This document shows, piece by piece, positions 1 to 64,000 of a stretch of 64,000 nucleotides of DNA. The notes beneath the pieces are model-generated. The model made no database searches and was not told the DNA's origin. It worked only from the letters and a program-made list of their open reading frames with translations. The translations under genes were made by a program, and so were the position numbers. Origin of the DNA: Pyrinomonadaceae bacterium (lineage in GTDB: Bacteria > Acidobacteriota > Blastocatellia > Pyrinomonadales > Pyrinomonadaceae); assembly GCA_019186825.1 (NCBI GenBank), contig JABARP010000006.1:62001-126000 (forward strand). Direction: 5' to 3'. Positions within the stretch are counted from its first letter, which is position 1; each line of letters starts with the position of its first letter.

Positions 1-345
1 ATCAATGAACTTCCCGTTCTCTATCAGAAGCAGTGGAGACGGCTCGAGCACTTTCCTCGCCATTACCGACTTGAAACCGAGCCAGTCGAACAGAACGTCC
101 CAAAGGACGATCGTCAGTATCAGGATCAGGGCTTCGGTGATAGAGTGTGTCTCGCCCGCCATCCCGTTCTGAGCGGCGTCGGCGATCACCACGATCACGA
201 GCAGGTCCGCCATGCCGATCGCTCCGGACTGGCGGCGGAATAGTCTCAGAATGAAATACATTCCGAGGTACATTATCGTGCCGCGGATCACGACCTCGAG
301 GATCGATTCCGTCGGCATGAACATCGAGTTCCAATCGATAGCCAT
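1..345 (-). CDS. DUF421 (YetF-type) membrane protein, 3' part missing
   Basis: The first 115 residues are in the window, starting MAIDWNSMFMPTESILEVVI; the rest lies beyond the left edge. The N-terminus has hydrophobic segments at about residues 16-34, 43-58 and 69-86, and the segment RLFRRQSGAIGMADLLVIVV matches the core of the DUF421/YetF family. These are inner-membrane proteins with an N-terminal three-helix bundle and a soluble C-terminal domain whose function is poorly known. A weak purine-rich site (GAGAG) lies just before the ATG. The gene points away from rpmE's start region and is separated from it by about 170 bp with no clear terminator. Confidence 0.75.
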   Translation of the reverse strand, partial: MAIDWNSMFMPTESILEVVIRGTIMYLGMYFILRLFRRQSGAIGMADLLVIVVIADAAQNGMAGETHSITEALILILTIVLWDVLFDWLGFKSVMARKVLEPSPLLLIENGKFID

Positions 346-515
346 TTCTCTCTAACCGGACGAAATGAATAACGCCGCCTTGATTCTTGGCCTTTTCCTG
401 CGGTTTCTATCCTCTTTTTCAAAAAAAGGCGAACCAAGGACGTCGGCGCTTCAAGGACGGCGTCAAAAATTTGAACAGCTAATAGTTGTAAGTCTCGATC
501 TGCAAAATCGCCTTC

Positions 516-740
516 TTATTTGGCAGCTTCAGCTGCGGCACCGCGCTGATAGCGTTTGTTGAATCGATCGACGCGTCCGGCCGTATCAACCAGCTTTTGC
601 TTGCCGGTAAAGAACGGATGGCAATCCGAACAAATTTCCACATGGAGGTCTTCGCCGAGCGTCGAACGCGTTTTGAACGTGTTTCCGCAGGCACAGACCA
701 CTGAGATCTCGTTATATGACGGGTGAATTTCTGGTTTCAT
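516..740 (-). CDS. rpmE: 50S ribosomal protein L31
   Basis: The 74-residue protein starts [20 protein letters not shown], a classic bacterial L31 beginning. It carries the zinc-ribbon pairs CAC and CSDC typical of the C+ (zinc-containing) form. It binds the central protuberance of the large ribosomal subunit. An upstream in-frame extension exists, but the conserved N-terminus and the AAGGAC ribosome-binding site a few bases before this ATG fix the start. The C-terminal tail GAAAEAAK is a low-complexity extension. The zinc form suggests the cell may hold a zinc-free paralogue elsewhere, as in other bacteria, but none is in this window. Confidence 0.96.
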
Positions 741-867
741 AAGTCCTTTTCCTTCGCCGATTATAAGCGATGCGCAAGGGTTATAAGCGCAAACTAGCGA
801 TTTTAGGCACAAGAGGCGGAAAAGTCAACTTTTCGGCGGCAGATGCGTGTTAACGTCCGATATCCTC

Positions 868-873
868 TATAAT
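868..873 (+). promoter_or_regulatory. -10 box close to the VOC gene start
   Basis: A perfect TATAAT lies 10 bases before the ATG at 884, so transcription would start within a few bases of the start codon. No good -35 box is seen at normal spacing and there is no Shine-Dalgarno sequence. Confidence 0.5.
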
Positions 874-883
874 CGCAATATCT

Positions 884-1297
884 ATGAAAAACCTCTTTCA
901 TTTAGCATTTCCGGTCAACGATCTCGAAGCGGCTCGTAGATTCTATGGAACGGTTCTCGGCTGCCCGGAAGGACGAAGTTCGGATCATTGGATCGATTTT
1001 GACCTTTTCGGCCACCAGATCGTCGCGCACCTGGCCGAGGGCAGCGGGCCGCGTTCGTCAAATGCGGTTGATTCCGACGATGTGCCTGTGCCGCATTTCG
1101 GTATCGTCCTGCAGATGGATGAGTGGAAAGCACTCGCCGAAAGGCTGCGTGCGGCGGGCGTCGAGTTCGTGATCGAGCCGAAGATCCGGTTTGAGGGCCA
1201 GGTCGGCGAGCAGGCGACGATGTTCTTTATGGACCCAAGCGGCAACGCCCTTGAATTCAAAGGGTTTGGCGATTTCTCTCAGGTATTTGCAAAATGA
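884..1297 (+). CDS. VOC (glyoxalase/bleomycin-resistance fold) protein
   Basis: The 137-residue protein starts [20 protein letters not shown], the typical first strand and helix of a vicinal oxygen chelate domain. A second half contains [11 protein letters not shown] and ends with the usual [16 protein letters not shown]. Candidate metal ligands are the early His, a His in the second repeat and the Glu of LEFK. Members are lyases, dioxygenases or resistance proteins, and the sequence does not allow a substrate call. The stop overlaps the start of the next gene by four bases (ATGA), so the two are probably co-translated. Confidence 0.85.
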
Positions 1298-2256
1298 TCG
1301 CCAAATCCTCTATGACCTTTAAGCTGACCTTCGTCTTCGCTTTCATCGTCGCACTCGGTGCGGTCGCGTTTGGCCAAACACGTACGATCGCCATCACGAT
1401 CGACGACCTTCCTGTCGTCTCAACGCGAACAGATCTTTCGAATCGTCAAGCGATCACGAAAAAGCTGCTCAAACACATCCGAAAGGCACGTGTGCCGGTC
1501 GTAGGCTTTGTTAATGAGAGTAAACTTTACGCGAACGGCGAACGAAGTGAGGCTCAGGTCGATCTTTTGCGAATGTGGCTTGACGCAGGCATCGAGCTTG
1601 GCAATCACACATACTCACACGTGAGCCTTCATAGTGTGCCGGTCGAAGAGTACAAGGCCAACATCATAAAGGGCGAAACGATCACGAAAGAATTGCTAGC
1701 GGAAAAGGGTCTGAAGCTTCGATTTTTCCGCCATCCGTATTTGATGACGGGCCTGACGCTCGACGTCAAAGCTGACATCGCTAAGTTCCTCTCCGGCCGC
1801 AGCTACACGGTCGCACCGATCACGTTTGATAATGCGGATTATATTTTCTCGCGAGCCTATGACAACGCGTTCGACTCCGGGGATAAGGCGTTGATGAAAC
1901 GTGTGGCCGCCGCGTACGTTCCGTACATGGAGTCAAAGCTTGACTACTGGGAACGGCAGTCGATGAGGCTTTTTGGGCGAGAAGTGAGCCAGACGATGCT
2001 CATTCACGCGAACTTCATCAATTCCGACTATCTTGCTGACCTTATCAAGATGCTGCATCGGCGTGGTTACAAGGTCGTCGATCTCGAAACTGCACTAAAG
2101 GATGAAGCCTACAACCTTCCCGATACGTACACCGGGCGAGCAGGCATTTCGTGGATCCATCGATGGGCAATGGCAAAGGGGAGAGATAGCGTCCTTCCCA
2201 ACGAGCCGGAGGTGCCTGAGTTCGTCATGAAGGCGTCCGGCTTTGATTCGGAGTAA
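1294..2256 (+). CDS. Secreted polysaccharide deacetylase (NodB domain)
   Basis: A signal peptide covers about residues 1-27 (hydrophobic stretch ending VAFGQ). The NodB-type metal site is visible: TIDDLP supplies the catalytic and metal Asp pair and NHTYSH supplies the two His ligands. RFFRHPY matches the R-x-P motif of carbohydrate esterase family 4. The expected reaction is metal-dependent N- or O-deacetylation of a glycan in the envelope or outside the cell; the substrate cannot be read from sequence. The start overlaps the VOC gene by four bases. Confidence 0.87.
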
Positions 2257-2262
2257 ACGGGT

Positions 2263-3441
2263 GTGAGATCAGCGAAGATCGTCATTATCGGCGGCGGCGT
2301 GGCCGGAGCAAGCGCGGCGTATCACCTGGCGTTGGGTGGCGAGACCGACGTCATTCTGCTCGAACGCGGGCCGGTGCAGGGAACAGGTTCGACGGGTCGA
2401 GCGACGGGCGGCGTTCGCGAGCAATTCGGGACGGCGATAAACATCCGGATGTCGATGTACTCGATCGACTTCTTAAAGAATTGCGATTTTCATACTGGTT
2501 ACGATCCGAAGGGCTATCTTTTCTTCGCGACAGAACAGCCCGTGCTTGACCTGCTGAAGCGAAATGCTCAAACGCAGGCGGAGCTTGGTGTCGAAGGGAT
2601 CGAGATACTCGATCAGGACGAGATAAAGCATCGTGTCCCCGGAATGAATTGCGAAGACATCATCGGCGGGACGTTTGGGCCGCGAGATGGCTTTATCGAT
2701 CCCGTAGCAGTGATGCGTGGGTTCTCAAAACTTGCGACGGATAAAGGCGTGAAGTTCGAGCTCGGACGGACAGTGGTTCGCATAAATGTTTCGGCCGGCC
2801 GTGTCGAGAGCGTTTCCACGGATGAAGGTGACATCGGCTGCGATGCGGTCGTTGTTTGCACAGGTGCGTGGACGAAAGGGCTTGCCGCGACCGCCGGTGT
2901 TGAAATTCCTGTCGAACCGCTCCGAAGGCAGATCGTTTGGGCGAGATGCAACGAGGTTCTCCCCGCCAACTTGCCGATGGTGATCGACGCGGCGAGCGGC
3001 TTTCATTTTCGGCCCGCGATCGATTTTTGGGAGCCGAGTGCGAATAAGGTCCCGACTCGCGATGTTCTGCTGGCGTATCCGGACCGCGACGAATCGACGT
3101 CGTTCAATACGCAATATGATCCTGCATTTGGCGAGAAGGTCTATGAACTTGCACGCGGACGGGCAAAATTCCTGTACGAATCGACGCCGGTTGCCACGAA
3201 ATGTCGGGCCGGCTTATACGAAAATACGCCCGACCATCACGCGATACTTTGCGGATGCGAAGTTGACGGTCTCTATTTTTCCACTGGGTTCAGCGGGCAT
3301 GGCGTGATGCACTCGCCTGCGTCAGGCCGTGCGATCTCGGAGATCATCATGGACGGTAAGGCATCGTTTCTCGACGTCTCTTGTCTTTCGCTTGCGAGAT
3401 TCGCTCAGGGCGAATTGCTTACCGAAACCGGGTACATCTAG
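2263..3441 (+). CDS. FAD-dependent oxidoreductase, DAO family
   Basis: The protein begins with a GTG codon and the FAD-binding Rossmann motif IVIIGGGVAGASAAYHLA, which occurs at the extreme N-terminus, so the start is well fixed. The C-terminal TGFSGHGVMHSPASGRAISEII is typical of the glycine/D-amino-acid oxidase and sarcosine oxidase-beta family (DAO). At 392 residues it is normal length. Such enzymes oxidise secondary or primary amines or amino acids with FAD. It lies six bases after the deacetylase and 18 bases before an HDAC-like amidohydrolase, which hints at a joint role in processing an acetylated amine; that is inference. Confidence 0.85.
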   Translation: MRSAKIVIIGGGVAGASAAYHLALGGETDVILLERGPVQGTGSTGRATGGVREQFGTAINIRMSMYSIDFLKNCDFHTGYDPKGYLFFATEQPVLDLLKRNAQTQAELGVEGIEILDQDEIKHRVPGMNCEDIIGGTFGPRDGFIDPVAVMRGFSKLATDKGVKFELGRTVVRINVSAGRVESVSTDEGDIGCDAVVVCTGAWTKGLAATAGVEIPVEPLRRQIVWARCNEVLPANLPMVIDAASGFHFRPAIDFWEPSANKVPTRDVLLAYPDRDESTSFNTQYDPAFGEKVYELARGRAKFLYESTPVATKCRAGLYENTPDHHAILCGCEVDGLYFSTGFSGHGVMHSPASGRAISEIIMDGKASFLDVSCLSLARFAQGELLTETGYI

Positions 3442-3459
3442 CCCGTTCCAACTACGAGA

Positions 3460-4401
3460 ATGAAAACGGCATTCATCCATCACCCAATTTACGAAAAACA
3501 CGACACCGGACCGGGACATCCCGAAACTGCGGCTCGCTATCGCGTGATCTTGGACGCGATAAAGTCCGATGAGGAGTTGTGGCAGCAGCTCCTTGAGATC
3601 ACGCCTGAGAAGGCAAGCCAGGGGCTCATACAAGCGGCACACACGAAGGAGCATTTTCGACGGGTTGAAAATGCGGTCGAGAATGCTGAGGGTATGCTTG
3701 ATGCAGACACGGTCGTCTCGATGCGTTCGTTCGATGCTGCGATGCTTGCGGCCGGCGGTGCCTGCCGTGCGGTCGACGCCGTAATGAATGGCGAGGCAAA
3801 GAACGCATTCGTGAACGTTCGCCCACCGGGCCACCACGCAACCGCGCAAAAAGCGATGGGCTTTTGCCTCTTTAACAACGTCGCGGTCGCTGCCCGATAC
3901 GCGCAGAATGCTTTCAAGCAGGTCGAGCGTGTCGCTGTGGTCGATTGGGACGTCCATCACGGAAACGGCACGCAAGGCATCTTTTATGACGATCCGTCGG
4001 TGTTCTTTTTCTCGATGCATCAGTATCCGTGGTATCCGGGAACGGGCAGCCGAGGTGAAACGGGCGTCGGACGCGGATTGGGGGCAACGATGAACATTCC
4101 GCTAAAGGCGGCGACCAAGGCTGGAGATCAAAGGCGGGCGTTCGAATCGGCGATCGACGAGATCCGGAAGAAGATCGTGCCGGACCTGATCTTTGTTTCG
4201 GCAGGCTTCGACGCACATCTTTCTGATCCGCTCGGCCAGCTTTGCCTCGAGGATGAGGATTTTGTCGCGATGACGCGCGTTATCAAAGAATGGTCAGACG
4301 AGGCCTGCGAAGGGCGTGTTGTTTCGGTGCTTGAAGGCGGTTACGATCTTGCGACGCTGGGCCAGACCGTCGGGGCACACGTTGCCGAGCTCGCACGGTA
4401 A
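3460..4401 (+). CDS. HDAC-like deacetylase / acetylpolyamine amidohydrolase family
   Basis: At 313 residues this is a complete arginase-fold zinc deacetylase of the class II HDAC-like group. Visible signatures are GHPE near residue 20, RPPGHHA with the catalytic His pair at 125-126, VDWDVHHGNGTQ with zinc ligands D164 and H166, and GFDAH with ligand D251. Bacterial members remove acetyl groups from polyamines, acetoin-related substrates or proteins. The neighbour upstream is an FAD amine-oxidase-like protein, so an acetylpolyamine route is plausible but not shown. Confidence 0.9.
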   Translation: MKTAFIHHPIYEKHDTGPGHPETAARYRVILDAIKSDEELWQQLLEITPEKASQGLIQAAHTKEHFRRVENAVENAEGMLDADTVVSMRSFDAAMLAAGGACRAVDAVMNGEAKNAFVNVRPPGHHATAQKAMGFCLFNNVAVAARYAQNAFKQVERVAVVDWDVHHGNGTQGIFYDDPSVFFFSMHQYPWYPGTGSRGETGVGRGLGATMNIPLKAATKAGDQRRAFESAIDEIRKKIVPDLIFVSAGFDAHLSDPLGQLCLEDEDFVAMTRVIKEWSDEACEGRVVSVLEGGYDLATLGQTVGAHVAELAR

Positions 4402-4469
4402 CATTTCATTCAGTTTCTGTGGTAGAATTCTCCTACAGCCGACAACCATCGACTTTGGGAGTTTTAGCG

Positions 4470-4754
4470 ATGCCGGATCTTGAGATATCGTGCGTGCAAT
4501 GCCGCGAGACCTTTCTCTTTACAGAGAAGGAGCAGGAGAATTTTTATCAGCGGAATATGATGGCACCTCAACGGTGTCCGAAATGCCGCTCAAAGAAAGC
4601 AGGGATGGGCGAGAACGCTCCTTCTCGTTTTGAGATCGTCTGCGATAATTGCGGGAAGCACGATACAGTGCCTTTCCAGCCAAAGGTCGGGCGTTCGGTC
4701 ATGTGTCGCGAGTGTTTTGAATCGAGCCGCTCACGTGCCCGCGCGGGCAGCTAA
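4470..4754 (+). CDS. Small zinc-ribbon protein
   Basis: This 94-residue protein has four CxxC-type knuckles: CVQC, CPKC, CDNC and CREC, enough for two zinc ribbons. The start MPDLEISCVQC is chosen because it sits directly before the first knuckle and has GGGAG at suitable distance; a longer in-frame start 51 bases upstream has no support. A -10-like TAGAAT lies at 4423-4428. Proteins with this architecture (probable zinc-binding domain, often called CxxC-x17-CxxC) are common in Acidobacteria and Chloroflexi. Their function is unknown. Confidence 0.8.
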   Translation: MPDLEISCVQCRETFLFTEKEQENFYQRNMMAPQRCPKCRSKKAGMGENAPSRFEIVCDNCGKHDTVPFQPKVGRSVMCRECFESSRSRARAGS

Positions 4755-4766
4755 CCTTTCCGCCGA

Positions 4767-5594
4767 ATGAGCACACCGGCAACCGTTTATACTCTTGCGG
4801 ATGAGATCGCAACGATCGAGATGGATCGCCCCGATACGTTGAACGCACTTTCCCTCCAGCTAGTAACCGAACTTCGAAATGCAGTTAAAAAGGCCGTCGA
4901 TGACGGAGCCCGTGTTGCCATTTTAAAGGGCCGCGGGCGTGCATTTTGCTCAGGCGGCGACCTGCGTGAGATGCGCTCGATGTGGGAACGCGAAGGCCGC
5001 ATTGAAGCCTTTCTGGGAGAGCCGCTGCGTGCACTCCACGATCTGATCGCGTCGATATGCGAGGCTCCGATCCCGTTCATTGCGGCGGTCAACGGCGTTT
5101 GTGCCGGTGCGGGGACGAATCTCGCTCTTGCGTGCGACATCGTCCTGGCGGCAGACAATGCAAAGTTCAGCGAGGGCTTTGTCAAGATCGGCCTTTCACC
5201 GGATTGCGGCGGAACGTACTTCCTGCCGCGGATCGTTGGTGAAAAGCTCGCGGCCGAATTGTTGATGACAGGCGATGAGATCGATGCAATACGGGCCGAA
5301 CGTATCGGAATGGTGAATTACGTTGTTCCCGCGGAGGAGCTTGATGCGCGTGCCGCGGATCTTGCGCGAAAACTTGCTTCGCGTCCTGCCGGTTCGCTTG
5401 AGCATATTAAGCACTTGATGAATGTATCAGGTGGCAATTCGCTTCGAGAACAACTCGACCGCGAACACGAAGCGCAACTTGAATCCGGCCGCTCGGCGGA
5501 TTTCAAGGAAGGCGTCGCGGCTTTTATGGAAAAGCGAAAACCCGAATTTCAAGGCCGCACTCGCTCGACGGATCTCGCTCAAGACGAAAAGTGA
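4767..5594 (+). CDS. Enoyl-CoA hydratase/isomerase family protein, PaaG-like
   Basis: The crotonase fold is clear over 275 residues. The oxyanion hole motifs are GRAFCSGGDLREM and NGVCAGAGTNLALACDI. The active-site segment GLSPDCGGTYFLPR carries an Asp in the position where PaaG-type isomerases have it, instead of the Glu of classical hydratases. This favours an isomerase acting on ring-opened or epoxidised CoA esters, though other crotonase reactions are possible. It follows the zinc-ribbon gene by 12 bases and ends the 884-5594 run. It uses CoA substrates in the cytoplasm. Confidence 0.85.
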   Translation: MSTPATVYTLADEIATIEMDRPDTLNALSLQLVTELRNAVKKAVDDGARVAILKGRGRAFCSGGDLREMRSMWEREGRIEAFLGEPLRALHDLIASICEAPIPFIAAVNGVCAGAGTNLALACDIVLAADNAKFSEGFVKIGLSPDCGGTYFLPRIVGEKLAAELLMTGDEIDAIRAERIGMVNYVVPAEELDARAADLARKLASRPAGSLEHIKHLMNVSGGNSLREQLDREHEAQLESGRSADFKEGVAAFMEKRKPEFQGRTRSTDLAQDEK

Positions 5595-5605
5595 TCATCT
5601 GCCGT

Positions 5606-5664
5606 TTGACACCAAAACCAAACGTGAATTATCTTATTATCTGAAATTGAAAGTCATTTTCAAT
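5606..5664 (+). promoter_or_regulatory. Promoter with Fur-box-like palindrome
   Basis: TTGACA at 5606-5611 and TATCTT at 5630-5635 form a promoter with an 18-base spacer. Just downstream, at 5646-5664, is ATTGAAAGTCATTTTCAAT, a perfect 7-bp inverted repeat around a 5-bp centre. Its 19-bp size and TGAAA/TTTCA arms resemble Fur operators, and it covers the expected transcription start. It precedes a PepSY membrane protein of a family linked to iron and siderophore uptake. Sequence and context agree, but binding is inferred. Confidence 0.6.
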
Positions 5665-5715
5665 AAAGGATTTCTCGATCCGAATTTTCAGTAACGAAAC
5701 ATAGCCCAAAAACGA

Positions 5716-6879
5716 ATGAAGAGCTTTCGAAAAGTATTGTTCTGGATCCATCTCGTCGCAGGTGCGACCGGCGCCATCGTGATCTTCATTATGTGTGTTA
5801 CGGGCGCGGTGCTTTCGTTCGAGAAAAATATCATCGAGTTTGCGGAACGCGACCAGCAACGAGTTGCTGCAGTAACAGGCGAAAGGCTGCCGGTGAGCCG
5901 ACTGATCGCATCTGCGGCGGCAGCAAAGCCTAACGCAAAGCTTGCGAGCCTTACGATCCCATCCGACCCGGCGTCTAGCGCAACGATCTCGCTCGGGCGT
6001 GAAGGGCGGCTTTTTATCGACCCGTACACAGGCAACGTGCTCGGCGAGGGAAATGCGGCCTTGCGCGGATTCTTTTCGACGATGACATCGCTGCATCGAT
6101 GGCTTGCTCTCGAAGGCGACGGGCGTGCGTGGGGCAAGGCGATCACGGGATTTTTCAATGCGATGTTTCTCGTGCTTGCGATCACCGGGCTTTACATCTG
6201 GATGCCGCGGAAGCTGAGCCTTCGCAATATCAAGCCTGTTCTATGGTTTCGGAAAACTCACACCGGAAAGGCGAGAGATTTTAACTGGCACAACGTTACG
6301 GGATTTTGGTGTTCGCTTGTTCTGATCGTCCTGACGGCGACAGGAATGGTCATTTCGTATCGATGGGCAAGCGATCTTGTTTATACGTTGACGGGAAACG
6401 AGCCTCCGGCTCAGCAGGCGAGAAAAGAGCCGGGAGAAAAGAAGGCCGAGGTGCCGGCAACGCCAGAGCAACTCGACTCGCTTTGGGCCGCCGCAATGAC
6501 GCGGAACGATGGCTGGAAGTCGATGTCGCTGCGGCTGCCTGTCGTCGAAGAAGCCGTCTTTACCGTCGATGAAGGGAAGTATTGGAATATCTTTGGCCGA
6601 TCGACGCTGACGCTGAACACAGCGACCGCCGAGGTCGCAAAATGGGAGCCATATTCTGACCGAAATGCAGGCCAGCAGCTTCGAACCTGGATGCGATTTA
6701 CGCACACTGGCGAATCGTTCGGCTTTGTCGGCCAGCTTGTTGGATTTATCGCCTGCCTTGGGGGAGCGTTGCTTGTTTACACAGGCGTTGCCCTCTCGGC
6801 CCGTAGATTCGCACGCTGGCTGAAGCGGCGTCGTACAGCAAGGTCACCTCGGCGAGAGCTTGCCGAAAATAGTATTTGA
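5716..6879 (+). CDS. PepSY-associated transmembrane protein
   Basis: The 387-residue protein starts with a transmembrane helix (WIHLVAGATGAIVIFIMCVTG) and has further helices at about 160-182, 205-225 and 340-360. It has the PepSY_TM pattern of HR/H residues near membrane ends (LHRWLALEGDGR, RFTHTGESFGFVGQ). Relatives often accompany TonB-dependent siderophore receptors and some act as inner-membrane ferric-siderophore reductases. The Fur-box-like site upstream fits an iron-related role. No clear Shine-Dalgarno precedes the ATG. An intrinsic terminator follows. Confidence 0.82.
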   Translation: MKSFRKVLFWIHLVAGATGAIVIFIMCVTGAVLSFEKNIIEFAERDQQRVAAVTGERLPVSRLIASAAAAKPNAKLASLTIPSDPASSATISLGREGRLFIDPYTGNVLGEGNAALRGFFSTMTSLHRWLALEGDGRAWGKAITGFFNAMFLVLAITGLYIWMPRKLSLRNIKPVLWFRKTHTGKARDFNWHNVTGFWCSLVLIVLTATGMVISYRWASDLVYTLTGNEPPAQQARKEPGEKKAEVPATPEQLDSLWAAAMTRNDGWKSMSLRLPVVEEAVFTVDEGKYWNIFGRSTLTLNTATAEVAKWEPYSDRNAGQQLRTWMRFTHTGESFGFVGQLVGFIACLGGALLVYTGVALSARRFARWLKRRRTARSPRRELAENSI

Positions 6880-6934
6880 AGTTTGCACACACCACCCACC
6901 TTTTAACCGTAAAGCACACACGCGTTCGCACTAA

Positions 6935-6976
6935 CGGGCATGTTCTGGACAAGAACGTGCCCGCCCGCCTTTTTTT
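6935..6976 (+). terminator. Intrinsic terminator after the PepSY gene
   Basis: The arms GGGCATGTTCT and AGAACGTGCCC pair with one wobble around a short loop and are followed closely by a run of seven T. Confidence 0.8.
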
Positions 6977-6990
6977 GTTAGAGGCAAATA

Positions 6991-7018
6991 TTGAAAAGTT
7001 CTGAGGCATCGGTATTCT
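6991..7018 (+). promoter_or_regulatory. Promoter of the MFS gene, probably leaderless
   Basis: TTGAAA and TATTCT are separated by 16 bases, and the -10 ends only six bases before the GTG start codon. The transcript would begin at or next to the start codon. Confidence 0.6.
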
Positions 7019-7024
7019 CTTCTA

Positions 7025-8290
7025 GTGCGGTCACTTTCGTATTCAGAGCTGATTCGTGGAAATCGCGATTTTCGAAACCTTCTTGCCGGGCAGTTCATTT
7101 CAGAGCTCGGTAACTGGTTCAACTTTATCGCTGCGCTCGGCCTCGTGCGTCTCGTCTCCGACGCGTCACCGCTCGCGGCCGGGTTATTCTTTGTCGCGAG
7201 ACTGATCCCTTTCGCGATCATGTCGCCGATCGCCGGCACGTTCGTCGATCGATTTTCGCGGCGCAAGGTGATGATCGTAACCGACGTCTTAAGGACGGTT
7301 ATCGCCCTCGCATTCTTGCTGGTAAAAGATCCGGGCGATCTTTGGATCGCATATCTTGCGACGGTCTTGCTGCACACGCTCGGAGCCTTTTTTGACGGAG
7401 CGAAGAATGCAGCCGCGCCGAACCTTACCGGCCGCGAAGGCCTGCTCGCGGGAACGGCCTTGCTTTTTTCGACGAAGTTCCTGTTGATGGCGATCGGCTC
7501 GGCGCTAGGCGGTTGGGCGTCGGCGGCTCTCGGCTATCAGATCGCATTCATTATCAACGCGGCGTCATTTTTGATCTCGGCCTACACGGTTTGGCTGATC
7601 CCGGAAGATGCTGTAAAGGAGGCGGAAGAAGGCGAAGTTCGCGAAAAGCGGAGCTTCATTTCCGATCTGAAAGAAGGGCTTGTCTATTCTGTCCGCAACC
7701 ATTTCGCTCTGACGATCTTGATAATGAACATGATCTGGGCGACGGGCGGCGGTGCGATCAATGTAGTATACGAAAGGCTCGGCGGCGTTTATTTTGCGGA
7801 GACGGAAGGCTGGAATCCTGACGCTGCGGTCGCCATTTTGTGGACGGCATCGGGCATCGGGATCACGCTCGGAATGATGATCGCACACCGTACGTCGATC
7901 TACCTTGACAGCACGGGCAAGCATCGTTCATTCATCGGCTGGACGCTGATCGCACATGGCATCGTCTTCGCGGTCGGCGGGCTCGTGCCGACGTTGTGGC
8001 TATTTACGTTATTCAACTTCGTGTCGCGGGCCGTGGTAGGTGTTGAATACGCCGTCCAGGAGACGATGTTCCAGCGCAGTTTGCCGGACAAGATCCGCGG
8101 ACGCATTTCGACGCTCGACCGTGGGGCAGAGATGACGGTATTCGGGATAATGGCATATGCGTCGAGCGAGCTAATGTATTACATCACGCCGCAGACGCTT
8201 ACGATCGCATCGGGAATATTGTCTGCATTCGCCGGCGTGGTTTGGTTCATTCGTGAGCGGCCGGGACGACGAGAGGAAGCCGCGGTTTAG
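7025..8290 (+). CDS. MFS transporter
   Basis: The 421-residue protein has the hydrophobic pattern of 10-12 membrane helices. It has the loop motif GTFVDRFSRRKVMIVTDVLR, a variant of the major facilitator loop 2-3 signature. It resembles the enterobactin exporter/macrolide-efflux-like MFS_3 group. The substrate is unknown. A GTG start is used; the promoter sits directly upstream and no Shine-Dalgarno is seen. The stop TAG is shared with the TAA of the gene on the other strand in a 4-base tail-to-tail overlap. Confidence 0.87.
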   Translation: MRSLSYSELIRGNRDFRNLLAGQFISELGNWFNFIAALGLVRLVSDASPLAAGLFFVARLIPFAIMSPIAGTFVDRFSRRKVMIVTDVLRTVIALAFLLVKDPGDLWIAYLATVLLHTLGAFFDGAKNAAAPNLTGREGLLAGTALLFSTKFLLMAIGSALGGWASAALGYQIAFIINAASFLISAYTVWLIPEDAVKEAEEGEVREKRSFISDLKEGLVYSVRNHFALTILIMNMIWATGGGAINVVYERLGGVYFAETEGWNPDAAVAILWTASGIGITLGMMIAHRTSIYLDSTGKHRSFIGWTLIAHGIVFAVGGLVPTLWLFTLFNFVSRAVVGVEYAVQETMFQRSLPDKIRGRISTLDRGAEMTVFGIMAYASSELMYYITPQTLTIASGILSAFAGVVWFIRERPGRREEAAV

Positions 8291-9222
8291 GCGATAACGA
8301 TGACGGCCTTTGTGCCGGTAAGCTCGGAAAGATCCTTTGTGTAAACGGTCTCGACGCGGCGGAATTCACCGACCGTGTTGACGATATCCTGTGTCGATAA
8401 GAAACCGGTTTCCATGAACGCGATAGCCCATTTTTTCATATAGCCGGCACGATCGAGTGTGTTTTCCAACAGACGCAGATACTGCGAACGTGTCTCTGTG
8501 GCGGCTCCAAGGTTGTCGCCGATCGTGTTCTCAAGATCGTTCCAAAATGAAGTATCGTTGCGGATCCATTCCTCACGCCAGGCTTTGATCCCGAGTGCGT
8601 GACGAATGCCTTTCGAATGAGGTGCAGGCAGCCGCAGGAACATCAGATCGCTCGCCCGCTCGACGGTCGCGGGGTCGGCCAGGAATTGATCGACGGGTTT
8701 GTTCCAGCAGGTGGAATGCCCCTTGATCGGGTCCGGTTCGATCGACCAAAGCCGGCGAAATGCATTCGAAAGCGGCTGGCGAAGCTCGCGCGTTTGCTCG
8801 GTGAATGATAGTGCATAGCTGCCGGTCGCGATCGCCAATGTACCGGCAAGCGAGCGCGTAAACGCTGAGTTCAGCTTCTCGACGTTTCTTCGTACATTGT
8901 CGAACCACCAAGCGTCAACCTCCGAGAACCAGTTCAAGAGTCCGGGATTCTGAAGTTTATAGCCAGGCACGTAGGCATCCTCGAGTACCATGTTCACGTC
9001 GTCCGGTGAAAGACGTTCGTCATCATTCTGAACACGCCCGACGCCCGCGACCCACTCCGAAAGCAGCGGATCGTTCGCAGATACGCGAACTCGGCGGCGT
9101 TTCAGATAAAGCGAGAGTGCGGCATCGGCAGAGAGCGGCAGCGCGGCCGATGCAAATTTCAGCCGATGCAGAACATTCTGCTCGAAGGCGAGGCAGCCGT
9201 GAAAGGTCGGGTTCGCGGTCAT
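8287..9222 (-). CDS. Uncharacterised protein next to a degenerate HD-GYP protein
   Basis: I do not recognise this 311-residue protein. It has no signal peptide and no convincing membrane helix, and it is rich in Trp and charged residues (for example WFSEVDAWWFDNVRRN and GIKAWREEWIRND). It appears soluble and mostly helical. Its start overlaps the stop of the upstream HD-GYP-like gene by four bases (ATGA), so the two are almost certainly co-translated. Its 3' end overlaps the MFS gene by the four bases TTAG. The context suggests a role with the HD-GYP-like and DUF4388/DnaJ proteins upstream. Confidence 0.75.
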   Translation of the reverse strand: MTANPTFHGCLAFEQNVLHRLKFASAALPLSADAALSLYLKRRRVRVSANDPLLSEWVAGVGRVQNDDERLSPDDVNMVLEDAYVPGYKLQNPGLLNWFSEVDAWWFDNVRRNVEKLNSAFTRSLAGTLAIATGSYALSFTEQTRELRQPLSNAFRRLWSIEPDPIKGHSTCWNKPVDQFLADPATVERASDLMFLRLPAPHSKGIRHALGIKAWREEWIRNDTSFWNDLENTIGDNLGAATETRSQYLRLLENTLDRAGYMKKWAIAFMETGFLSTQDIVNTVGEFRRVETVYTKDLSELTGTKAVIVIA

Positions 9223-9815
9223 ACGTTGAATGGGTCTGCTGCTGCGGGCAGTGATAAAAAGACCTTTACGATCGTCGGGTCAAACTCGATGCCGGCCCAT
9301 TCGATCAGATATTTCTTTGCGCTTGCTTCCGGGTATTCCGCACGGAATGGCCGAGCGGAACGCAACGCGCCGTAGGCGTCCGCGACGCGCAGGATCCGGC
9401 TCTTGAGCGGGATCTCCTCGCGGACCAATCCGTCCGGGTAGCCCGAACCGTTCCACCATTCGTGGTTCCAGCGGATCACGAGTTGGACGGCGCGGCCCGC
9501 ACCTAGTTTTGCGGCCTCTTGTTCGCCGATAACGGAATGCCGCCGAAGGTCGAGACGCTCTTCGGCAGAAAGGATGCGTGCGGCACGAATGTATTCGCGA
9601 TCCATTCGGAGTTCGCCGATATCGCGAAGGAACGCGGCCTGCTTCAGCATTTCGATGTCGTCCGGCACAAGATGAATAGCGGCTCCTATCGCGGCACAGA
9701 GTGATGCGACGCGGCTCGAATGGCCGGATCGAAAGCCCGTAAATACGTCGATCTCTGCAGCTTTTTCAAGCAGCTTGGCGTCAATGGTGCTTTCCGGGGC
9801 GACAAGAGTGTGCAT
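9219..9815 (-). CDS. Degenerate HD-GYP domain protein
   Basis: The 198 residues follow the HD-GYP pattern: GHSSRVASLC near residue 31, then LRDIGE at 63-68, RRHSVIGEQEA at 91-101, IRWNHEWWNGSGYPDGL at 115-130 and RILRVADAYGALRSARPFR. Key residues differ from active cyclic-di-GMP phosphodiesterases: the metal-binding HD dyad is RD here, and the HHExxDGxGYP motif reads NHEWWNGSGYP. Loss of metal ligands suggests a binding or scaffold role, or altered activity. No receiver domain is attached. It is co-translated with the unknown gene downstream and follows the DnaJ-domain gene by about 70 bp. Confidence 0.82.
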   Translation of the reverse strand: MHTLVAPESTIDAKLLEKAAEIDVFTGFRSGHSSRVASLCAAIGAAIHLVPDDIEMLKQAAFLRDIGELRMDREYIRAARILSAEERLDLRRHSVIGEQEAAKLGAGRAVQLVIRWNHEWWNGSGYPDGLVREEIPLKSRILRVADAYGALRSARPFRAEYPEASAKKYLIEWAGIEFDPTIVKVFLSLPAAADPFNV

Positions 9816-9886
9816 CTTCGTTCCGTTATATAGTTTCGCTTTTTTATGCTTCGGAGTTCAACCCGAGATCGCTGGCTTCCGCTTCA

Positions 9887-11410
9887 TTACTTGAGAGAAT
9901 CAAGCATTTCGCGGGCCTCACGATGGTTCGGATGAAGCGCGAGCAGACGCGTCAATTCACCCTCTGCGCGCTTCAGCAATCGTACCTTGATGAAAAAGTG
10001 AGACAGCATCAGGCGGTATTCCACGGATGTCCCGTCGAGTCGGATCGCTGCCTGCAACTCGCCCTCGGCCTTGTGCCGATGCTTGTCATCTGCCGAGAGA
10101 GCAGAGCCGTAATATGCTCGGTACCTCGCGTTTTGCGGATCGGCATGGGCGGCGCGCGCCAGATGCACTTGTGCCGCGGCGGCGTCACCTTTTGCAAGAA
10201 GCTTCGAGCCTTTGTCGAATTCCTCTGCAGCCTGCCGCAGTTTTTGATCTGTTTCCTGAGCGCTGGCCGGCCCCGACGGAGCTCCATTCGCTGCTTCGAT
10301 ATCTTTGCGTACCTTAAAATCGTAGAGTTCGCGCGAATCCGGCGTACGTAGTGCTTCGTGAGCGGAGGCAAGCTGTGCGAAAGCCTTATGCACGCGTTTT
10401 GCAACCTCCGGTGCTTCTCGCCTGAACTTATCCGGATGGAAAAGCTTGGCGAGCGAGAAATATGCGTCTTTGAGTTCGGCCGAGCTGCACTTCGGGTCAA
10501 CACCCAATACCTCGTAGAAGGTTTTTGCTGCTTCAGTCCGTTTCAGATAGGCTTCGAGGCTCATTTCCTCTTTTTCAGACGGAGCGGCATCTTCGACGAC
10601 GGCTTCCTCTTCGGGTGCCACGCCCGGAAGGATAGCTTCTCGTTTGAGTTCGAGTTTCGCGGCCCGCAAGAACGGGATCTTTGCCGCGGGGATCGCAGAT
10701 TGCCACCCGGACCTGATCACGAGTCCCCCAAGCCAAAGCGAATAGAGAGCAGCGAACACGTCGTTCCCTTCGAGAGAGCTATGAGCGGCAATTTCCGCAA
10801 CGGAGAGTTCGGATGATGCAAGCGGGACGAGTACTTGGGCCTCCGTTGCAGTGCAGTCACGGATCGACGTCAACGCGACCACGAGTTTGAACTTCTCCTC
10901 GAACGACCTAAAACGGCCTGCTGCGGTCTCGGGCGGGAGACTGCGGCCGTACTCCTTCAAGAGCGAACGTTCATCGATCTCAGCGTTCAGGCCCTCTCTT
11001 ACGCGTGCAAGCGGCGTGATAGTCCATTCGCCTTCAGTCCATGAAAGTACATCGCTAACTATCGCTCGGACCTGAGCCGTGAAGAACATATCCTTCTCGG
11101 CTTCCGTCAAAAGTCCGTCGGCGAGGAGCTGTTCAGCGAGCTGCAGATCGTTCGAGAAATTCGGGAGCTGGACGAGCTGTTCTTTCGAGAGCTTCTTTTG
11201 CTGGAGCACGAAATCGAACAGCCGCGTCATCCGCGAATTCGAGACCGCGAACACAAGGCGGCCGTCGCGAAAATAGACGATCACCTTTTTGTCCTTGTTC
11301 GCGAGGCGTATGCTGCCCGAAAGCTCGCCTTGAGCCATTTCCGCCGCCAGTTCGGCAAATGGAAACGCAAGGCAAGTTCCGCTTATATCGAGGTCATTCT
11401 TTGCTGTCAT
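9887..11410 (-). CDS. DUF4388 - J-domain - TPR-like protein
   Basis: Three parts are visible in 507 residues. Residues 10-160 match DUF4388 (PATAN-like; GELSGSIRLANKDKKVIVYF and RDGRLVFAV). Residues 296-366 are a J-domain, with KTFYEVLGVD and the HPD motif at 325-327. The C-terminal third is alanine-rich and helical, with TPR-like repeats (AAAQVHLARAAHADPQNARY and AEGELQAAIRLD). The J-domain should stimulate a DnaK-type ATPase, while DUF4388 proteins occur in signalling systems of Myxococcus-like and acidobacterial genomes. There is no glycine/phenylalanine or zinc region, so it is not a general DnaJ. Confidence 0.83.
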   Translation of the reverse strand: MTAKNDLDISGTCLAFPFAELAAEMAQGELSGSIRLANKDKKVIVYFRDGRLVFAVSNSRMTRLFDFVLQQKKLSKEQLVQLPNFSNDLQLAEQLLADGLLTEAEKDMFFTAQVRAIVSDVLSWTEGEWTITPLARVREGLNAEIDERSLLKEYGRSLPPETAAGRFRSFEEKFKLVVALTSIRDCTATEAQVLVPLASSELSVAEIAAHSSLEGNDVFAALYSLWLGGLVIRSGWQSAIPAAKIPFLRAAKLELKREAILPGVAPEEEAVVEDAAPSEKEEMSLEAYLKRTEAAKTFYEVLGVDPKCSSAELKDAYFSLAKLFHPDKFRREAPEVAKRVHKAFAQLASAHEALRTPDSRELYDFKVRKDIEAANGAPSGPASAQETDQKLRQAAEEFDKGSKLLAKGDAAAAQVHLARAAHADPQNARYRAYYGSALSADDKHRHKAEGELQAAIRLDGTSVEYRLMLSHFFIKVRLLKRAEGELTRLLALHPNHREAREMLDSLK

Positions 11411-11633
11411 CAGAGCTTTGATCGAAGATGATCAACGGGGCACGAGGTGTGCTAAACCAAGTTTAACAATGGCGGCGAAAAAAGTTAAGTAAAATCTTTC
11501 GGCGTATCGGGGAAAAATGGGGAGAATTTCTTCGAAAATCATCTTTATCTGTAAATCTCCACTTCTCCGCGGACAATATCGGCTGGAAGTTGACAACTGA
11601 TATTCGTACCTGCGAATGTTTTCTGTACAAAGG

Positions 11634-12389
11634 ATGACACCGGACAATATCAAAATCCGCGAATGTGCTTCGATCGAAGAACTTTCTGAGTGCGTGGCGC
11701 TCCAACGTGAGGTTTTTGCGCTTCCTGAGGTCGAATTGTCGCCTGTACGTCATTTCATCGTTACGAAGAATGCGGGTGGATTCACGCTTGGTGCCTATGA
11801 GGGCGACCAGCTTGCGGGGTTTGTCCTTAGTGTGCCGGCCGTGATGCACGGTGAGAGAGCGTTGTATTCGCACATGACCGGCGTTCGCCCGAAGTACCAA
11901 AGCCTGGGCCTTGGTGCCGCGCTTAAATGGGCACAGCGAAAGCGAGCCCTGGCCGAAGGAATTCGCTATATCAAATGGACGTTCGAGCCGGTGAAAGCCC
12001 GAAATGCAAATTTTAACCTCGAAAAGCTTGGTGCCACGGTCAGCGATTTTCAGGTGAATTTTTACGGCACGGATTACGGTACAGCTCCGGCCCACGCCGG
12101 CAAGAAGTTCGGGCTCGAAAGCGATCGCCTTTTTGCAGAATGGGACCTTGCAAGCGACAAAGTGAAAGCTCTTGCGGCAGGCGAGAAGTTCATCGAACCA
12201 GGCTCGCCGACAGCAACCATACAGATAATGCCGGATTGGCTTGATCTTGTCGCCCGTGATCCGGAAAAGGCGAGGGCCGAACAACTGCGTATCCGCGGTG
12301 AATTTCAAACGGCGTTCGATTTCGGAATGGTCTGCCGCGGGTTCTTTCGAGACGACGAGCAGCCGGCGTATCTGCTCTATAAAACCTAA
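11634..12389 (+). CDS. GNAT family acetyltransferase (COG3375-like)
   Basis: The 251-residue protein contains a GNAT core: GFVLSVPAVM and SHMTGVRPKYQSLGLGAALK, the latter with the acetyl-CoA binding motif A (Q/R-x-x-G-x-G/A variant QSLGLG). The long C-terminal part with WTFEPVKARNANFNLEKLGA is typical of the COG3375 subgroup, which has unknown substrates. An ATG 18 bases upstream is in frame, but MTPDNIKIREC fits family starts better. The Rieske oxygenase gene follows four bases after the stop. Confidence 0.82.
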   Translation: MTPDNIKIRECASIEELSECVALQREVFALPEVELSPVRHFIVTKNAGGFTLGAYEGDQLAGFVLSVPAVMHGERALYSHMTGVRPKYQSLGLGAALKWAQRKRALAEGIRYIKWTFEPVKARNANFNLEKLGATVSDFQVNFYGTDYGTAPAHAGKKFGLESDRLFAEWDLASDKVKALAAGEKFIEPGSPTATIQIMPDWLDLVARDPEKARAEQLRIRGEFQTAFDFGMVCRGFFRDDEQPAYLLYKT

Positions 12390-12392
12390 CGA

Positions 12393-13418
12393 ATGGCCTT
12401 TTTCGACATCGACCCTGACATCCGAAAGGCAAAGACGCACCCGAGCGAGTTCTACCTCGATCCGCAATTCTTTGAACTCTCAAAAATAAAGATTTTCGAG
12501 CGTTCCTGGCATTTTCTTTGTCATGAGAGCGAGGTTGATTCGCTAAAGCCGGTGACGCTCTTGCCTGGCGTGATCGATGAGCCGGTGCTGGTCGCAAGAG
12601 ACGGCAGCGAACTTCGCTGTCTTACGAATGTCTGCACGCATCGCGGCAAGATCCTCGTTGAGGAGCCTTGTAAAGCCAACCTAATACGCTGCGGATATCA
12701 CGGCCGCAGATTCTCGCTCGATGGTAAGTTCCTTTCGATGCCGGAGTTCGAAGGAGTTGAGGACTTTCCGTCGAAGGCTGACGATCTTCGGCAGTTGCCG
12801 CTAGCTAACTGGAACGGTTTCCTGTTCACATCGATCGAACCGTTGACCGATCTTGCAGCCTTCATTGGTGATGCCGCTCCGTTGATTGAATTCGATAGCA
12901 GCAAGCCACTCAAGCAAACCGCAACACGCGAGTACCACGTCAAAGCCCACTGGGCACTCTATTGTGAAAACTATCTCGAAGGCTTTCACATACCGTATGT
13001 GCACAAGTCTCTGAACGAGGTCGTCGATTACGGCAGCTATACGACCGAAACCTTTCGATATTCCAGTCTGCAGGTCGGGCTGTCCGCGGAACCGTCGCAG
13101 GAGGTCGCGGCCCGCTACCTGTTCATCTTTCCGAACTTGATGTTCAACTTCTACGAATGGGGCGTTTCCGTGAACGTCGTGAGGCCTGTTTCGCCAGACG
13201 AGACGGTGATCGAGTTCCTAACGTATGTGAGCGACGAGTCGAAGCTTGACGAAGGTGCCGGTGCAGACCTTCACGGTGTTGAAATGGAGGATGAAGCCGT
13301 CGTTGAAAGCGTTCAACGCGGTATCCGCTCTCGATTCTATTCGCAGGGCAGATATTCACCGACCCGCGAACAGGGAACACACCATTTTCACCGCCTGATC
13401 GCGGAGTTTATGGGTTGA
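12393..13418 (+). CDS. Rieske non-heme iron oxygenase, alpha-subunit type
   Basis: The N-terminal Rieske domain binds a [2Fe-2S] cluster through C81, H83, C100 and H103 (CTHRG and CGYHGRRFSLDG). The catalytic SRPBCC domain carries ENYLEGFHIPYVH, which holds the usual two His ligands of the mononuclear iron. The length of 341 residues is slightly short for ring-hydroxylating dioxygenases and fits single-component or monooxygenase types, such as choline/carnitine-oxygenase relatives. The reductase partner is not in the window. It is in an operon with the GNAT gene. Confidence 0.87.
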   Translation: MAFFDIDPDIRKAKTHPSEFYLDPQFFELSKIKIFERSWHFLCHESEVDSLKPVTLLPGVIDEPVLVARDGSELRCLTNVCTHRGKILVEEPCKANLIRCGYHGRRFSLDGKFLSMPEFEGVEDFPSKADDLRQLPLANWNGFLFTSIEPLTDLAAFIGDAAPLIEFDSSKPLKQTATREYHVKAHWALYCENYLEGFHIPYVHKSLNEVVDYGSYTTETFRYSSLQVGLSAEPSQEVAARYLFIFPNLMFNFYEWGVSVNVVRPVSPDETVIEFLTYVSDESKLDEGAGADLHGVEMEDEAVVESVQRGIRSRFYSQGRYSPTREQGTHHFHRLIAEFMG

Positions 13419-13447
13419 CGTGGGTATAATTCTGATTATTACTCAAA

Positions 13448-15563
<2,116 letters not shown>

Positions 15564-15582
15564 GGCTAATAGTGACCGTTGA

Positions 15583-15801
15583 CGGTATGTATTGGGTTTT
15601 TGGACCTCAACAAAAGAGGACCTCATCATCTCGAAACTTAATTGGGCAAAGGAAACAATGTCTGAGCTTCAGATAAGAGATATTGCAAGTTTAACTGCCT
15701 CAGAATATGATTCAGGGTATGTAAATCACTGGATCGAACAGTTGAATCTGCAGAAGATCTGGGAAGCGGTCGCGCAATGGAAGACACTTCACAAGATGTA
15801 G
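15583..15801 (+). pseudogene. C-terminal remnant of a nucleotidyltransferase-like (DUF6036-type) gene
   Basis: The frame is open from about 15583 after a TGA. It encodes STKEDLIISKLNWAKETMSE followed by LQIRDIASL, YVNHWIEQLNLQKIWEAV. As far as I can recall, this matches the C-terminal end of a family of DUF6036/AbiEii-like nucleotidyltransferases. The catalytic N-terminus (GS motif and Asp ligands) is absent. The only usable starts are TTG or similar, so this looks like a decayed gene. Its codons are much more A/T-rich than ligA and glyA on either side, suggesting transfer. It overlaps the next small gene. Confidence 0.4.
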
Positions 15802-16016
15802 CTGGCTTGGTGCGGACCGTCGTAATGTCGAAGTCCGTCGCTGAACGAATACTTCTTTGTGCGCAAATGTACGAAGATGCGAAGAAATTCGCCCGCATAA
15901 TGATGCCAAAAGGCTTAACTGCGGATGAGCAAGAACTATATGTCTTCCAAAGGATACATGGAATGACACCTGCGGAGGCCGCGAACAGGATATACAGGAC
16001 AAGTAATAATGAATAA
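15777..16016 (+). CDS. Small conserved partner protein of a nucleotidyltransferase-type cassette
   Basis: The 79-residue protein starts [20 protein letters not shown] and includes [30 protein letters not shown] and [18 protein letters not shown]. Similar small proteins often follow nucleotidyltransferase-like genes, which fits the remnant just upstream. It is probably helical and soluble, with no known activity. It overlaps the remnant by 25 bases at its start and glyA by eight bases at its end. Base composition is A/T-rich for this region. Its intactness while its partner is truncated is notable. Confidence 0.6.
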
Positions 16017-17280
16017 TTTTTTCACAGCAAGCGTATCGGAAGTTGATCCCGTTATCAGTGGTGCTATCGATAACGAGGTCAAGCGGCAGCAGAATGGGCT
16101 GGAGTTGATCGCGTCGGAGAACTTTGTCTCCGAGGCGGTTCTGCAAGCGATGGGTACGCCCTTCACCAATAAGTATGCGGAAGGCTACCCCGGCAAGCGG
16201 TATTACGGCGGGTGCGAGTTCGCGGATGTCGTGGAACAGACGGCGATCGATCGGGCAAAGGAGATCTTTGGTGCCGAGCATGCCAATGTACAGCCGCATT
16301 CCGGTGCACAGGCGAATATGTCCGTCCTGCTTGCCGCTCTCGAACACGACGATCCGATCCTGGGCATGAATCTTTCGCACGGCGGGCACCTCACGCACGG
16401 CCATCCACTCAATTTTTCGGGGCTCAACTACACGGTCTCGGATTATGGCGTCAACCGCGATACCGAGACGATCGACTACGACGAACTCCAGAAGATCGCT
16501 GAGGAAAAGCGGCCGAAGCTGCTCATTTGCGGTGCCTCGGCGTATCCCCGGATCATTGATTTCCAACGCATTGGCGAGATCGCGCGTTCGGTCGGTGCAA
16601 AGGTAATGGCCGATATCGCACACATCGCCGGGCTTGTCGCGACGGGTCTGCATCCTTCGCCGGTGCCGCATTGTGAATTCGTTACGACGACTACGCACAA
16701 GACCCTTCGAGGGCCTCGCGGCGGCCTGATCCTATGTCGTGAGGAATTTGCCGCGGATGTAAATCGGCGTGTTTTCCCGGGCGTTCAGGGCGGCCCGCTG
16801 ATGCACGTGATCGCCGCGAAGGCAGTTTCATTCGGCGAGGCTCTAAAGCCGGACTTCAAGACCTACCAGCAGCAGATTCTTGCCAACGCGAAAGCCCTTG
16901 CGGAAACGCTCACAGACGCCGGCCTTCGGCTTGTTTCGGGCGGTACTGACAATCACCTTCTCCTCGTTGATGTGTTCATGGACGGAAAAGGAATCACGGG
17001 CAAGGCCGCCGAAAAGGCTCTCGACGAAGTTCACATCACGGTCAACAAGAACACCATTCCGTTTGACACGAACAAACCTTTTGTTGCGTCAGGAATACGT
17101 CTCGGCACGCCTGCTTTGACCACTCGCGGAATGAAGGAAGCCGAGATGCAGGCGATCGGTGGAATGATCGCTGCACTGATCCACGAACCTGAATCAGAGG
17201 AAGTCAAAACAAGGGTACGCTCGCAGGTCGCCGAATTGACCGCAAGATTCCCGATGTATCCGAGCAGGATGAAAGGTTAG
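16009..17280 (+). CDS. glyA: Serine hydroxymethyltransferase
   Basis: This 423-residue protein is a full-length GlyA. It has [11 protein letters not shown], the [19 protein letters not shown] block, and the PLP lysine K231 in [14 protein letters not shown]. It interconverts serine and glycine with tetrahydrofolate in the cytoplasm and supplies one-carbon units used by purH and the MTHFR fusion elsewhere in this window. The start overlaps the preceding small gene by eight bases. The stop TAG shares four bases (TTAG) with the convergent gene. Confidence 0.97.
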
Positions 17281-17894
17281 TTATTTGGGCCTTCGGTCCC
17301 GAAAGAGTCGAATCTCATTCGCTCAAGCGCAGCGTTCGCCTCTTCCGAATCGAACTCGTAGGCCTTTTGCGACAGGGCGTTAATAGCGATCTCTCCGTAA
17401 AGAGAATCGTTCAGGAGGGGTTCGAGCGTTGAGACCGGCAGCATCGCGAGCGTTTCGTAGGCGAGGGCCCGGATCTGCGGTGAGTCGCTCTGGCGGATGA
17501 TCTCGGCGATCTCGCTTGCAGAATATCGCTCTGCGAGACGATCGGCCAGGCGGTCAAGGCGTGCGTAATCATTGTTCCGGACCGCACGCGACGCAAGCTG
17601 GATAAAGATCTCAGCGGAGGCCGACTGCGTTTCGAGCATACGGACGCAAACGGCCGCGAGCTTTGACATCTCGCTCATCTTGTTAGCGTCGTTCTTTAGG
17701 TCTTTTGAAACTGAGAGTTCGTCAAGAGCGAAGAGCAGAGAACTCAGTTCCCAATCGGCGTGTGCATCGTACTGCGGATCAGAGGTTCTTGGGGCTGAGG
17801 GCTCGGACCGCATCTCGCCAACCAGCATCTTTTTTGTTACGGGCCGCAGCGTTTCCCAAACGCTGGCAACTCTGCCGCCCAGATCCTTGATCAT
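17277..17894 (-). CDS. Uncharacterised helical-repeat protein
   Basis: The 205-residue protein is not recognised. Its sequence is helical and leucine/alanine-rich, with HEAT-like spacing ([20 protein letters not shown] and [16 protein letters not shown]). It lacks a signal peptide. The start MIKDLGGR is preferred over an upstream TTG. It begins about 390 bases downstream of the start of the 17936-18283 gene and may belong to the same minus-strand unit as that gene and the lipoprotein. It ends with a 4-base tail-to-tail overlap with glyA. Confidence 0.65.
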
Positions 17895-17935
17895 AACTGT
17901 CAACAATCAGATTCTGAATCCGAACGCTCGTCTTG

Positions 17936-18283
17936 TCAAGATGTTCCGTTTTTCGCCGGCTCGGACGTTCGTTTTCTCGACATCATTTCGAGGAGCTTTT
18001 CCTGCTGGAATGTGAGCTCCTGTTCAAGGTCGGTGTCATCCGTAACTACGGAGACCAAGGCTATCGGTGACGTGCCGAGATATCGGAGTTCCCACGTTGT
18101 GGTGTTCGGCTTTGAGACGCGCGTGAACCATGCCGCATCGAGCTTCCACTGTTGGACCGGAACCTCGCCGATGATCGCAAGAAGCTCATCGCTCGGCTCG
18201 CCCGCCAATAGGAGACGCGTGAGCTCCCAGCCGTGCTTATTATAGAGAGCGATCGTATCGCGAAATGAACTGATGTCGATCAT
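17936..18283 (-). CDS. Uncharacterised small protein
   Basis: The 115-residue protein, starting MIDISSFRDTIALYNKHGWE, is soluble and of unknown family. The middle (VQQWKLDAAWFTRVSKPN, then TTTWELRYLG) looks like beta-strands, and the C-terminus is a charged helix. Its start overlaps the lipoprotein gene stop by four bases, so the two are co-translated. Confidence 0.65.
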   Translation of the reverse strand: MIDISSFRDTIALYNKHGWELTRLLLAGEPSDELLAIIGEVPVQQWKLDAAWFTRVSKPNTTTWELRYLGTSPIALVSVVTDDTDLEQELTFQQEKLLEMMSRKRTSEPAKNGTS

Positions 18284-18888
18284 TTACCGGCTTTTGGTTT
18301 GGCGTTCTCATTCGCCGTAGCGCGTGTGTTTGCGGCCGGCATCGGAACTTTGACGACGTTGACATTTGAATTCATATTCGCAGGCGGCATTTCAACGGGA
18401 TGTTGTCCGGCGGCATTTGCAGCCATCTTCTCCCGCTGGTCACGGCCTGGACCCGGCGATTTGTAAGAGCCTTGGTAAATATTGCCGACGGCAAGTTTCC
18501 ACGCGCCGTCTTCTTTCATAAAGGCGAGGTCTTCCCACCGGCTGTCCTTTGAATTCCAAACCTCTACCGCGCCCATATCACCATTGACGCGCTCATCGCG
18601 GATCGGCGGCATCGACGCGGCGAACGTTGTTCCCGTAAAACCGTTCTCGTAAACCTGTTCGATGGGCTTTTTATATTTTTCGGCGGCTGCTGCGGCGAAC
18701 TGCTGCGTTGCCTTCGTCATTTCGGCCTTGATCTGATCGGTGTTCTTTGCTTTTACAGCGAGGTAAAGCCGCTTGTAGGCTTCGGTCGGAGAATCCGAGG
18801 CCGAACCGGGCGCGGCCGGCGCCGAGCTGCAGGAGAACGTCATCGCGATGCAGAGTAGTGCGGTGATGCAGAGAAGTATTCTGAGCAT
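18280..18888 (-). CDS. Probable lipoprotein with DUF4878-like domain
   Basis: The 202-residue precursor has a signal peptide ending in the lipobox-like MTFSCSS, with the lipidated Cys at residue 20. The next region (SPTEAYKRLYLAVKAKNTDQ) and WEDLAFMKEDGAWKLAVGNI resemble DUF4878/NTF2-like lipoproteins. The C-terminal 60 residues are rich in Asn, Pro and Ala and look disordered. It is probably anchored in the envelope, with unknown function. Confidence 0.72.
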   Translation of the reverse strand: MLRILLCITALLCIAMTFSCSSAPAAPGSASDSPTEAYKRLYLAVKAKNTDQIKAEMTKATQQFAAAAAEKYKKPIEQVYENGFTGTTFAASMPPIRDERVNGDMGAVEVWNSKDSRWEDLAFMKEDGAWKLAVGNIYQGSYKSPGPGRDQREKMAANAAGQHPVEMPPANMNSNVNVVKVPMPAANTRATANENAKPKAGK

Positions 18889-18973
18889 AGATATTCCTAA
18901 TCTAGGTTATTAAGGTTGAAGTATATGTTCCCGTGCGGAAAAAGCCAATTTTTGCAGTAAGATAATATTACAA

Positions 18974-19933
18974 GTGAAGGCGTTGCAGTTTAAAAACGGA
19001 GCACTCCACGTCGCCGACGCGCCCACACCGTCGCGGCCGGACGAAGCCCTCGTGCGCGTCCTTCTTTCCGGCATCTGCAACACGGATCTTGAGATCGCGA
19101 AAGGCTATGCGGGCTTTGAGGGCACACTTGGCCATGAGTTCGTTGGTGTCGTAGAAAAAGCCTCTGAACGAACCGATATCGTCGGTAAACGCGTTGTTGG
19201 CGAGATCAATGCGGGCTGCGGCAAATGTGCGCTTTGCCATGCAAGAGATCCGCGGCATTGCCTCGAACGTACGGTTCTTGGTATTCACGGGCGCGACGGT
19301 TCCCACGCAGAATTCCTTTCGCTGCCGGCCGAGAATCTCTTTGTGGTGCCGGACGAGGTCGCGGACGAGCAGGCCGTTTTTGTCGAGCCGCTTGCGGCTG
19401 CCTACGGCATTTACGAGCAGGTTCCTCTCGCGCACCACACAAGGGTTGCGATCATTGGCGATGGCAAGCTTGGTCTTTTAACAGCTCTTTCTTACGGTGC
19501 GGCTTCGAGCAATGCGCTGCTTGTCGGCAAACACGAAGGTAAGCTTGCGATTGCTCGGGATGCCGGGATCGCGACGTGTTTGTTGAGCGAATTGGATGCC
19601 TCAGTTTTGCGGACCTTTGATGTGGTCGTCGAAGCGAGCGGCTCGGAATCAGGGTTTGCAACTGCGCTCGATCTTGTGCGGCCTCGAGGCAAGATCGTCC
19701 TCAAGAGTACATTCAGCGGCGAACCGAAGTGGGCCGCGTCGCGCGTGGTTGTCGACGAGATCACGGTCGTCGGATCACGATGCGGACGGTTCGAGCCGGC
19801 GTTGAAGCTTCTCGAACGCGGCAAACTTGATCTTACGCCTCTAGTTTCCGATGAATTTCCACTCGCCGACGGTGTTGCCGCGATGAAGCGTGCGGCTGAG
19901 CCCGGCGTTCTGAAGGTCTTCCTCCGTCCGTAG
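18974..19933 (+). CDS. Zinc-dependent alcohol dehydrogenase family (MDR) protein
   Basis: At 319 residues this is a short medium-chain dehydrogenase. The catalytic zinc Cys is in SGICNTDLE, GHEFVG carries the GHE motif, and the structural zinc site is formed by the cysteines of GCGKCALCHARDPRHC. A Rossmann nucleotide-binding segment follows (VAIIGDGKLGLLTALSYGA). The substrate is unknown. The start is GTG, with a -10-like GATAAT only seven bases upstream and no Shine-Dalgarno, so the mRNA may be leaderless. Confidence 0.87.
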   Translation: MKALQFKNGALHVADAPTPSRPDEALVRVLLSGICNTDLEIAKGYAGFEGTLGHEFVGVVEKASERTDIVGKRVVGEINAGCGKCALCHARDPRHCLERTVLGIHGRDGSHAEFLSLPAENLFVVPDEVADEQAVFVEPLAAAYGIYEQVPLAHHTRVAIIGDGKLGLLTALSYGAASSNALLVGKHEGKLAIARDAGIATCLLSELDASVLRTFDVVVEASGSESGFATALDLVRPRGKIVLKSTFSGEPKWAASRVVVDEITVVGSRCGRFEPALKLLERGKLDLTPLVSDEFPLADGVAAMKRAAEPGVLKVFLRP

Positions 19934-20003
19934 ATATCAATTTATTACAACTGATTTGGTAAAATCGTAATCTGAATCTTTATTGCGAGGATCCGCTTTT
20001 TCT

Positions 20004-21485
20004 ATGCCCCGAATCTTACTGCGTCGGTCGGTCCACATAACGGCAATTTGCCTTGCCATTTTTTCGATCTCAGTATTTGCACAACAGGGCTTGGTGCCGC
20101 CGTCTTTTGCAGAGATCGCCGAGAAGGCCGAACCGTTTGTCGTCAGCATAGAGGCGAGGGGCCGCGTCGTCGTGAGCTCGCCGAATAGCGGGAATAATGT
20201 TCCCGATACGGAAGATAGTATTCTCGACTTCTTACGCCGACAGGCTCCGCAGCGTCCTGTATTTCACGTTGGCAGCGGATTCATCGTTGATCGGGCAGGT
20301 TATATTGTCACGAACAATCATGTTGTTTCCGAGAGTTCCCGGCTGACGGTAAAGCTCGACACGGGCGAGGAGTTTACGGCGAAGGTCGTTGGTGTCGATG
20401 ACGAGACGGATCTTGCCGTGCTTAAGATCGATGCGGGCCGCGACCTACCGACGGCAAAATTCGGTGATTCGGACAAAATGAAGGTCGGCGATTGGGTGCT
20501 CGCGATCGGCTCGCCGTTCGGCCTTGCAAAGAGCGTGAGCGCAGGTATCATTTCGCAGACGCAACGCGACACGCCGGGTTCATCGGCATTTCAGCGTTTC
20601 ATTCAAACTGACGCAGTTATCAATCCGGGAAACTCAGGCGGCCCGCTCATCAATATGCAGGGCGAGGTAATCGGCGTAAATTCGCAGATCGCGACCCAGA
20701 CAGGTGAATTCTCAGGCGTCGGTTTTGCGCTACCTTCGCGTGAGACGGCGCGAGTTTATGAACAGATCGTAGCCTCCGGAAAGGTTCGTCGCGGGTACCT
20801 TGGAGCATATCTCGAATCCGTAAAGCCCGAATTTGCAAAGGTTTACGGCCTAGGCGAACTTCGCGGAGCTTTTGTTACTGATGTTCGTGATAAAACGGGA
20901 CCTGCGGCCATCGCGGGGCTAAAGCCCGGCGATGTAATTCTTGTCTTTAACGGACAGGCAGTTCAGTCCGCGCAAGACCTGATCGACAAAGTTGCCACGA
21001 CTACACCCGACAAAACCGCAGTTATCGAATATCTTCGAGAGGTCGGTGAGCGTCTAGAGAAGAAGGTCGCGACGGTCAAACTCGGTGAGAGGCCATCGGC
21101 AACGATCGGTACTGGTGACAACGATGGCAAGGTGTTGCCGGTCGATGGAAAAGTTGAGCCTGAAAAGCCGTTCGGACTTACGCTCAGCACGGTTGCCGCG
21201 GCGGGCGAGAAATATAAGGTCTTTGAAGGCAATCCCGGACTCGTCGTAACAGACATCGACCCGAACAGCTACATCCTGGATGTGCGTGGTTCGCTCGGCG
21301 TCCAGGCTCTCACACGCGGCGACCTAATTCAGCGCATCAACCGACTTCCCGTCGGGAATGCCTCAGCGTTTGCAGATCTCGTTGCGAAACTGAAGGTCGG
21401 TGATCCGGTCGTGCTTCAGATCCTCGTTTATAATCCGACGCTCAAGCGTATGCAGACCGGCCTCGTACAGTTCACAGTGAAGTGA
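20004..21485 (+). CDS. HtrA/DegP-type serine protease with two PDZ domains
   Basis: A signal peptide (residues 1-27, ending FAQQ) leads into a trypsin-like domain with catalytic H106 (TNNHVV), D136 (ETDLAV) and S211 (NPGNSGGPL). Two PDZ-like regions follow, at about 255-350 and 390-490. It should act in the periplasm as a quality-control protease/chaperone. The start at MPRILLRRS is chosen because it begins the signal peptide; a TTG-started extension upstream is unlikely. A terminator follows, separating it from the aldehyde dehydrogenase gene. Confidence 0.92.
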   Translation: MPRILLRRSVHITAICLAIFSISVFAQQGLVPPSFAEIAEKAEPFVVSIEARGRVVVSSPNSGNNVPDTEDSILDFLRRQAPQRPVFHVGSGFIVDRAGYIVTNNHVVSESSRLTVKLDTGEEFTAKVVGVDDETDLAVLKIDAGRDLPTAKFGDSDKMKVGDWVLAIGSPFGLAKSVSAGIISQTQRDTPGSSAFQRFIQTDAVINPGNSGGPLINMQGEVIGVNSQIATQTGEFSGVGFALPSRETARVYEQIVASGKVRRGYLGAYLESVKPEFAKVYGLGELRGAFVTDVRDKTGPAAIAGLKPGDVILVFNGQAVQSAQDLIDKVATTTPDKTAVIEYLREVGERLEKKVATVKLGERPSATIGTGDNDGKVLPVDGKVEPEKPFGLTLSTVAAAGEKYKVFEGNPGLVVTDIDPNSYILDVRGSLGVQALTRGDLIQRINRLPVGNASAFADLVAKLKVGDPVVLQILVYNPTLKRMQTGLVQFTVK

Positions 21486-21510
21486 TCGTGTTGGGCGAAT
21501 TGTTTGAAAG

Positions 21511-21550
21511 AGGCTGATGCGGACGAAAGCTCGCATCGGCCTTTTAACTT
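21511..21550 (+). terminator. Intrinsic terminator after the HtrA gene
   Basis: GGCTGATGCG and CGCATCGGCC pair with one wobble around a GACGAAAGCT loop and are followed by TTTT. Confidence 0.75.
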
Positions 21551-21580
21551 TTTCATCTCGAAAGCTTAAACTACTTGTTT

Positions 21581-23116
21581 ATGGCAACTGCAAAAAGAGC
21601 AACGCAAGCGAAATCATCGGCCACGGTCAAGAAGTACGCAAACTACATTGGCGGCGAATGGGTAAAGTCATCTTCAGGACAGTATTTTGATAACGTAAAC
21701 CCAGCAGACACAACAGATATCGTTGGAAGATTCCCGGATTCGACCGAAGAGGATGTAAACCGTGCGGTCGAGGCCGCAAAAGAATCTGCCACGCGTTGGC
21801 GCCGAACACCGGCACCGAGACGCGCCGAGCTTTTGTTCACGCTAGGCGAGATCCTGCGTGCAAAAAAGGATCAGTTTTCGAACGAAATGACCCGCGAGAT
21901 GGGCAAGGTCTTGAAGGAGACCGGCGGCGATGTCCAGGAGGCGATCGACTGCACGTACTACACCGCCGGCGAGGGCCGCAGGCTTCACGGATTTACAACG
22001 CCTGCCGAAATGCCGAATAAATTCGCGATGTGCGTCCGACAGCCGGTCGGCCTTTGCGGTCTGATCACGCCGTTCAACTTCCCGATGGCGATCCCTTCGT
22101 GGAAGCTCATCCCGGCGCTCGTGTGCGGCAACACAGTTGTCCTCAAATCGGGCGAGGACGTGCCGCTTTCTTCGCTCAACCTGGTAAAAGCGTGCGAAGA
22201 GGCCGGCATCCCGAAAGGCGTGGTGAATCTTGTCAACGGAGCTCGCGAGGCCGGTGCTGCACTTGTTGCAAATGACGATGTTCGGCTCATTTCGTTCACG
22301 GGTTCGACCGCTACGGGGAAGAAGATCGCCGAGGCCTGCGCACGCGATAATAAGATCGTTTCGCTCGAAATGGGCGGCAAGAACGCGATCATCGTTATGG
22401 ACGACGCTGATATCGACAACGCTGTCGAAGGTTCTCTCTGGGGAGCCTTCGGCACTAGCGGCCAGCGATGCACGGCTTCCTCAAGGCTGATCGTCCATAA
22501 GAAGGTTTATAAGAAATTCTGCGCAAAGCTCGTCGAGCGGACGAAAACTCTGCGAGTCGGCAACGGAATCGATCCGAAGGTTGAAGTCGGCCCCGTCATC
22601 AACGAACGCCAAATGGAGAAGATCCTCGGTTACATCGAGATCGGAAAGAATGAGGATAAGGCTACGCTTGCGTGCGGTGGTTCACGATTGACAAAAGGAA
22701 AGTATGCGAACGGCTATTTCATCGAACCGACCGTCTTCACCGACGTTAAGCCGAAGATGCGTATCGCACAGGAGGAGATCTTTGGCCCGGTGACGTGCGT
22801 AATCCCATTCTCGACGCTTGAAGAGGCGATAAACATCGTGAACGGCGTGTCATACGGCCTCTCGTCCGCGATCTATACGCAGGACGTCAATCGGGCTTTC
22901 TACGCAATGCAGGAGCTCTATACGGGCATCTGCTACGTCAACTCCGCGACCATCGGCGCCGAGGTGCATCTGCCGTTCGGCGGTACGAAAGGCACCGGCA
23001 ACGGCCACCGCGAAGCTGGTACTCAAGTGCTAGATATCTTCAGCGAGTGGAAAGCCCTCTACGTCGATTACTCCGGCAAACTCCAAAAAGCCCAGATCGA
23101 CGAGGTCGAGATCTAA
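21581..23116 (+). CDS. Aldehyde dehydrogenase family protein
   Basis: The 511-residue protein has the full ALDH signature: [19 protein letters not shown] with the catalytic Glu E263 and SGQRC with the nucleophile C297. The C-terminal [20 protein letters not shown] and GHREAG resemble alpha-ketoglutarate semialdehyde dehydrogenase and related sugar-acid pathway enzymes more than classical betaine aldehyde dehydrogenases. It oxidises an aldehyde to an acid with NAD(P)+; the exact substrate is not settled. A start codon six bases upstream is also possible. Confidence 0.9.
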
Positions 23117-23155
23117 TATATCGAATCAGCTGGCGTAACAAGTCCGTCTAGGTTT

Positions 23156-24046
23156 CTAGAACGGCTGGGGCTTCGGGAAGTTCCCCTCGGGGAGCGGAAC
23201 GAAGCCTTGTTCGTTCGGGATCGGTTTAAAGTTGCCTCGGCGCCAATCCTCCCGGGCCTTCTCGATAAGGTCCGGCGAGGTCGAGACGAAGTTCCACCAT
23301 ATGTGACGAGGTTTGTCGAGTCGATCACCGCCAAGCAGCATAAACCGCGCGTCATTGTCGGCAGCAACGATGGCCTGCTTTTCGGCCTCGAACACGCACA
23401 GTTCACCTGCGTATATTGATTGCCCGTCGGCGGTCAAACTACCCGAAAGTACGTAAACTCCGCGTTCTTCGATATCCGTCGGAAGTTCGAGATCCTTTCC
23501 TATCCCAAGAGAGCAGTCGGCGTAGACGGGTCCCCCGAGAGTGGCAACCGGTGAGGTCTCGTCAAAAAATCCGCCGGTAATGACCCTCACCTCGATGCCG
23601 GTTTCTCTGACCGTCGGTAACTCGGTACCCGCGTAGTGTGCAAACGCTGGTGGGCATTCTTCTGCGCTTTCGGGGAGAGCGACCCACGTCTGCAGCCCAT
23701 AGAGCTTGTCGTTGGGTAGGTTCGGAGCGTCGGAGACTCTTTCGGAATGAACTATACCGCTGCCAGCTGTCATCCAATTCACCTCGCCCGGAGCGATCGT
23801 TTGTACCGAGCCAAGGCTATCTCGGTGGGTCATTTGCCCGCTAAAGAGGTAAGTAACGGTTGCGAGGCCGATGTGCGGATGTGCTAGAACATCAAGCGAA
23901 CCGTCACGAACGACCTCAACCGGACCCATCTGATCAGCGAACACGAATGGCCCGACACTGCGGCGTTTCCGATAAGGGAGCAAGCGTTTAACATCAAACG
24001 CTCCGCCGATATTCGCCGAACGAAATGGGATAATCATCTCGATCAT
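23156..24046 (-). CDS. Pirin family protein
   Basis: The 296-residue bicupin has the pirin motifs AHPHIGLAT (two metal His) and SGIVHSER (His and Glu). The conserved VGPFVFADQMGP block lies near the N-terminus. Bacterial pirins bind iron; some oxidise flavonoids (quercetinase) and others regulate enzymes. The sequence does not decide between these. It is monocistronic, convergent with the aldehyde dehydrogenase gene. Confidence 0.9.
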   Translation of the reverse strand: MIEMIIPFRSANIGGAFDVKRLLPYRKRRSVGPFVFADQMGPVEVVRDGSLDVLAHPHIGLATVTYLFSGQMTHRDSLGSVQTIAPGEVNWMTAGSGIVHSERVSDAPNLPNDKLYGLQTWVALPESAEECPPAFAHYAGTELPTVRETGIEVRVITGGFFDETSPVATLGGPVYADCSLGIGKDLELPTDIEERGVYVLSGSLTADGQSIYAGELCVFEAEKQAIVAADNDARFMLLGGDRLDKPRHIWWNFVSTSPDLIEKAREDWRRGNFKPIPNEQGFVPLPEGNFPKPQPF

Positions 24047-24083
24047 ATCTTGATCACCTAATGGTCAACACGGTCGTGCAAAC

Positions 24084-24554
24084 TCAGCCAAGAATAGCCC
24101 TTACTAAAACGGCGCCGATTCCAAGCAAGCCGAGCAAACCCCACATTATCCAAAGCAGGACGCGGTTCCGTCGGCCTGTTGCGATCATCCAGAGACCGGA
24201 GATCAGCGAATTCAGCCCGAATGCGATCACGAGAGCGAAGATGCCATAAATGAGGATGAGCATCGGGATCTCGTCATTGAGCCGACGGGCAGAACTTGCA
24301 TTTTGACTTGCCGAACCGAAGAGAAGGGCGGCAACGAAGATCGCTATTCCGCCCATAAACGCGACCAGAAATAGGCCGATGACAATAAGGATCGTTCCGC
24401 GCGTTCGAATACTAGATGCGTTCAGAAAATGATTCTTCCTACACCGCGGGCATGTGATATTTGTCCCCATGCCCTCAAAATTACATTTAAAGCATTGCCT
24501 CGGCTCGGGCGGCGGCCCGGCCGGGAGGAATGCGGGATTTTGGTAGTTTTGCAT
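24084..24554 (-). CDS. Zinc-ribbon membrane protein
   Basis: The 156-residue protein starts MQNYQNPAFLPAGPPPEPRQ. A zinc ribbon follows (CFKCNFEG and CPRCRK), then three membrane helices at about 53-75, 96-115 and 130-152. The start has AAGGA eight bases upstream, and the ATG 69 bases further up is not supported. The architecture is common in bacteria with no known function. It sits beside, and is transcribed away from, the repeat island. Confidence 0.7.
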   Translation of the reverse strand: MQNYQNPAFLPAGPPPEPRQCFKCNFEGMGTNITCPRCRKNHFLNASSIRTRGTILIVIGLFLVAFMGGIAIFVAALLFGSASQNASSARRLNDEIPMLILIYGIFALVIAFGLNSLISGLWMIATGRRNRVLLWIMWGLLGLLGIGAVLVRAILG

Positions 24555-24724
24555 CGGCAGCTTCCTTGAGGATGTATTCTGCCACAGCAAGGGCCGAAGG
24601 CAGAATGGCCGGACATGGAACAAGATACCGAGATCGGTTTCGGCGGCAAGCCGCCTCCGGGATGTTGTTGGCGGTCGAGTTCTATAAATATTTGGTTCCT
24701 AAGGAGCTAGGACGGTTGCCATCG

Positions 24725-25175
24725 GATGGAAGATTCGCGGCAGCGTCTTTGGGGTCTTTGTGTCAGCCTTTGCGTTCTTTGCGGTTGACTCAACGTAAAA
24801 AATGCTAGCGAGAGGCGATGTGGCTTTGCTTGGCAGAAAACGCAAAGGCCGCAAAGCGAGGCCCGCGGAGAGCGCGAAGTGGAGAGTCCCGCGGCAGCAC
24901 CTCTGCGAACTTTGCGAAATACCTTGGCGTTCTTTGCGTTAATACCAATGCGGAAAGTGGAACGACAAGACATTGCGTCTTAGATCGGCAGGAAACGCAA
25001 AGTTCGCGAAGGGAAGGCCGCGAAGGTTCGCAAAGTGGAAGGGTTTCGCGGTAGCGTCTTTAGGAGCCTTGCGAAATGGCTTTGCGTTCTTTGCGTTTGA
25101 ATCAACGTGAAGAGTGCGAAAAGACAAAATGTGAATTCGATCGGCAGAAAACGCAAAGGTCGCGAAGAAGAGGGC
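24725..25175. repeat. Degenerate hairpin repeat island, copy 1
   Basis: Two full and two partial copies of an about 150-bp unit occur here. Each unit starts near GATCGGCAGAAAACGCAAAG and ends with CTTTGCGTTCTTTGCGTTTG and a CAACGTGAA-like tail. The two ends of a unit are reverse complements with few mismatches, so each can fold as a long hairpin. Copies are diverged compared with the second island at 49.5 kb. No convincing gene lies inside. Confidence 0.8.
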
Positions 25176-25179
25176 TGCA

Positions 25180-25245
25180 TCATTCCGGTAATTGTGCAGG
25201 ATCGTAATTGCGTCGAGCCCTTACTGACGTACGGGCTACGAACAC
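25180..25245. repeat. Terminal element of repeat island 1
   Basis: This block has CCGGTAATTGTGCAGGAT followed by GAGCCCTTACTGACGT and a GGGCT partner; AGCCC and GGGCT at 25216-25236 form a short inverted repeat. A close relative ends the other repeat island at 50225-50295. Confidence 0.65.
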
Positions 25246-25281
25246 GTTTCGCTGCGGACATCGGTGCGAATACAACTATCG

Positions 25282-27135
25282 CTATTCCAGGACCTCGAAG
25301 ACCTGAAGAGCGTATTTGACGTTGCCGAACGGGGCAGAGACCTGGACGCCCTGGATCGAATCGCGTACTTCGAGGAGCGACTCGCGGGCAATATTGATTC
25401 CTTCTTCTCGCGCGTGTTCCTTGCTCTGGTCGGATGCGATCCGCATTCTTTCAAGGATGTCGGCGGTAACGTTAACGCCCGGAACCTCGTTGTGCATGAA
25501 CTCGGCGTTTCGATACGAGATGAGCGGCCAGATACCCGCAACGATCGGTATGCGAACGTGTGAGATGCGGTCGAGAAAGTGCATCAGCTGTTCGGTATCG
25601 AAGACCGGTTGAGTGATGGCATATTCGGCACCTGCCTCGACCTTCCATTCAAAACGCTTGATCTCTTCGTCGAGATTGACCGCACCGGGATTTACGCCGA
25701 CACCGATCGAGAATTCCGTCGGCTTGCCGATCGGATTGTTGCCGAGGTCGAGGCCATGGTTGAGCTTGTTGACCATATTCGTAAGGCCGATCGAATCGAT
25801 ATCAAAGACGGCGGTTGCGTCAGGATACGGTCCCATTTTCGGCGGATCCCCGGTGATCAAGAGCAAGTTGTGAAGGCCGAGGGCTGCGGCACCGAGAAGA
25901 TCGGACATCATCCCAAGAAGGTTCCGATCGCGGCAGCAGTAATGTAGCACCGGTTCGATCCCGACCTCTTCGTTGACGAGAACAGCGGTCGCAAGCGCGG
26001 ACATTCGCGTCTGTGCTCGGGGGCCGTCGGGAATGTTGACGCCGTCAACGCCTGCCTCGTGCAGCAAGCGGATCGACTCGAGAGTTTTCTCGGCGTCGCA
26101 GCCTTTCGGCGGCAGAACTTCGACAGAGGTTACGAATTCACCGCGAGCGATCTTTTTTGACCAAAGGCTGCGGTCTTCCCGACGAACTACCTGAATGTCC
26201 GGCGGTTTGATCTCGGCGACAGCGACGATCTGGCTGCGTGCTTCGCTGATCGCTTGTCGTGGACTTATGGAACGGACGGCGTCGGCGATCAGTTTGATGT
26301 GCGTTGGCGTTGTGCCGCAGCATCCGCCGATGAATCTCGCACCTGCAGAGACAAATCGCTTTGCAAAGGTCGCCATATATTCAGGCGAACCCATATAGAA
26401 CTGGCGTCCCTGCACGTCACGCGGAAGGCCCGCGTTCGGTTGTGCAGAAAGGTCTTTTGACGTAACCGCACGCATTTTTTCGAGTGCGTTCAAAATATGA
26501 TTGGGGCCCATTCCGCAGTTGAGGCCCACAATATCGGCACCGAGTTCGTCAAGACGCGTCGCGATCGTCTCCGGCGTACTTCCGAAAGCGGTCTTGCCAT
26601 CCATCTGGATCGTCATCTGGGCGACTATCGGCAGATCGCTCGCTTCGCGGACGGCTTTGATCGCCTGCTCGATGATCTCAAGTTCGGAGAAGGTTTCGAG
26701 GACGAACAGATCGACGCCGCCTTCGAGCAGGGCGTTCACCTGTTCGAGGTAGAAACCTTTCGCCTCGTCGAACGATGTCGGCCCGAAAGGTTCGATGCGA
26801 AGGCCAAGTGGGCCGATCGCACCTGCGACAAAGGCCTTTTCACCGGCAGACTGCCGAGCGATCTGGGCTGCCGCAACGTTGATCTCGTGCAGCTTTGATT
26901 CGAGTCCGTAAGGCAGTAGCTTTGGACGCGTTGCACCGAACGTGTTCGTCTCGATGATATCGGCACCGGCGGCAACATATTCGTCGTGAACCTCTTTGAC
27001 GAGGTCGGGCTGCGTCAAATTGAGCTCATCATAACTGCGATTGATGTAAATACCTTTATCGTACAGACGTGTGCCGACGGCGCCGTCAAAGACGTAAACG
27101 CCTTCGCCGCCGATGAGGTCGCGAAACTTTCTCAT
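25282..27135 (-). CDS. Bifunctional homocysteine S-methyltransferase / methylenetetrahydrofolate reductase
   Basis: Two enzymes are fused in 617 residues. Residues 1-300 are a homocysteine S-methyltransferase with zinc cysteines C207 (VGLNCG) and C272/C273 (GGCCGTTP). Residues 330-617 are a MetF-type reductase (VEVLPPKGCDAEKTLESI, LITGDPPK). Together they would reduce methylene-THF and make methionine. The start MRKFRDLIGG is used because the region just upstream is a SAM-II-like riboswitch with a terminator, which excludes the longer start. The fusion is a known arrangement in Firmicutes and other phyla. Confidence 0.93.
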   Translation of the reverse strand: MRKFRDLIGGEGVYVFDGAVGTRLYDKGIYINRSYDELNLTQPDLVKEVHDEYVAAGADIIETNTFGATRPKLLPYGLESKLHEINVAAAQIARQSAGEKAFVAGAIGPLGLRIEPFGPTSFDEAKGFYLEQVNALLEGGVDLFVLETFSELEIIEQAIKAVREASDLPIVAQMTIQMDGKTAFGSTPETIATRLDELGADIVGLNCGMGPNHILNALEKMRAVTSKDLSAQPNAGLPRDVQGRQFYMGSPEYMATFAKRFVSAGARFIGGCCGTTPTHIKLIADAVRSISPRQAISEARSQIVAVAEIKPPDIQVVRREDRSLWSKKIARGEFVTSVEVLPPKGCDAEKTLESIRLLHEAGVDGVNIPDGPRAQTRMSALATAVLVNEEVGIEPVLHYCCRDRNLLGMMSDLLGAAALGLHNLLLITGDPPKMGPYPDATAVFDIDSIGLTNMVNKLNHGLDLGNNPIGKPTEFSIGVGVNPGAVNLDEEIKRFEWKVEAGAEYAITQPVFDTEQLMHFLDRISHVRIPIVAGIWPLISYRNAEFMHNEVPGVNVTADILERMRIASDQSKEHAREEGINIARESLLEVRDSIQGVQVSAPFGNVKYALQVFEVLE

Positions 27136-27144
27136 ACAGATACC

Positions 27145-27171
27145 AAAAAAGTCCCGCCAAACCAGCGAGAC
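27145..27171 (-). terminator. Riboswitch-controlled intrinsic terminator
   Basis: On the minus strand GTCTCGC and GCGGGAC pair with one wobble and are followed by six T, ten bases before the start codon of the methyltransferase gene. It lies just after the SAM-II-like aptamer, so it probably serves as the expression platform. Confidence 0.75.
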
Positions 27172-27192
27172 CTTTTTCAAAAACTTGAATAT

Positions 27193-27251
27193 GCTTCAGC
27201 TGTTTAGCGGATTATTTAACGTGGTCGCAAGTCGCAATAACTCACCACGAT
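27193..27251 (-). ncRNA. SAM-II-like riboswitch aptamer
   Basis: Read on the minus strand, the stem CGTGG/CCACG encloses GTGAGTTATTGCGACTTGCGA and is followed by GTTAAATAATCCGCTAAACA. The order CGTGGTGA - CTTGC - CCACGTTAAA - GCTAAA is the conserved core of SAM-II riboswitches. It lies directly downstream of a promoter and upstream of a terminator and a methionine-synthesis gene. High S-adenosylmethionine would be expected to reduce expression. The class is assigned from memory of the consensus, not from a covariance search. Confidence 0.8.
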
Positions 27252-27262
27252 CTTTATATTCG

Positions 27263-27291
27263 ATATTGTGCCTTTCGACGCGTGGTGTCAA
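27263..27291 (-). promoter_or_regulatory. Promoter of the SAM-II-like riboswitch transcript
   Basis: TTGACA (minus strand, 27291-27286) and CAATAT (27268-27263) are separated by 17 bases. The expected transcription start near 27256 is a few bases before the aptamer. Confidence 0.75.
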
Positions 27292-27321
27292 GGAGTTACG
27301 CGGGCCGTAACAAGTTCGGCA

Positions 27322-28362
27322 CTAAACCTTTGTGTAGTCAGTTAGCTGCGTTTTGTCGCCAAGGATCGCTCCATTTGTCACCACCGCCTTGCGGCCGATA
27401 TAGCAGCTTCTGCCGACGACGGAATTTCGGATCACGGCACCGGCGGCGATGCGTGTGTGCGGCCAGATCACGGAATTTTCGACCACAGCCCTTTCTTCGA
27501 CGAGCACGCCGCGGCCAAGAACCGAACATTTGATCTCCGCACCAGGCTTAATGTTGCAGTCTTCGGCAAGCCTTGAAACACCATCGACGATCGCCGCTGT
27601 CGCGATATCAGAGCCCGTATTCTCGGGCAGTTCGAAGCCGCGGATCTTGCCCGTTAAAAGGTCGAGATTTGCCGTAAGATATGTCGCCGGAGTGCCGATA
27701 TCGCTCCAGTATGTCGAATCGATCACATGGCCGAAGAATGGCATTCCGCGCTCGATGATCTCGGGCATTATCTGTGTTTCGAACGAGCGGTTCTCGCCTT
27801 TCGGAGCGAGAGCGAGAACGTCCGGTTCGAGGACATAGATACCGGCGTTGATCGTGTTCACTCCGAGCTTGGCGGCCTCCTCGGGTGAAGGTTTTTCAAG
27901 AAATCTTGTGATCGAACCGTCGTCTCTTGTTTCGACAAGGCCGTAGCGCGACGTGTCTTCGACGCGCGTTAGCGTGAGAGTTGCGATCGCATTTCGCTCT
28001 CTGTGCGTTTTTATTACGGCGGCAAGGTCGATGTCCGTCAGAATGTCGCCGTTAACGACGACCGTAGTTGTCTTGCAACCGTCGGCGGCAAACCGATACG
28101 CGCCGCCGGTGCCAAGCGGGGAAGCCTCCGTAATGTAGCTCAAGCGAACACCGAGATCGCTCCCGTCGCCCCAGAAATGCTCGATCTTGTCGGGCTGATA
28201 GCTCAGCGAGATCGTGATGTCGTCCACACCCGCCCGCTTCAGTACCTCGATCTGATACTCGAGGAACGGGCGATTGACGACGGGGACGATCGGCTTAGGT
28301 GTGTAGATGGTCAGCGGGCGAAGCCGCGTGCCTTTTCCGCCTGCTAGAATGACTGCCTTCAT
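27322..28362 (-). CDS. Nucleotide-sugar pyrophosphorylase with hexapeptide C-terminus
   Basis: The 346-residue protein starts MKAVILAGGKGTRLRPLT, the nucleotidyltransferase signature of NDP-sugar synthases, and has PKPIVPVVNRPFLEY. The C-terminal third is a left-handed beta-helix with hexapeptide repeats (VVENSVIWPHTRIAAGAVIR). It should make an NDP-hexose (GDP-mannose or NDP-glucose type) from a sugar-1-phosphate and NTP. The exact sugar is undecided. It lies upstream of the promoter for the methionine gene and is not obviously in its operon. Confidence 0.88.
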   Translation of the reverse strand: MKAVILAGGKGTRLRPLTIYTPKPIVPVVNRPFLEYQIEVLKRAGVDDITISLSYQPDKIEHFWGDGSDLGVRLSYITEASPLGTGGAYRFAADGCKTTTVVVNGDILTDIDLAAVIKTHRERNAIATLTLTRVEDTSRYGLVETRDDGSITRFLEKPSPEEAAKLGVNTINAGIYVLEPDVLALAPKGENRSFETQIMPEIIERGMPFFGHVIDSTYWSDIGTPATYLTANLDLLTGKIRGFELPENTGSDIATAAIVDGVSRLAEDCNIKPGAEIKCSVLGRGVLVEERAVVENSVIWPHTRIAAGAVIRNSVVGRSCYIGRKAVVTNGAILGDKTQLTDYTKV

Positions 28363-28453
28363 AGAGGATCTCGAGTTAAGAGTAGAAAATCGGCCCTAAT
28401 AAATCAAAACCATTCAATTTGACCGATATGTCGTTCAACATTGTATAAAAAGT

Positions 28454-28483
28454 TTGACGACAGTTGTTTCTGTCTGCTAAGCT
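28454..28483 (+). promoter_or_regulatory. Possible promoter of the TPR gene
   Basis: TTGACG and TAAGCT are spaced by 18 bases about 100 bases before the TPR gene. The match is moderate. Confidence 0.35.
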
Positions 28484-28586
28484 ACACAACACGGGTCAAT
28501 ACGCTTTCTTGACCTTGGGTGTCCATCCAATTTTGCGTTTTTATTAGGCTTCTGGAGAGCCTTTTCCGGCAGGATTTCAATTTAAG

Positions 28587-30584
28587 ATGAGTTTCGACAA
28601 GACAAAGGCGATGCGAAATGCTGAAAAGTATGTCGCACAGGGGAAGATTCGACTCGCAATTTCCGAGTATCAAGCCGTCGTAGCCCACGATCCGCGGGAC
28701 ATCACGACGATGAACATGCTCGGCGACCTTCACGCAAAGACGTCCGAAAGGCGGCAGGCCGTGGAATGTTATATGAAGGTCGCAGAACACTATGCGACAC
28801 AAGGATTTGCCCAGAAAGCGATCGCGATCTACAACAAGGTCGCGCGGCTTCAGCCTGATTCGATCGAGGTCTCGACCAAACTTGCCGAGCTTTACAAGGT
28901 AAAGGGTTCGCTGAGCGAAGCGCGTTCTCACTACGAGACGCTTGCGAAACATTTTGAGGCTAGCGGCAAACGCATCGAGGCCCTTGCGATGTGGAAACAG
29001 ATCGCACTGCTCGACCCGAACAACACCGAGGTTTGCGTAAATCTTGGCGAATCGTATTTGAAAGAAGGCCAGGCTGAGGATGCTGCCGAGGCGTTCGCCG
29101 AAGCGGGCGGGCGATTTGGCCGCCATGGCGCGCACGAAGATGCGATCAAGATGTATCACCGCAGCCTTGATATTCAGCCCGATGCACTACGCACGCTCGA
29201 CGGGCTGATCCACTCTTATTCAGCTCTCGGACGCGTTTCCAAAGCGGTCGAGTTCCTCGAGGGAATTCTCGAAAAGGAGCCGTACAATCGCGACATCCTC
29301 TATCTCCTGATCGATTGTCACATTGATTCTCAGAATGCGGCCGGTGCAGAGCGTGCCGTTCTCAAACTTGTCGAGATAGAACCCGCAAACTACCCGAAGC
29401 TTCTTGACCTCGTCCGTCTCTATCTGAATACGAATGATCTTGATTCGGCAGCGCGGATCCTTTCGATGTCGTCCGAATACCTGCTCGCGGGCGGACAGGC
29501 CGATGAGTGCAAGCGTTGGATCGACGAGATTCTCGGGCACGATCCATCGCATGTACCCGCGCTGCGGCTGCTTGTGCGGTACAGTTCGTGGATCAAGGAC
29601 GAAGAGGCGTTTCGCGTTTCGCTTGAAAGGCTTGCGGTGTCCGCACGTGCGGCGAACGAGGTTGACGATGAGAGATTCGCACTCTCGCAGCTTGTCGTTG
29701 TACGGCCGTTCGAAACGCAGTTCAGCGAAAGGCTCGCAGAATTGAAAGAGCTTCATGGCTTTTCCGACGACGATGTGGATGCGGAGCTTCTCCGGGCCGG
29801 ATTCGACCAGCCGGAAACCGTCGCAGCCGAGATGGTTGCGGCTGAGGACCACACGCCGGTCGTCGTCGAGCCGGCTGTCGAAGAAGCGGCACCTGAACCC
29901 GTGGCATTTGCGGTCGAGCAGTCGAACGGCTTCGTCGCCGAGGTCGAAGCACCCGAGCCCGATGAACACAAGCTCGCAAAGGATCTTGAGAGCATTAGCT
30001 TTTACCTCGACAATGAATATCACGAGCTTGCGGCAAAAGCGATCGACGAGGTCGAGAAGGAATTCGGAGATCGTCCGGAGATCGTCGAGGTAAAGAAAAG
30101 GGTTGCGGCGCTGCGGAATAAGGCAGCTTCTCACCACGAACTGACGCTCGAAGACATGCGAAGCGAGTTCGGCTTGAACGACGAACTGCCATCGGACGAG
30201 GATTACGATACGAAATATCACACCGCCATTGCGTATCAGGAAATGGGATTGACCGAGGACGCGATCCGAATATTTCAGGAAGCGATCACCCTTGTTTCGC
30301 CGCTTGACGGCACGCGCAGATTCTTCCACTGTGCGAATCTGCTTGGTCATTGCTTTATGGCGACCGGGCACGCAAGCATGGCCGTAACATGGTTCTCGCG
30401 TGCTCTTGAGACGCCGAATCTGGATGATTCCGAGCGTCACGGCCTTTGGTACGAGCTCGCCACAGCCTACGACGCGGCGGGAAATTCGGTCGATGCTCAT
30501 CGTTTTTACGAGCAGGTCTATACCGAGAACGTGGATTTTCGAGACGTGGCAAGCCGCGTCCGAAGCGAGATGGCCGTGCATTAG
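28587..30584 (+). CDS. Large tetratricopeptide repeat protein
   Basis: The 665-residue protein is a chain of TPR units (for example ISEYQAVVAHDPRDITTMNM, AIAIYNKVARLQPDSIEVST and ALAMWKQIALLDPNNTEVCV). A charged, acidic linker rich in Glu, Pro and Ala occurs near residues 405-465, and further TPRs follow at the C-terminus. There is no signal peptide, so it is probably cytoplasmic. TPR proteins of this size usually serve as scaffolds; the partner is unknown. The upstream intergenic space of about 220 bp holds a possible promoter. Confidence 0.88.
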   Translation: MSFDKTKAMRNAEKYVAQGKIRLAISEYQAVVAHDPRDITTMNMLGDLHAKTSERRQAVECYMKVAEHYATQGFAQKAIAIYNKVARLQPDSIEVSTKLAELYKVKGSLSEARSHYETLAKHFEASGKRIEALAMWKQIALLDPNNTEVCVNLGESYLKEGQAEDAAEAFAEAGGRFGRHGAHEDAIKMYHRSLDIQPDALRTLDGLIHSYSALGRVSKAVEFLEGILEKEPYNRDILYLLIDCHIDSQNAAGAERAVLKLVEIEPANYPKLLDLVRLYLNTNDLDSAARILSMSSEYLLAGGQADECKRWIDEILGHDPSHVPALRLLVRYSSWIKDEEAFRVSLERLAVSARAANEVDDERFALSQLVVVRPFETQFSERLAELKELHGFSDDDVDAELLRAGFDQPETVAAEMVAAEDHTPVVVEPAVEEAAPEPVAFAVEQSNGFVAEVEAPEPDEHKLAKDLESISFYLDNEYHELAAKAIDEVEKEFGDRPEIVEVKKRVAALRNKAASHHELTLEDMRSEFGLNDELPSDEDYDTKYHTAIAYQEMGLTEDAIRIFQEAITLVSPLDGTRRFFHCANLLGHCFMATGHASMAVTWFSRALETPNLDDSERHGLWYELATAYDAAGNSVDAHRFYEQVYTENVDFRDVASRVRSEMAVH

Positions 30585-30610
30585 AGATAGTTTTCGAAAT
30601 CGTGTTTAGT

Positions 30611-30616
30611 TATAAT
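30611..30616 (+). promoter_or_regulatory. -10 box close to the small membrane protein start
   Basis: TATAAT lies 10 bases before the ATG at 30627, the same spacing as at 868-884. There is no Shine-Dalgarno, and the -35 is weak. Confidence 0.45.
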
Positions 30617-30626
30617 TTGACGGTAT

Positions 30627-30923
30627 ATGGTGGAACGCCTGACCGTCATTTTTTTTATCATCCTGTGTCTGCTCCTGGGGCTGTATCTCATTTTGTCTCC
30701 GTGGGACGCGCTCTTTGGCCCGTGGGCGGACAATTATTTGCTCGCGTTCGTAGCGGATAAGGCGGGAATGCCGGTCATTCAACGCGCCGTGGCATCGACG
30801 TGGTTTCGCGGAGCGGTAACGGGATTGGGCGTCCTCAACATTATCATTGCCGTCTGGGAGATCTTCAGCTTCAATAAGACGGTTGCGATGCTCCACAAAC
30901 TAAATCCCACTGAGACGAAATGA
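30627..30923 (+). CDS. Small membrane protein coupled to thiE
   Basis: The 98-residue protein has two hydrophobic segments, at about 6-28 and 62-83, and a short soluble tail. It is not a known thiamine gene. Its stop overlaps the thiE start by four bases and a -10 box sits close before it, so it heads the thiE-thiD unit. It might be a transporter subunit or a membrane anchor, but nothing in the sequence shows which. Confidence 0.72.
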   Translation: MVERLTVIFFIILCLLLGLYLILSPWDALFGPWADNYLLAFVADKAGMPVIQRAVASTWFRGAVTGLGVLNIIIAVWEIFSFNKTVAMLHKLNPTETK

Positions 30924-31540
30924 ACCTTGGCCGTCCCCTCACCTATCTGATCACAAGCGGACAACTTACCGAGGATAATTTTGCGACCGAGGCGAACGGA
31001 TATGTAGATCGCCTCTTTGCGGCATCTACGGACGGCGTCGACGTCATCCAGATCCGCGAAAAGGCTCTATCGGCACGGAACCTGAGCGAACTCACACGCC
31101 GCCTCGTCGAGAAACTAAAGACTCTACCAACTAAGGTCCTTGTGAACGACCGTGCAGATATTGCTGCCGCTATGGACTGTGACGGCGTACATCTGACGAC
31201 GGGTTCGTTGCCGATAGCGGTCGTACGCCGGATCGTTGGCGATGCTGCATTGATAAGCTGCTCTACGCACACTATCGAAGAGGTGGAACGGGCCGCCGCA
31301 GAGGGAGCCGACATAATTCTATTCGGGCCCGTATTTGCGTCGCCGGGGAAAGGCCGGCCTGTCGGCCTCGATACGCTTGTCAGGGCAGCGAAGGCGGCTA
31401 GACAGTCAAAACTCGTGGCTCTCGGCGGCATCGACGAACTGAACTTTCAAGAGGCATTGGGTGCCGGTGCGACAGGCGTTGCGGCAATTCGGGCGCTGAA
31501 CGATGTGCGATCGCGGCGTGCGATAATCGAGAAGTTATGA
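30920..31540 (+). CDS. thiE: Thiamine phosphate synthase
   Basis: The 206-residue protein is a TIM barrel with ThiE motifs: VIQIREKAL, LVNDRADIAA, CDGVHL, and GPVFASPGKGRPVGL for the phosphate site. It joins HMP-PP and thiazole phosphate to thiamine phosphate. It overlaps both neighbours by four bases, forming a tight unit with thiD. No TPP riboswitch (CUGAGA-type) is seen upstream. A TenI-type isomerase function is the only alternative. Confidence 0.92.
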   Translation: MNLGRPLTYLITSGQLTEDNFATEANGYVDRLFAASTDGVDVIQIREKALSARNLSELTRRLVEKLKTLPTKVLVNDRADIAAAMDCDGVHLTTGSLPIAVVRRIVGDAALISCSTHTIEEVERAAAEGADIILFGPVFASPGKGRPVGLDTLVRAAKAARQSKLVALGGIDELNFQEALGAGATGVAAIRALNDVRSRRAIIEKL

Positions 31541-32334
31541 ACGATAATGGAACGCGGCCCGTTTGCATGACGATCGCCGGGGTCGATCCGTCCGGCGGTG
31601 CGGGCGTGCTTGCCGACATTAAGACGTTCTCGCGGCACGGTTGCTTCGGCACGGGAGCAATTACTTCGCTCACATTCCAAAATACGACGGGCGTTTTTGG
31701 GGCCGCCTCACAGTCCGCAGAAACGGTTTACGAGCAGATCAAGGCGGTTGCCGAAGATATGAAGATCGGGGCAGTCAAGACCGGAATGCTGCCGACGCGG
31801 GACGTGATCGAAACGGTTGCGAATTGCGTCGCAGAGTTTCGTTTGCAGAATCTCGTGGTCGACCCTGTCGTGCGTTCGACCTCCGGGTTCGATCTGATCG
31901 ACGATGCGGCGCTTGCGGCACTTGTCGAGAAACTTTTCCCGATCGCGGTCGTCGTAACGCCGAACCTTGCTGAGGCCGAACGGATCGTCGGCAGCAAGAT
32001 CGCGTCGGTCGATGAAATGCACACGGCCGGCAGGAAAATGTTAGGCCTTGGTGCGAAGGCCGTACTGATAAAGGGCGGACATTCGATTGAGGCAGTTCCG
32101 GAGAAGGCCGTCGATCGTCTTTATCTTGCGGATGAAGTGCGCGAAGTCGAGGCGGAATTCATCGCGGGCGAACCGGTACACGGCACGGGCTGTGCTCTTT
32201 CCGCAGCGATCGCAGCGAATCTAGCGCACGGCAAAGACCTTTTTGCCGCGATCGAAGATGCGAAAGCATTCGTTACCGGTGCTATCCGAAACGCGGTGAT
32301 GGTCGGGCAAGGAAATCGTCCCGTGAATGTGTAG
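31537..32334 (+). CDS. thiD: Hydroxymethylpyrimidine/phosphomethylpyrimidine kinase
   Basis: The 265-residue ribokinase-fold protein has MTIAGVDPSGGAGVLADIKT at its N-terminus and GTGCALSAAIAANLA with the anion hole and catalytic region. VVTPNLAEAERI and VLIKGGH are typical of ThiD. It phosphorylates HMP to HMP-PP, the substrate of ThiE encoded directly upstream with a 4-base overlap. The stop TAG is directly followed by the reversed stop of the next, convergent gene. Confidence 0.94.
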   Translation: MNDNGTRPVCMTIAGVDPSGGAGVLADIKTFSRHGCFGTGAITSLTFQNTTGVFGAASQSAETVYEQIKAVAEDMKIGAVKTGMLPTRDVIETVANCVAEFRLQNLVVDPVVRSTSGFDLIDDAALAALVEKLFPIAVVVTPNLAEAERIVGSKIASVDEMHTAGRKMLGLGAKAVLIKGGHSIEAVPEKAVDRLYLADEVREVEAEFIAGEPVHGTGCALSAAIAANLAHGKDLFAAIEDAKAFVTGAIRNAVMVGQGNRPVNV

Positions 32335-33195
32335 CTATTTTGCCGGCGTGAAGATCGATGGGCTAACGTAAGTTACGCCGAAGGTGATCCCGGTACGCGG
32401 AGTGTTTTTTGTGATACCGAAAGCGGCCGCCGTATCGAAACGCAATCCCGAAGCACGAAATTGAGCGCCGACCCTTAACTGACCGAGACTCTCCGTGCCG
32501 ATCGGAGCGTTTCGCCGTGTGCTTGCCCGGCCGTTGATCTCGCTTACAATATTAACGTGGTCGGTGATCCGATAAATGCCGGCTAGTCCGTAAAGGATGA
32601 CGTCATTCTGAGAGAAACGGTCAAGCGGCGCGGACATTAGGCCGATCCCGATGTTGCCCATCAAATTCATCCGCGGGGTGCCAGCAACGAAGCTGCCGAA
32701 CTTCTTTTGCAATAAGATCTTGCTGAAAATGTTTATCTGATTCGTGCCGATACCCTTTGCCTGGTCGGTATTCGGCAATTCGTAACCGAATTTAAGGCCG
32801 AGAGCAGGCAGATGTTTCGTCTCGTTTCGAAGCTTTATCTTTGCCGAGACCGTGATATCGCCGAAATCGTGGGTCGAATTTCCGCGAATGTTCAGCGGAA
32901 TGGAAGGTGATGTGATGGAATCGATCGAAACGTAATTCTGCAATACGCCTTCGATCTGAAGCTCTACGTTCGAGGCGATCCCCGTTTTGATCCGAATGTC
33001 GCCAACCCGGGTGAGGTCGCCCTCCATTCCCGCGAGAGGGAATCTAGCATCCTGATAGAAATCGACTCCCGCGCTGATCTCAAGTGAACCAGCGGGCGTG
33101 ATGTCAATATCGTCGGTCAAAAGCGGCCTTTGCTGCGCGGACACCTGGAACGCGAACGCGAGCATTGAGATGCAGAAAATAATGGCCGTTCTCAC
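32335..33195 (-). CDS. Secreted beta-barrel (porin/transporter-like) protein
   Basis: The 286-residue protein starts with GTG and has a signal peptide ending VSAQQ. It then shows alternating hydrophobic and polar strands ([29 protein letters not shown]) and ends [11 protein letters not shown]. This pattern suits an outer-membrane beta-barrel of a transporter-like family. An earlier in-frame ATG lies inside purH and is rejected because the signal peptide begins at the GTG. A weak -10-like CAAAAT lies seven bases upstream. Confidence 0.7.
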
Positions 33196-33238
33196 GAGAG
33201 GTATTTTGCCACGCAATATTCGGATTCCGCAATGGCGA

Positions 33239-34798
33239 TCAATGCCTAAAATGCCTGATGCCTGTAAAGACCATCGCAATGCCATGCTCATCGGCAGCTT
33301 CGATGGATTCGGCGTCCCTTACGGAGCCGCCCGGCTGAATGATCGCTGAGGCACCAAAACGTGCGGCTTCGTCAACATTATCGCGAAACGGGAAGAACGC
33401 GTCGGATGCGACCGCCGAACCTTTGAGTTCGAGGTCGAAGCGTTCGGCACGCGAGGCCGCGATCCGCACCGAATCAACCCGATTCATCTGGCCGGCGCCG
33501 ACACCAAGCGTCTGGACGGCATTCGCAAAAACGATCGCGTTCGATTTGACGTGTTTGCAGACTGTCCATGCGAGCATTAGGGAACGCATTTCTTCGTCGG
33601 TCGGTGCGCGTTTTGTAACGACCTGCAGGTCGCCTTCCGCAATCACGTGTAGGTCGGCGGATTGCATTAGATAGCCGCCCGAGATCTGGCGAATTGCGTT
33701 CAGCTCGGGCGTGCCTTTGTCGACGCGGAGAACGCGCACATTCTTTTTCGTTGCTAATACCTCGAGGGCGTCAGCATCAAAATCGGGCGCGACGACCACC
33801 TCGCTAAAGATCTCGATGACAAGCTTGGCGGTTTCCGCATCGACCTTGCGGTTGAATGCGACGATGCCGCCAAACGCCGATACCGGGTCGGTCGAGAGGG
33901 CCCACTTGTAGGCTTCTGAAAGAGAATTGCCGACGCCGACGCCCGACGGATTCGTGTGCTTGATGATCGCTGCGGCAGGTTCGGCGAAGTCGTTCACAAG
34001 GCTCCATGCCGCATCGGTATCGACGTAGTTGTTGAACGACATCTCCTTTCCGTGGAGTTGTTCGGCGTTCGCGACACCAGATGCCTGCGTGGTGTAGAGC
34101 CCCGCTTTTTGATGCGGGTTTTCGCCATAGCGGAGGTCGGCGGCCTTCGTTGCCGAGATGTTCAATGCGGACGGAAATTCGCCTTCCCCAACATCGGCCG
34201 AGGCGTCAGAAAGGTATTTCGTGATAGCCGCGTCATATTCCGACGTTCGTTTGTAGGCGGCAGCGGCGAGTTTTGCACGCGTCTCAAGGCTGATCGAACC
34301 GTCGTTTTCGCGAAGCTCGCGAGCGATCTCGTCATACATTTTCGTGTCCGTGATGACCGCGACGCTTCGCCAATTCTTCGACGCAGACCGGATCATCGCG
34401 GGGCCGCCGATGTCAATATTCTCGACGGCCTCTTCGAGCGTTACGCCCGCTTTCGCGATCGTGTTTTCGAAGGGATAGAGGTTCACGACGACGAGGTCGA
34501 TCGGCGTGATGTCGTGCTCCTTCATTGAGGCGATATGTTCGTCGTTATCGCGAAGTGCGAGAAACGCGCCGTGGATCTTCGGGTGGAGCGTTTTGACGCG
34601 GCCGTCCATCATCTCGGGGAAACCTGTAACCTCGGAGACGTCAGTGACGTCAAAACCGGCACTACGCAGGCTGTTCGCGGTACCGCCGGTCGAGATGAGT
34701 TCGACGCCGAATTCCGCAAGCACGGCTGCGAATTCATTCAGTCGGGCCTTATCGGAAACGCTCAATAGAGCACGCTTGATCTTTACTGGGTTGGACAT
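33239..34798 (-). CDS. purH: Bifunctional AICAR transformylase / IMP cyclohydrolase
   Basis: The 519-residue protein is full-length PurH. The N-terminal IMP cyclohydrolase domain has [14 protein letters not shown] and [16 protein letters not shown]. The C-terminal AICAR transformylase domain includes [20 protein letters not shown]. It carries out the last two steps of IMP synthesis using 10-formyl-THF. It is monocistronic, and an intrinsic terminator on the same strand separates it from the small gene upstream. Confidence 0.96.
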
Positions 34799-34843
34799 TA
34801 TGTGGATTCAAAGGTTCAAAAACAAAAAGGTCGAAAATAAAAT

Positions 34844-34870
34844 GAAAAAGCGGCCTCAGATGAGCCGCCG
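34844..34870 (-). terminator. Intrinsic terminator upstream of purH on the minus strand
   Basis: Read on the minus strand, GCGGC and GCCGC with an inner CTCA/TGAG stem form a hairpin followed by a T run. It terminates transcription entering from the right, supporting a transcribed unit between 34870 and about 35050. Confidence 0.65.
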
Positions 34871-34961
34871 TTAGCTAATTTCTTTAAACGCGCACCGAGA
34901 TAGGCGGGATGCTTTGCGAAATCGCGTGTTTGTGATGCCGTACCCCAAGCCTTTCGTCCGT

Positions 34962-35039
34962 TCAGAAAAAAAAGCGGCCGATGAACAGCAGACTGAGCAC
35001 CAACGCGATCGCGTAAATGACGACTTTGATAAGACTCAT
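34962..35039 (-). CDS. Possible 25-residue membrane peptide
   Basis: An ATG-started frame encodes MSLIKVVIYAIALVLSLLFI and then GRFFF, a single transmembrane helix with a short basic-to-aromatic end. A -10-like TATTTT lies six bases before the ATG, and an intrinsic terminator lies about 90 bases after the stop on the same strand. These signals suggest a real small transcription unit. It is too short for family assignment. Confidence 0.45.
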   Translation of the reverse strand: MSLIKVVIYAIALVLSLLFIGRFFF

Positions 35040-35140
35040 AAAGATAAAATACTCTAGGAAGAGGTATTACCAGTTCATGCGCCAACGGGAGAGTTCTTAT
35101 CGCGAAACTATTATCTTATTTGTTCCGTAAGCCCAAGTCA

Positions 35141-36598
35141 ATGCGTGGAAAAACGGGTTTTCGCCTGCTTGCGGCGGTTCTTTTGACCGCTGCGTCCGCG
35201 GTCGCATTCTACGGCCAGGCGGTCGAGGTCGAGATCAAAGTGAATCCTCAACGCACGGGCGTTGAGGTCACGGGCAAATTCATCGACGGCGGCGAGGTCC
35301 GCAATATCAGCTTCGAACGCGAATTTGCCGGCGTTTCGGGCCTTGCGGACCGTATCTCGGGGCTGAAGCTGTTCGATAGCTCGGGCGGACCTGTCGACCA
35401 CAAGGCTTTTGTGCCCGGCGAATATCGGGCTTCGAGGCCCGTGAGCGGCTTTTCATACGCGGTGGATCTCAAGAATCCCACGAAGTATGACGAGACGCAC
35501 GTTTCGTGGTTCCGCGGCGAACGTGGAGTTTTGTTCCTCGCGGATCTGCTTCCACTCGCGCTTGGGTCTTCGTCGCCTGCGGCCACGGTCCGAATCTCGG
35601 GCGAAAGAGGCATACTTCCTAACGCCTCCTGCACTTCAGAGAACTCCGGGATTTTTCGCTGCGCGGATCGCGCTAGGGCAGTGTTTGCTTTCTCGGACGC
35701 ATTTCGCACGATCGATACGGGCGATCCGCGGCTATTGTTGCGTGTCGAGGGAGAACGGCAATTCGACGACGATGCAGCTGCGAAAGAAGCACGAGAGATC
35801 TTCGAGAAATACGTGAAATTGTTTGGCGGAGTGCCGAACGGCCCGTTCGCGATCACGCTGATGCGTTTGACCGATGCGACGCAGCCGGGCAGTTGGCAGG
35901 CAGATACGCGGGGGCAGGATGTCCTGATATTTTCGGCTGATCCGGCGTTTCGGTCGCAGGCGCTTCAGACGCTAAGTGTGCCGCTACGCCACGAACTTTT
36001 TCACCTTTGGCTGCCGAACGGCGTTGACCTTTCGGGACGATACGACTGGTTCTATGAGGGAGCGGCCCTTTATACGGCTCAAAGGCTTGGTGTTGCGATG
36101 AACCGCACACGTTTTGACGATCTTGTCTCCTCGCTCTCGGCGGCGATGGCGTATGACCGAACGGCACCGAAGGGCTTATCGCTTGCGATGGCAGGCGATA
36201 CGCGTTGGAGCGGAAACGCCCGGACGCTGTATGCCCGCGGGATGCTCGCAGCATTCATTCTCGATCTAGAGCTTTTGAAGAGAAGTAAGGGAAGGCATTC
36301 GCTTGAGGATGTTTTGAGAAAACTTTTCAGCGAACACAGCCGTCGAAAAGGCTCAGGAGCCGAAGCGACGGCAGCGATCATCGGTGCTTTTGCTACTTTT
36401 GACAACACCGGGCAACTCGTAAAGGAGATTCTCAACCGAACTGAACCGCTCGATCTTGCGGCGGCGTTGGCGAATTCGGGATTTGAGTTTTCGGACTCGG
36501 GCCGCGGCCTAAAAGTCAAAGAAAAGCCTGACTCGAAGGAAAAGGCGATTTTGAATAAGCTAGGTTATAATAACTGGCGAAAACTTTCTTCGCGTTAA
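35141..36598 (+). CDS. Secreted M61-like metallopeptidase
   Basis: The 485-residue precursor has a signal peptide to about residue 27. The zinc motif HELFH lies at 284-288, with a third ligand E306 in YEGAALYTA, the spacing of gluzincin peptidases. The N-terminal region is beta-rich, as in M61 glycyl aminopeptidases. The start MRGKTGF is chosen for its signal peptide. It probably acts outside the inner membrane; the substrate is unknown. The SH3 lipoprotein gene follows six bases later. Confidence 0.78.
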   Translation: MRGKTGFRLLAAVLLTAASAVAFYGQAVEVEIKVNPQRTGVEVTGKFIDGGEVRNISFEREFAGVSGLADRISGLKLFDSSGGPVDHKAFVPGEYRASRPVSGFSYAVDLKNPTKYDETHVSWFRGERGVLFLADLLPLALGSSSPAATVRISGERGILPNASCTSENSGIFRCADRARAVFAFSDAFRTIDTGDPRLLLRVEGERQFDDDAAAKEAREIFEKYVKLFGGVPNGPFAITLMRLTDATQPGSWQADTRGQDVLIFSADPAFRSQALQTLSVPLRHELFHLWLPNGVDLSGRYDWFYEGAALYTAQRLGVAMNRTRFDDLVSSLSAAMAYDRTAPKGLSLAMAGDTRWSGNARTLYARGMLAAFILDLELLKRSKGRHSLEDVLRKLFSEHSRRKGSGAEATAAIIGAFATFDNTGQLVKEILNRTEPLDLAAALANSGFEFSDSGRGLKVKEKPDSKEKAILNKLGYNNWRKLSSR

Positions 36599-36604
36599 CG
36601 TTTA

Positions 36605-37753
36605 ATGATGCGTTTCAGATCAAGATATTTTTTTGCGGCCCTGGCCGTGCTTGGCCTTTTCCAGGTCGGCTGCACTTACATCGACCAGGCTTTCTCGGGC
36701 GTTACGAGTGCCCTCGGCGTAACGGATACCGCGACCGTGATAGCGAAAACCGCGCAGATCCGCACGTCCTATGCGGTCGTGGCGGCTGATGTTCTTGAAG
36801 TGAATCGCGGCGACCGACTCGATGTTCTCGACAAGATGGAGTTCGAGAAAGTGCTTTGGTTCCGGGTTCGCGCACATGATCCGGAAGCGACCGAAGGTTG
36901 GATCGAGGCGCAGAACGTCATTACGAGCGAGACGCTTGAAAAAAGCAAGAAACTCGCCGAGGGCTTTGGCGACCGCTCGCCTCAAGCATCGGGCATCATC
37001 CGCGCTGCTTCGAATCTTCGTGCGCAGCCGGATATGAACGCCGAGAATATTCTGTTCAAGCTCGCAAAAGGCTCGACGTTCGAGATAATGTCGTGGAAAT
37101 TTGTGCCAAAGACGGAGGCTCCGGACGTAGACGACGGAGCTCCGGACGGGAATCCTGCATCGAAGAAAGAAAAGAATGAGGAGATCGAGGCGGCAAAGGT
37201 TGCAGGCGAACCCGAGAAGATCGACGACAAATACGACATTTGGTACGAGGTAAAGCTCGATCCATCGGTCTCGCCGGCTCCGGCGGGCTGGCTTTTCGGC
37301 CGGCAGGTCGATCTGCAGGTGCCGAGCGACATCTCGTTCTTCCAGCAGAATAATCGCAAATTCGTTACCTGGCAGCGGATCGACGCGGACAACGCCGATA
37401 AGAACCGCACAGGCCGTGCATCGACGCCGGGAAGCTACGTGATCCTGACGCGCACGAATCTCGTCAAAGCGATCGACGGTGTCGAGCCGGATTTTGACGG
37501 GATTCTCGTACTCGCTTTTGATAAATACGACCAGAATTACTACACCGTTTGGCGAAATCCGCCGGGGACGGACGTTTGGGGTCAACTGCCGCTACGGATG
37601 GAAGGACAGGGCGACAACAAGACGTTCAGCATCAAGCTGCGGAATCAGAATGGCCAGGTCGACGAACGAAAATTCGTGATCTTCAAGGATCGCAATCGTA
37701 TGCGCGTAACGCCGCCGGAGGACATCGCGCAGTATCAGTTCAAGAGCAAATGA
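36605..37753 (+). CDS. Lipoprotein with bacterial SH3 domains
   Basis: The 382-residue precursor has a lipobox (GLFQVGC, Cys at about residue 23). Two SH3-like regions follow: TAQIRTSYAVVAADVLEVNR around 48-110, and AASNLRAQPDMNAENILFKL around 133-240. A Lys/Glu-rich linker with a run of charged residues lies in between. SH3b domains often bind cell wall. Its stop overlaps the start of the Smr gene by four bases. A second ATG follows the first directly. Confidence 0.75.
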   Translation: MMRFRSRYFFAALAVLGLFQVGCTYIDQAFSGVTSALGVTDTATVIAKTAQIRTSYAVVAADVLEVNRGDRLDVLDKMEFEKVLWFRVRAHDPEATEGWIEAQNVITSETLEKSKKLAEGFGDRSPQASGIIRAASNLRAQPDMNAENILFKLAKGSTFEIMSWKFVPKTEAPDVDDGAPDGNPASKKEKNEEIEAAKVAGEPEKIDDKYDIWYEVKLDPSVSPAPAGWLFGRQVDLQVPSDISFFQQNNRKFVTWQRIDADNADKNRTGRASTPGSYVILTRTNLVKAIDGVEPDFDGILVLAFDKYDQNYYTVWRNPPGTDVWGQLPLRMEGQGDNKTFSIKLRNQNGQVDERKFVIFKDRNRMRVTPPEDIAQYQFKSK

Positions 37754-38028
37754 TGGACGCCGAAGAGCCTTTTGAGGTCGAGATCACCGATTCGATCGAC
37801 CTGCATGCGTTCCGTCCGGCGGACGTGCGATCGGTCGTTGAAGAATATCTTGCCGAAGCTCACAAGCGCGGATTTCGCGTCGTCCGCCTGATACACGGAA
37901 AAGGCGTCGGCATACAGAGAGAGATCGTTCGCAAGGTGTTGTCCGAGACGGATTTTGTGAAGGGATTTAAGAACGCACCGGAATTCTCCGGAAGTTGGGG
38001 AGCGACGATCGCAGAGCTTGACGTTTAG
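37750..38028 (+). CDS. Stand-alone Smr domain protein
   Basis: This 92-residue protein is nearly all Smr domain. It has the conserved LHAF at the beginning (DLHxF region), then RVVRLIHGKGVGIQREIVRK. The same domain forms the C-terminus of MutS2, where it acts as a nuclease, and other small Smr proteins have similar activity. The start MMDAEEPFEVEI sits in a 4-base overlap with the SH3 lipoprotein gene. It is cytoplasmic, with likely nuclease activity inferred from family only. Confidence 0.88.
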   Translation: MMDAEEPFEVEITDSIDLHAFRPADVRSVVEEYLAEAHKRGFRVVRLIHGKGVGIQREIVRKVLSETDFVKGFKNAPEFSGSWGATIAELDV

Positions 38029-38291
38029 TTGCGGTCGTCAAGGATATCGGCCCAGGCTTCGTCGTTCTTTTCGATCTCGATGCCGTGCATTTCAAGCAGG
38101 GCATCCTTTTCGGCGAGGTTTTCTTCTAACAACTCTATCTTATGACGGAGGTGTTTTGCGTCCCGTTCCAGCAGACGCGTGTGATCCACACGCATCCTGT
38201 AAAGCCTCTCGAGATAGAAGATAAACGTTAACTGCAGGCCGATCACGCCAGCCAATACGAAAAGAAGTCCTAGAAGGATGTAGGTGAACAT
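38025..38291 (-). CDS. Small membrane protein with coiled coil
   Basis: The 88-residue protein starts MFTYILLGLLFVLAGVIGLQ, a single transmembrane helix. A long charged helix follows with heptad pattern (HTRLLERDAKHLRHKIELLE and ENLAEKDALLEMHG), which should form a coiled coil on the cytoplasmic side. There is no family assignment. It ends with a 4-base overlap (TTAG) with the convergent Smr gene. A TATAAT lies about 40 bases upstream. Confidence 0.7.
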   Translation of the reverse strand: MFTYILLGLLFVLAGVIGLQLTFIFYLERLYRMRVDHTRLLERDAKHLRHKIELLEENLAEKDALLEMHGIEIEKNDEAWADILDDRN

Positions 38292-38397
38292 TGTCTGATA
38301 CTGCTGTCTTTGTTGACCGTTAAAATAATTATACTCTTGACCGCAGCCATTTTGAAACGTAAAACTTAGGGTGATCCGACTTTGAGGTAAAAGCATT

Positions 38398-39282
38398 ATG
38401 CGCGAGGACATTATCAACACATATCCGGAAACGACAGAATTCGACCGCCGCGAGTTCCTCGTACGGTCAATTTTTGCTGCCGGAACATTCGCTGCAGCCG
38501 TTATGCCGATCGCCGCGCAGACGCGGATCGTTACGGACAACAAAGGCCTTGTCGAAGGCGAGGTGAAGATCCCGGTCAAGGATGGCGAGCTTCCTGCGTA
38601 TCGGGCGATGCCGGAGAAAGGCAAGGACTTTCCGGTCGTTGTTGTCGTCCACGAGATCTTCGGCGTGCACGAATGGATACAGGATGTGTGCCGTCGTTTT
38701 GCAAAGCTCGGATACATGGCGGTCGCTCCGGCACTTTATGCTCGCCTCGGCGATGTCCATTCGATAAAAGATGCGGGCGAACTCAACCGGCAGATCTTCT
38801 CAAAGATCCCCGACACGGAATCGATGGCCGACATAGATGCGACATACGGCTGGGCCGCAAAGAACAAGGGCAGTAAGAAGAAGATCTCGATCACAGGATT
38901 TTGCTGGGGCGGCCGCATCGTTTGGATGTATGCGGCACACAACCCGAAATTAAAAGCAGGAGCCGCGTGGTACGGCCGTGTCGTCCCGACCGAACGCTCA
39001 CCCGTGAACGATGCCCAGCCGAAGTCGCCAATTGACTTTGCAAAGGATATGAAACCTCCTGTCATCGGCTTTTACGGCGGGCTTGATAAGGGAATTACGC
39101 TCGACGGCGTCCAGCGTATGCAGGAAGAACTGAAGAAAGGGAAGTCCGGTTCTGAGATCCTTGTATTCCCGAATGCAGACCACGGCTTTCATGCCGACTA
39201 TCGTGCAAGTTACAATAAGCAAGCTTCCGACGAGGCCTGGGAAAAACTGCTCGCGTGGTTCAAGAAGCACGGAGCAAGGTAA
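38398..39282 (+). CDS. Dienelactone hydrolase family protein with Tat-like signal
   Basis: The 294-residue protein has a twin-arginine motif (DRREFLVRS) followed by a hydrophobic segment, so it is probably exported by the Tat system. The alpha/beta hydrolase core shows HEIFGVHEW, the nucleophile Cys in GFCWGG and the catalytic His in DHGFH, matching dienelactone hydrolase. It hydrolyses lactones or esters; the natural substrate is unknown. A GAGG motif lies about 11 bases before the ATG. It is convergent with nothing and followed closely by the DUF6941 gene. Confidence 0.87.
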   Translation: MREDIINTYPETTEFDRREFLVRSIFAAGTFAAAVMPIAAQTRIVTDNKGLVEGEVKIPVKDGELPAYRAMPEKGKDFPVVVVVHEIFGVHEWIQDVCRRFAKLGYMAVAPALYARLGDVHSIKDAGELNRQIFSKIPDTESMADIDATYGWAAKNKGSKKKISITGFCWGGRIVWMYAAHNPKLKAGAAWYGRVVPTERSPVNDAQPKSPIDFAKDMKPPVIGFYGGLDKGITLDGVQRMQEELKKGKSGSEILVFPNADHGFHADYRASYNKQASDEAWEKLLAWFKKHGAR

Positions 39283-39287
39283 ATTTA

Positions 39288-39722
39288 ATGCAAACTGAAA
39301 AACTCACGCTCGAATACACCTTGCTCTGCGACGATGTCCGTATCGAGATGGGCAATAAGATCTCGCTGATGGGAATTTTCCAGAACATCATGGTCGAGAA
39401 GCTGCCCGTCTCGCTCATTAAGTTCGCCGTGATCAATCACTGGCGAGGTGAGGGAAATCACCGCACGGAGATCCGTATACTCTCGCCGGATAAGAACAAT
39501 CTCGTCGTAACTTCACAGCCGACGACCATCGAGCTTGCGCCGGGCGGATTTACCGACAATGTGAGCTTTTTTGTGAACGTCGTCTTCCCGGACGCAGGAA
39601 CTTATTGGATCCAGACCGTTGCGAATGAGGTCGTCCTCGATGAACTTCCGCTGATCGTTACCGACCAGGCGAATCTGACCGCCCTCCAACATCCTGAAGA
39701 AATAACCGAAACGATCAATTAG
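39288..39722 (+). CDS. DUF6941 family protein
   Basis: The 144-residue protein contains LCDDVRIEMGNKISLMGIFQ, the recognisable DUF6941 motif, and several beta strands. It has no signal peptide or membrane segment. Its function is unknown. The start is at MQTEKLTLEYTLLCD, since the longer frame would overlap the hydrolase. It lies in the same unit as the dienelactone hydrolase gene. Confidence 0.8.
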   Translation: MQTEKLTLEYTLLCDDVRIEMGNKISLMGIFQNIMVEKLPVSLIKFAVINHWRGEGNHRTEIRILSPDKNNLVVTSQPTTIELAPGGFTDNVSFFVNVVFPDAGTYWIQTVANEVVLDELPLIVTDQANLTALQHPEEITETIN

Positions 39723-39784
39723 TTCTGTGATATCGTGAACCGTTGATCAGGCATCAAAATCGTTGCGCCGATGGGCGCCCGTAG

Positions 39785-39860
39785 TTTTGTGCATTCTGTG
39801 CGTTTTGTGCATTTTGTATCAATTCGTGCATTCTTTGTCGATCTGTGCATTTTGGGCTCC
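39785..39860. repeat. Degenerate GTGCATT repeats
   Basis: The motif GTGCATTnTGTGC and close variants recur in the space before the acid phosphatase gene. The pattern is short, imperfect and of unknown role. Confidence 0.55.
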
Positions 39861-39881
39861 AAATTCGGAGAGCGAATAAAC

Positions 39882-39909
39882 TATAATCGTTTTCGGCTCG
39901 AAGAAAACG
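39882..39909 (+). promoter_or_regulatory. -10 box followed by a leader hairpin
   Basis: A TATAAT is followed at once by CGTTTTC and its complement GAAAACG around an 8-base loop, then TTTTATTT before the ATG. The transcript would begin with a small terminator-like hairpin. Confidence 0.45.
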
Positions 39910-39926
39910 AGCGTTTTATTTGACCT

Positions 39927-40763
39927 ATGAGACTTAAGATCCTTGCTCTTGCATTCACGATCGCGACCGCGGCATCGACGGGGACCTATTTTGCGACCGA
40001 TTCTTCCGCGCAGAAGGCTGCACCGGCGGCTGATAATTCGTACCAGATCTCGGGCGTGCTCTATATGCAGAAGGCGGGCGAATATCGCGCTCTCTGCTAT
40101 CAGGCGTTCAACATCGCACGGCTGCGGCTCGATGCTGACTTTGATAAGAAGAATCTCAAGAAACTGCCCAAAGCGATGCGTAAAATGCCGCGTGCGATCA
40201 TGGTCGATATCGACGAGACGGTGCTCGATAATTCACCGGCTCAGGCTTATGGGATCAAGAACAACAAGAGCTTTAACCTCGCGGATTGGTACGCATGGGG
40301 CGATATGCGAAAGGCGAAAGCCATTCCGGGCGCGGTCGATTTTTTGAATTACGCTCATTCGCGCGGCGTCAAGATCTTTTACGTTTCGAATCGCGACGAA
40401 GTGCAAAAGGCCGCGACGATGGACAATCTCAAAAAGGTCGGATTTGAAGACATCACGGACGCAAACGTGATGCTCCGCCAGAAGGAATCAAGCAAGGAAG
40501 CTCGCCGCGACATCATCCGCAAGAATTACCGCATCGTGATGCAGATCGGCGACAACCTCGATGACTTTTCGAACGTGTTTGAGAAGAAATCGGTTGAGGA
40601 TCGCTTCTCGGAGGTCGATAAAGCTCGAGAGCATTTTGGGAAAGACTATATCGCGCTACCCAACGCGATGTACGGCACCTGGGAAAGCGCGATCTATGGC
40701 TATCAGCGACTAACGGATGCACAAAAAGCCGAGAAACGCCTCAACGCTCTCGAAATGCCGTAA
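39927..40763 (+). CDS. Class B/e(P4)-like acid phosphatase (HAD family)
   Basis: The 278-residue protein has a signal peptide (hydrophobic to about residue 22) and lacks the lipobox Cys that e(P4) lipoproteins have. The HAD motif MVDIDETVLDN gives the nucleophile D94 and D96, and FYVSNRD and the C-terminal MQIGDNLDDF fit motifs II-IV. It probably works in the periplasm as a phosphomonoesterase on nucleotides. It is monocistronic. Confidence 0.87.
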   Translation: MRLKILALAFTIATAASTGTYFATDSSAQKAAPAADNSYQISGVLYMQKAGEYRALCYQAFNIARLRLDADFDKKNLKKLPKAMRKMPRAIMVDIDETVLDNSPAQAYGIKNNKSFNLADWYAWGDMRKAKAIPGAVDFLNYAHSRGVKIFYVSNRDEVQKAATMDNLKKVGFEDITDANVMLRQKESSKEARRDIIRKNYRIVMQIGDNLDDFSNVFEKKSVEDRFSEVDKAREHFGKDYIALPNAMYGTWESAIYGYQRLTDAQKAEKRLNALEMP

Positions 40764-40772
40764 ACGAGGATT

Positions 40773-41278
40773 CTAGCGAAGGCCGTACAGGCAAAGTACG
40801 GCCGCCCAGCCGGAGGGCAGTATTGTCGGAGGTTCGGTCAATTCGTCCGCTGCGGCGAGCATCCGCTCCAAGATGTACTTGGAGTTCCAGAAGGCGAGAA
40901 GCACCGGAGTAGTTACCTCGAACCAGTTCTCATTGGTTTCCGAGTCCTCGAATTTTCGGCTGAGAGCTGTGCTGGTTATTTGGATGTACCAAGGATCGAG
41001 CTCGCGTGAATCGGGCGCAAGCTTTTGAAGAGTTCGTCCGCGGAGCCGATCAAGGAAGTCATTATAAAGACCTTGAAACTCTGATGATAAAACCTGTAAA
41101 CGAGGTCGGGCTCTTCTTTGCGAAACCAGGCAAGCACTCTTTCGATCGTCTCACGATGGGTCTTGATATTGTTCAAAAGTTGGCCAGCCAGGGCGTGTTG
41201 CTTCTGAAAGGCCGCGTCCAGCTCTTTCAATATCTCTTCCCTCGATCTCTTTACTTTTTGGGGTGCGGGCTCATTCAT
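40773..41278 (-). pseudogene. Conserved protein gene with a single-base frameshift
   Basis: Two adjacent frames on the minus strand join into one 168-residue protein if one T is added near 41065-41070. The first frame encodes MNEPAPQKVKRSREEILKEL and onward to VYRFYHQSFKVF. The second continues YNDFLDRLRGRTLQKLAPDS and ends LPSGWAAVLCLYGLR. I recognise both halves as one conserved acidobacterial/cyanobacterial family with unknown function. The break may be a real mutation or an assembly error in the short A/T run. The total length of 506 bases is one short of a multiple of three. Confidence 0.75.
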
Positions 41279-41414
41279 ACGAAAAGGGTGTTGATAAGGC
41301 AATTATACGTTCATCCACTTCGGAGGCGCGAGACCGGAGGATCGTTTAACGATCTGAGAGCCGATCTATCTTTTCGTAGCGTTTCGCACGAGGCTGTGGC
41401 AATATAACTTGCGA

Positions 41415-42395
41415 ATGAGGATACTTGTAACAGGTGGAGCGGGGTTTATCGGGTCGCATCTTTGCGAGAGGCTGATCGCGGATGGTGCGGAGGTGATCTG
41501 TCTCGATAATTTCTTTACGGGGCGAAAGGCGAATATCGAGCATCTTCTCGCGAACCCGAATTTCGAGCTTGTTCGGCACGACGTAACGCAGCCGATACTG
41601 CTCGAGGTCGATCAAATATACAATCTCGCGTGTCCCGCGTCGCCCGTGCATTATCAGTACAATCCGATCAAGACCGTCAAGACGAACGTGATGGGCACGA
41701 TCAATATGCTCGGCCTCGCAAAACGCGTTAAGGCGAGGATCCTGCAGGCATCGACGAGCGAGATTTACGGTGATCCGATCGAGCATCCGCAGACGGAAAG
41801 CTACTGGGGCAACGTGAATCCGATCGGCCTTAGAAGCTGCTATGACGAGGGCAAACGGGTCGCCGAGACTTTGATGATGGATTATCATCGCCAGAGCGGC
41901 GTCGATACGCGTATCGTGCGTATTTTCAACACTTACGGGACGCGAATGCTCGAGAATGACGGCCGCGTCGTGTCGAATTTCATCGTTCAGGCGCTTCGCG
42001 GCGAAAAGCTCACGATCTATGGCGATGGCTCACAGACGCGTTCGTTCTGCTATGTCAGCGACCTTGTGGACGGCATCGTCCGGCTGATGAATACCGAGGC
42101 CGAAGACATTCACACGCCCGTAAATATCGGCAATCCGGGCGAATTCACGATGAACGAACTTGCCGAGAAGGTCGGCGAGATCATCGGCCGAAAGGTCGCG
42201 ATCGACTACCTGCCTTTGCCGCAGGACGACCCGAAACAACGCCAGCCGAACATCGAACGCGCAAAAGCTCTGCTCGGCTGGGAGCCGAAAGTCGCACTCG
42301 ACGAGGGCCTGAAGAAAACGGTCGCCTCTTTTTGCCGAAGCTATCGGAACCGGTTCAGCCGCCGTAAGCAAATGACCCGTTCGTTAAAGAGTTAA
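41415..42395 (+). CDS. NAD-dependent epimerase, UDP-glucuronate decarboxylase type
   Basis: The 326-residue SDR protein has [10 protein letters not shown] at the N-terminus and the catalytic Y143xxxK147 in SCYDEGKR, as in UDP-glucuronate decarboxylase (UXS). [11 protein letters not shown] and [15 protein letters not shown] also fit UXS. It would make UDP-xylose from UDP-glucuronate for cell-surface glycans. A TTG six bases earlier could serve as start, but the ATG is preferred. TATAAC ends six bases before the ATG, so the message may be leaderless. Confidence 0.87.
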
Positions 42396-42412
42396 GCTCG
42401 CTACTACTCATT

Positions 42413-42454
42413 CGACCAATTATCAGTTACTAATTATTAATTGCTAATTGGTCG
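42413..42454. repeat. 10-bp inverted repeat between the two epimerase genes
   Basis: CGACCAATTA and TAATTGGTCG are perfect reverse complements with an A/T-rich 22-base loop, in the 86-bp gap. No T run follows, so it is not an ordinary terminator. Confidence 0.6.
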
Positions 42455-42481
42455 GAAGAATGGCGAAGATCGAGAATCATT

Positions 42482-43474
42482 ATGAAGACTCTTATCACCG
42501 GCGGTGCCGGATTCATCGGAAGCCACCTTGCGGACAAGCTGCTTGCCGAAGGCAATGAAGTTACGGTCATTGACGATCTCTCGACCGGGCGATATGCGAA
42601 CGTCGCTCATCTTGAGGACAAGCCGGGCTTTCGTCTGCTGATCGACACGGTCCTGAACGCGAAGCTGATGGAGAACCTCATTCGCGATACGGACCGCGTC
42701 TATCACATGGCGAGTGCGGTCGGCGTGCGGCTCATAATGGAGCGGCCTGTGCAGACGATCGAGACGATCTTTCGCGGGACAGATGTCGTGCTCGGTTTCT
42801 GTTCGCGATATCGCAAACGCGTACTTGTGCCGAGCACGTCGGAAGTTTACGGCAAAGGCGTTTCGGTGCCTTTTCGCGAAGAGGACGATCTGCTCACGGG
42901 TGCGACCGACAAGCATCGCTGGGCGTATGCCTGTGCGAAGACGCTCGATGAATTCCTAGCTCTTGCACACTGGAAGGAAACGCAGCTTCCTGTGGTCGTC
43001 GTTCGGCTGTTCAATACGGTTGGCCCGCGGCAGACGGGACAATACGGAATGGTCGTGCCGCGTTTTGTGCAGGCCGCGTTAAAGAATGAGCCGATCTCGG
43101 TCTATGGCGACGGCGAACAGCGGCGTTGCTTCGGCCACGTGGCGGACGTTGTCGGCGGCTTAACGCAGCTGCTCGATAACCCGAGCTGTTTCGGCGAGGT
43201 CATCAACCTCGGCAACAACGAAGAGATCTCGATAAACGGCCTTGCAAAACGCGCGATCGAGCTGACGGCAAGCACTAGCGAGATCAGGCATCTGACATAC
43301 GACGAGGTGTTCGGTGCGGGCTTTGAGGATATGGCACGCCGCGTTCCGAGCCTCGAAAAGGCCGAGCGTCTTATCGGTTATAAGCCAACCCGAACCCTGG
43401 ATGACATCATCAATGATGTTGCTGCCGAATTTCGACGCGAAAGGCCGGATAGTTCACAAAATGCTAAAGCGTAA
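42482..43474 (+). CDS. NAD-dependent epimerase/dehydratase family protein
   Basis: The 330-residue SDR protein has [20 protein letters not shown] and a catalytic YACAK (Y and K). It is more distant from UDP-glucuronate decarboxylases than its upstream neighbour and resembles UDP-glucose 4-epimerase-like proteins. It probably acts on a nucleotide sugar. Its 3' end overlaps the next gene by 14 bases. Confidence 0.85.
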   Translation: MKTLITGGAGFIGSHLADKLLAEGNEVTVIDDLSTGRYANVAHLEDKPGFRLLIDTVLNAKLMENLIRDTDRVYHMASAVGVRLIMERPVQTIETIFRGTDVVLGFCSRYRKRVLVPSTSEVYGKGVSVPFREEDDLLTGATDKHRWAYACAKTLDEFLALAHWKETQLPVVVVRLFNTVGPRQTGQYGMVVPRFVQAALKNEPISVYGDGEQRRCFGHVADVVGGLTQLLDNPSCFGEVINLGNNEEISINGLAKRAIELTASTSEIRHLTYDEVFGAGFEDMARRVPSLEKAERLIGYKPTRTLDDIINDVAAEFRRERPDSSQNAKA

Positions 43475-44087
43475 GGTATTTTTCATCATTCTCGCGATCG
43501 GGCTTGTCTTTCCGCTCGCTGCGTTCGCACAGTCGAGCGGTGTAAAGGGCCGCGTTCGCGACATCGATTACAAGTCGATACCGAATGTCGAAGTTTCGGC
43601 ACGCGTTGACGGAAAGGTCGTAAGGTCAACGAAGTCGGACAGCAAGGGGCGTTTTACGCTCGCTCTCGAACCGGGAACGTATAACATTGCGTTCGATGCG
43701 AAAGGTTACGGCACGGGCGTGAAATATGACGTCAAGGTCAAGGAAAATGACTTTCGCGACCTCGGCAGCAATCTGCTGATGACCCGCGACCAAGGCGCAC
43801 TCGTTTTGGTCAAGGGAATTGTTTTTGATAACGCCAACCTGAGCGTACGCCAGGCCCCGGTCGATCTTTACGAAGTCAGAAGCGACGGCTCGACACGAAA
43901 GCTGCAGACGGTCTATACGAATGCGGCGGGCGAATTCGAATTCAACGGGCTTATGAATGTGGCAAAGGTACGTGTTACCGCTTCTGCACGGGGCGTTTCG
44001 GCTTCGAAAGATCTCGATACGGATTCTCCGCAAGTTTATCGCACCGTCATCAAGCTTCCGCTCGAACACGAAAAGCCGGATCATTGA
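43461..44087 (+). CDS. Secreted protein with carboxypeptidase regulatory-like domains
   Basis: The 208-residue protein has a signal peptide (ILAIGLVFPLAAFAQ). It then has two beta-sandwich repeats, KGRVRDIDYKSIPNVEVSAR at about 30-110 and VKGIVFDNANLSVRQAPVDL at about 118-200, of the CarboxypepD_reg type. It probably mediates surface binding or structure in the periplasm. It overlaps the epimerase gene by 14 bases and is the last gene of the nucleotide-sugar unit. A bidirectional terminator follows. Confidence 0.78.
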   Translation: MLKRKVFFIILAIGLVFPLAAFAQSSGVKGRVRDIDYKSIPNVEVSARVDGKVVRSTKSDSKGRFTLALEPGTYNIAFDAKGYGTGVKYDVKVKENDFRDLGSNLLMTRDQGALVLVKGIVFDNANLSVRQAPVDLYEVRSDGSTRKLQTVYTNAAGEFEFNGLMNVAKVRVTASARGVSASKDLDTDSPQVYRTVIKLPLEHEKPDH

Positions 44088-44125
44088 TCGCAAGGTCTCC
44101 GACGGAAAGTCATACGAATCGCAGT

Positions 44126-44156
44126 AAAAAGCGGCCTTTCGGCCGCCTTTTTGTTT
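44126..44156. terminator. Bidirectional intrinsic terminator
   Basis: AAAAAGCGGCC, TTTC loop and GGCCGC are followed by CTTTTTG, and an A run precedes the stem. It terminates the plus-strand glycan unit and the convergent secreted-protein gene. Confidence 0.85.
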
Positions 44157-44176
44157 TGACCAAGAGAGAACCCGAA

Positions 44177-45073
44177 CTAATCGCCGAGCATTCTCATCGT
44201 GTAGTAGAACTGGCCGAAGTTCACGGCACCGGTCACGCGTACGCGAATACCGAACCTCAGCGACAGCTTCCTATTGAAGAGTTTGTTAATGACGCTGTCG
44301 GGTAGGCCGACCGCACGCCAATACGAACGTGAGAAACCACGGCCGCCGGCTCCCGCGTAGCTTCGGTACTCGCTGACAAAATCATTCGCGGCGAGCGTAC
44401 GGTTCACGAGGTTGCTGCCGGTGAGCGAGACCGTGTATTGTCCGTTCATCGGCTGGCCGGTCGATGGGTCGATGGCCAGCGGATCGTTGAGAGCCGTGCT
44501 GACAAAGGTTACGACCGGTGCGTAAAACGTCATATACGGACCGGGATTCCCGTTCGGGTCTGCCGCATCAAAGCCCGGGTAGTTGTTCGTCAACACATAG
44601 AGCGTATTCCCAAGCGTGTTCTTCGGGATCGTGTATTCCCAGGCCGGATCGTAAAGCACCTGCGTCTGGTTCATCGGAGCCGTCGGCGGGTTGTGAACGA
44701 TGCACTTGTCATCGGCGGCGAGCGTCAGACCAAGTTCGTCGAGCAGCACCTGCGGAGTACAGCTGTGATAGATATAGACCGTTCCGGCGTAGAGCGATCC
44801 GAGGAATCTCACGTTGTTGCCGAATGAATCCGGATCGTCATATGGCGACGGAATGGTAGCGAGGTTCGCAACACTTGGGTTAGCCGTCTTTGCACCGAAA
44901 GAGGGCAAAAGCGAGATCTCCTTTTTCGCCAACATGATCGGAGCTCGAGCCTCTGCACGGATCTGGTTCATCTCATCGCGCGAAAGGCGGCCGTCAGCAA
45001 GACGCTGCTGGCCGAATGCCGTCGCCGACATCGCCAGCGTTGCCGCAAATACGAGAATATTTCTGACTTTCAT
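44177..45073 (-). CDS. Secreted protein of unknown function
   Basis: The 298-residue precursor has a signal peptide ending AFGQQ. The mature part is rich in Pro, Tyr and Asn (YDDPDSFGNNVRFLG, TALNDPLAIDPSTGQP) and has two cysteines (HSCTPQV and DDKCIVHN) that could pair. No family is recognised. AGGAG lies a suitable distance before the ATG. It is divergent from the PD40/FG-GAP protein gene across a structured 335-bp region. Confidence 0.68.
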   Translation of the reverse strand: MKVRNILVFAATLAMSATAFGQQRLADGRLSRDEMNQIRAEARAPIMLAKKEISLLPSFGAKTANPSVANLATIPSPYDDPDSFGNNVRFLGSLYAGTVYIYHSCTPQVLLDELGLTLAADDKCIVHNPPTAPMNQTQVLYDPAWEYTIPKNTLGNTLYVLTNNYPGFDAADPNGNPGPYMTFYAPVVTFVSTALNDPLAIDPSTGQPMNGQYTVSLTGSNLVNRTLAANDFVSEYRSYAGAGGRGFSRSYWRAVGLPDSVINKLFNRKLSLRFGIRVRVTGAVNFGQFYYTMRMLGD

Positions 45074-45152
45074 CTAGTTATCTCCTGTTTTTATAGAAGC
45101 AAAATTGGGTTGTAGGAAGTTTTACTTCGACAACTAGACGGCCACGCCAATA

Positions 45153-45209
45153 CCTTTTGCTCAAATTCATCGGTCAATGTGACCGATATCAGCAATATCG
45201 GGCAAAAGG
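45153..45209. other. Nested and competing inverted repeats in the divergent intergenic region
   Basis: CCTTTTGC and GCAAAAGG are outer 8-base arms. Inside are ATCGGTCA-ATG-TGACCGAT and an overlapping CGATAT/ATATCG pair that cannot form at the same time. No T run follows. The rest of the 45074-45408 space, apart from the element at 45301-45368 and the SD before 45409, shows nothing recognisable. Confidence 0.55.
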
Positions 45210-45300
45210 AAGAAAAAACGAACATTTGAAGAACCTTTGTCAAGGATTCTGAGGTGCGGAAAGCGGTATTTTCGACGGTGTCGGAATCTTTTTTGAAATT

Positions 45301-45368
45301 GGAGCGGGATCAAAGTCGGTCATGAAAGCCTGGCTCTGCACCGTGCGGGCAAGGTCCGGACCCGCTCC
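45301..45368 (+). other. Large closed stem in the leader of the PD40 gene
   Basis: GGAGCGGG and CCCGCTCC are perfect 8-base arms enclosing 52 bases, 33 bases before the SD (AAGGAG) of the following gene. It could be a structured leader RNA of unknown class. Confidence 0.5.
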
Positions 45369-45408
45369 GATCGTTGAAATAGGCAGATCGCACTAAGGAG
45401 AAAACAAT

Positions 45409-46773
45409 ATGAACCGAATTATTCAAACCTTGATACTGTTAGCGGCATTGGCCGTTGGCATAACGACCGTCCTTGGGCAAAATTTTTCCGCGTGGTCGGA
45501 TCCGGTAAACATGGAATCGATCCCGGGTACAAGCACGGAATTCAACACACCATACGGCGACGGCTGTCCGATACAGGCTCCGGACGGCCTGAGCTTTTAC
45601 ATTGCGTCGAACCGTCCGGGCGGACTTGGCGGCCAGGATATCTGGGTCTCGACCCGCGCGACAATAAACTCGCCCTGGGGAGCGTTTGTGAATGTCGGTG
45701 CTCCGATCAACAGCGCGTCAGACGATTTTTGCCCGTCGCCTGCTCCCGGCAACAACTTCTTTTTCATTTCGACGAGGCCGGAGACAGGTGCCTGCGGCGG
45801 AGCCGATATCTATTACACGAAGAAAAAGAACGGCAATTGGCAGACGCCGGAAAATCTCGGCTGCGAGATCAACAGTCCGGGGACGGAGTGGAGCCCGTCA
45901 TATTTTCAGGATGAAGACGGCCACGGCGTGCTCTATTTTGCCAGCAACCGGCCGGACGGGCACACGCCGGGCGGCACCGACCTCGATATCTACTACACAG
46001 TTGATTTTGGGCCGGCTCAACTTGCACCGGGGGTGAACACTGAGTTTGACGATGCACGGCCGAATGTACGTCACGACGGACTCGAGATCGTTTTCGATTC
46101 GACGCGGCCGGGAACGCTCGGCGGCCCGGACGTTTGGACGGCAACGCGTTCAAGCACAAACTCGGATTGGGATGCTCCCGTACATCTTCCGGCACCGATC
46201 AACAGTGCGGCGGGCGACACGCGTGCATCGCTTTCGTGGGACGGCAAACAGATGGTCGTCGGTTCGAGTCGTCCGGGCAGCGAAATTGGGTCGAACGGAA
46301 ACCCGTCCGGCGATGTTTGGGTGATGACGCGAGAGAGGCTGCCGGATCCGAAATCAAGTGATACGGATTTTGACGGTGACGGGACCGCGGACCTCAGCGT
46401 CTTCCGCCCGTCGGAAGGTACGTGGTATGTGCTCGAAAGTAGCCAGGGCAACTACGTCGTGCAGCCTTTCGGAATGAGCGGCGACAAGCCTGTTCCGGGA
46501 GACTATGACGGCGACAACAAGACGGACTTTGCCGTATTCCGCCCAACGGATGGCTTCTGGTACATCCGCTACAGCTCGGATTCCTCAGTGCATTACACGC
46601 ATTGGGGCCTCGCAACCGACGTGCCCGCACCGGCAGATTATGACGGCGACGGCAAGACCGACATCGCGGTTTACCGCGGCGGAACGTGGTACATCGTCCG
46701 CAGTTCGGATGGTGCGATCGAATATCGCCAATTCGGAACGGGCAGTGACATTCCGGTCGCCTCTGCTCAATAG
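45409..46773 (+). CDS. Secreted PD40/WD40-like propeller with FG-GAP/VCBS repeats
   Basis: The 454-residue protein starts with a signal peptide (residues 1-23) and an SD AAGGAG. Residues 25-325 form PD40-like blades (for example LSFYIASNRPGGLGGQDIWV and GADIYYTKKKNGNWQTPENL). Residues 330-450 are three FG-GAP/VCBS repeats of the DFDGDGTADLSVFRPSEGTW type, with calcium-site DxDGDGxxD sequences. This arrangement is frequent in Blastocatellia. It is probably secreted or surface-attached, with unknown ligand. Confidence 0.86.
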   Translation: MNRIIQTLILLAALAVGITTVLGQNFSAWSDPVNMESIPGTSTEFNTPYGDGCPIQAPDGLSFYIASNRPGGLGGQDIWVSTRATINSPWGAFVNVGAPINSASDDFCPSPAPGNNFFFISTRPETGACGGADIYYTKKKNGNWQTPENLGCEINSPGTEWSPSYFQDEDGHGVLYFASNRPDGHTPGGTDLDIYYTVDFGPAQLAPGVNTEFDDARPNVRHDGLEIVFDSTRPGTLGGPDVWTATRSSTNSDWDAPVHLPAPINSAAGDTRASLSWDGKQMVVGSSRPGSEIGSNGNPSGDVWVMTRERLPDPKSSDTDFDGDGTADLSVFRPSEGTWYVLESSQGNYVVQPFGMSGDKPVPGDYDGDNKTDFAVFRPTDGFWYIRYSSDSSVHYTHWGLATDVPAPADYDGDGKTDIAVYRGGTWYIVRSSDGAIEYRQFGTGSDIPVASAQ

Positions 46774-46787
46774 CGGCCGGATCTTAG

Positions 46788-46839
46788 GCAGTTTGCCGCG
46801 TATCAAGCCAGCGAGGCGGCAAACTGCATTTTTCTTTTT
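46788..46839 (+). terminator. Intrinsic terminator after the PD40 gene
   Basis: A perfect 12-base stem (GCAGTTTGCCGC and GCGGCAAACTGC) is followed by ATTTTTCTTTTTG. Confidence 0.9.
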
Positions 46840-46852
46840 GCAGGCGAAAACG

Positions 46853-48304
46853 TCAGGCGGGTTGGCGGTCGATATTTACTTTTATCGATCGCCATTTGCC
46901 TTGATTGAATCGCACGACGCTAAGAATGCAGCGCGTGACATGGCCCATGAGTACGGCGAGCCAAATGTGTAATGGGATGAGCGTGCTCATTTCGCGGATC
47001 ACGAAGCAGATGCTCAACGGCACGATCACCTGCGAGATGATCGAGATGTAGAGCGGACTCTTCGTGTCGCCCGCACCTTGCAGGCCTCCTGTGTATGCAA
47101 GAGCCGTCGTGATAAACAAACCCGATATGCTCAGGACGCGCAATAGGTTCGTACCCACCTCGACGACCACGGGATCCGTAAGCCCAAAGATCGCGAGCAT
47201 AAGCTCCGGGAAGAACAGGAAGAAAAATCCCACAACCGATGCGCCGATCATCCCGAATCTAGATGCGATTCGAACCGCCTTTGCCGCACGGTCAGGAGAG
47301 CCCGCACCGATGTTCTGCCCGACGACCGCACCGGCCGCTCCCATCAATGCGTTCGAGGACCACGTGACAAGTAGAAAGAGCTGCCCGTAACCGACAGCGA
47401 AGGCAGCTTGAGCGGCCGCACCGTTCGTAACCGAGCCCATGAAGGTGAGCATCAGAACGCCGCCGATATTCATCGCCACGCCCTGGAATCCGGCAGGTAG
47501 GCCGAACCTGAAAAGTTCGCGAATGATACCCCAATCCGGCGCGTAGCCGCTCTTTGGAAAGCTTACGACCCAGCTGCCCGCGTAGAGTTTGTAGAGAGCG
47601 AAAAGCCCGACCGAGCCCGACGCGATGCAAGTGCCGATGGCTGAGCCCGCAGCACCAAAGGACGGGATCGGCCCGAGTCCGCGAATAAAGATCACGTTGA
47701 GGCTGAGGTTTAGCACCGTCATCACGATGCCGAGCGTCATCGGTGCCTTCGCGTCGCCCGCCGAACGGAGAGCTCCGCCCAGCATAAAATAGATGAGCAT
47801 CCCGAAGCTGCACGTGAACATTATCCGCAGAAAGGGAAGTGCGTCCTCGATGACGGTCGCATCGTGCGTGACGAATGCGAGCAGATGCGGTGCGGCGAAA
47901 TACCCGATCGGCGCAAGTATCCCGATCGCGAGAAAGAAGCACGTCAGGAAACCTTGATAGACCGTGCGGTTCACTTTCTCCTGATCGCCCGCGCCCGCAA
48001 AACGCGCGACCAAAACACTCATTCCGATAAAGATCGACGAGACGAATACGATCACCACGAGGAAGATCTGGAAGCTGACGCCGATCGCCGCGTTCGCTTT
48101 ATAGCCGAGCAGATGGCCGACCATTATGTGATCGACCCAGCCTTGAACGCCGCTGATTATATTCGTAAAGACCGCGGGCCACGCGATCTTCCAGACGGCG
48201 GAGGTCAAAGGCCCTTCGACGATCGAGCGGTCGAATTTAGCGGGTTTCTTTTCTTCGGCGGGCGATTCGCTTTCGATCTGCGGTTCACTCGGGCTTTCAT
48301 CCAT
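46853..48304 (-). CDS. MATE family efflux transporter
   Basis: The 483-residue protein has a short charged N-terminus (ESPAEEKKPAKFDRS) followed by about 12 membrane helices. Motifs fit the MATE fold: WPAVFTNIISGVQGWVDHIMVG in helix 1-2, and the symmetric second half with GGVLMLTFMGSVTNGAAAQA. It exports drugs or metabolites using an ion gradient; the ion and substrate are not readable. It is convergent with the PD40 gene. Confidence 0.9.
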   Translation of the reverse strand: MDESPSEPQIESESPAEEKKPAKFDRSIVEGPLTSAVWKIAWPAVFTNIISGVQGWVDHIMVGHLLGYKANAAIGVSFQIFLVVIVFVSSIFIGMSVLVARFAGAGDQEKVNRTVYQGFLTCFFLAIGILAPIGYFAAPHLLAFVTHDATVIEDALPFLRIMFTCSFGMLIYFMLGGALRSAGDAKAPMTLGIVMTVLNLSLNVIFIRGLGPIPSFGAAGSAIGTCIASGSVGLFALYKLYAGSWVVSFPKSGYAPDWGIIRELFRFGLPAGFQGVAMNIGGVLMLTFMGSVTNGAAAQAAFAVGYGQLFLLVTWSSNALMGAAGAVVGQNIGAGSPDRAAKAVRIASRFGMIGASVVGFFFLFFPELMLAIFGLTDPVVVEVGTNLLRVLSISGLFITTALAYTGGLQGAGDTKSPLYISIISQVIVPLSICFVIREMSTLIPLHIWLAVLMGHVTRCILSVVRFNQGKWRSIKVNIDRQPA

Positions 48305-48437
48305 AAAAGAGCATTAAAAAGAGGATAGGGAAGAGCGTAGCAAATCCTATGGTATTGAGCGAAATTGCAAAAAAAGAATACGCAGGGAGCGGCACGCGTT
48401 TCCGCTTCCTGCGTTTCGAGATATGTGGACGAGGCTA

Positions 48438-48863
48438 TTATTTGCGTTCCTGATGCTCGACCATCCAGTTAATGCCGAACTTGTCCGTCAACATTCCCCA
48501 ATACGAACCCCAGAACATTTCCTGCATCGGCATCGATGCATTTCCGCCCTCGGCCAGAGCGTTGTAGATACGGTCGGCTTCCTCACGGCTCTCGGCCGAG
48601 ATCGACACTGAGAAATTGTTTCCGGCAACAAGCGGGAACGGACAAACGCCGTCCGGAGCGTCGCTTCCCATAAGGACGTTGTCCCCGATCGGCAGCGAAA
48701 CGTGCATTATCAGGTTCTTTGCATGGTCAGGCACGGGCATTCCCATGTCGGTGTCGCCCATGCGCATCTTCGTCAAAAATTCACCGCCAAAGACCGAGCG
48801 GTAGAATTCGAACGCTTCCTCGCAGTTGTCTTTGAAGTTAAGGTACGGGTTCATTTGTGGCAT
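48438..48863 (-). CDS. VOC (PhnB-like) protein
   Basis: The 141-residue protein begins MPQMNPYLNFKDNCEEAFEF, a typical PhnB/3-demethylubiquinone methyltransferase-like VOC start, and ends with the usual WGSYWGMLTDKFGINWMV. These proteins have a glyoxalase fold; most have no known activity. An AAGGAG precedes the ATG. It is divergent from an HxlR regulator and its -35 box lies in that regulator's putative operator. Confidence 0.88.
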   Translation of the reverse strand: MPQMNPYLNFKDNCEEAFEFYRSVFGGEFLTKMRMGDTDMGMPVPDHAKNLIMHVSLPIGDNVLMGSDAPDGVCPFPLVAGNNFSVSISAESREEADRIYNALAEGGNASMPMQEMFWGSYWGMLTDKFGINWMVEHQERK

Positions 48864-48909
48864 TTGTATTTCTCCTTAAAAATGATCTCTCTTGTAAATG
48901 AGAATCAGA

Positions 48910-48974
48910 ATCTAACACAAGTAGCTTGCATAATGCAAGTAAAGATACTTGCGTCGTGCAAGATATGTTAGAAT
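48910..48974. promoter_or_regulatory. Divergent promoters with two HxlR-type operators
   Basis: Two copies of CTTGC-N5-GCAAG lie at 48925-48939 and 48948-48962, centres 23 bp apart (about two helical turns). Copy 1 covers the -35 TTGCAT of the minus-strand gene, whose -10 TTAGAT is 17 bases further. Copy 2 covers the -35 region of hxlR, whose -10 is TAGAAT at 48969-48974. This suits binding by the divergently encoded HxlR regulator. Confidence 0.68.
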
Positions 48975-48983
48975 GTCTATGTT

Positions 48984-49463
48984 ATGGATGGAAAGGCAGA
49001 TATCCCAATGCGTTCCGATTGCCCGGTGAATTTCGCGATCGAAAAACTCTGCGATAAGTGGTCGCTCGTAATAATGCGCGACATTCTGTTTTGGGGAAAG
49101 CGAACCTACAGCGACCTTCTGAATCGAGACGAGCGGATCGCGACGAATATTCTCGCCTCGCGGCTCGAGTATTTGGAAAATGAAGGCCTGATCGTGCGGA
49201 CTCCGGATCCGAATGATCGCCGTAAAGAGCTCTTCGAGGCGACCGAACGAGGCATAGACCTGATCCCGATCATCGTCGAGATGGTCGCCTGGAGCGCGAA
49301 ACATCCGGACTGGCACGCTCTCGAACCAAAAGGACTGCCCGGCCAAATGCGGCTCGTTCGTCGCGCCGTCACGACAAAGAATAAGTATCCAACGATCGAG
49401 AAATTCAAAGAAAAGGTCAGAAACGGCGGCTACATCTTCGAAGACATTGTCGAAGGGAATTAG
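48984..49463 (+). CDS. HxlR family transcriptional regulator
   Basis: The 159-residue protein has the HxlR signature: CPVNFAIEKLCDKWSLVIMR, LFWGKRTYSDLL, and ASRLEYLENEGLIVRTPDPN. This winged-helix DNA-binding family often senses quinones or electrophiles through a Cys near its start; here it is Cys13 of SDCPVN. It probably controls itself and the PhnB-like gene through the two inverted repeats in between. A -10-like TAGAAT ends nine bases before the ATG. Confidence 0.92.
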   Translation: MDGKADIPMRSDCPVNFAIEKLCDKWSLVIMRDILFWGKRTYSDLLNRDERIATNILASRLEYLENEGLIVRTPDPNDRRKELFEATERGIDLIPIIVEMVAWSAKHPDWHALEPKGLPGQMRLVRRAVTTKNKYPTIEKFKEKVRNGGYIFEDIVEGN

Positions 49464-49472
49464 GAAGTTTAG

Positions 49473-50225
49473 CCGCCGTTGTATCTTTGAGCGTTCTTTG
49501 CGTTTGAATCAATGCGAAAAGTGTAAGGAGCGAGACCGTGCGCGGTGGATCGGCAGAAAACGCAAAGGCCGCAAAGCGAAGCCCGCGAAGGACGCAGAGA
49601 GGAAGAAGTATGCGGCAGCGTCTTTGCGAACTTAGCGAATATCCTTGCGATCTTTGCGTTTGAACCAACGTGAATGATGCTAAAGACACGATGCTCGGTG
49701 GATCGGCAGAAAACGCAAAGGCCGCAAAGCGAAGCCCGCGAAGGACGCGAAGGGGAAGGAGTACGCGGCAGCGTCTTTGCGAACTTAGCGAATATCCTTG
49801 CGATCTTTGCGTTTGAACCAACGTGAATGATGCTAAAGACACGATGCTCGGTGGATCGGCAGAGAACGCAAAGGCCGCAAAGCGAAGCCCGCTAAGGACG
49901 CAAAGAGGAAGGAGTACGCGGCAGCGTCTTTGCGCACTTGGCGAATATCCTTGCGATCTTTGCGTTTGAACCAACGTGAATGATGCTAAAGACACGATGC
50001 TCGGTGGATCGGCAGAGAACGCAAAGGCCGCAAAGCGAAGCCCGCTAAGGACGCAAAGAGGAAGGAGTACGCGGCAGCGTCTTTGCGCACTTGGCGAATA
50101 TCCTTGCGTTCTTTGCGTTTGAATCAACGTGAAAAATGCTGGAGAGAGACGCACTCCGGATCGCCAGGAAACGCAAAGGCCGCAAAATGAAGGCCGCAGG
50201 GTTCGCAAAGAGAGATATTCGCTGC
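49473..50225. repeat. Tandem 153-bp hairpin repeat island, copy 2
   Basis: Five units start with GATCGGCAG (or GATCGCCAG) at 49548, 49701, 49854, 50007 and 50159, giving periods of 153, 153, 153 and 152 bp, with a partial unit before. The middle copies are nearly identical, so amplification is recent. AAACGCAAAGGCCGCAAAG at one end pairs with CTTTGCGATCTTTGCGTTT at the other with about two mismatches. No gene is supported inside. Confidence 0.9.
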
Positions 50226-50295
50226 GGCATTTTTTCCGGTTATTGTGGAGAGTGGAGGCGACGTTGAGCCCTTACTGACGTGTGGGCTAAAAACG
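50225..50295. repeat. Terminal element of repeat island 2
   Basis: CCGGTTATTGTGGAGAGT and GAGCCCTTACTGACGTGT, with AGCCC/GGGCT at 50267-50288, correspond to the element at 25180-25245. Both sit within about 40 bases of the 3' end of a minus-strand gene. Confidence 0.7.
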
Positions 50296-50334
50296 CGAAC
50301 GAGATCGTTCCCCGCTTGGCGGCGGGAGGGATCG

Positions 50335-50967
50335 TCAGCTTTTGGCGATCTCGAAACGGCATTTTGGGAGGCCGGTTCGATCGCAGCACTCGGTAACTTC
50401 CTCGCCGGTGATCTCAGCGACAAGGCTTTCGGCCACTTTGCACACTTCGGGGTGTTCGGCGACGACGTCCGCGAACGGGCAGCATTCGCTCGCAATGATG
50501 ACCTTGCCATTCTCGTGGATGACGTCGGCCGAACCGCCGAGTTCCTTGAGCGTCGAGAGAACCTTATCGAGTCTCTTTGCCGGACTCGCATTTGAGCCTG
50601 CGGGCGCGTCTTTGCCGATGCCTTTGCCGACCTCGCGCAAGGTCGCAAGGAACGCCTTTGGCGAAAGATTCTTCTTAAATCCTTCGAGAAGTCGATTCAG
50701 AAGCGAATCGTATGCGGCGGGGAAAAGGTGCCTTGCATCCTCGGCAAGCCCGTAAGCGATATGCGGCTTGCGAAAGCCTTTGACCATCCCTTTCTGCATT
50801 ACGAGACGGTCGCGTTCAAGTGCAAGCAGATGTGCGCGCACGGCGTTATCCGTAATGCCGAGCGCGTCTGCTAGGTCGTTGACCGTTCGGTCTCCGCCAC
50901 GCAATTCCAGCACGATGCGGCCACGTGTGCTTGAGAAAAATCTCTCGTCAAACTTCGTCTGAACCAT
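50335..50967 (-). CDS. SufR-like helix-turn-helix regulator with cysteine-rich C-terminus
   Basis: The 210-residue protein has a winged helix near residues 15-60 (RTVNDLADALGITDNAVRAH). Its C-terminal domain carries C162, C163, C176, C194, C195 and C203 in CCPFADVVAEHPEVC and TECCDRTGLPKC, the pattern of SufR-like regulators, which bind an iron-sulfur cluster. It likely senses iron-sulfur or redox status. A perfect dyad lies just upstream and is its probable operator. It is divergent from a DoxX gene. Confidence 0.83.
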   Translation of the reverse strand: MVQTKFDERFFSSTRGRIVLELRGGDRTVNDLADALGITDNAVRAHLLALERDRLVMQKGMVKGFRKPHIAYGLAEDARHLFPAAYDSLLNRLLEGFKKNLSPKAFLATLREVGKGIGKDAPAGSNASPAKRLDKVLSTLKELGGSADVIHENGKVIIASECCPFADVVAEHPEVCKVAESLVAEITGEEVTECCDRTGLPKCRFEIAKS

Positions 50968-51009
50968 ATTCCCTCGACTTCAAAAGTAACAAATCCGATC
51001 GAATATTAC

Positions 51010-51056
51010 AATAAGTCAAAATAGTTCTTGACTTATTAGAGCGATAGCGATATTCT
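51010..51056. promoter_or_regulatory. Perfect dyad operator with divergent -35 boxes
   Basis: AATAAGTCAA and TTGACTTATT are exact 10-base inverted repeats, 51010-51037, with an 8-base centre. TTGACT (51028-51033), 17 bases and TATTCT (51051-51056) form the DoxX promoter. The mirrored TTGACT faces the regulator gene, though its -10 is poor. Binding here would block both directions. Confidence 0.72.
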
Positions 51057-51112
51057 TCGAATACAGCATTGGAATTTCGCTGAAAACCTAAGGAAAAGAA
51101 AGGAAGGGAAAA

Positions 51113-51538
51113 ATGGAAACAATAATGACAGCAGCTGGCACGTCCGCTAAGAGTTCGGCCGCAGAATCGACGTCAACTGCGGGGTATCAGGCATTTCATC
51201 TTTTGAAGTTCGCCTTTGTGGTGGCACCGATCGCCGCGGGGCTGGATAAGTTCTTTCACGTACTTGTGAATTGGGACCAGTATCTGCCCGCGTTCGTGAA
51301 CAATATGCTTGGCGGCCATGGACACGAATTTATGTATGTCGTCGGCGTGATCGAGGTCGTCGCCGGCATCGGCGTGTTCTTTAGGCCGAAGATCTTCGCG
51401 TATGTCGTGATGCTTTGGCTGGTCGCGATCATCATAAACCTGCTGATGATCCCGGGCTATTTTGACGTTGCGTTGCGTGATCTCGGCCTTGCGATCGCCG
51501 CACTCGCTCTCGCACGGCTCAGCCGCGAGTATGCGTAA
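51113..51538 (+). CDS. DoxX family membrane protein
   Basis: The 141-residue protein has an unstructured N-terminus rich in Ala, Thr and Ser, then four membrane helices at about 30-50, 70-90, 93-112 and 115-137. FVVAPIAAGLDKFFHVLVNW is a DoxX-type first helix. DoxX proteins are linked to redox and quinone functions. GGAAGGG precedes the ATG. Expression is probably controlled by the SufR-like regulator through the dyad upstream. Confidence 0.83.
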   Translation: METIMTAAGTSAKSSAAESTSTAGYQAFHLLKFAFVVAPIAAGLDKFFHVLVNWDQYLPAFVNNMLGGHGHEFMYVVGVIEVVAGIGVFFRPKIFAYVVMLWLVAIIINLLMIPGYFDVALRDLGLAIAALALARLSREYA

Positions 51539-51583
51539 ATCCCTTTGAAGAGGCATATACTCGAAATGACGAGGTAATCTCCT

Positions 51584-51928
51584 ATGGCTTTGAGTATGAA
51601 AAGAGCATATGAGGCACCTGCGGCCGCGGACGGCAAGCGGATATTGATCGACCGCCTGTGGCCGCGGGGCCTCTCGAAAGAGAAGGCGCGTATAGATCTG
51701 TGGATGAAGGAGATCGCACCGAGCACGGAACTCCGGAAATGGTTTGGGCATGATCCTGAAAAATGGAAAGAGTTCCAGACGCGGTACAAGAAAGAGCTTG
51801 CGGCGAACGCCGAGCTCGTCAACTCCATCCGTAAGATGGCGAAGGCCGAGACCGTTACGCTCGTTTATTCCGCAAAGGACGAGGCACACAACGACGCCGT
51901 TGTGCTGCTCAAATATCTACAGCAATAG
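51584..51928 (+). CDS. DUF488 family protein
   Basis: The 114-residue protein has the DUF488 core: [35 protein letters not shown] and [19 protein letters not shown]. These proteins are small and cytoplasmic, with no confirmed function. It follows the DoxX gene by 45 bases and is probably in the same unit. An intrinsic terminator follows. Confidence 0.9.
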
Positions 51929-51966
51929 CGGCCGAAGGCCATAAATATAACGTCCGTCATTCCATT

Positions 51967-52007
51967 CGGCACCCTTCCTGAGCTTGGGATAGGGTGCCGG
52001 GCTTTTT
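51967..52007 (+). terminator. Intrinsic terminator after the DUF488 gene
   Basis: CGGCACCC and GGGTGCCG pair perfectly around a 17-base loop and are followed by GGCTTTTT. Confidence 0.85.
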
Positions 52008-52074
52008 GGAAACCCGAAAAAAAGCGTAGAATCATCTGTTATGTTAAATTCCCTAATCTAGGAGCTATTAAGAG

Positions 52075-53205
52075 ATGAAGATCGGTCTTCCGAAAGAGAT
52101 CAAAGACAACGAATATCGCGTAGGCCTGACGCCTGCGGGTGTCCAGGACCTGACCCATGCGGGGCATGAGGTCTTTGTGCAGAAAGCTGCGGGCGAAGGC
52201 TCGGGGTTTGCTGATGAGCAGTATGTAAAAGCTGGCGGAAAGTTGTTGGATACCGCAGACGAAGTTTGGCAGACGGGTGATATGATCGTTAAGGTCAAGG
52301 AGCCGATCGCTCCCGAATATCCGCGTATGCGTGAAAACCAGCTGCTTTTCACGTATCTGCATCTTGCTCCCGAACCGGAGCTTACAAAGCAGATGCTCGA
52401 GCGGAAGGTGACGGGCGTTGCCTACGAGACGATCACGAAGGACGGCCGCTTGCCGCTTCTTACGCCGATGTCCGAGGTTGCGGGACGTATGTCCGTGCAG
52501 GTCGGTGCGACGTATCTTGAGAAGATGAACGGCGGCCGCGGCATTTTGCTCGGGGGCGTTCCGGGAGTTCCGGCGGCGAACGTCGTCATCCTCGGCGGCG
52601 GCGTTGTCGGTACCGAAGCTGCAAAGATGGCCGTCGGCCTTGGCGCACGCGTTACGATCATTGACCGGAATCTCGACCGCCTGCGTCAGCTCGACGACAT
52701 CTTCCTTTCGAAGGTTCAGACACTCGCGTCGTCGCGATATGCGGTCGAAGAGGCGATCTCGCATGCGGATCTCGTGATCGGTGCGGTTCTTGTCGTTGGT
52801 GCCGCGGCACCGAAACTCGTAACGCGCGATATGCTGCATCTCGTGCCGTCAGGCTCGGTGCTCGTGGACGTCGCGGTCGATCAGGGTGGATGCTTTGAGA
52901 CGACGCATGCAACGACGCACTCGAACCCGACGTTCTTCGAGGAAGGCGTGCTTCATTATTGCGTTGCGAATATGCCGGGTGCGGTTCCGCGTACCTCGAC
53001 ATTCGCGCTGACGAACGCAACCTTACCGTATGCTCTCGACCTTGCAAACAAGGGCTTTGAGCAGGCGATCAAGGATGATGAAGGCCTGCAGGAAGGCGTA
53101 AATACCTACGCCGGCAAGCTGACGTATGAGGCTGTTGCCGAATCGCAGGGCCTCGAATACACGCCGCTTTCGTCGCTCATCGACCTGAAAGCCGCGGCCG
53201 CGTAG
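52075..53205 (+). CDS. ald: Alanine dehydrogenase
   Basis: The 376-residue protein matches alanine dehydrogenase over its length. [20 protein letters not shown] has R15, IVKVKEP has K75 and LFTYLH has H96, the known substrate-binding and catalytic residues. The NAD-binding segment is [20 protein letters not shown]. It interconverts L-alanine with pyruvate and ammonia. An SD-like AGGAG precedes the start, and a strong terminator follows, so it is monocistronic. Confidence 0.95.
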
Positions 53206-53248
53206 AAGACAATTTCTGTCAGAGCGATCCACGTTGGATCTTGTGTCA

Positions 53249-53282
53249 AAACCGCCTGCATTTTGCGGGCGGTTTTTTTTGG
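53249..53282 (+). terminator. Intrinsic terminator after ald
   Basis: ACCGCC-TGC and GCG-GGCGGT form the stem with an ATTTT loop, followed by eight T. Confidence 0.9.
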
Positions 53283-53374
53283 AATGGGATGTGGAGTTTG
53301 GAGATCAGTGTTTGGGTTTGTGTGTTTAGGGAAGGTATATAAGGGCAAAAGGACTTTCTGATGAAGGAGCGTGT

Positions 53375-53490
53375 ATATCAAATTTCAAATTTGATATCAC
53401 AGATCGCAAATCGTAGATCGTAGATCTCAAATGTGAAATTTCAAAATATCAAATCGCCAATCGCAGATCTCAAGTTGAAATTTCAGATCG
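53375..53490. repeat. Palindrome and low-complexity repeats
   Basis: A perfect palindrome with 11-base arms (ATATCAAATTT, C, AAATTTGATAT) spans 53375-53397. It is followed by imperfect copies of AGATCGCAAATC and AAATTTCA-type words. The rest of 53283-53718 shows no gene or clear signal. Confidence 0.6.
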
Positions 53491-53718
53491 CCATTTTCGA
53501 GTCGGGGTGTGCGGGCGGTTTGCGAAATGCGATGGGCCGGGTCGGCGAGAGAAGGAATATTTTGTTTGCTGATGCGAAGTAAATGGGCGGAGACCCGGTA
53601 AGTAGCGTATTCGCAGGTAGTTGCGAGCCTGCGTGGGGTGCGGATATGAGCAGAGAAGGGCGAACGGGGTGAGAGGCTTTTTTGCTTTTTGGTTTCAGGC
53701 CGATAACATCTAATTGGA

Positions 53719-55158
53719 ATGTATGAGTTTGCAGTAACACCTGCGGTGACGCAGCTTCGACGCCCGGGCGTAACTATCACAGAAGTTACGCCCGGTGCCG
53801 TTGGCGACGAGATCGGACTGTCGGTGAATGACCGCATTGTGAAGGTCAATGGCCGGGCGGTGCGTGATTATCTCGATTTTAGATTTCAGACCGCGGGCGA
53901 GACGGAACTTACGTTCCAGGTCAAGAAGGCGAAGGGCGAAACGGTCGAGATCGAATTCGACCGTGAAGAGGGCGAAGATCTTGGGCTGATGTTCGAGCAG
54001 ATCGCTCCGCGGCAATGCGCGAACGAATGTTTGTTCTGTTTTACTAAGGGCAATCCGGAGGGTGCGAGGCCTTCGCTGTTCATTCGCGATGAGGACATTC
54101 GCCTATCTTTTCTTTACGGCAACTACACCACGCTTTCGTCGATAACGCCCGCGGAAATGGACCGCATCGTCGAGCAAAGACTTTCGCCGCAATATGTCTC
54201 GGTTCACGCTACGGACTTGAAGACACGCGCGTTCCTGCTCGGCGTACCCGAGTCGCGTGCCGACATCTCGGACAAGATACGCTTTCTGCTCGATAACGAC
54301 ATCGAGATACACGCGCAAGTCGTGCTTTGTCCAAAGATAAATGACGGCGACATTCTCGAGAAGACGATCCGCGACCTAGCGGCGGATTTTCCGAAGGTGA
54401 TCTCGACGGCGATCGTGCCGATGGCGTTGACGGCTTTCAATACGGACGAGCGGCTGACACGCGTTACACCTGAATTTTGCCGCGAGACGATACGGCGCGT
54501 CGAGAAACTGCAAAAGGAATTTCGCCGCACGCTCGGCAAGACGTTCGCATTCCTCGGCGACGAGATCTACATAAAGGCCGGCGTCGAGATACCTTCGCGG
54601 CGGCATTATGGCAGCTATCCGCAGATAGAGGACGGCGTCGGGATGATGCGCACGTTCTTGAATAAATTCGAAAGTTTTCTTGACGGCAAGAAGACGAAAC
54701 GCGCAAAAGAGGTTCGCGCGCACGGGGCAGCGATCATGCCGCACGCAGGCGAAACGCCGGTGCCCGAGCATCTGCTTTCGAAGAAGAAACGTCCGCACGG
54801 AACGCTGCTTACCGGCGAAATGTTCGCTCCGATCCTTCGCGGCGAGATCGATAAATATAATCGCCGAACGCGTTCGCGGCTAAAGGTCGTCTCCGTTCCA
54901 AACAATTATTTCGGCGGCGATGTGGCGGTTGCGGGGCTGCTCTCGGGGCAGGATTTCGAGGCCTTGAAGGGTAGCATCACCGGAGATTTCGTTATCGTCC
55001 CTAAGGTGTGTGTGAAATCCGACGAGCCTGTTTTCATTGACGGTATGCCGCTCGACGATCTAAAGAGCAGAATGCCCGTGCCGCTCTTGCCGATGGACAC
55101 GGACGATCTGCTCGCGTTCCTCTCGCCTCATCTCAACGCGCGAAATGATAGACGATGA
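53719..55158 (+). CDS. DUF512 family protein: PDZ plus radical-SAM-like domain
   Basis: The 479-residue protein has an N-terminal PDZ-like domain (ITEVTPGAVGDEIGLSVNDR) at about 20-80. An iron-sulfur motif CANECLFCF follows near residue 100, with the CxxxCxxC spacing of radical SAM enzymes, and a DUF512 region with VVLCPKINDGDILEKTI lies beyond it. It is a conserved protein of unknown reaction. It overlaps the convergent TonB gene by 26 bases at its end. Confidence 0.85.
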   Translation: MYEFAVTPAVTQLRRPGVTITEVTPGAVGDEIGLSVNDRIVKVNGRAVRDYLDFRFQTAGETELTFQVKKAKGETVEIEFDREEGEDLGLMFEQIAPRQCANECLFCFTKGNPEGARPSLFIRDEDIRLSFLYGNYTTLSSITPAEMDRIVEQRLSPQYVSVHATDLKTRAFLLGVPESRADISDKIRFLLDNDIEIHAQVVLCPKINDGDILEKTIRDLAADFPKVISTAIVPMALTAFNTDERLTRVTPEFCRETIRRVEKLQKEFRRTLGKTFAFLGDEIYIKAGVEIPSRRHYGSYPQIEDGVGMMRTFLNKFESFLDGKKTKRAKEVRAHGAAIMPHAGETPVPEHLLSKKKRPHGTLLTGEMFAPILRGEIDKYNRRTRSRLKVVSVPNNYFGGDVAVAGLLSGQDFEALKGSITGDFVIVPKVCVKSDEPVFIDGMPLDDLKSRMPVPLLPMDTDDLLAFLSPHLNARNDRR

Positions 55159-55936
55159 TGCCGGTAACTTTGATCGGCACATTCGAAAGCTTGGTAGGCG
55201 TGAATTTCGCCTGCTTTGCCGCGCGTAATGCGGATTCGCGGAAGAGCGCGTTGCCGTTCGATGCGGTCGCGGAGACGACGCGGCCTTCCTCGTCGATCAG
55301 GACCTGCACCGTTACGCTTCCGGATATGCCCATACGCAACGCCGTCTCAGGATATTGCGGCTTGGGCAGGTAGGTCGCCTTGCTGTTCACAATGCCGAGA
55401 TTGCGCGGCGTGCGATCGATAACCTTCGGAGGCGGCGTGTCGTGGACAGTGCCATCGACCTTTGGTTTAGGGTCTTCCTTCGGGCCGAATGCTTGAGGAG
55501 CTGTCCCGCCTTCGTTGCCGTTCGGACGACCGACGTTTCCGCGTGGTCCATCATCATTTACCGATGAGACGATCACGGGGCCTTTGGGCATCGGCGGGAT
55601 CTTCGATGCGGTCACGCCTATCTTGTCGGGCACGAGACTCGGTTCATCGACGGGCGAGACGAGAGCTGTTCTCGTCGGAACGCTTGATGCAGCGGAATGG
55701 GCCGCAGGTGTTTGAGGCCTTTCGGGCTCAGCGACGGTCGGTTCCACGGCCGCCGGTGAGAGCATCGCGCTCATTTCAAGGCCTTCGCCCGGAAGGGAAA
55801 AATCATCCGCAAAAATGCTTGCCACGAGGAATGTGGCGAAAAGTAAACTGACAAGGCCGACGGAAAATCCGAAATACGGACTGCGTCCGCCTTGTTTGTT
55901 TCCATCGAGGTCGTAGCCGATCTGTCTTTCGAACAT
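55133..55936 (-). CDS. TonB family energy transducer
   Basis: The 267-residue protein has an N-terminal membrane anchor (SVGLVSLLFATFLVASIF) after a short cytoplasmic tail. A long Pro/Ala-rich spacer spans about 60-180, and a C-terminal TonB domain has YPETALRMGISGSVTVQVLI and AAKQAKFTPTK. It transmits proton-motive energy to outer-membrane receptors. The start MFERQIGYD has a strong AGGAGGAGATC upstream; a longer frame is rejected. No ExbB or ExbD is nearby. Confidence 0.87.
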   Translation of the reverse strand: MFERQIGYDLDGNKQGGRSPYFGFSVGLVSLLFATFLVASIFADDFSLPGEGLEMSAMLSPAAVEPTVAEPERPQTPAAHSAASSVPTRTALVSPVDEPSLVPDKIGVTASKIPPMPKGPVIVSSVNDDGPRGNVGRPNGNEGGTAPQAFGPKEDPKPKVDGTVHDTPPPKVIDRTPRNLGIVNSKATYLPKPQYPETALRMGISGSVTVQVLIDEEGRVVSATASNGNALFRESALRAAKQAKFTPTKLSNVPIKVTGIIVYHFAR

Positions 55937-56010
55937 AGGTGATCTCCTCCTTTGCTGTCCCTTTGGACACCGCATCGGAGGAGAATGTTTCGAAACAAAA
56001 TGAACTGCGT

Positions 56011-56460
56011 TTAGAATCTGCGGATCAGGATGACGCCGCCGATAACGAGCAGAACGCCGATGACGCGGCCGGCGGTCATCGGTTTTACGTCAAGGCCGAG
56101 AAGGCCAAAGTGGTCGTAGAAGAGCGTGATGATCATCTGCCCCGCCACGACGAGCCCGAACGTCAATGCTACGCCGAGGCGCGGCAGCAGAATGATCGTC
56201 GAGGCGACAAAGAAGGCGCCGAGAACGCCGCCTAGCCATGCAGTGGGCGGTGCATTCTTTGCGGACGCGATATTCCCGAGCGGCACGCCGGTCGCGATCG
56301 AATAGATCGTCAACGTTAAAGTTCCGACGGCGAAGGAGAGCAGTGCCGCGAGGATGGAGTTATCGACCGTGACCGCGAGCTTGTTGTTGAGTGCCGTTTG
56401 TGTGGGCAAAACCGCACCTGCTAAAAGGGCAAGGACGATCAGGAAATATAAAGCGGGCAT
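56011..56460 (-). CDS. DMT/YdcZ (DUF606) family membrane protein
   Basis: The 149-residue protein has five hydrophobic segments and the YdcZ pattern (TQTALNNKLAVTV, FFVASTIILLPRLGVALTFG, VIGVLLVIGGVILIRRF). Members are about this size and function as small drug/metabolite transporters, possibly as dimers. It follows the guanine deaminase gene by 13 bases and may share its transcript. Confidence 0.85.
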   Translation of the reverse strand: MPALYFLIVLALLAGAVLPTQTALNNKLAVTVDNSILAALLSFAVGTLTLTIYSIATGVPLGNIASAKNAPPTAWLGGVLGAFFVASTIILLPRLGVALTFGLVVAGQMIITLFYDHFGLLGLDVKPMTAGRVIGVLLVIGGVILIRRF

Positions 56461-56473
56461 ACTTAGAAAATTT

Positions 56474-56950
56474 TTAGTATCTGGTCTTGTCAGATTTGTT
56501 CAGCCACTCGACAAAAAGTTCGCGGCCTTCGCTAGCGAGCAGGCTTGTCAAAGGGATCGTTCGCTCTTCGCGCGGACGGTCGAGTTCCTTGTAGATGAAG
56601 TCATCGTCGAAGCCGCCGAAGGCTGCATCCTCGCGGGTTCCGGCGAAGAAGATGGCATCAGGGCGTGCCCAATAAAGAGCACCGAGGCACATCGGGCACG
56701 GTTCGCACGAAGTGTAAACTTTGCAGCCTGTGAGCTGAAAGCTTGAAAGATTCTTGCACGCGTCGCGGATCGCGACTACCTCGGCGTGAGCCGTTGGGTC
56801 GTTGTCCGATGTTACGCGATTCCAGCCTTCGCCGATGACGCGGCCGTCTTTTACGATCACACAGCCGAACGGCCCGCCGGCGTTCGAATTCATCCCTTTG
56901 CGAGCGAGTTCGAACGCACGCTGCATAAAACTCACATCCTCTGCGCTCAT
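56474..56950 (-). CDS. Nucleoside/guanine deaminase
   Basis: The 158-residue protein has the cytidine-deaminase-fold zinc motif HAE and TSCEPCPMCLGALYWARPDA. Together with FFAGTREDAAFGGFDDDFIY this resembles Bacillus GuaD. It would deaminate guanine to xanthine; a tRNA-adenosine deaminase role is less likely because its FDD region follows GuaD. The start overlaps the cyclotransferase gene by four bases. Confidence 0.87.
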   Translation of the reverse strand: MSAEDVSFMQRAFELARKGMNSNAGGPFGCVIVKDGRVIGEGWNRVTSDNDPTAHAEVVAIRDACKNLSSFQLTGCKVYTSCEPCPMCLGALYWARPDAIFFAGTREDAAFGGFDDDFIYKELDRPREERTIPLTSLLASEGRELFVEWLNKSDKTRY

Positions 56951-57819
56951 TTTGTCTTCGGCTCCGTGATGCGAATTTCGTAAAGATTCTTCCAGTCCTT
57001 GCCTGTAACGAAAATACGGTCGCCCGCGGCGTCATATGCGATGCCGTTCAGAGTGTTTTCGGACTTCGGGTCGTACGGATTGTTGCTCTTTGCCTGGTCG
57101 TTCGGCGAGATGCCGGCGAGGTCGATCCAGCCGACGATCGAGCCTGACTCCGGGTCGATGCGCGCGATGTAGTTCGGCTTGCCGAGGACTTCCGGGTCTT
57201 CGGAATGCCAGATGTTCGCCCAGAGCTCGCCTTTGACCCATTCGAGTTCATTGAGGCGCATCTGCGGTTCGCCGTCATCGCGTTTGACGACGATCATCCG
57301 TTTTGATTTGAAGGTTTCGGGGTCCATCACGCGGATAACGTGCGTACCGTCCGTCATATAAAGAAGAGAGCCGTCAGTCGTCATTCCCCAGCCTTCGCCC
57401 GGATAGTTGAATTCTTTGAGGAGCTTGAAATCCGTCGCGTCGAACTGCCTGCAGAGGCCTTGCTGGTAGGTGAGCTGATAGACCTTGCCGTTCACCTCGG
57501 CGATCCCCTCGCCGAAATCCTCACGCGGCAGATCCCATTTCTGGACAACCTTTCCGGTCTCGAGCTCGACCTTACGGAGGCTCGACTCGCCCTTTTCGCC
57601 CGTACTTTCATAAAGAAAGCCGTCCTTGAAATAAAGGCCTTCGGTGAATGCCTTTGGGTCGTGCGGATAGGCCTTTACGATCTCGTATCCATAGACAGGA
57701 GCCGGGCCGCTAGCTTTCTTTACAGGCGTCGGTGAGGCGGCATTCGTGCCGTTGTTAACGGCGTTGGCAGAACAACCGAATGCAAGGAAACAGGTAATTG
57801 TTATCAGAAAAAGTCGCAT
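56947..57819 (-). CDS. Glutaminyl-peptide cyclotransferase (beta-propeller type), lipoprotein
   Basis: The 290-residue precursor has a lipobox (LAFGCS, Cys at 16). The mature propeller has GLYFKDGFLYESTGEKGESS and LNELEWVKGELWANIWHSED, which match bacterial glutamine cyclotransferases. It converts N-terminal Gln to pyroglutamate on secreted proteins. It overlaps the deaminase gene by four bases. Confidence 0.88.
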   Translation of the reverse strand: MRLFLITITCFLAFGCSANAVNNGTNAASPTPVKKASGPAPVYGYEIVKAYPHDPKAFTEGLYFKDGFLYESTGEKGESSLRKVELETGKVVQKWDLPREDFGEGIAEVNGKVYQLTYQQGLCRQFDATDFKLLKEFNYPGEGWGMTTDGSLLYMTDGTHVIRVMDPETFKSKRMIVVKRDDGEPQMRLNELEWVKGELWANIWHSEDPEVLGKPNYIARIDPESGSIVGWIDLAGISPNDQAKSNNPYDPKSENTLNGIAYDAAGDRIFVTGKDWKNLYEIRITEPKTK

Positions 57820-57825
57820 AAAAGA

Positions 57826-59154
57826 TCACTTCTTAAGGGAACGCTCGATCATGGCCTTAAAGCCTTCTTCGCTGATCTGGCCGATCCGCCGTCCATTGAA
57901 AAAAATGGTTGGCGTGCTGTTGATGTGCAGGGCTTCGCCGTCCGACATATCCTTCTTGATATCGGCAAGCGTCTTGGCCGAATTCATATCGGCATCGAAT
58001 TTTGCGGCGTCGAGGCCGAGGTCTGCAGCGTATTTTTTCAAACTAGCCGTATCGAGCTTGTCCTGATTCTTATAGAGAATATCGATGTATTCGAAGAATT
58101 TGCCCTGAGCGTTCGCCGCCGCTGCCGCACGTGCCGCAAGCAGGGAATTATCGTGTACGGATTCGAGCGGAAAATTACGTACTACGAGACGGACCTTGCC
58201 GGGAAATGGGGCGATCGCTGCCTTTAGGATCGGATGCGTTGCCGAACACGCCGAGCATTGAAAGTCGCTGAACATTACGACCGTAACGGGTGCGTTCGCG
58301 GGGCCTTCGGCAGGAGCTCCATCTACGGAAACAGGTTCGACCGGCGGTTCGGGTGCTTTGTACTGCAGGACGACGCCATATTTGGCCGTCATACGCTTGC
58401 CGAATTCTGCATTCAAACGCGCGTGTTCCTCATCGCTGAAATCGACCATCTTGTTGGTGATCTCGCGTGCGATTATCGCGCTTGTGTCAACGCCGGTCGC
58501 CTTTGCTTCGTCGGAAACAAGCGTGTTGAAGATCGTCTCGTCCAGGTCGGCAAGGATATCGTCAGCGAGCTTTGCCTGCGCTTCGTAAAGGTCATAGGCC
58601 GTGTATTTATCAAATTCGGCGCGCGTGATCTTATCGGTTCCGACCGTTGCAAGTACGTCCGCCGGGACGGCGTTCGCGGCGTTCACGTCCTTTCCTTTTA
58701 CTACCTTGTACTTGGTTTGGAGCGTGGTTACGAGTTTTGCGACCGCTTCCTGGTATTTCTTGCTGTTCAGATAGTCGATGATCGACTGACGAGCTTTTTC
58801 AAGCGGAACGTCGCCGATGGCTTCCTTATTTGCGTCATAAGTGGCCTTTATTTCGGCGTCGGTCGGTGCAGGGATCGTTGTCTTTTGATCAGCGATCAAG
58901 CGGCCGATGGTAATTCCTTTTGTAGCAGCCTCAAGCGCGAGCACACGCGATGCGACCATTTCGTTAAGGAGCTCTGTGCGAAATTTATTAAGGTCAGCAG
59001 GAGCACCGGCGACTTCGGCCTGAACTTCGGCAGAAAGGTCCGCGACCGTGAACTTGTGTCCTTTCGCCGTAGCGAGAACGTCGGTCGGCTTTTGCGCCGG
59101 TACGGCCGACACGGCAAAGAGAAGAATGGAGATAAAAATTGCGAGTTTCGTCAT
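57826..59154 (-). CDS. Fusion of duplicated SurA-N-like region and DsbA-like thioredoxin domain
   Basis: The 442-residue precursor has a signal peptide (ISILLFAVSAVPAQ). Two similar helical regions begin DVLATAKGHKFTVADLSAEV (about residue 26) and DVLATVGTDKITRAEFDKYT (about 167), suggesting an internal duplication. The C-terminal 170 residues are a DsbA/DsbG-like domain with active-site CSAC (C300, C303) and cis-Pro in NSTPTIFFNG. It is a likely periplasmic disulfide oxidoreductase with chaperone-like arms. The start MTKLAIF is used because the signal peptide begins there. Confidence 0.83.
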   Translation of the reverse strand: MTKLAIFISILLFAVSAVPAQKPTDVLATAKGHKFTVADLSAEVQAEVAGAPADLNKFRTELLNEMVASRVLALEAATKGITIGRLIADQKTTIPAPTDAEIKATYDANKEAIGDVPLEKARQSIIDYLNSKKYQEAVAKLVTTLQTKYKVVKGKDVNAANAVPADVLATVGTDKITRAEFDKYTAYDLYEAQAKLADDILADLDETIFNTLVSDEAKATGVDTSAIIAREITNKMVDFSDEEHARLNAEFGKRMTAKYGVVLQYKAPEPPVEPVSVDGAPAEGPANAPVTVVMFSDFQCSACSATHPILKAAIAPFPGKVRLVVRNFPLESVHDNSLLAARAAAAANAQGKFFEYIDILYKNQDKLDTASLKKYAADLGLDAAKFDADMNSAKTLADIKKDMSDGEALHINSTPTIFFNGRRIGQISEEGFKAMIERSLKK

Positions 59155-59225
59155 TTTACAGCTCAAAGTAGTACGCTTGAATCTTAACAAACCTTTCGAC
59201 TCTACTCGAACGCCTTAGGTTGTAT

Positions 59226-59819
59226 ATGCTCATCCCGCGAAAATTCTACGCACGCCAGGATACCGCAAAGATCGCACGCGAATTGCTTGGCAAACTGCTC
59301 GTCGTGCCGTCCTCAGGCCGTCGTGTTTCGGGAATGATCGTCGAAACGGAGGCATATTTGGGCGAGATCGACCGAGCGGCACACAGCTATGGCGGGCGGC
59401 GCACAAAACGTAACGAGGTGATGTACGGCGAGGCGGGATTCGCCTATGTTTTCTTTGTTTACGGAATGTATAACCAGTTCAACTGCGTTACCGGACGGCC
59501 GGGGACGCCGCACGCAATTCTTATCCGAGGGATCGAGCCGGTCGAAGGCATCGAGATAATGCAGGAACGACGTCCGAAAGCGAAAAAGCTCAAGGATCTT
59601 ACGTCCGGGCCCGGAAAACTTTGCATTGCGCTGGGCATCGACCGAACGCTGAACGGCGAAGACCTGCTTGGGACGAAGGTTTTTATTGAGAGATACAAGA
59701 CGATTCCAGCAGGCGAACTCGCTTCGGGTAAGCGGATCGGGATCGATTACGCAGGCGAAGATGCCGAGCTTCCGCTACGCTTTTGGGTCGCAAACAACCC
59801 GTTTGTGAGCAGAGCATAG
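59226..59819 (+). CDS. DNA-3-methyladenine glycosylase (AAG/MPG family)
   Basis: The 197-residue protein has LLGKLLVVP, VETEAYLGEIDRAAHSYGGR and NEVMYGEAGFAYVFFVYGMY, the AAG family motifs, with the catalytic Glu in VETEAY. It removes alkylated and deaminated purines from DNA in base-excision repair. The ATG is used although a TTG lies six bases earlier. It is monocistronic on the plus strand. Confidence 0.93.
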   Translation: MLIPRKFYARQDTAKIARELLGKLLVVPSSGRRVSGMIVETEAYLGEIDRAAHSYGGRRTKRNEVMYGEAGFAYVFFVYGMYNQFNCVTGRPGTPHAILIRGIEPVEGIEIMQERRPKAKKLKDLTSGPGKLCIALGIDRTLNGEDLLGTKVFIERYKTIPAGELASGKRIGIDYAGEDAELPLRFWVANNPFVSRA

Positions 59820-59901
59820 ATCGAGAAAAGCGATTGGAACGGGAGTCGGCGGGCGTTGCGGCGTTGGATCGCGTGAAATTCAATTCTGAGGTGAAAACTG
59901 G

Positions 59902-59907
59902 TATTTT
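59902..59907 (+). promoter_or_regulatory. -10-like box close to the aminotransferase start
   Basis: TATTTT ends eight bases before the ATG at 59916, with no Shine-Dalgarno visible. The -35 is weak. Confidence 0.35.
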
Positions 59908-59915
59908 ATAGCTTT

Positions 59916-61073
59916 ATGACTCAACCAAGAATGACAAAAATAAGACCCGATATCCGCGCGATCACGCGGCTCGTTCCCAAGAGCGGCAACCTTGTTCAGG
60001 GGCAATCGGAATTGCCGATCGACCCCAGACTCGCAAAAGAAGCAGCCGAGATCATCGCCGCTAGCCAGAATCATTACGGCCCGAGCGAAGGCGATGCGAG
60101 CTTGCGAAAAGCGATCGAAGCGAAGGTAAAAAAATACAACAACGTTGATGTCAGCGCCGACACGACCCCGTTCGAACTGATGGTGACGAACGGGGGTACG
60201 GGAGCTTTGATCGGCATTGCTCAGAGCTATCTTCGGGACAAGGCGGCCCTTGTTTTTGAACCGTATTACCCGTATCACCGACGCATTCTTGAGGACTTTG
60301 GAGCAAAGACGGAAACTTTCGAGCTTGATGAGAACTTGAAGTTCGAAAAAGACGAATTGCTCGCTCTCTGCAAGACATTAAAGGATCGCAAAGAGTTTGC
60401 GCTTCGCGCGATCATCGTGTGTTCGCCCGCAAACCCGAGCGGTAAGGTGATGACGACCGACGAGCTTCAAGCGATCGCGGATGTCGCAAAGGAACTTGAC
60501 CTGCTCGTTATTTCGGACGAGGTCTATGAACACTACGTCACCGGCGAGAATCCGCATATTTCGATCGCGAGCCTGCCGGAGATGTTCGAGCGGACGATCA
60601 CGGTCAATTCTTTTTCTAAGTCCTGGAATATCTCGGGCTGGCGTCTTGGTTATGCATTCGGTAAAGGCGAGCTGCTCGCACCCGTCAACGCGGCGGCAAA
60701 TGTGATCTATGTCTGCCCTGCGACACCGCTGCAGGCGGCTTTGGGCAAGGTTTTGATGGTCGATCCCGGTTATTACCCGCGGCTGCGGGAGAAGTTCGAT
60801 GCGAAACGCCGCGAGTTCGCCGCAGGATTGACGGATCTGGGCTTTCAGATCTACGACTCTGGCTCGGCGTTCTATCTTTGGGCACGCATTCCTGAGGGCA
60901 ACTCCGACGCGATCGCATTCAACGAAATGCTGATGCGCGATGCCGGTGTCGGGATGACGCCCGGTTCAGCATTTGCCGATTCAGATCGCTGGGATCCTTA
61001 CGTCCGCATCTGTATCGCCCGTGAGGATGACATTCTCGCCGGAGCAATGGAGAAACTCCGCAGCATTCTTTAG
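59916..61073 (+). CDS. Class I/II aminotransferase
   Basis: The 385-residue protein is a fold-type I PLP enzyme. VCSPANPSGKVMTTDELQAI, ISDEVYEHY and the PLP lysine in NSFSKSWNISGWRLGY are all present. It transfers amino groups between an amino acid and a keto acid; aspartate- or aromatic-type specificity cannot be resolved. The next gene starts five bases after its stop, so they are co-transcribed. Confidence 0.92.
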   Translation: MTQPRMTKIRPDIRAITRLVPKSGNLVQGQSELPIDPRLAKEAAEIIAASQNHYGPSEGDASLRKAIEAKVKKYNNVDVSADTTPFELMVTNGGTGALIGIAQSYLRDKAALVFEPYYPYHRRILEDFGAKTETFELDENLKFEKDELLALCKTLKDRKEFALRAIIVCSPANPSGKVMTTDELQAIADVAKELDLLVISDEVYEHYVTGENPHISIASLPEMFERTITVNSFSKSWNISGWRLGYAFGKGELLAPVNAAANVIYVCPATPLQAALGKVLMVDPGYYPRLREKFDAKRREFAAGLTDLGFQIYDSGSAFYLWARIPEGNSDAIAFNEMLMRDAGVGMTPGSAFADSDRWDPYVRICIAREDDILAGAMEKLRSIL

Positions 61074-61077
61074 AAAG

Positions 61078-61671
61078 ATGAAGAATAGATCCGCACTTTT
61101 CCTCGTCGGTGTGATCTTCGCTGCGGCGGTGTCTGCAAGCGGACAGGCACGGACGGCACGCTCAATTAAGGTGATCGACAAGTACGCGGCTTCGATCGAC
61201 AAGACGGTCGATTCGCGGTCGCGTCCCGACATCGTTGCGGCAGATACGGCAGCGATCGATGCAGCAAAACCCGCGTGGAAGATCTTTGATTCGGTCGATG
61301 CACTTGAAAAGGCCGGGACGGAGGACGACACGTACACGATCGCCTATAGCTGGAAGAAAGACGATAAGCTTGTTGCTTCGCGATTCACATACTCGAGTCC
61401 CTCGGGTGATTGGGCCGAATTCGTCTTTCACTATTTTCGTGCGGACGGCAGCCTTGCACGTGTTGATGCCGAGCTTCGAACATTCACGGACGACTGTGTC
61501 ATACGCCAGAGTTTCTATTTCAACAGCTCAGGCAAGAGCCTGAAACGGACACGACGATACTTTGACCTGAACACGGACAAATCGCGAAAGCCGTGTCTTG
61601 GAGCCAATGCACTAAAGTTCGAGTATTTTAAGACTGCGGCCGGGTTGCCGTTTGCCGCCTCGCTAAAGTAG
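61078..61671 (+). CDS. Secreted protein of unknown function
   Basis: The 197-residue protein starts MKNRSALFLVGVIFAAAVSA, a signal peptide cut near SGQA. The mature part (IAYSWKKDDKLVASRFTYSS, CVIRQSFYFNSSGKSLKRTR) appears beta-rich. No family is recognised. It lies five bases after the aminotransferase and 13 before the S46 peptidase gene. A longer overlapping frame exists but lacks a signal peptide. Confidence 0.68.
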   Translation: MKNRSALFLVGVIFAAAVSASGQARTARSIKVIDKYAASIDKTVDSRSRPDIVAADTAAIDAAKPAWKIFDSVDALEKAGTEDDTYTIAYSWKKDDKLVASRFTYSSPSGDWAEFVFHYFRADGSLARVDAELRTFTDDCVIRQSFYFNSSGKSLKRTRRYFDLNTDKSRKPCLGANALKFEYFKTAAGLPFAASLK

Positions 61672-61684
61672 GTAAGGAGACATT

Positions 61685-63733
61685 ATGAAAAAGTTGATCG
61701 CGATCTTTCAGGTAGCCCTCATCGCGTTTTTGCCGATTGTTTCGCTTGCGGACGAAGGAATGTGGACGTTCGATAATCCGCCGCTCGCGCAGTGGAAAGA
61801 ACGATACAATTTCGTACCGCCGGCGGGCTGGCTCGACAAAGTGCGGCTTGCAAGCGTTCGTTTGAATGATGGCGGCTCGGCAAGCTTCGTTTCGCCGAAC
61901 GGACTGATCATCACGAATCAACACGTCGCGAGCGGCCAGCTCTCGAAGATGTCCACAAAGGAAAAGAACTATGTTAAGGACGGCTTCTATGCTCCGACAC
62001 TTGCTGAAGAGGTGAAGGCAACTGACCTCGAGGCCAACGTTCTTGAATCCTTCGAGGATGTTTCGGCAAAGGTGCAGGCCGCGGCATCGAGCGAGGCGAA
62101 AAAGGCCGTGATGGCTGACATCGAAAAGGACTGCGCGGCAAAGACAAAGCTCAAATGCGAGGTCATCTCGTTCTACAGCGGCGGTGAGTACTGGCTCTAT
62201 CGCTTCAAGAAATACACGGACCTGCGGATCGTCTTCGCACCCGAAGAGCAGATCTCGTTCTTTGGCGGCGACTACGACAATTTCACGTATCCGCGATACG
62301 ACCTCGACATCACGTTCCTTCGCGCTTACGAGAACGGCAAGCCGGCGAATACGCCGAATTATTTTAGGTTCTCGGAGACGGGAGCGGTCGACGGCGAGTT
62401 CATCGTCGTACCCGGCAATCCGGGTTCGACCGCACGGCTCCTGACAGTTGCACAGCTTGCGTATCAACGCGACGTAGGGAATCCGCTACTTGAGACAACT
62501 TGGAAAACTCGCCTTAACGCTCTTGAAACATATGCAAAGCAGGGTGACGAGCAGCTGCGACAGGCACACTCAGGAATTCGATCGCTTCGCAATTCGTTGA
62601 AGCGGCTTGCGGGCCAGGAAGAAGGTTTGCTGAATTCGCGGCAGTTCGGGACGAAGGTCGCGGAGGAAAAAGATCTTCGCGATAAGCTCGCGGCAAAGCC
62701 CGATCTTAATAACCAATACGCTCCCGCATGGAGCGACCTTGAGAAGGCATATTCAACGTTGCCCGCGAAGGCTCCTCAGCTCGCGTTCTCGACCATTTCG
62801 GTTGCAAGACTTGGTTCTATCGCATCGCAGATCGTCAGATATACGGAAGAGGTTGCGAAGCCGAATGACGAGCGTTATGACGAATATCGCGATAACCGTC
62901 TGGACTCGCTGAAGTTCAGCCTTCTCTCGAAAGCGCCGATCTATCCAGCGATGGAAGAAGCGATGCTTGTCGCATGGCTGACGAAAGCAAAAGATACGCT
63001 TGGCGTGAACGATCCTTTCATTCGTGCGGCTCTCGGTGATGCAGAAGTTTCCGAGGTCGTCGGACGTGCGGTTCGCGAGACGAAGTTGATCGACCCGGCG
63101 GCTCGAAAGGCCTTGATGGACGGCGGCAAGGCCGCGGTTGCTGCTTCGACGGACCCGATGGTCACGCTTGCACGGCGTATTGAACCCGTCATTCGCGAGC
63201 TTCGCAAATGGAACGACGATAATATCGCTTCGGTCGAGACCAAAGCGGGCGAACGCATCTCGAAAGCTCGATTCGCCGTCTATGGCAAGTCGATCCCGCC
63301 GGACGCTAACTTCAATCTTCGTTTAAGTTACGGCCGTGTAAAAGGGTATGAAGAGGATACGACGCTTGTGCCTTTCCGAACGACGTTCTTCGGTCTGTAC
63401 GATCGCGCGCTGAGCTTTGACGGTGCCGCTCCATTCGACCTGCCGGAGCGTTACAAAGCGAAGATGGGCAAATTCGATATGTCCGCCGCGCTCAATTTCG
63501 TTTACACTGCCGACACGATCGGCGGGAACTCCGGTTCGCCCGTGATCAATGCAAAGGCTGAATTTTGCGGCATCAATTTCGACAGCAACATTCAAAAGCT
63601 TTCGAATAAATATTGGTACGTCGAGGAAAGCGAAGGTGGCCGCGCCGTTGGCGTCCATTCGCAGGGCATTCTCGAAGCGTTGAGAAATATCTACGAGACG
63701 AAGGAGCTGGTCAGCGAACTTACTTCAAAATAG
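61685..63733 (+). CDS. S46 family dipeptidyl-peptidase
   Basis: The 682-residue precursor has a signal peptide to about residue 22. The catalytic His is in ITNQHV (H80), an Asp lies in RYDLDITF, and the Ser is in GGNSGSPV. FFGGDYDNFTYPR and other blocks match DPP7/DPP11 peptidases, which release dipeptides from peptide N-termini in the periplasm. The residue equivalent to the DPP11 Arg and DPP7 Gly specificity position appears to be Ser (FDS after GIN). TAAGGAG lies just before the start. Confidence 0.92.
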   Translation: MKKLIAIFQVALIAFLPIVSLADEGMWTFDNPPLAQWKERYNFVPPAGWLDKVRLASVRLNDGGSASFVSPNGLIITNQHVASGQLSKMSTKEKNYVKDGFYAPTLAEEVKATDLEANVLESFEDVSAKVQAAASSEAKKAVMADIEKDCAAKTKLKCEVISFYSGGEYWLYRFKKYTDLRIVFAPEEQISFFGGDYDNFTYPRYDLDITFLRAYENGKPANTPNYFRFSETGAVDGEFIVVPGNPGSTARLLTVAQLAYQRDVGNPLLETTWKTRLNALETYAKQGDEQLRQAHSGIRSLRNSLKRLAGQEEGLLNSRQFGTKVAEEKDLRDKLAAKPDLNNQYAPAWSDLEKAYSTLPAKAPQLAFSTISVARLGSIASQIVRYTEEVAKPNDERYDEYRDNRLDSLKFSLLSKAPIYPAMEEAMLVAWLTKAKDTLGVNDPFIRAALGDAEVSEVVGRAVRETKLIDPAARKALMDGGKAAVAASTDPMVTLARRIEPVIRELRKWNDDNIASVETKAGERISKARFAVYGKSIPPDANFNLRLSYGRVKGYEEDTTLVPFRTTFFGLYDRALSFDGAAPFDLPERYKAKMGKFDMSAALNFVYTADTIGGNSGSPVINAKAEFCGINFDSNIQKLSNKYWYVEESEGGRAVGVHSQGILEALRNIYETKELVSELTSK

Positions 63734-64000
63734 ATGCACTACCATCTTATCGGGATTTGCGGGACGGCGATGGCGTCGCTTGCGGGAATGCTGCTTGCAC
63801 GCGGGCATAAGGTTACGGGTTCGGATCAGAATGTCTATCCGCCGATGTCAACGCAGCTTGAGGCCCTCGACATCGAGATAATTCGCGGCTATCGTGCAGA
63901 GAATACGGAGGTCAATGCCGACGTGACGATCGTGGGCAATGCGATCTCGCGTGGAAATCCGGAGCTCGAGGCCGTCCTCGACCAGCGTCTAAAATACACT
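63734..64000 (+). CDS. mpl: UDP-N-acetylmuramate:L-Ala-gamma-D-Glu-mDAP ligase, 3' part missing
   Basis: The first 89 residues are present, starting MHYHLIGICGTAMASLAGML, the Mpl N-terminus, followed by GSDQNVYPPMSTQLEALDIE and GNAISRGNPELEAVL, as in E. coli Mpl. It attaches recycled murein tripeptide to UDP-MurNAc. The ATG overlaps nothing but directly follows the S46 peptidase stop. The remaining roughly 360 residues lie to the right of the window. Confidence 0.92.
   Translation, partial: MHYHLIGICGTAMASLAGMLLARGHKVTGSDQNVYPPMSTQLEALDIEIIRGYRAENTEVNADVTIVGNAISRGNPELEAVLDQRLKYT

Follow-up and report, generated by a model that had tools for sequence, protein, structure and literature searches.

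Does a gene for methionine synthesis in a member of the Pyrinomonadaceae (Acidobacteriota) stand under the control of a SAM-II riboswitch, and if so, how would such a switch act? SAM-II is considered a mainly alphaproteobacterial class, and its narrow spread has been interpreted as pointing to a recent origin (PMC3766115). The question is raised by a leader on the minus strand of the 64,000-nucleotide stretch of genomic DNA analysed here (the window), in which a first-pass annotation had recognized a SAM-II-like element with a promoter and a terminator. The features discussed below are:

27263..27291 (-): predicted promoter; TTGACA 27291-27286, 17-nt spacer, CAATAT 27268-27263
27183..27258 (-): SAM-II (SAM_alpha, RF00521) aptamer match; 43.1 bits, cut-off 36, E 2.3e-6
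27220..27249 (-): P1 hairpin; CGTGGT 27249-27244 with ACCACG 27225-27220 (Rfam alignment, compensatory arms in relatives)
27235-27234 (-): P2 5' strand GC, in the P1 loop
27199..27210 (-): CCGCUAAACAGC, 3' strand of the pseudoknot with the SAM contacts and predicted 5' strand of the antiterminator (Rfam alignment, P2 conservation, MFE and truncation folds)
27200-27199 (-): P2 3' strand GC, within CCGCUAAACAGC
27154..27166 (-): predicted antiterminator 3' strand GCUGgUUUGGCGG, inside the terminator hairpin; 12 bp, one bulge, -15.9 kcal/mol
27145..27175 (-): predicted intrinsic terminator hairpin with U-tract; -14.7 kcal/mol, z -4.8, equivalent hairpins in relatives
25282..27135 (-): gene for a bifunctional homocysteine S-methyltransferase/methylenetetrahydrofolate reductase (MTHFR); NF006396, PF02574 and PF02219, ATG at 27135
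G000:C16:78408-78483, equal to L003 8409-8484 (-): second SAM-II aptamer of the source genome; 33.8 bits, own terminator, before metH

Identity of the Aptamer and of the Downstream Gene

We found that the elements follow one another on the minus strand in the order given by the first-pass annotation (TTGACA, CAATAT, CGTGG...CCACG, TTAAA, GCTAAA, terminator, ATG), and its class assignment was borne out by cmscan, in which the RF00521 match lies above the cut-off and spans the complete model (1-79); no further Rfam match in the 64-kb window reaches the gathering threshold. A chance resemblance to SAM-II is extremely improbable: the motif is small and the score just 7 bits above the cut-off, but the E-value is 2.3e-6, the core-motif pattern has one hit in the window and none in 100 simulated Markov windows, the site precedes a methionine gene, and conservation of the aptamer throughout the family was looked for and found. 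The folding stability of the aptamer alone is ordinary (z -0.28), which is to be expected of a pseudoknot, so that folding energy provides no argument for it.

Two classes with related folds and the same ligand were rejected. The region reaches 13.8 bits with the SAM-II long loop (RF01726), whose cut-off is 44, while SAM-V (RF01826) is absent both among the region matches at E<=10 and from the source genome, the latter being weak evidence of absence since the control genomes equally lack a match. SAM-I (S-box, RF00162), which is likewise a SAM OFF switch before methionine genes but has a fold unrelated to SAM-II, was detected neither in the source genome nor in the sampled family members listed. 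A phage search returned no match. In another genome (G400; L110/L198), an RF01726 match of 48.6 bits lies upstream of a TonB-plug/outer-membrane barrel gene, possibly encoding a SAM-regulated importer.

The gene downstream of the riboswitch is the fusion gene predicted at first pass: its 617-aa product reaches 748.3 bits with NF006396 (cut-off 453) and combines domains PF02574 and PF02219. Orthologues share an M(K/R)xFRxL start at the position of ATG 27135, so this codon, also the one chosen initially, is the likely start; a longer alternative frame from TTG 27180 would have its start at the base of the terminator. The fusion gene and metH, which follows the second copy of the aptamer, fit the methionine pathway. 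Elsewhere in the window, a 453-aa open frame (29220-30581, -) lies wholly opposite the gene for a TPR-repeat protein (28587-30584, +) and is most likely a shadow ORF.

Conservation of P1, P2, and the Promoter

For the comparison of structures, 124 aptamers were reduced to 70 distinct arm sets. P1, which comprises 6 bp in the window, is pairable in every one of the 70; as the arms were selected by best fit, this proportion is partly built in, while the diversity of the arms is not. The arm types include CGTGG/CCACG, CCTGG/CCAGG, GCTGG/CCAGC, GCGCC/GGCGC, TCGCC/GGCGA, AGTGG/CCACT, TGTGG/CCACA and CGTCG/CGACG and, judging by the sequences, their diversity among relatives is compensatory change. 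The pseudoknot, on which the initial proposal depended, is conserved as well. With the positions of P2 counted at constant distances from TTGC and CTAAA, its first core pair is standard in 68/70 and its second in 67/70 distinct sequences, the latter occurring as GC, TG, AT, CG, or TA. The observed P2 pairing (0.736) exceeded that in all of 1000 arm swaps (0.644, sd 0.019, maximum 0.721). The window P2 is a short helix, in which C-G and G-C, its only 2 Watson-Crick pairs, are followed by a T-T mismatch and T-G; four-pair helices, e.g., CAAC/GTTG and CGTC/GACG, are found in diverged members.

The element shares with the founding description of RF00521 (Corbino 2005, PMC1273637) P1, the TTAAA...GCUAAA core, the P2 pseudoknot, a promoter just upstream, a terminator downstream, and a methionine gene. 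It differs in a loop 3 nt shorter than that of the model, in a P2 of 2-4 bp where the class has a GC-rich helix, in the genes regulated (the fusion gene and metH), and in a terminator that pairs with the GCUAAA strand, a trait absent in the four rhizobial leaders tested.

A promoter upstream of the aptamer is plausible from its sequence. Both hexamers named at first pass are present, and TTGAC recurs upstream in 94/103 related leaders (chance ~0.08 each), across which the -10 columns are also conserved. However, while the -35 hexamer is perfect, CAATAT is a weak -10 (3/6 of TATAAT), and a consensus promoter scan did not flag 27263..27291.

Terminator, Antiterminator, and Proposed Mechanism

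The terminator claimed initially was supported by the fold of the hairpin at 27175-27147 (-14.7 kcal/mol, z -4.8) with its U-tract, although a terminator scan of the window did not report 27175-27145, probably because A-U pairs draw the T-run into the stem. We determined that CCGCUAAACAGC (27210-27199) can form 12 bp, interrupted by one bulge, with GCUGgUUUGGCGG (27166-27154) at -15.9 kcal/mol; a pairing as good as that of the terminator stretch is reached by about 0.03% of the 30-mers in the window. This helix is already present in the unconstrained MFE structure of the leader. When successive 3' truncations were folded, the antiterminator stood at 0.98 during completion of the hairpin and the terminator at 0.1-0.36 at the end, whereas making CCGCUAAACAGC unavailable raised the terminator to 0.99, in a folding model that is free of pseudoknots and received the sequestration of this strand as a constraint. 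Within this model, the terminator and an antiterminator that uses the aptamer strand are mutually exclusive in the window leader.

Given the class membership of the aptamer, its conserved P1 and P2, the terminator, the competing antiterminator and the pathway genes, all computed here, the riboswitch is very probably a transcriptional OFF switch acting on the fusion gene. At low SAM, CCGCUAAACAGC would be free to pair co-transcriptionally with GCUGgUUUGGCGG, which would block the terminator and allow the fusion gene to be transcribed. In the SAM-bound state, GCUAAA and the AGC after it would be locked in the P1/P2 pseudoknot; CCGCUAAACAGC being thereby sequestered by the aptamer, the terminator would form and transcription would end directly before the start codon. 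The AAA in GCUAAACAGC would be shared by SAM binding and the antiterminator, and the UUU of the terminator loop would serve the antiterminator only. For the window RNA, binding of SAM, actual termination and the direction of the response are expected, and published SAM-II work supports both binding and SAM-induced termination: aptamers of this class bind SAM and are often followed by terminators (PMC1273637), and at Sinorhizobium meliloti metZ, termination is predicted on SAM binding and a short RNA rises at high SAM (PMC9373788). The likeness to metZ lies in the prediction that SAM binding permits an intrinsic terminator to form.

A mainly translational output, in which a SAM-dependent structure keeps ribosomes from the region of the ATG and the hairpin terminates inefficiently, has precedents, as the SAM-II elements of the Sargasso Sea and of S. 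meliloti metA act on translation (PMC9373788) and as the second aptamer of a tandem in genome G145 overlaps an AGGAGG directly before the ATG; the window ATG, moreover, lies only 9 nt past the U-tract. Nevertheless, we regard it as unlikely, because no Shine-Dalgarno sequence was found at the usual distance from ATG 27135 or overlapping the aptamer, and because a stable hairpin with a T-run, complementary to the aptamer strand, lies downstream across the relatives. Still less probable is a ligand-independent attenuator, i.e., a decayed aptamer followed by a terminator limiting expression whatever the SAM level. The terminator is indeed the default fold in many relatives, and at S. meliloti metA the terminator past the SAM-II element is not predicted to be SAM-responsive (PMC9373788); against this, core nucleotides, P1 and P2 are maintained by compensatory change over many genera, and the window leader switches in silico. 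A transcriptional OFF switch remains the preferred reading.

Second Copy at metH and Wiring Among Relatives

The second SAM-II match of the source genome (33.8 bits) falls below the cut-off of 36. It lies 191 nt before the 1184-aa metH (TIGR02082, 1362.7 bits), with a tRNA directly upstream of the aptamer. The metH leader goes through the same order of events, but the completed terminator prevails (Pterm 0.96 with the strand free), so that kinetic control would be needed there. This copy, the antiterminator and the family-wide distribution were missing from the first-pass annotation.

Hairpins with a T-run are found downstream of the aptamer across the relatives. In 108 leaders, the GCUAAA strand with 12 further nt is more complementary to the terminator than to shuffles keeping stem pairs and loop composition, the median z being -2.1 for fusion, -3.1 for metH, -3.0 for thrC, and -1.6 for metB/Z leaders (three leaders), gene classes assigned from short protein motifs. 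At most loci classed as "other", a small ORF separates the riboswitch from metH. Cognate strand-terminator pairs beat swapped ones (double-centred mean -2.57, permutation sd 0.23, 0/5000), and a UAAA helix of at least 6 bp occurs in 64/107 distinct leaders against ~20 expected; since relatives of one family are not independent samples, these statistics are support and not probabilities, and the terminator finder chose wrong hairpins in a few leaders (L014, L048, L041). A contingency test of the base after GCTAAA on the leader base opposite was too noisy to serve as evidence: few sequences vary, and the best complement sometimes lies outside the terminator. At full-length equilibrium most relatives choose the terminator unblocked (median Pterm 0.88 in fusion leaders), and their switch would therefore have to be kinetic. 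In four rhizobial SAM-II leaders, which make up the whole alphaproteobacterial comparison, no such UAAA helix occurs, and by inspection the terminator arm there seems able to pair with the GC-rich strand of P2.

Several relatives carry tandem arrangements, of which 44 cases are known for SAM-II (PMC9481103). In class-level relatives (L106, L111, L046, L101, and L102), tandem SAM-II aptamers precede a threonine synthase gene, several with a terminator-like hairpin per aptamer and, in L102, with an SDR gene in between; we found no open-access report of SAM-II before threonine synthase. At two loci from different families, L098 (G145) and L104 (G330), the gene preceded by tandem SAM-II-like aptamers encodes an AAA_5 ATPase and has no obvious connection with methionine metabolism. 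In G145, where a SAM-I riboswitch is present too, the second aptamer extends into the AGGAGG, which suggests control of both termination and translation. In turn, two SAM-II-like aptamers ~120 nt apart precede the SAM synthetase (metK) gene at L045 (G085).

Distribution Within the Phylum and Its Meaning

The claim of SAM-II in an acidobacterial genome is backed by an exact-pattern scan of named genomes, in which 61 stretches matched and the taxa, where named, were Pyrinomonadaceae, Blastocatellia, Acidobacteria/Acidobacteriota, and Chloracidobacterium. SAM-II is present in 40/41 genomes of the genus, usually in two copies each, in 28/28 sampled family members (counted from a kinship-ordered sample table listing no matchless family member), and in 52/396 genomes of the phylum sample. 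SAM-I, detected in 148/396, is the commoner class there outside the family. Both classes co-occur in one genome (G145) versus 19 expected without phylogenetic structure, a near exclusion within the phylum which is confounded by phylogeny; Barrick and Breaker did not encounter the two together in any species (PMC2258182). In the open-access literature, we found no report of SAM-II together with Acidobacteria or Blastocatellia, and no description of a family-wide SAM-II with its own terminator wiring.

The window element is a known riboswitch class, extended to a further lineage and equipped with a lineage-typical expression platform. We tentatively suggest, with slightly more doubt than confidence, that Acidobacteriota may hold an old, vertically kept SAM-II lineage replacing SAM-I, in which the SAM-contacting GCUAAA strand, and not a GC-rich P2, serves as the antiterminator arm mirrored in the terminator. 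That SAM-II is found throughout an acidobacterial family and sporadically in other families of the phylum speaks for greater age or mobility of the class. With SAM-I and SAM-II nearly excluding each other, the phylum offers a natural system for studying the replacement of riboswitch classes, and the antiterminator provides SAM-II with a simple, testable mechanism.
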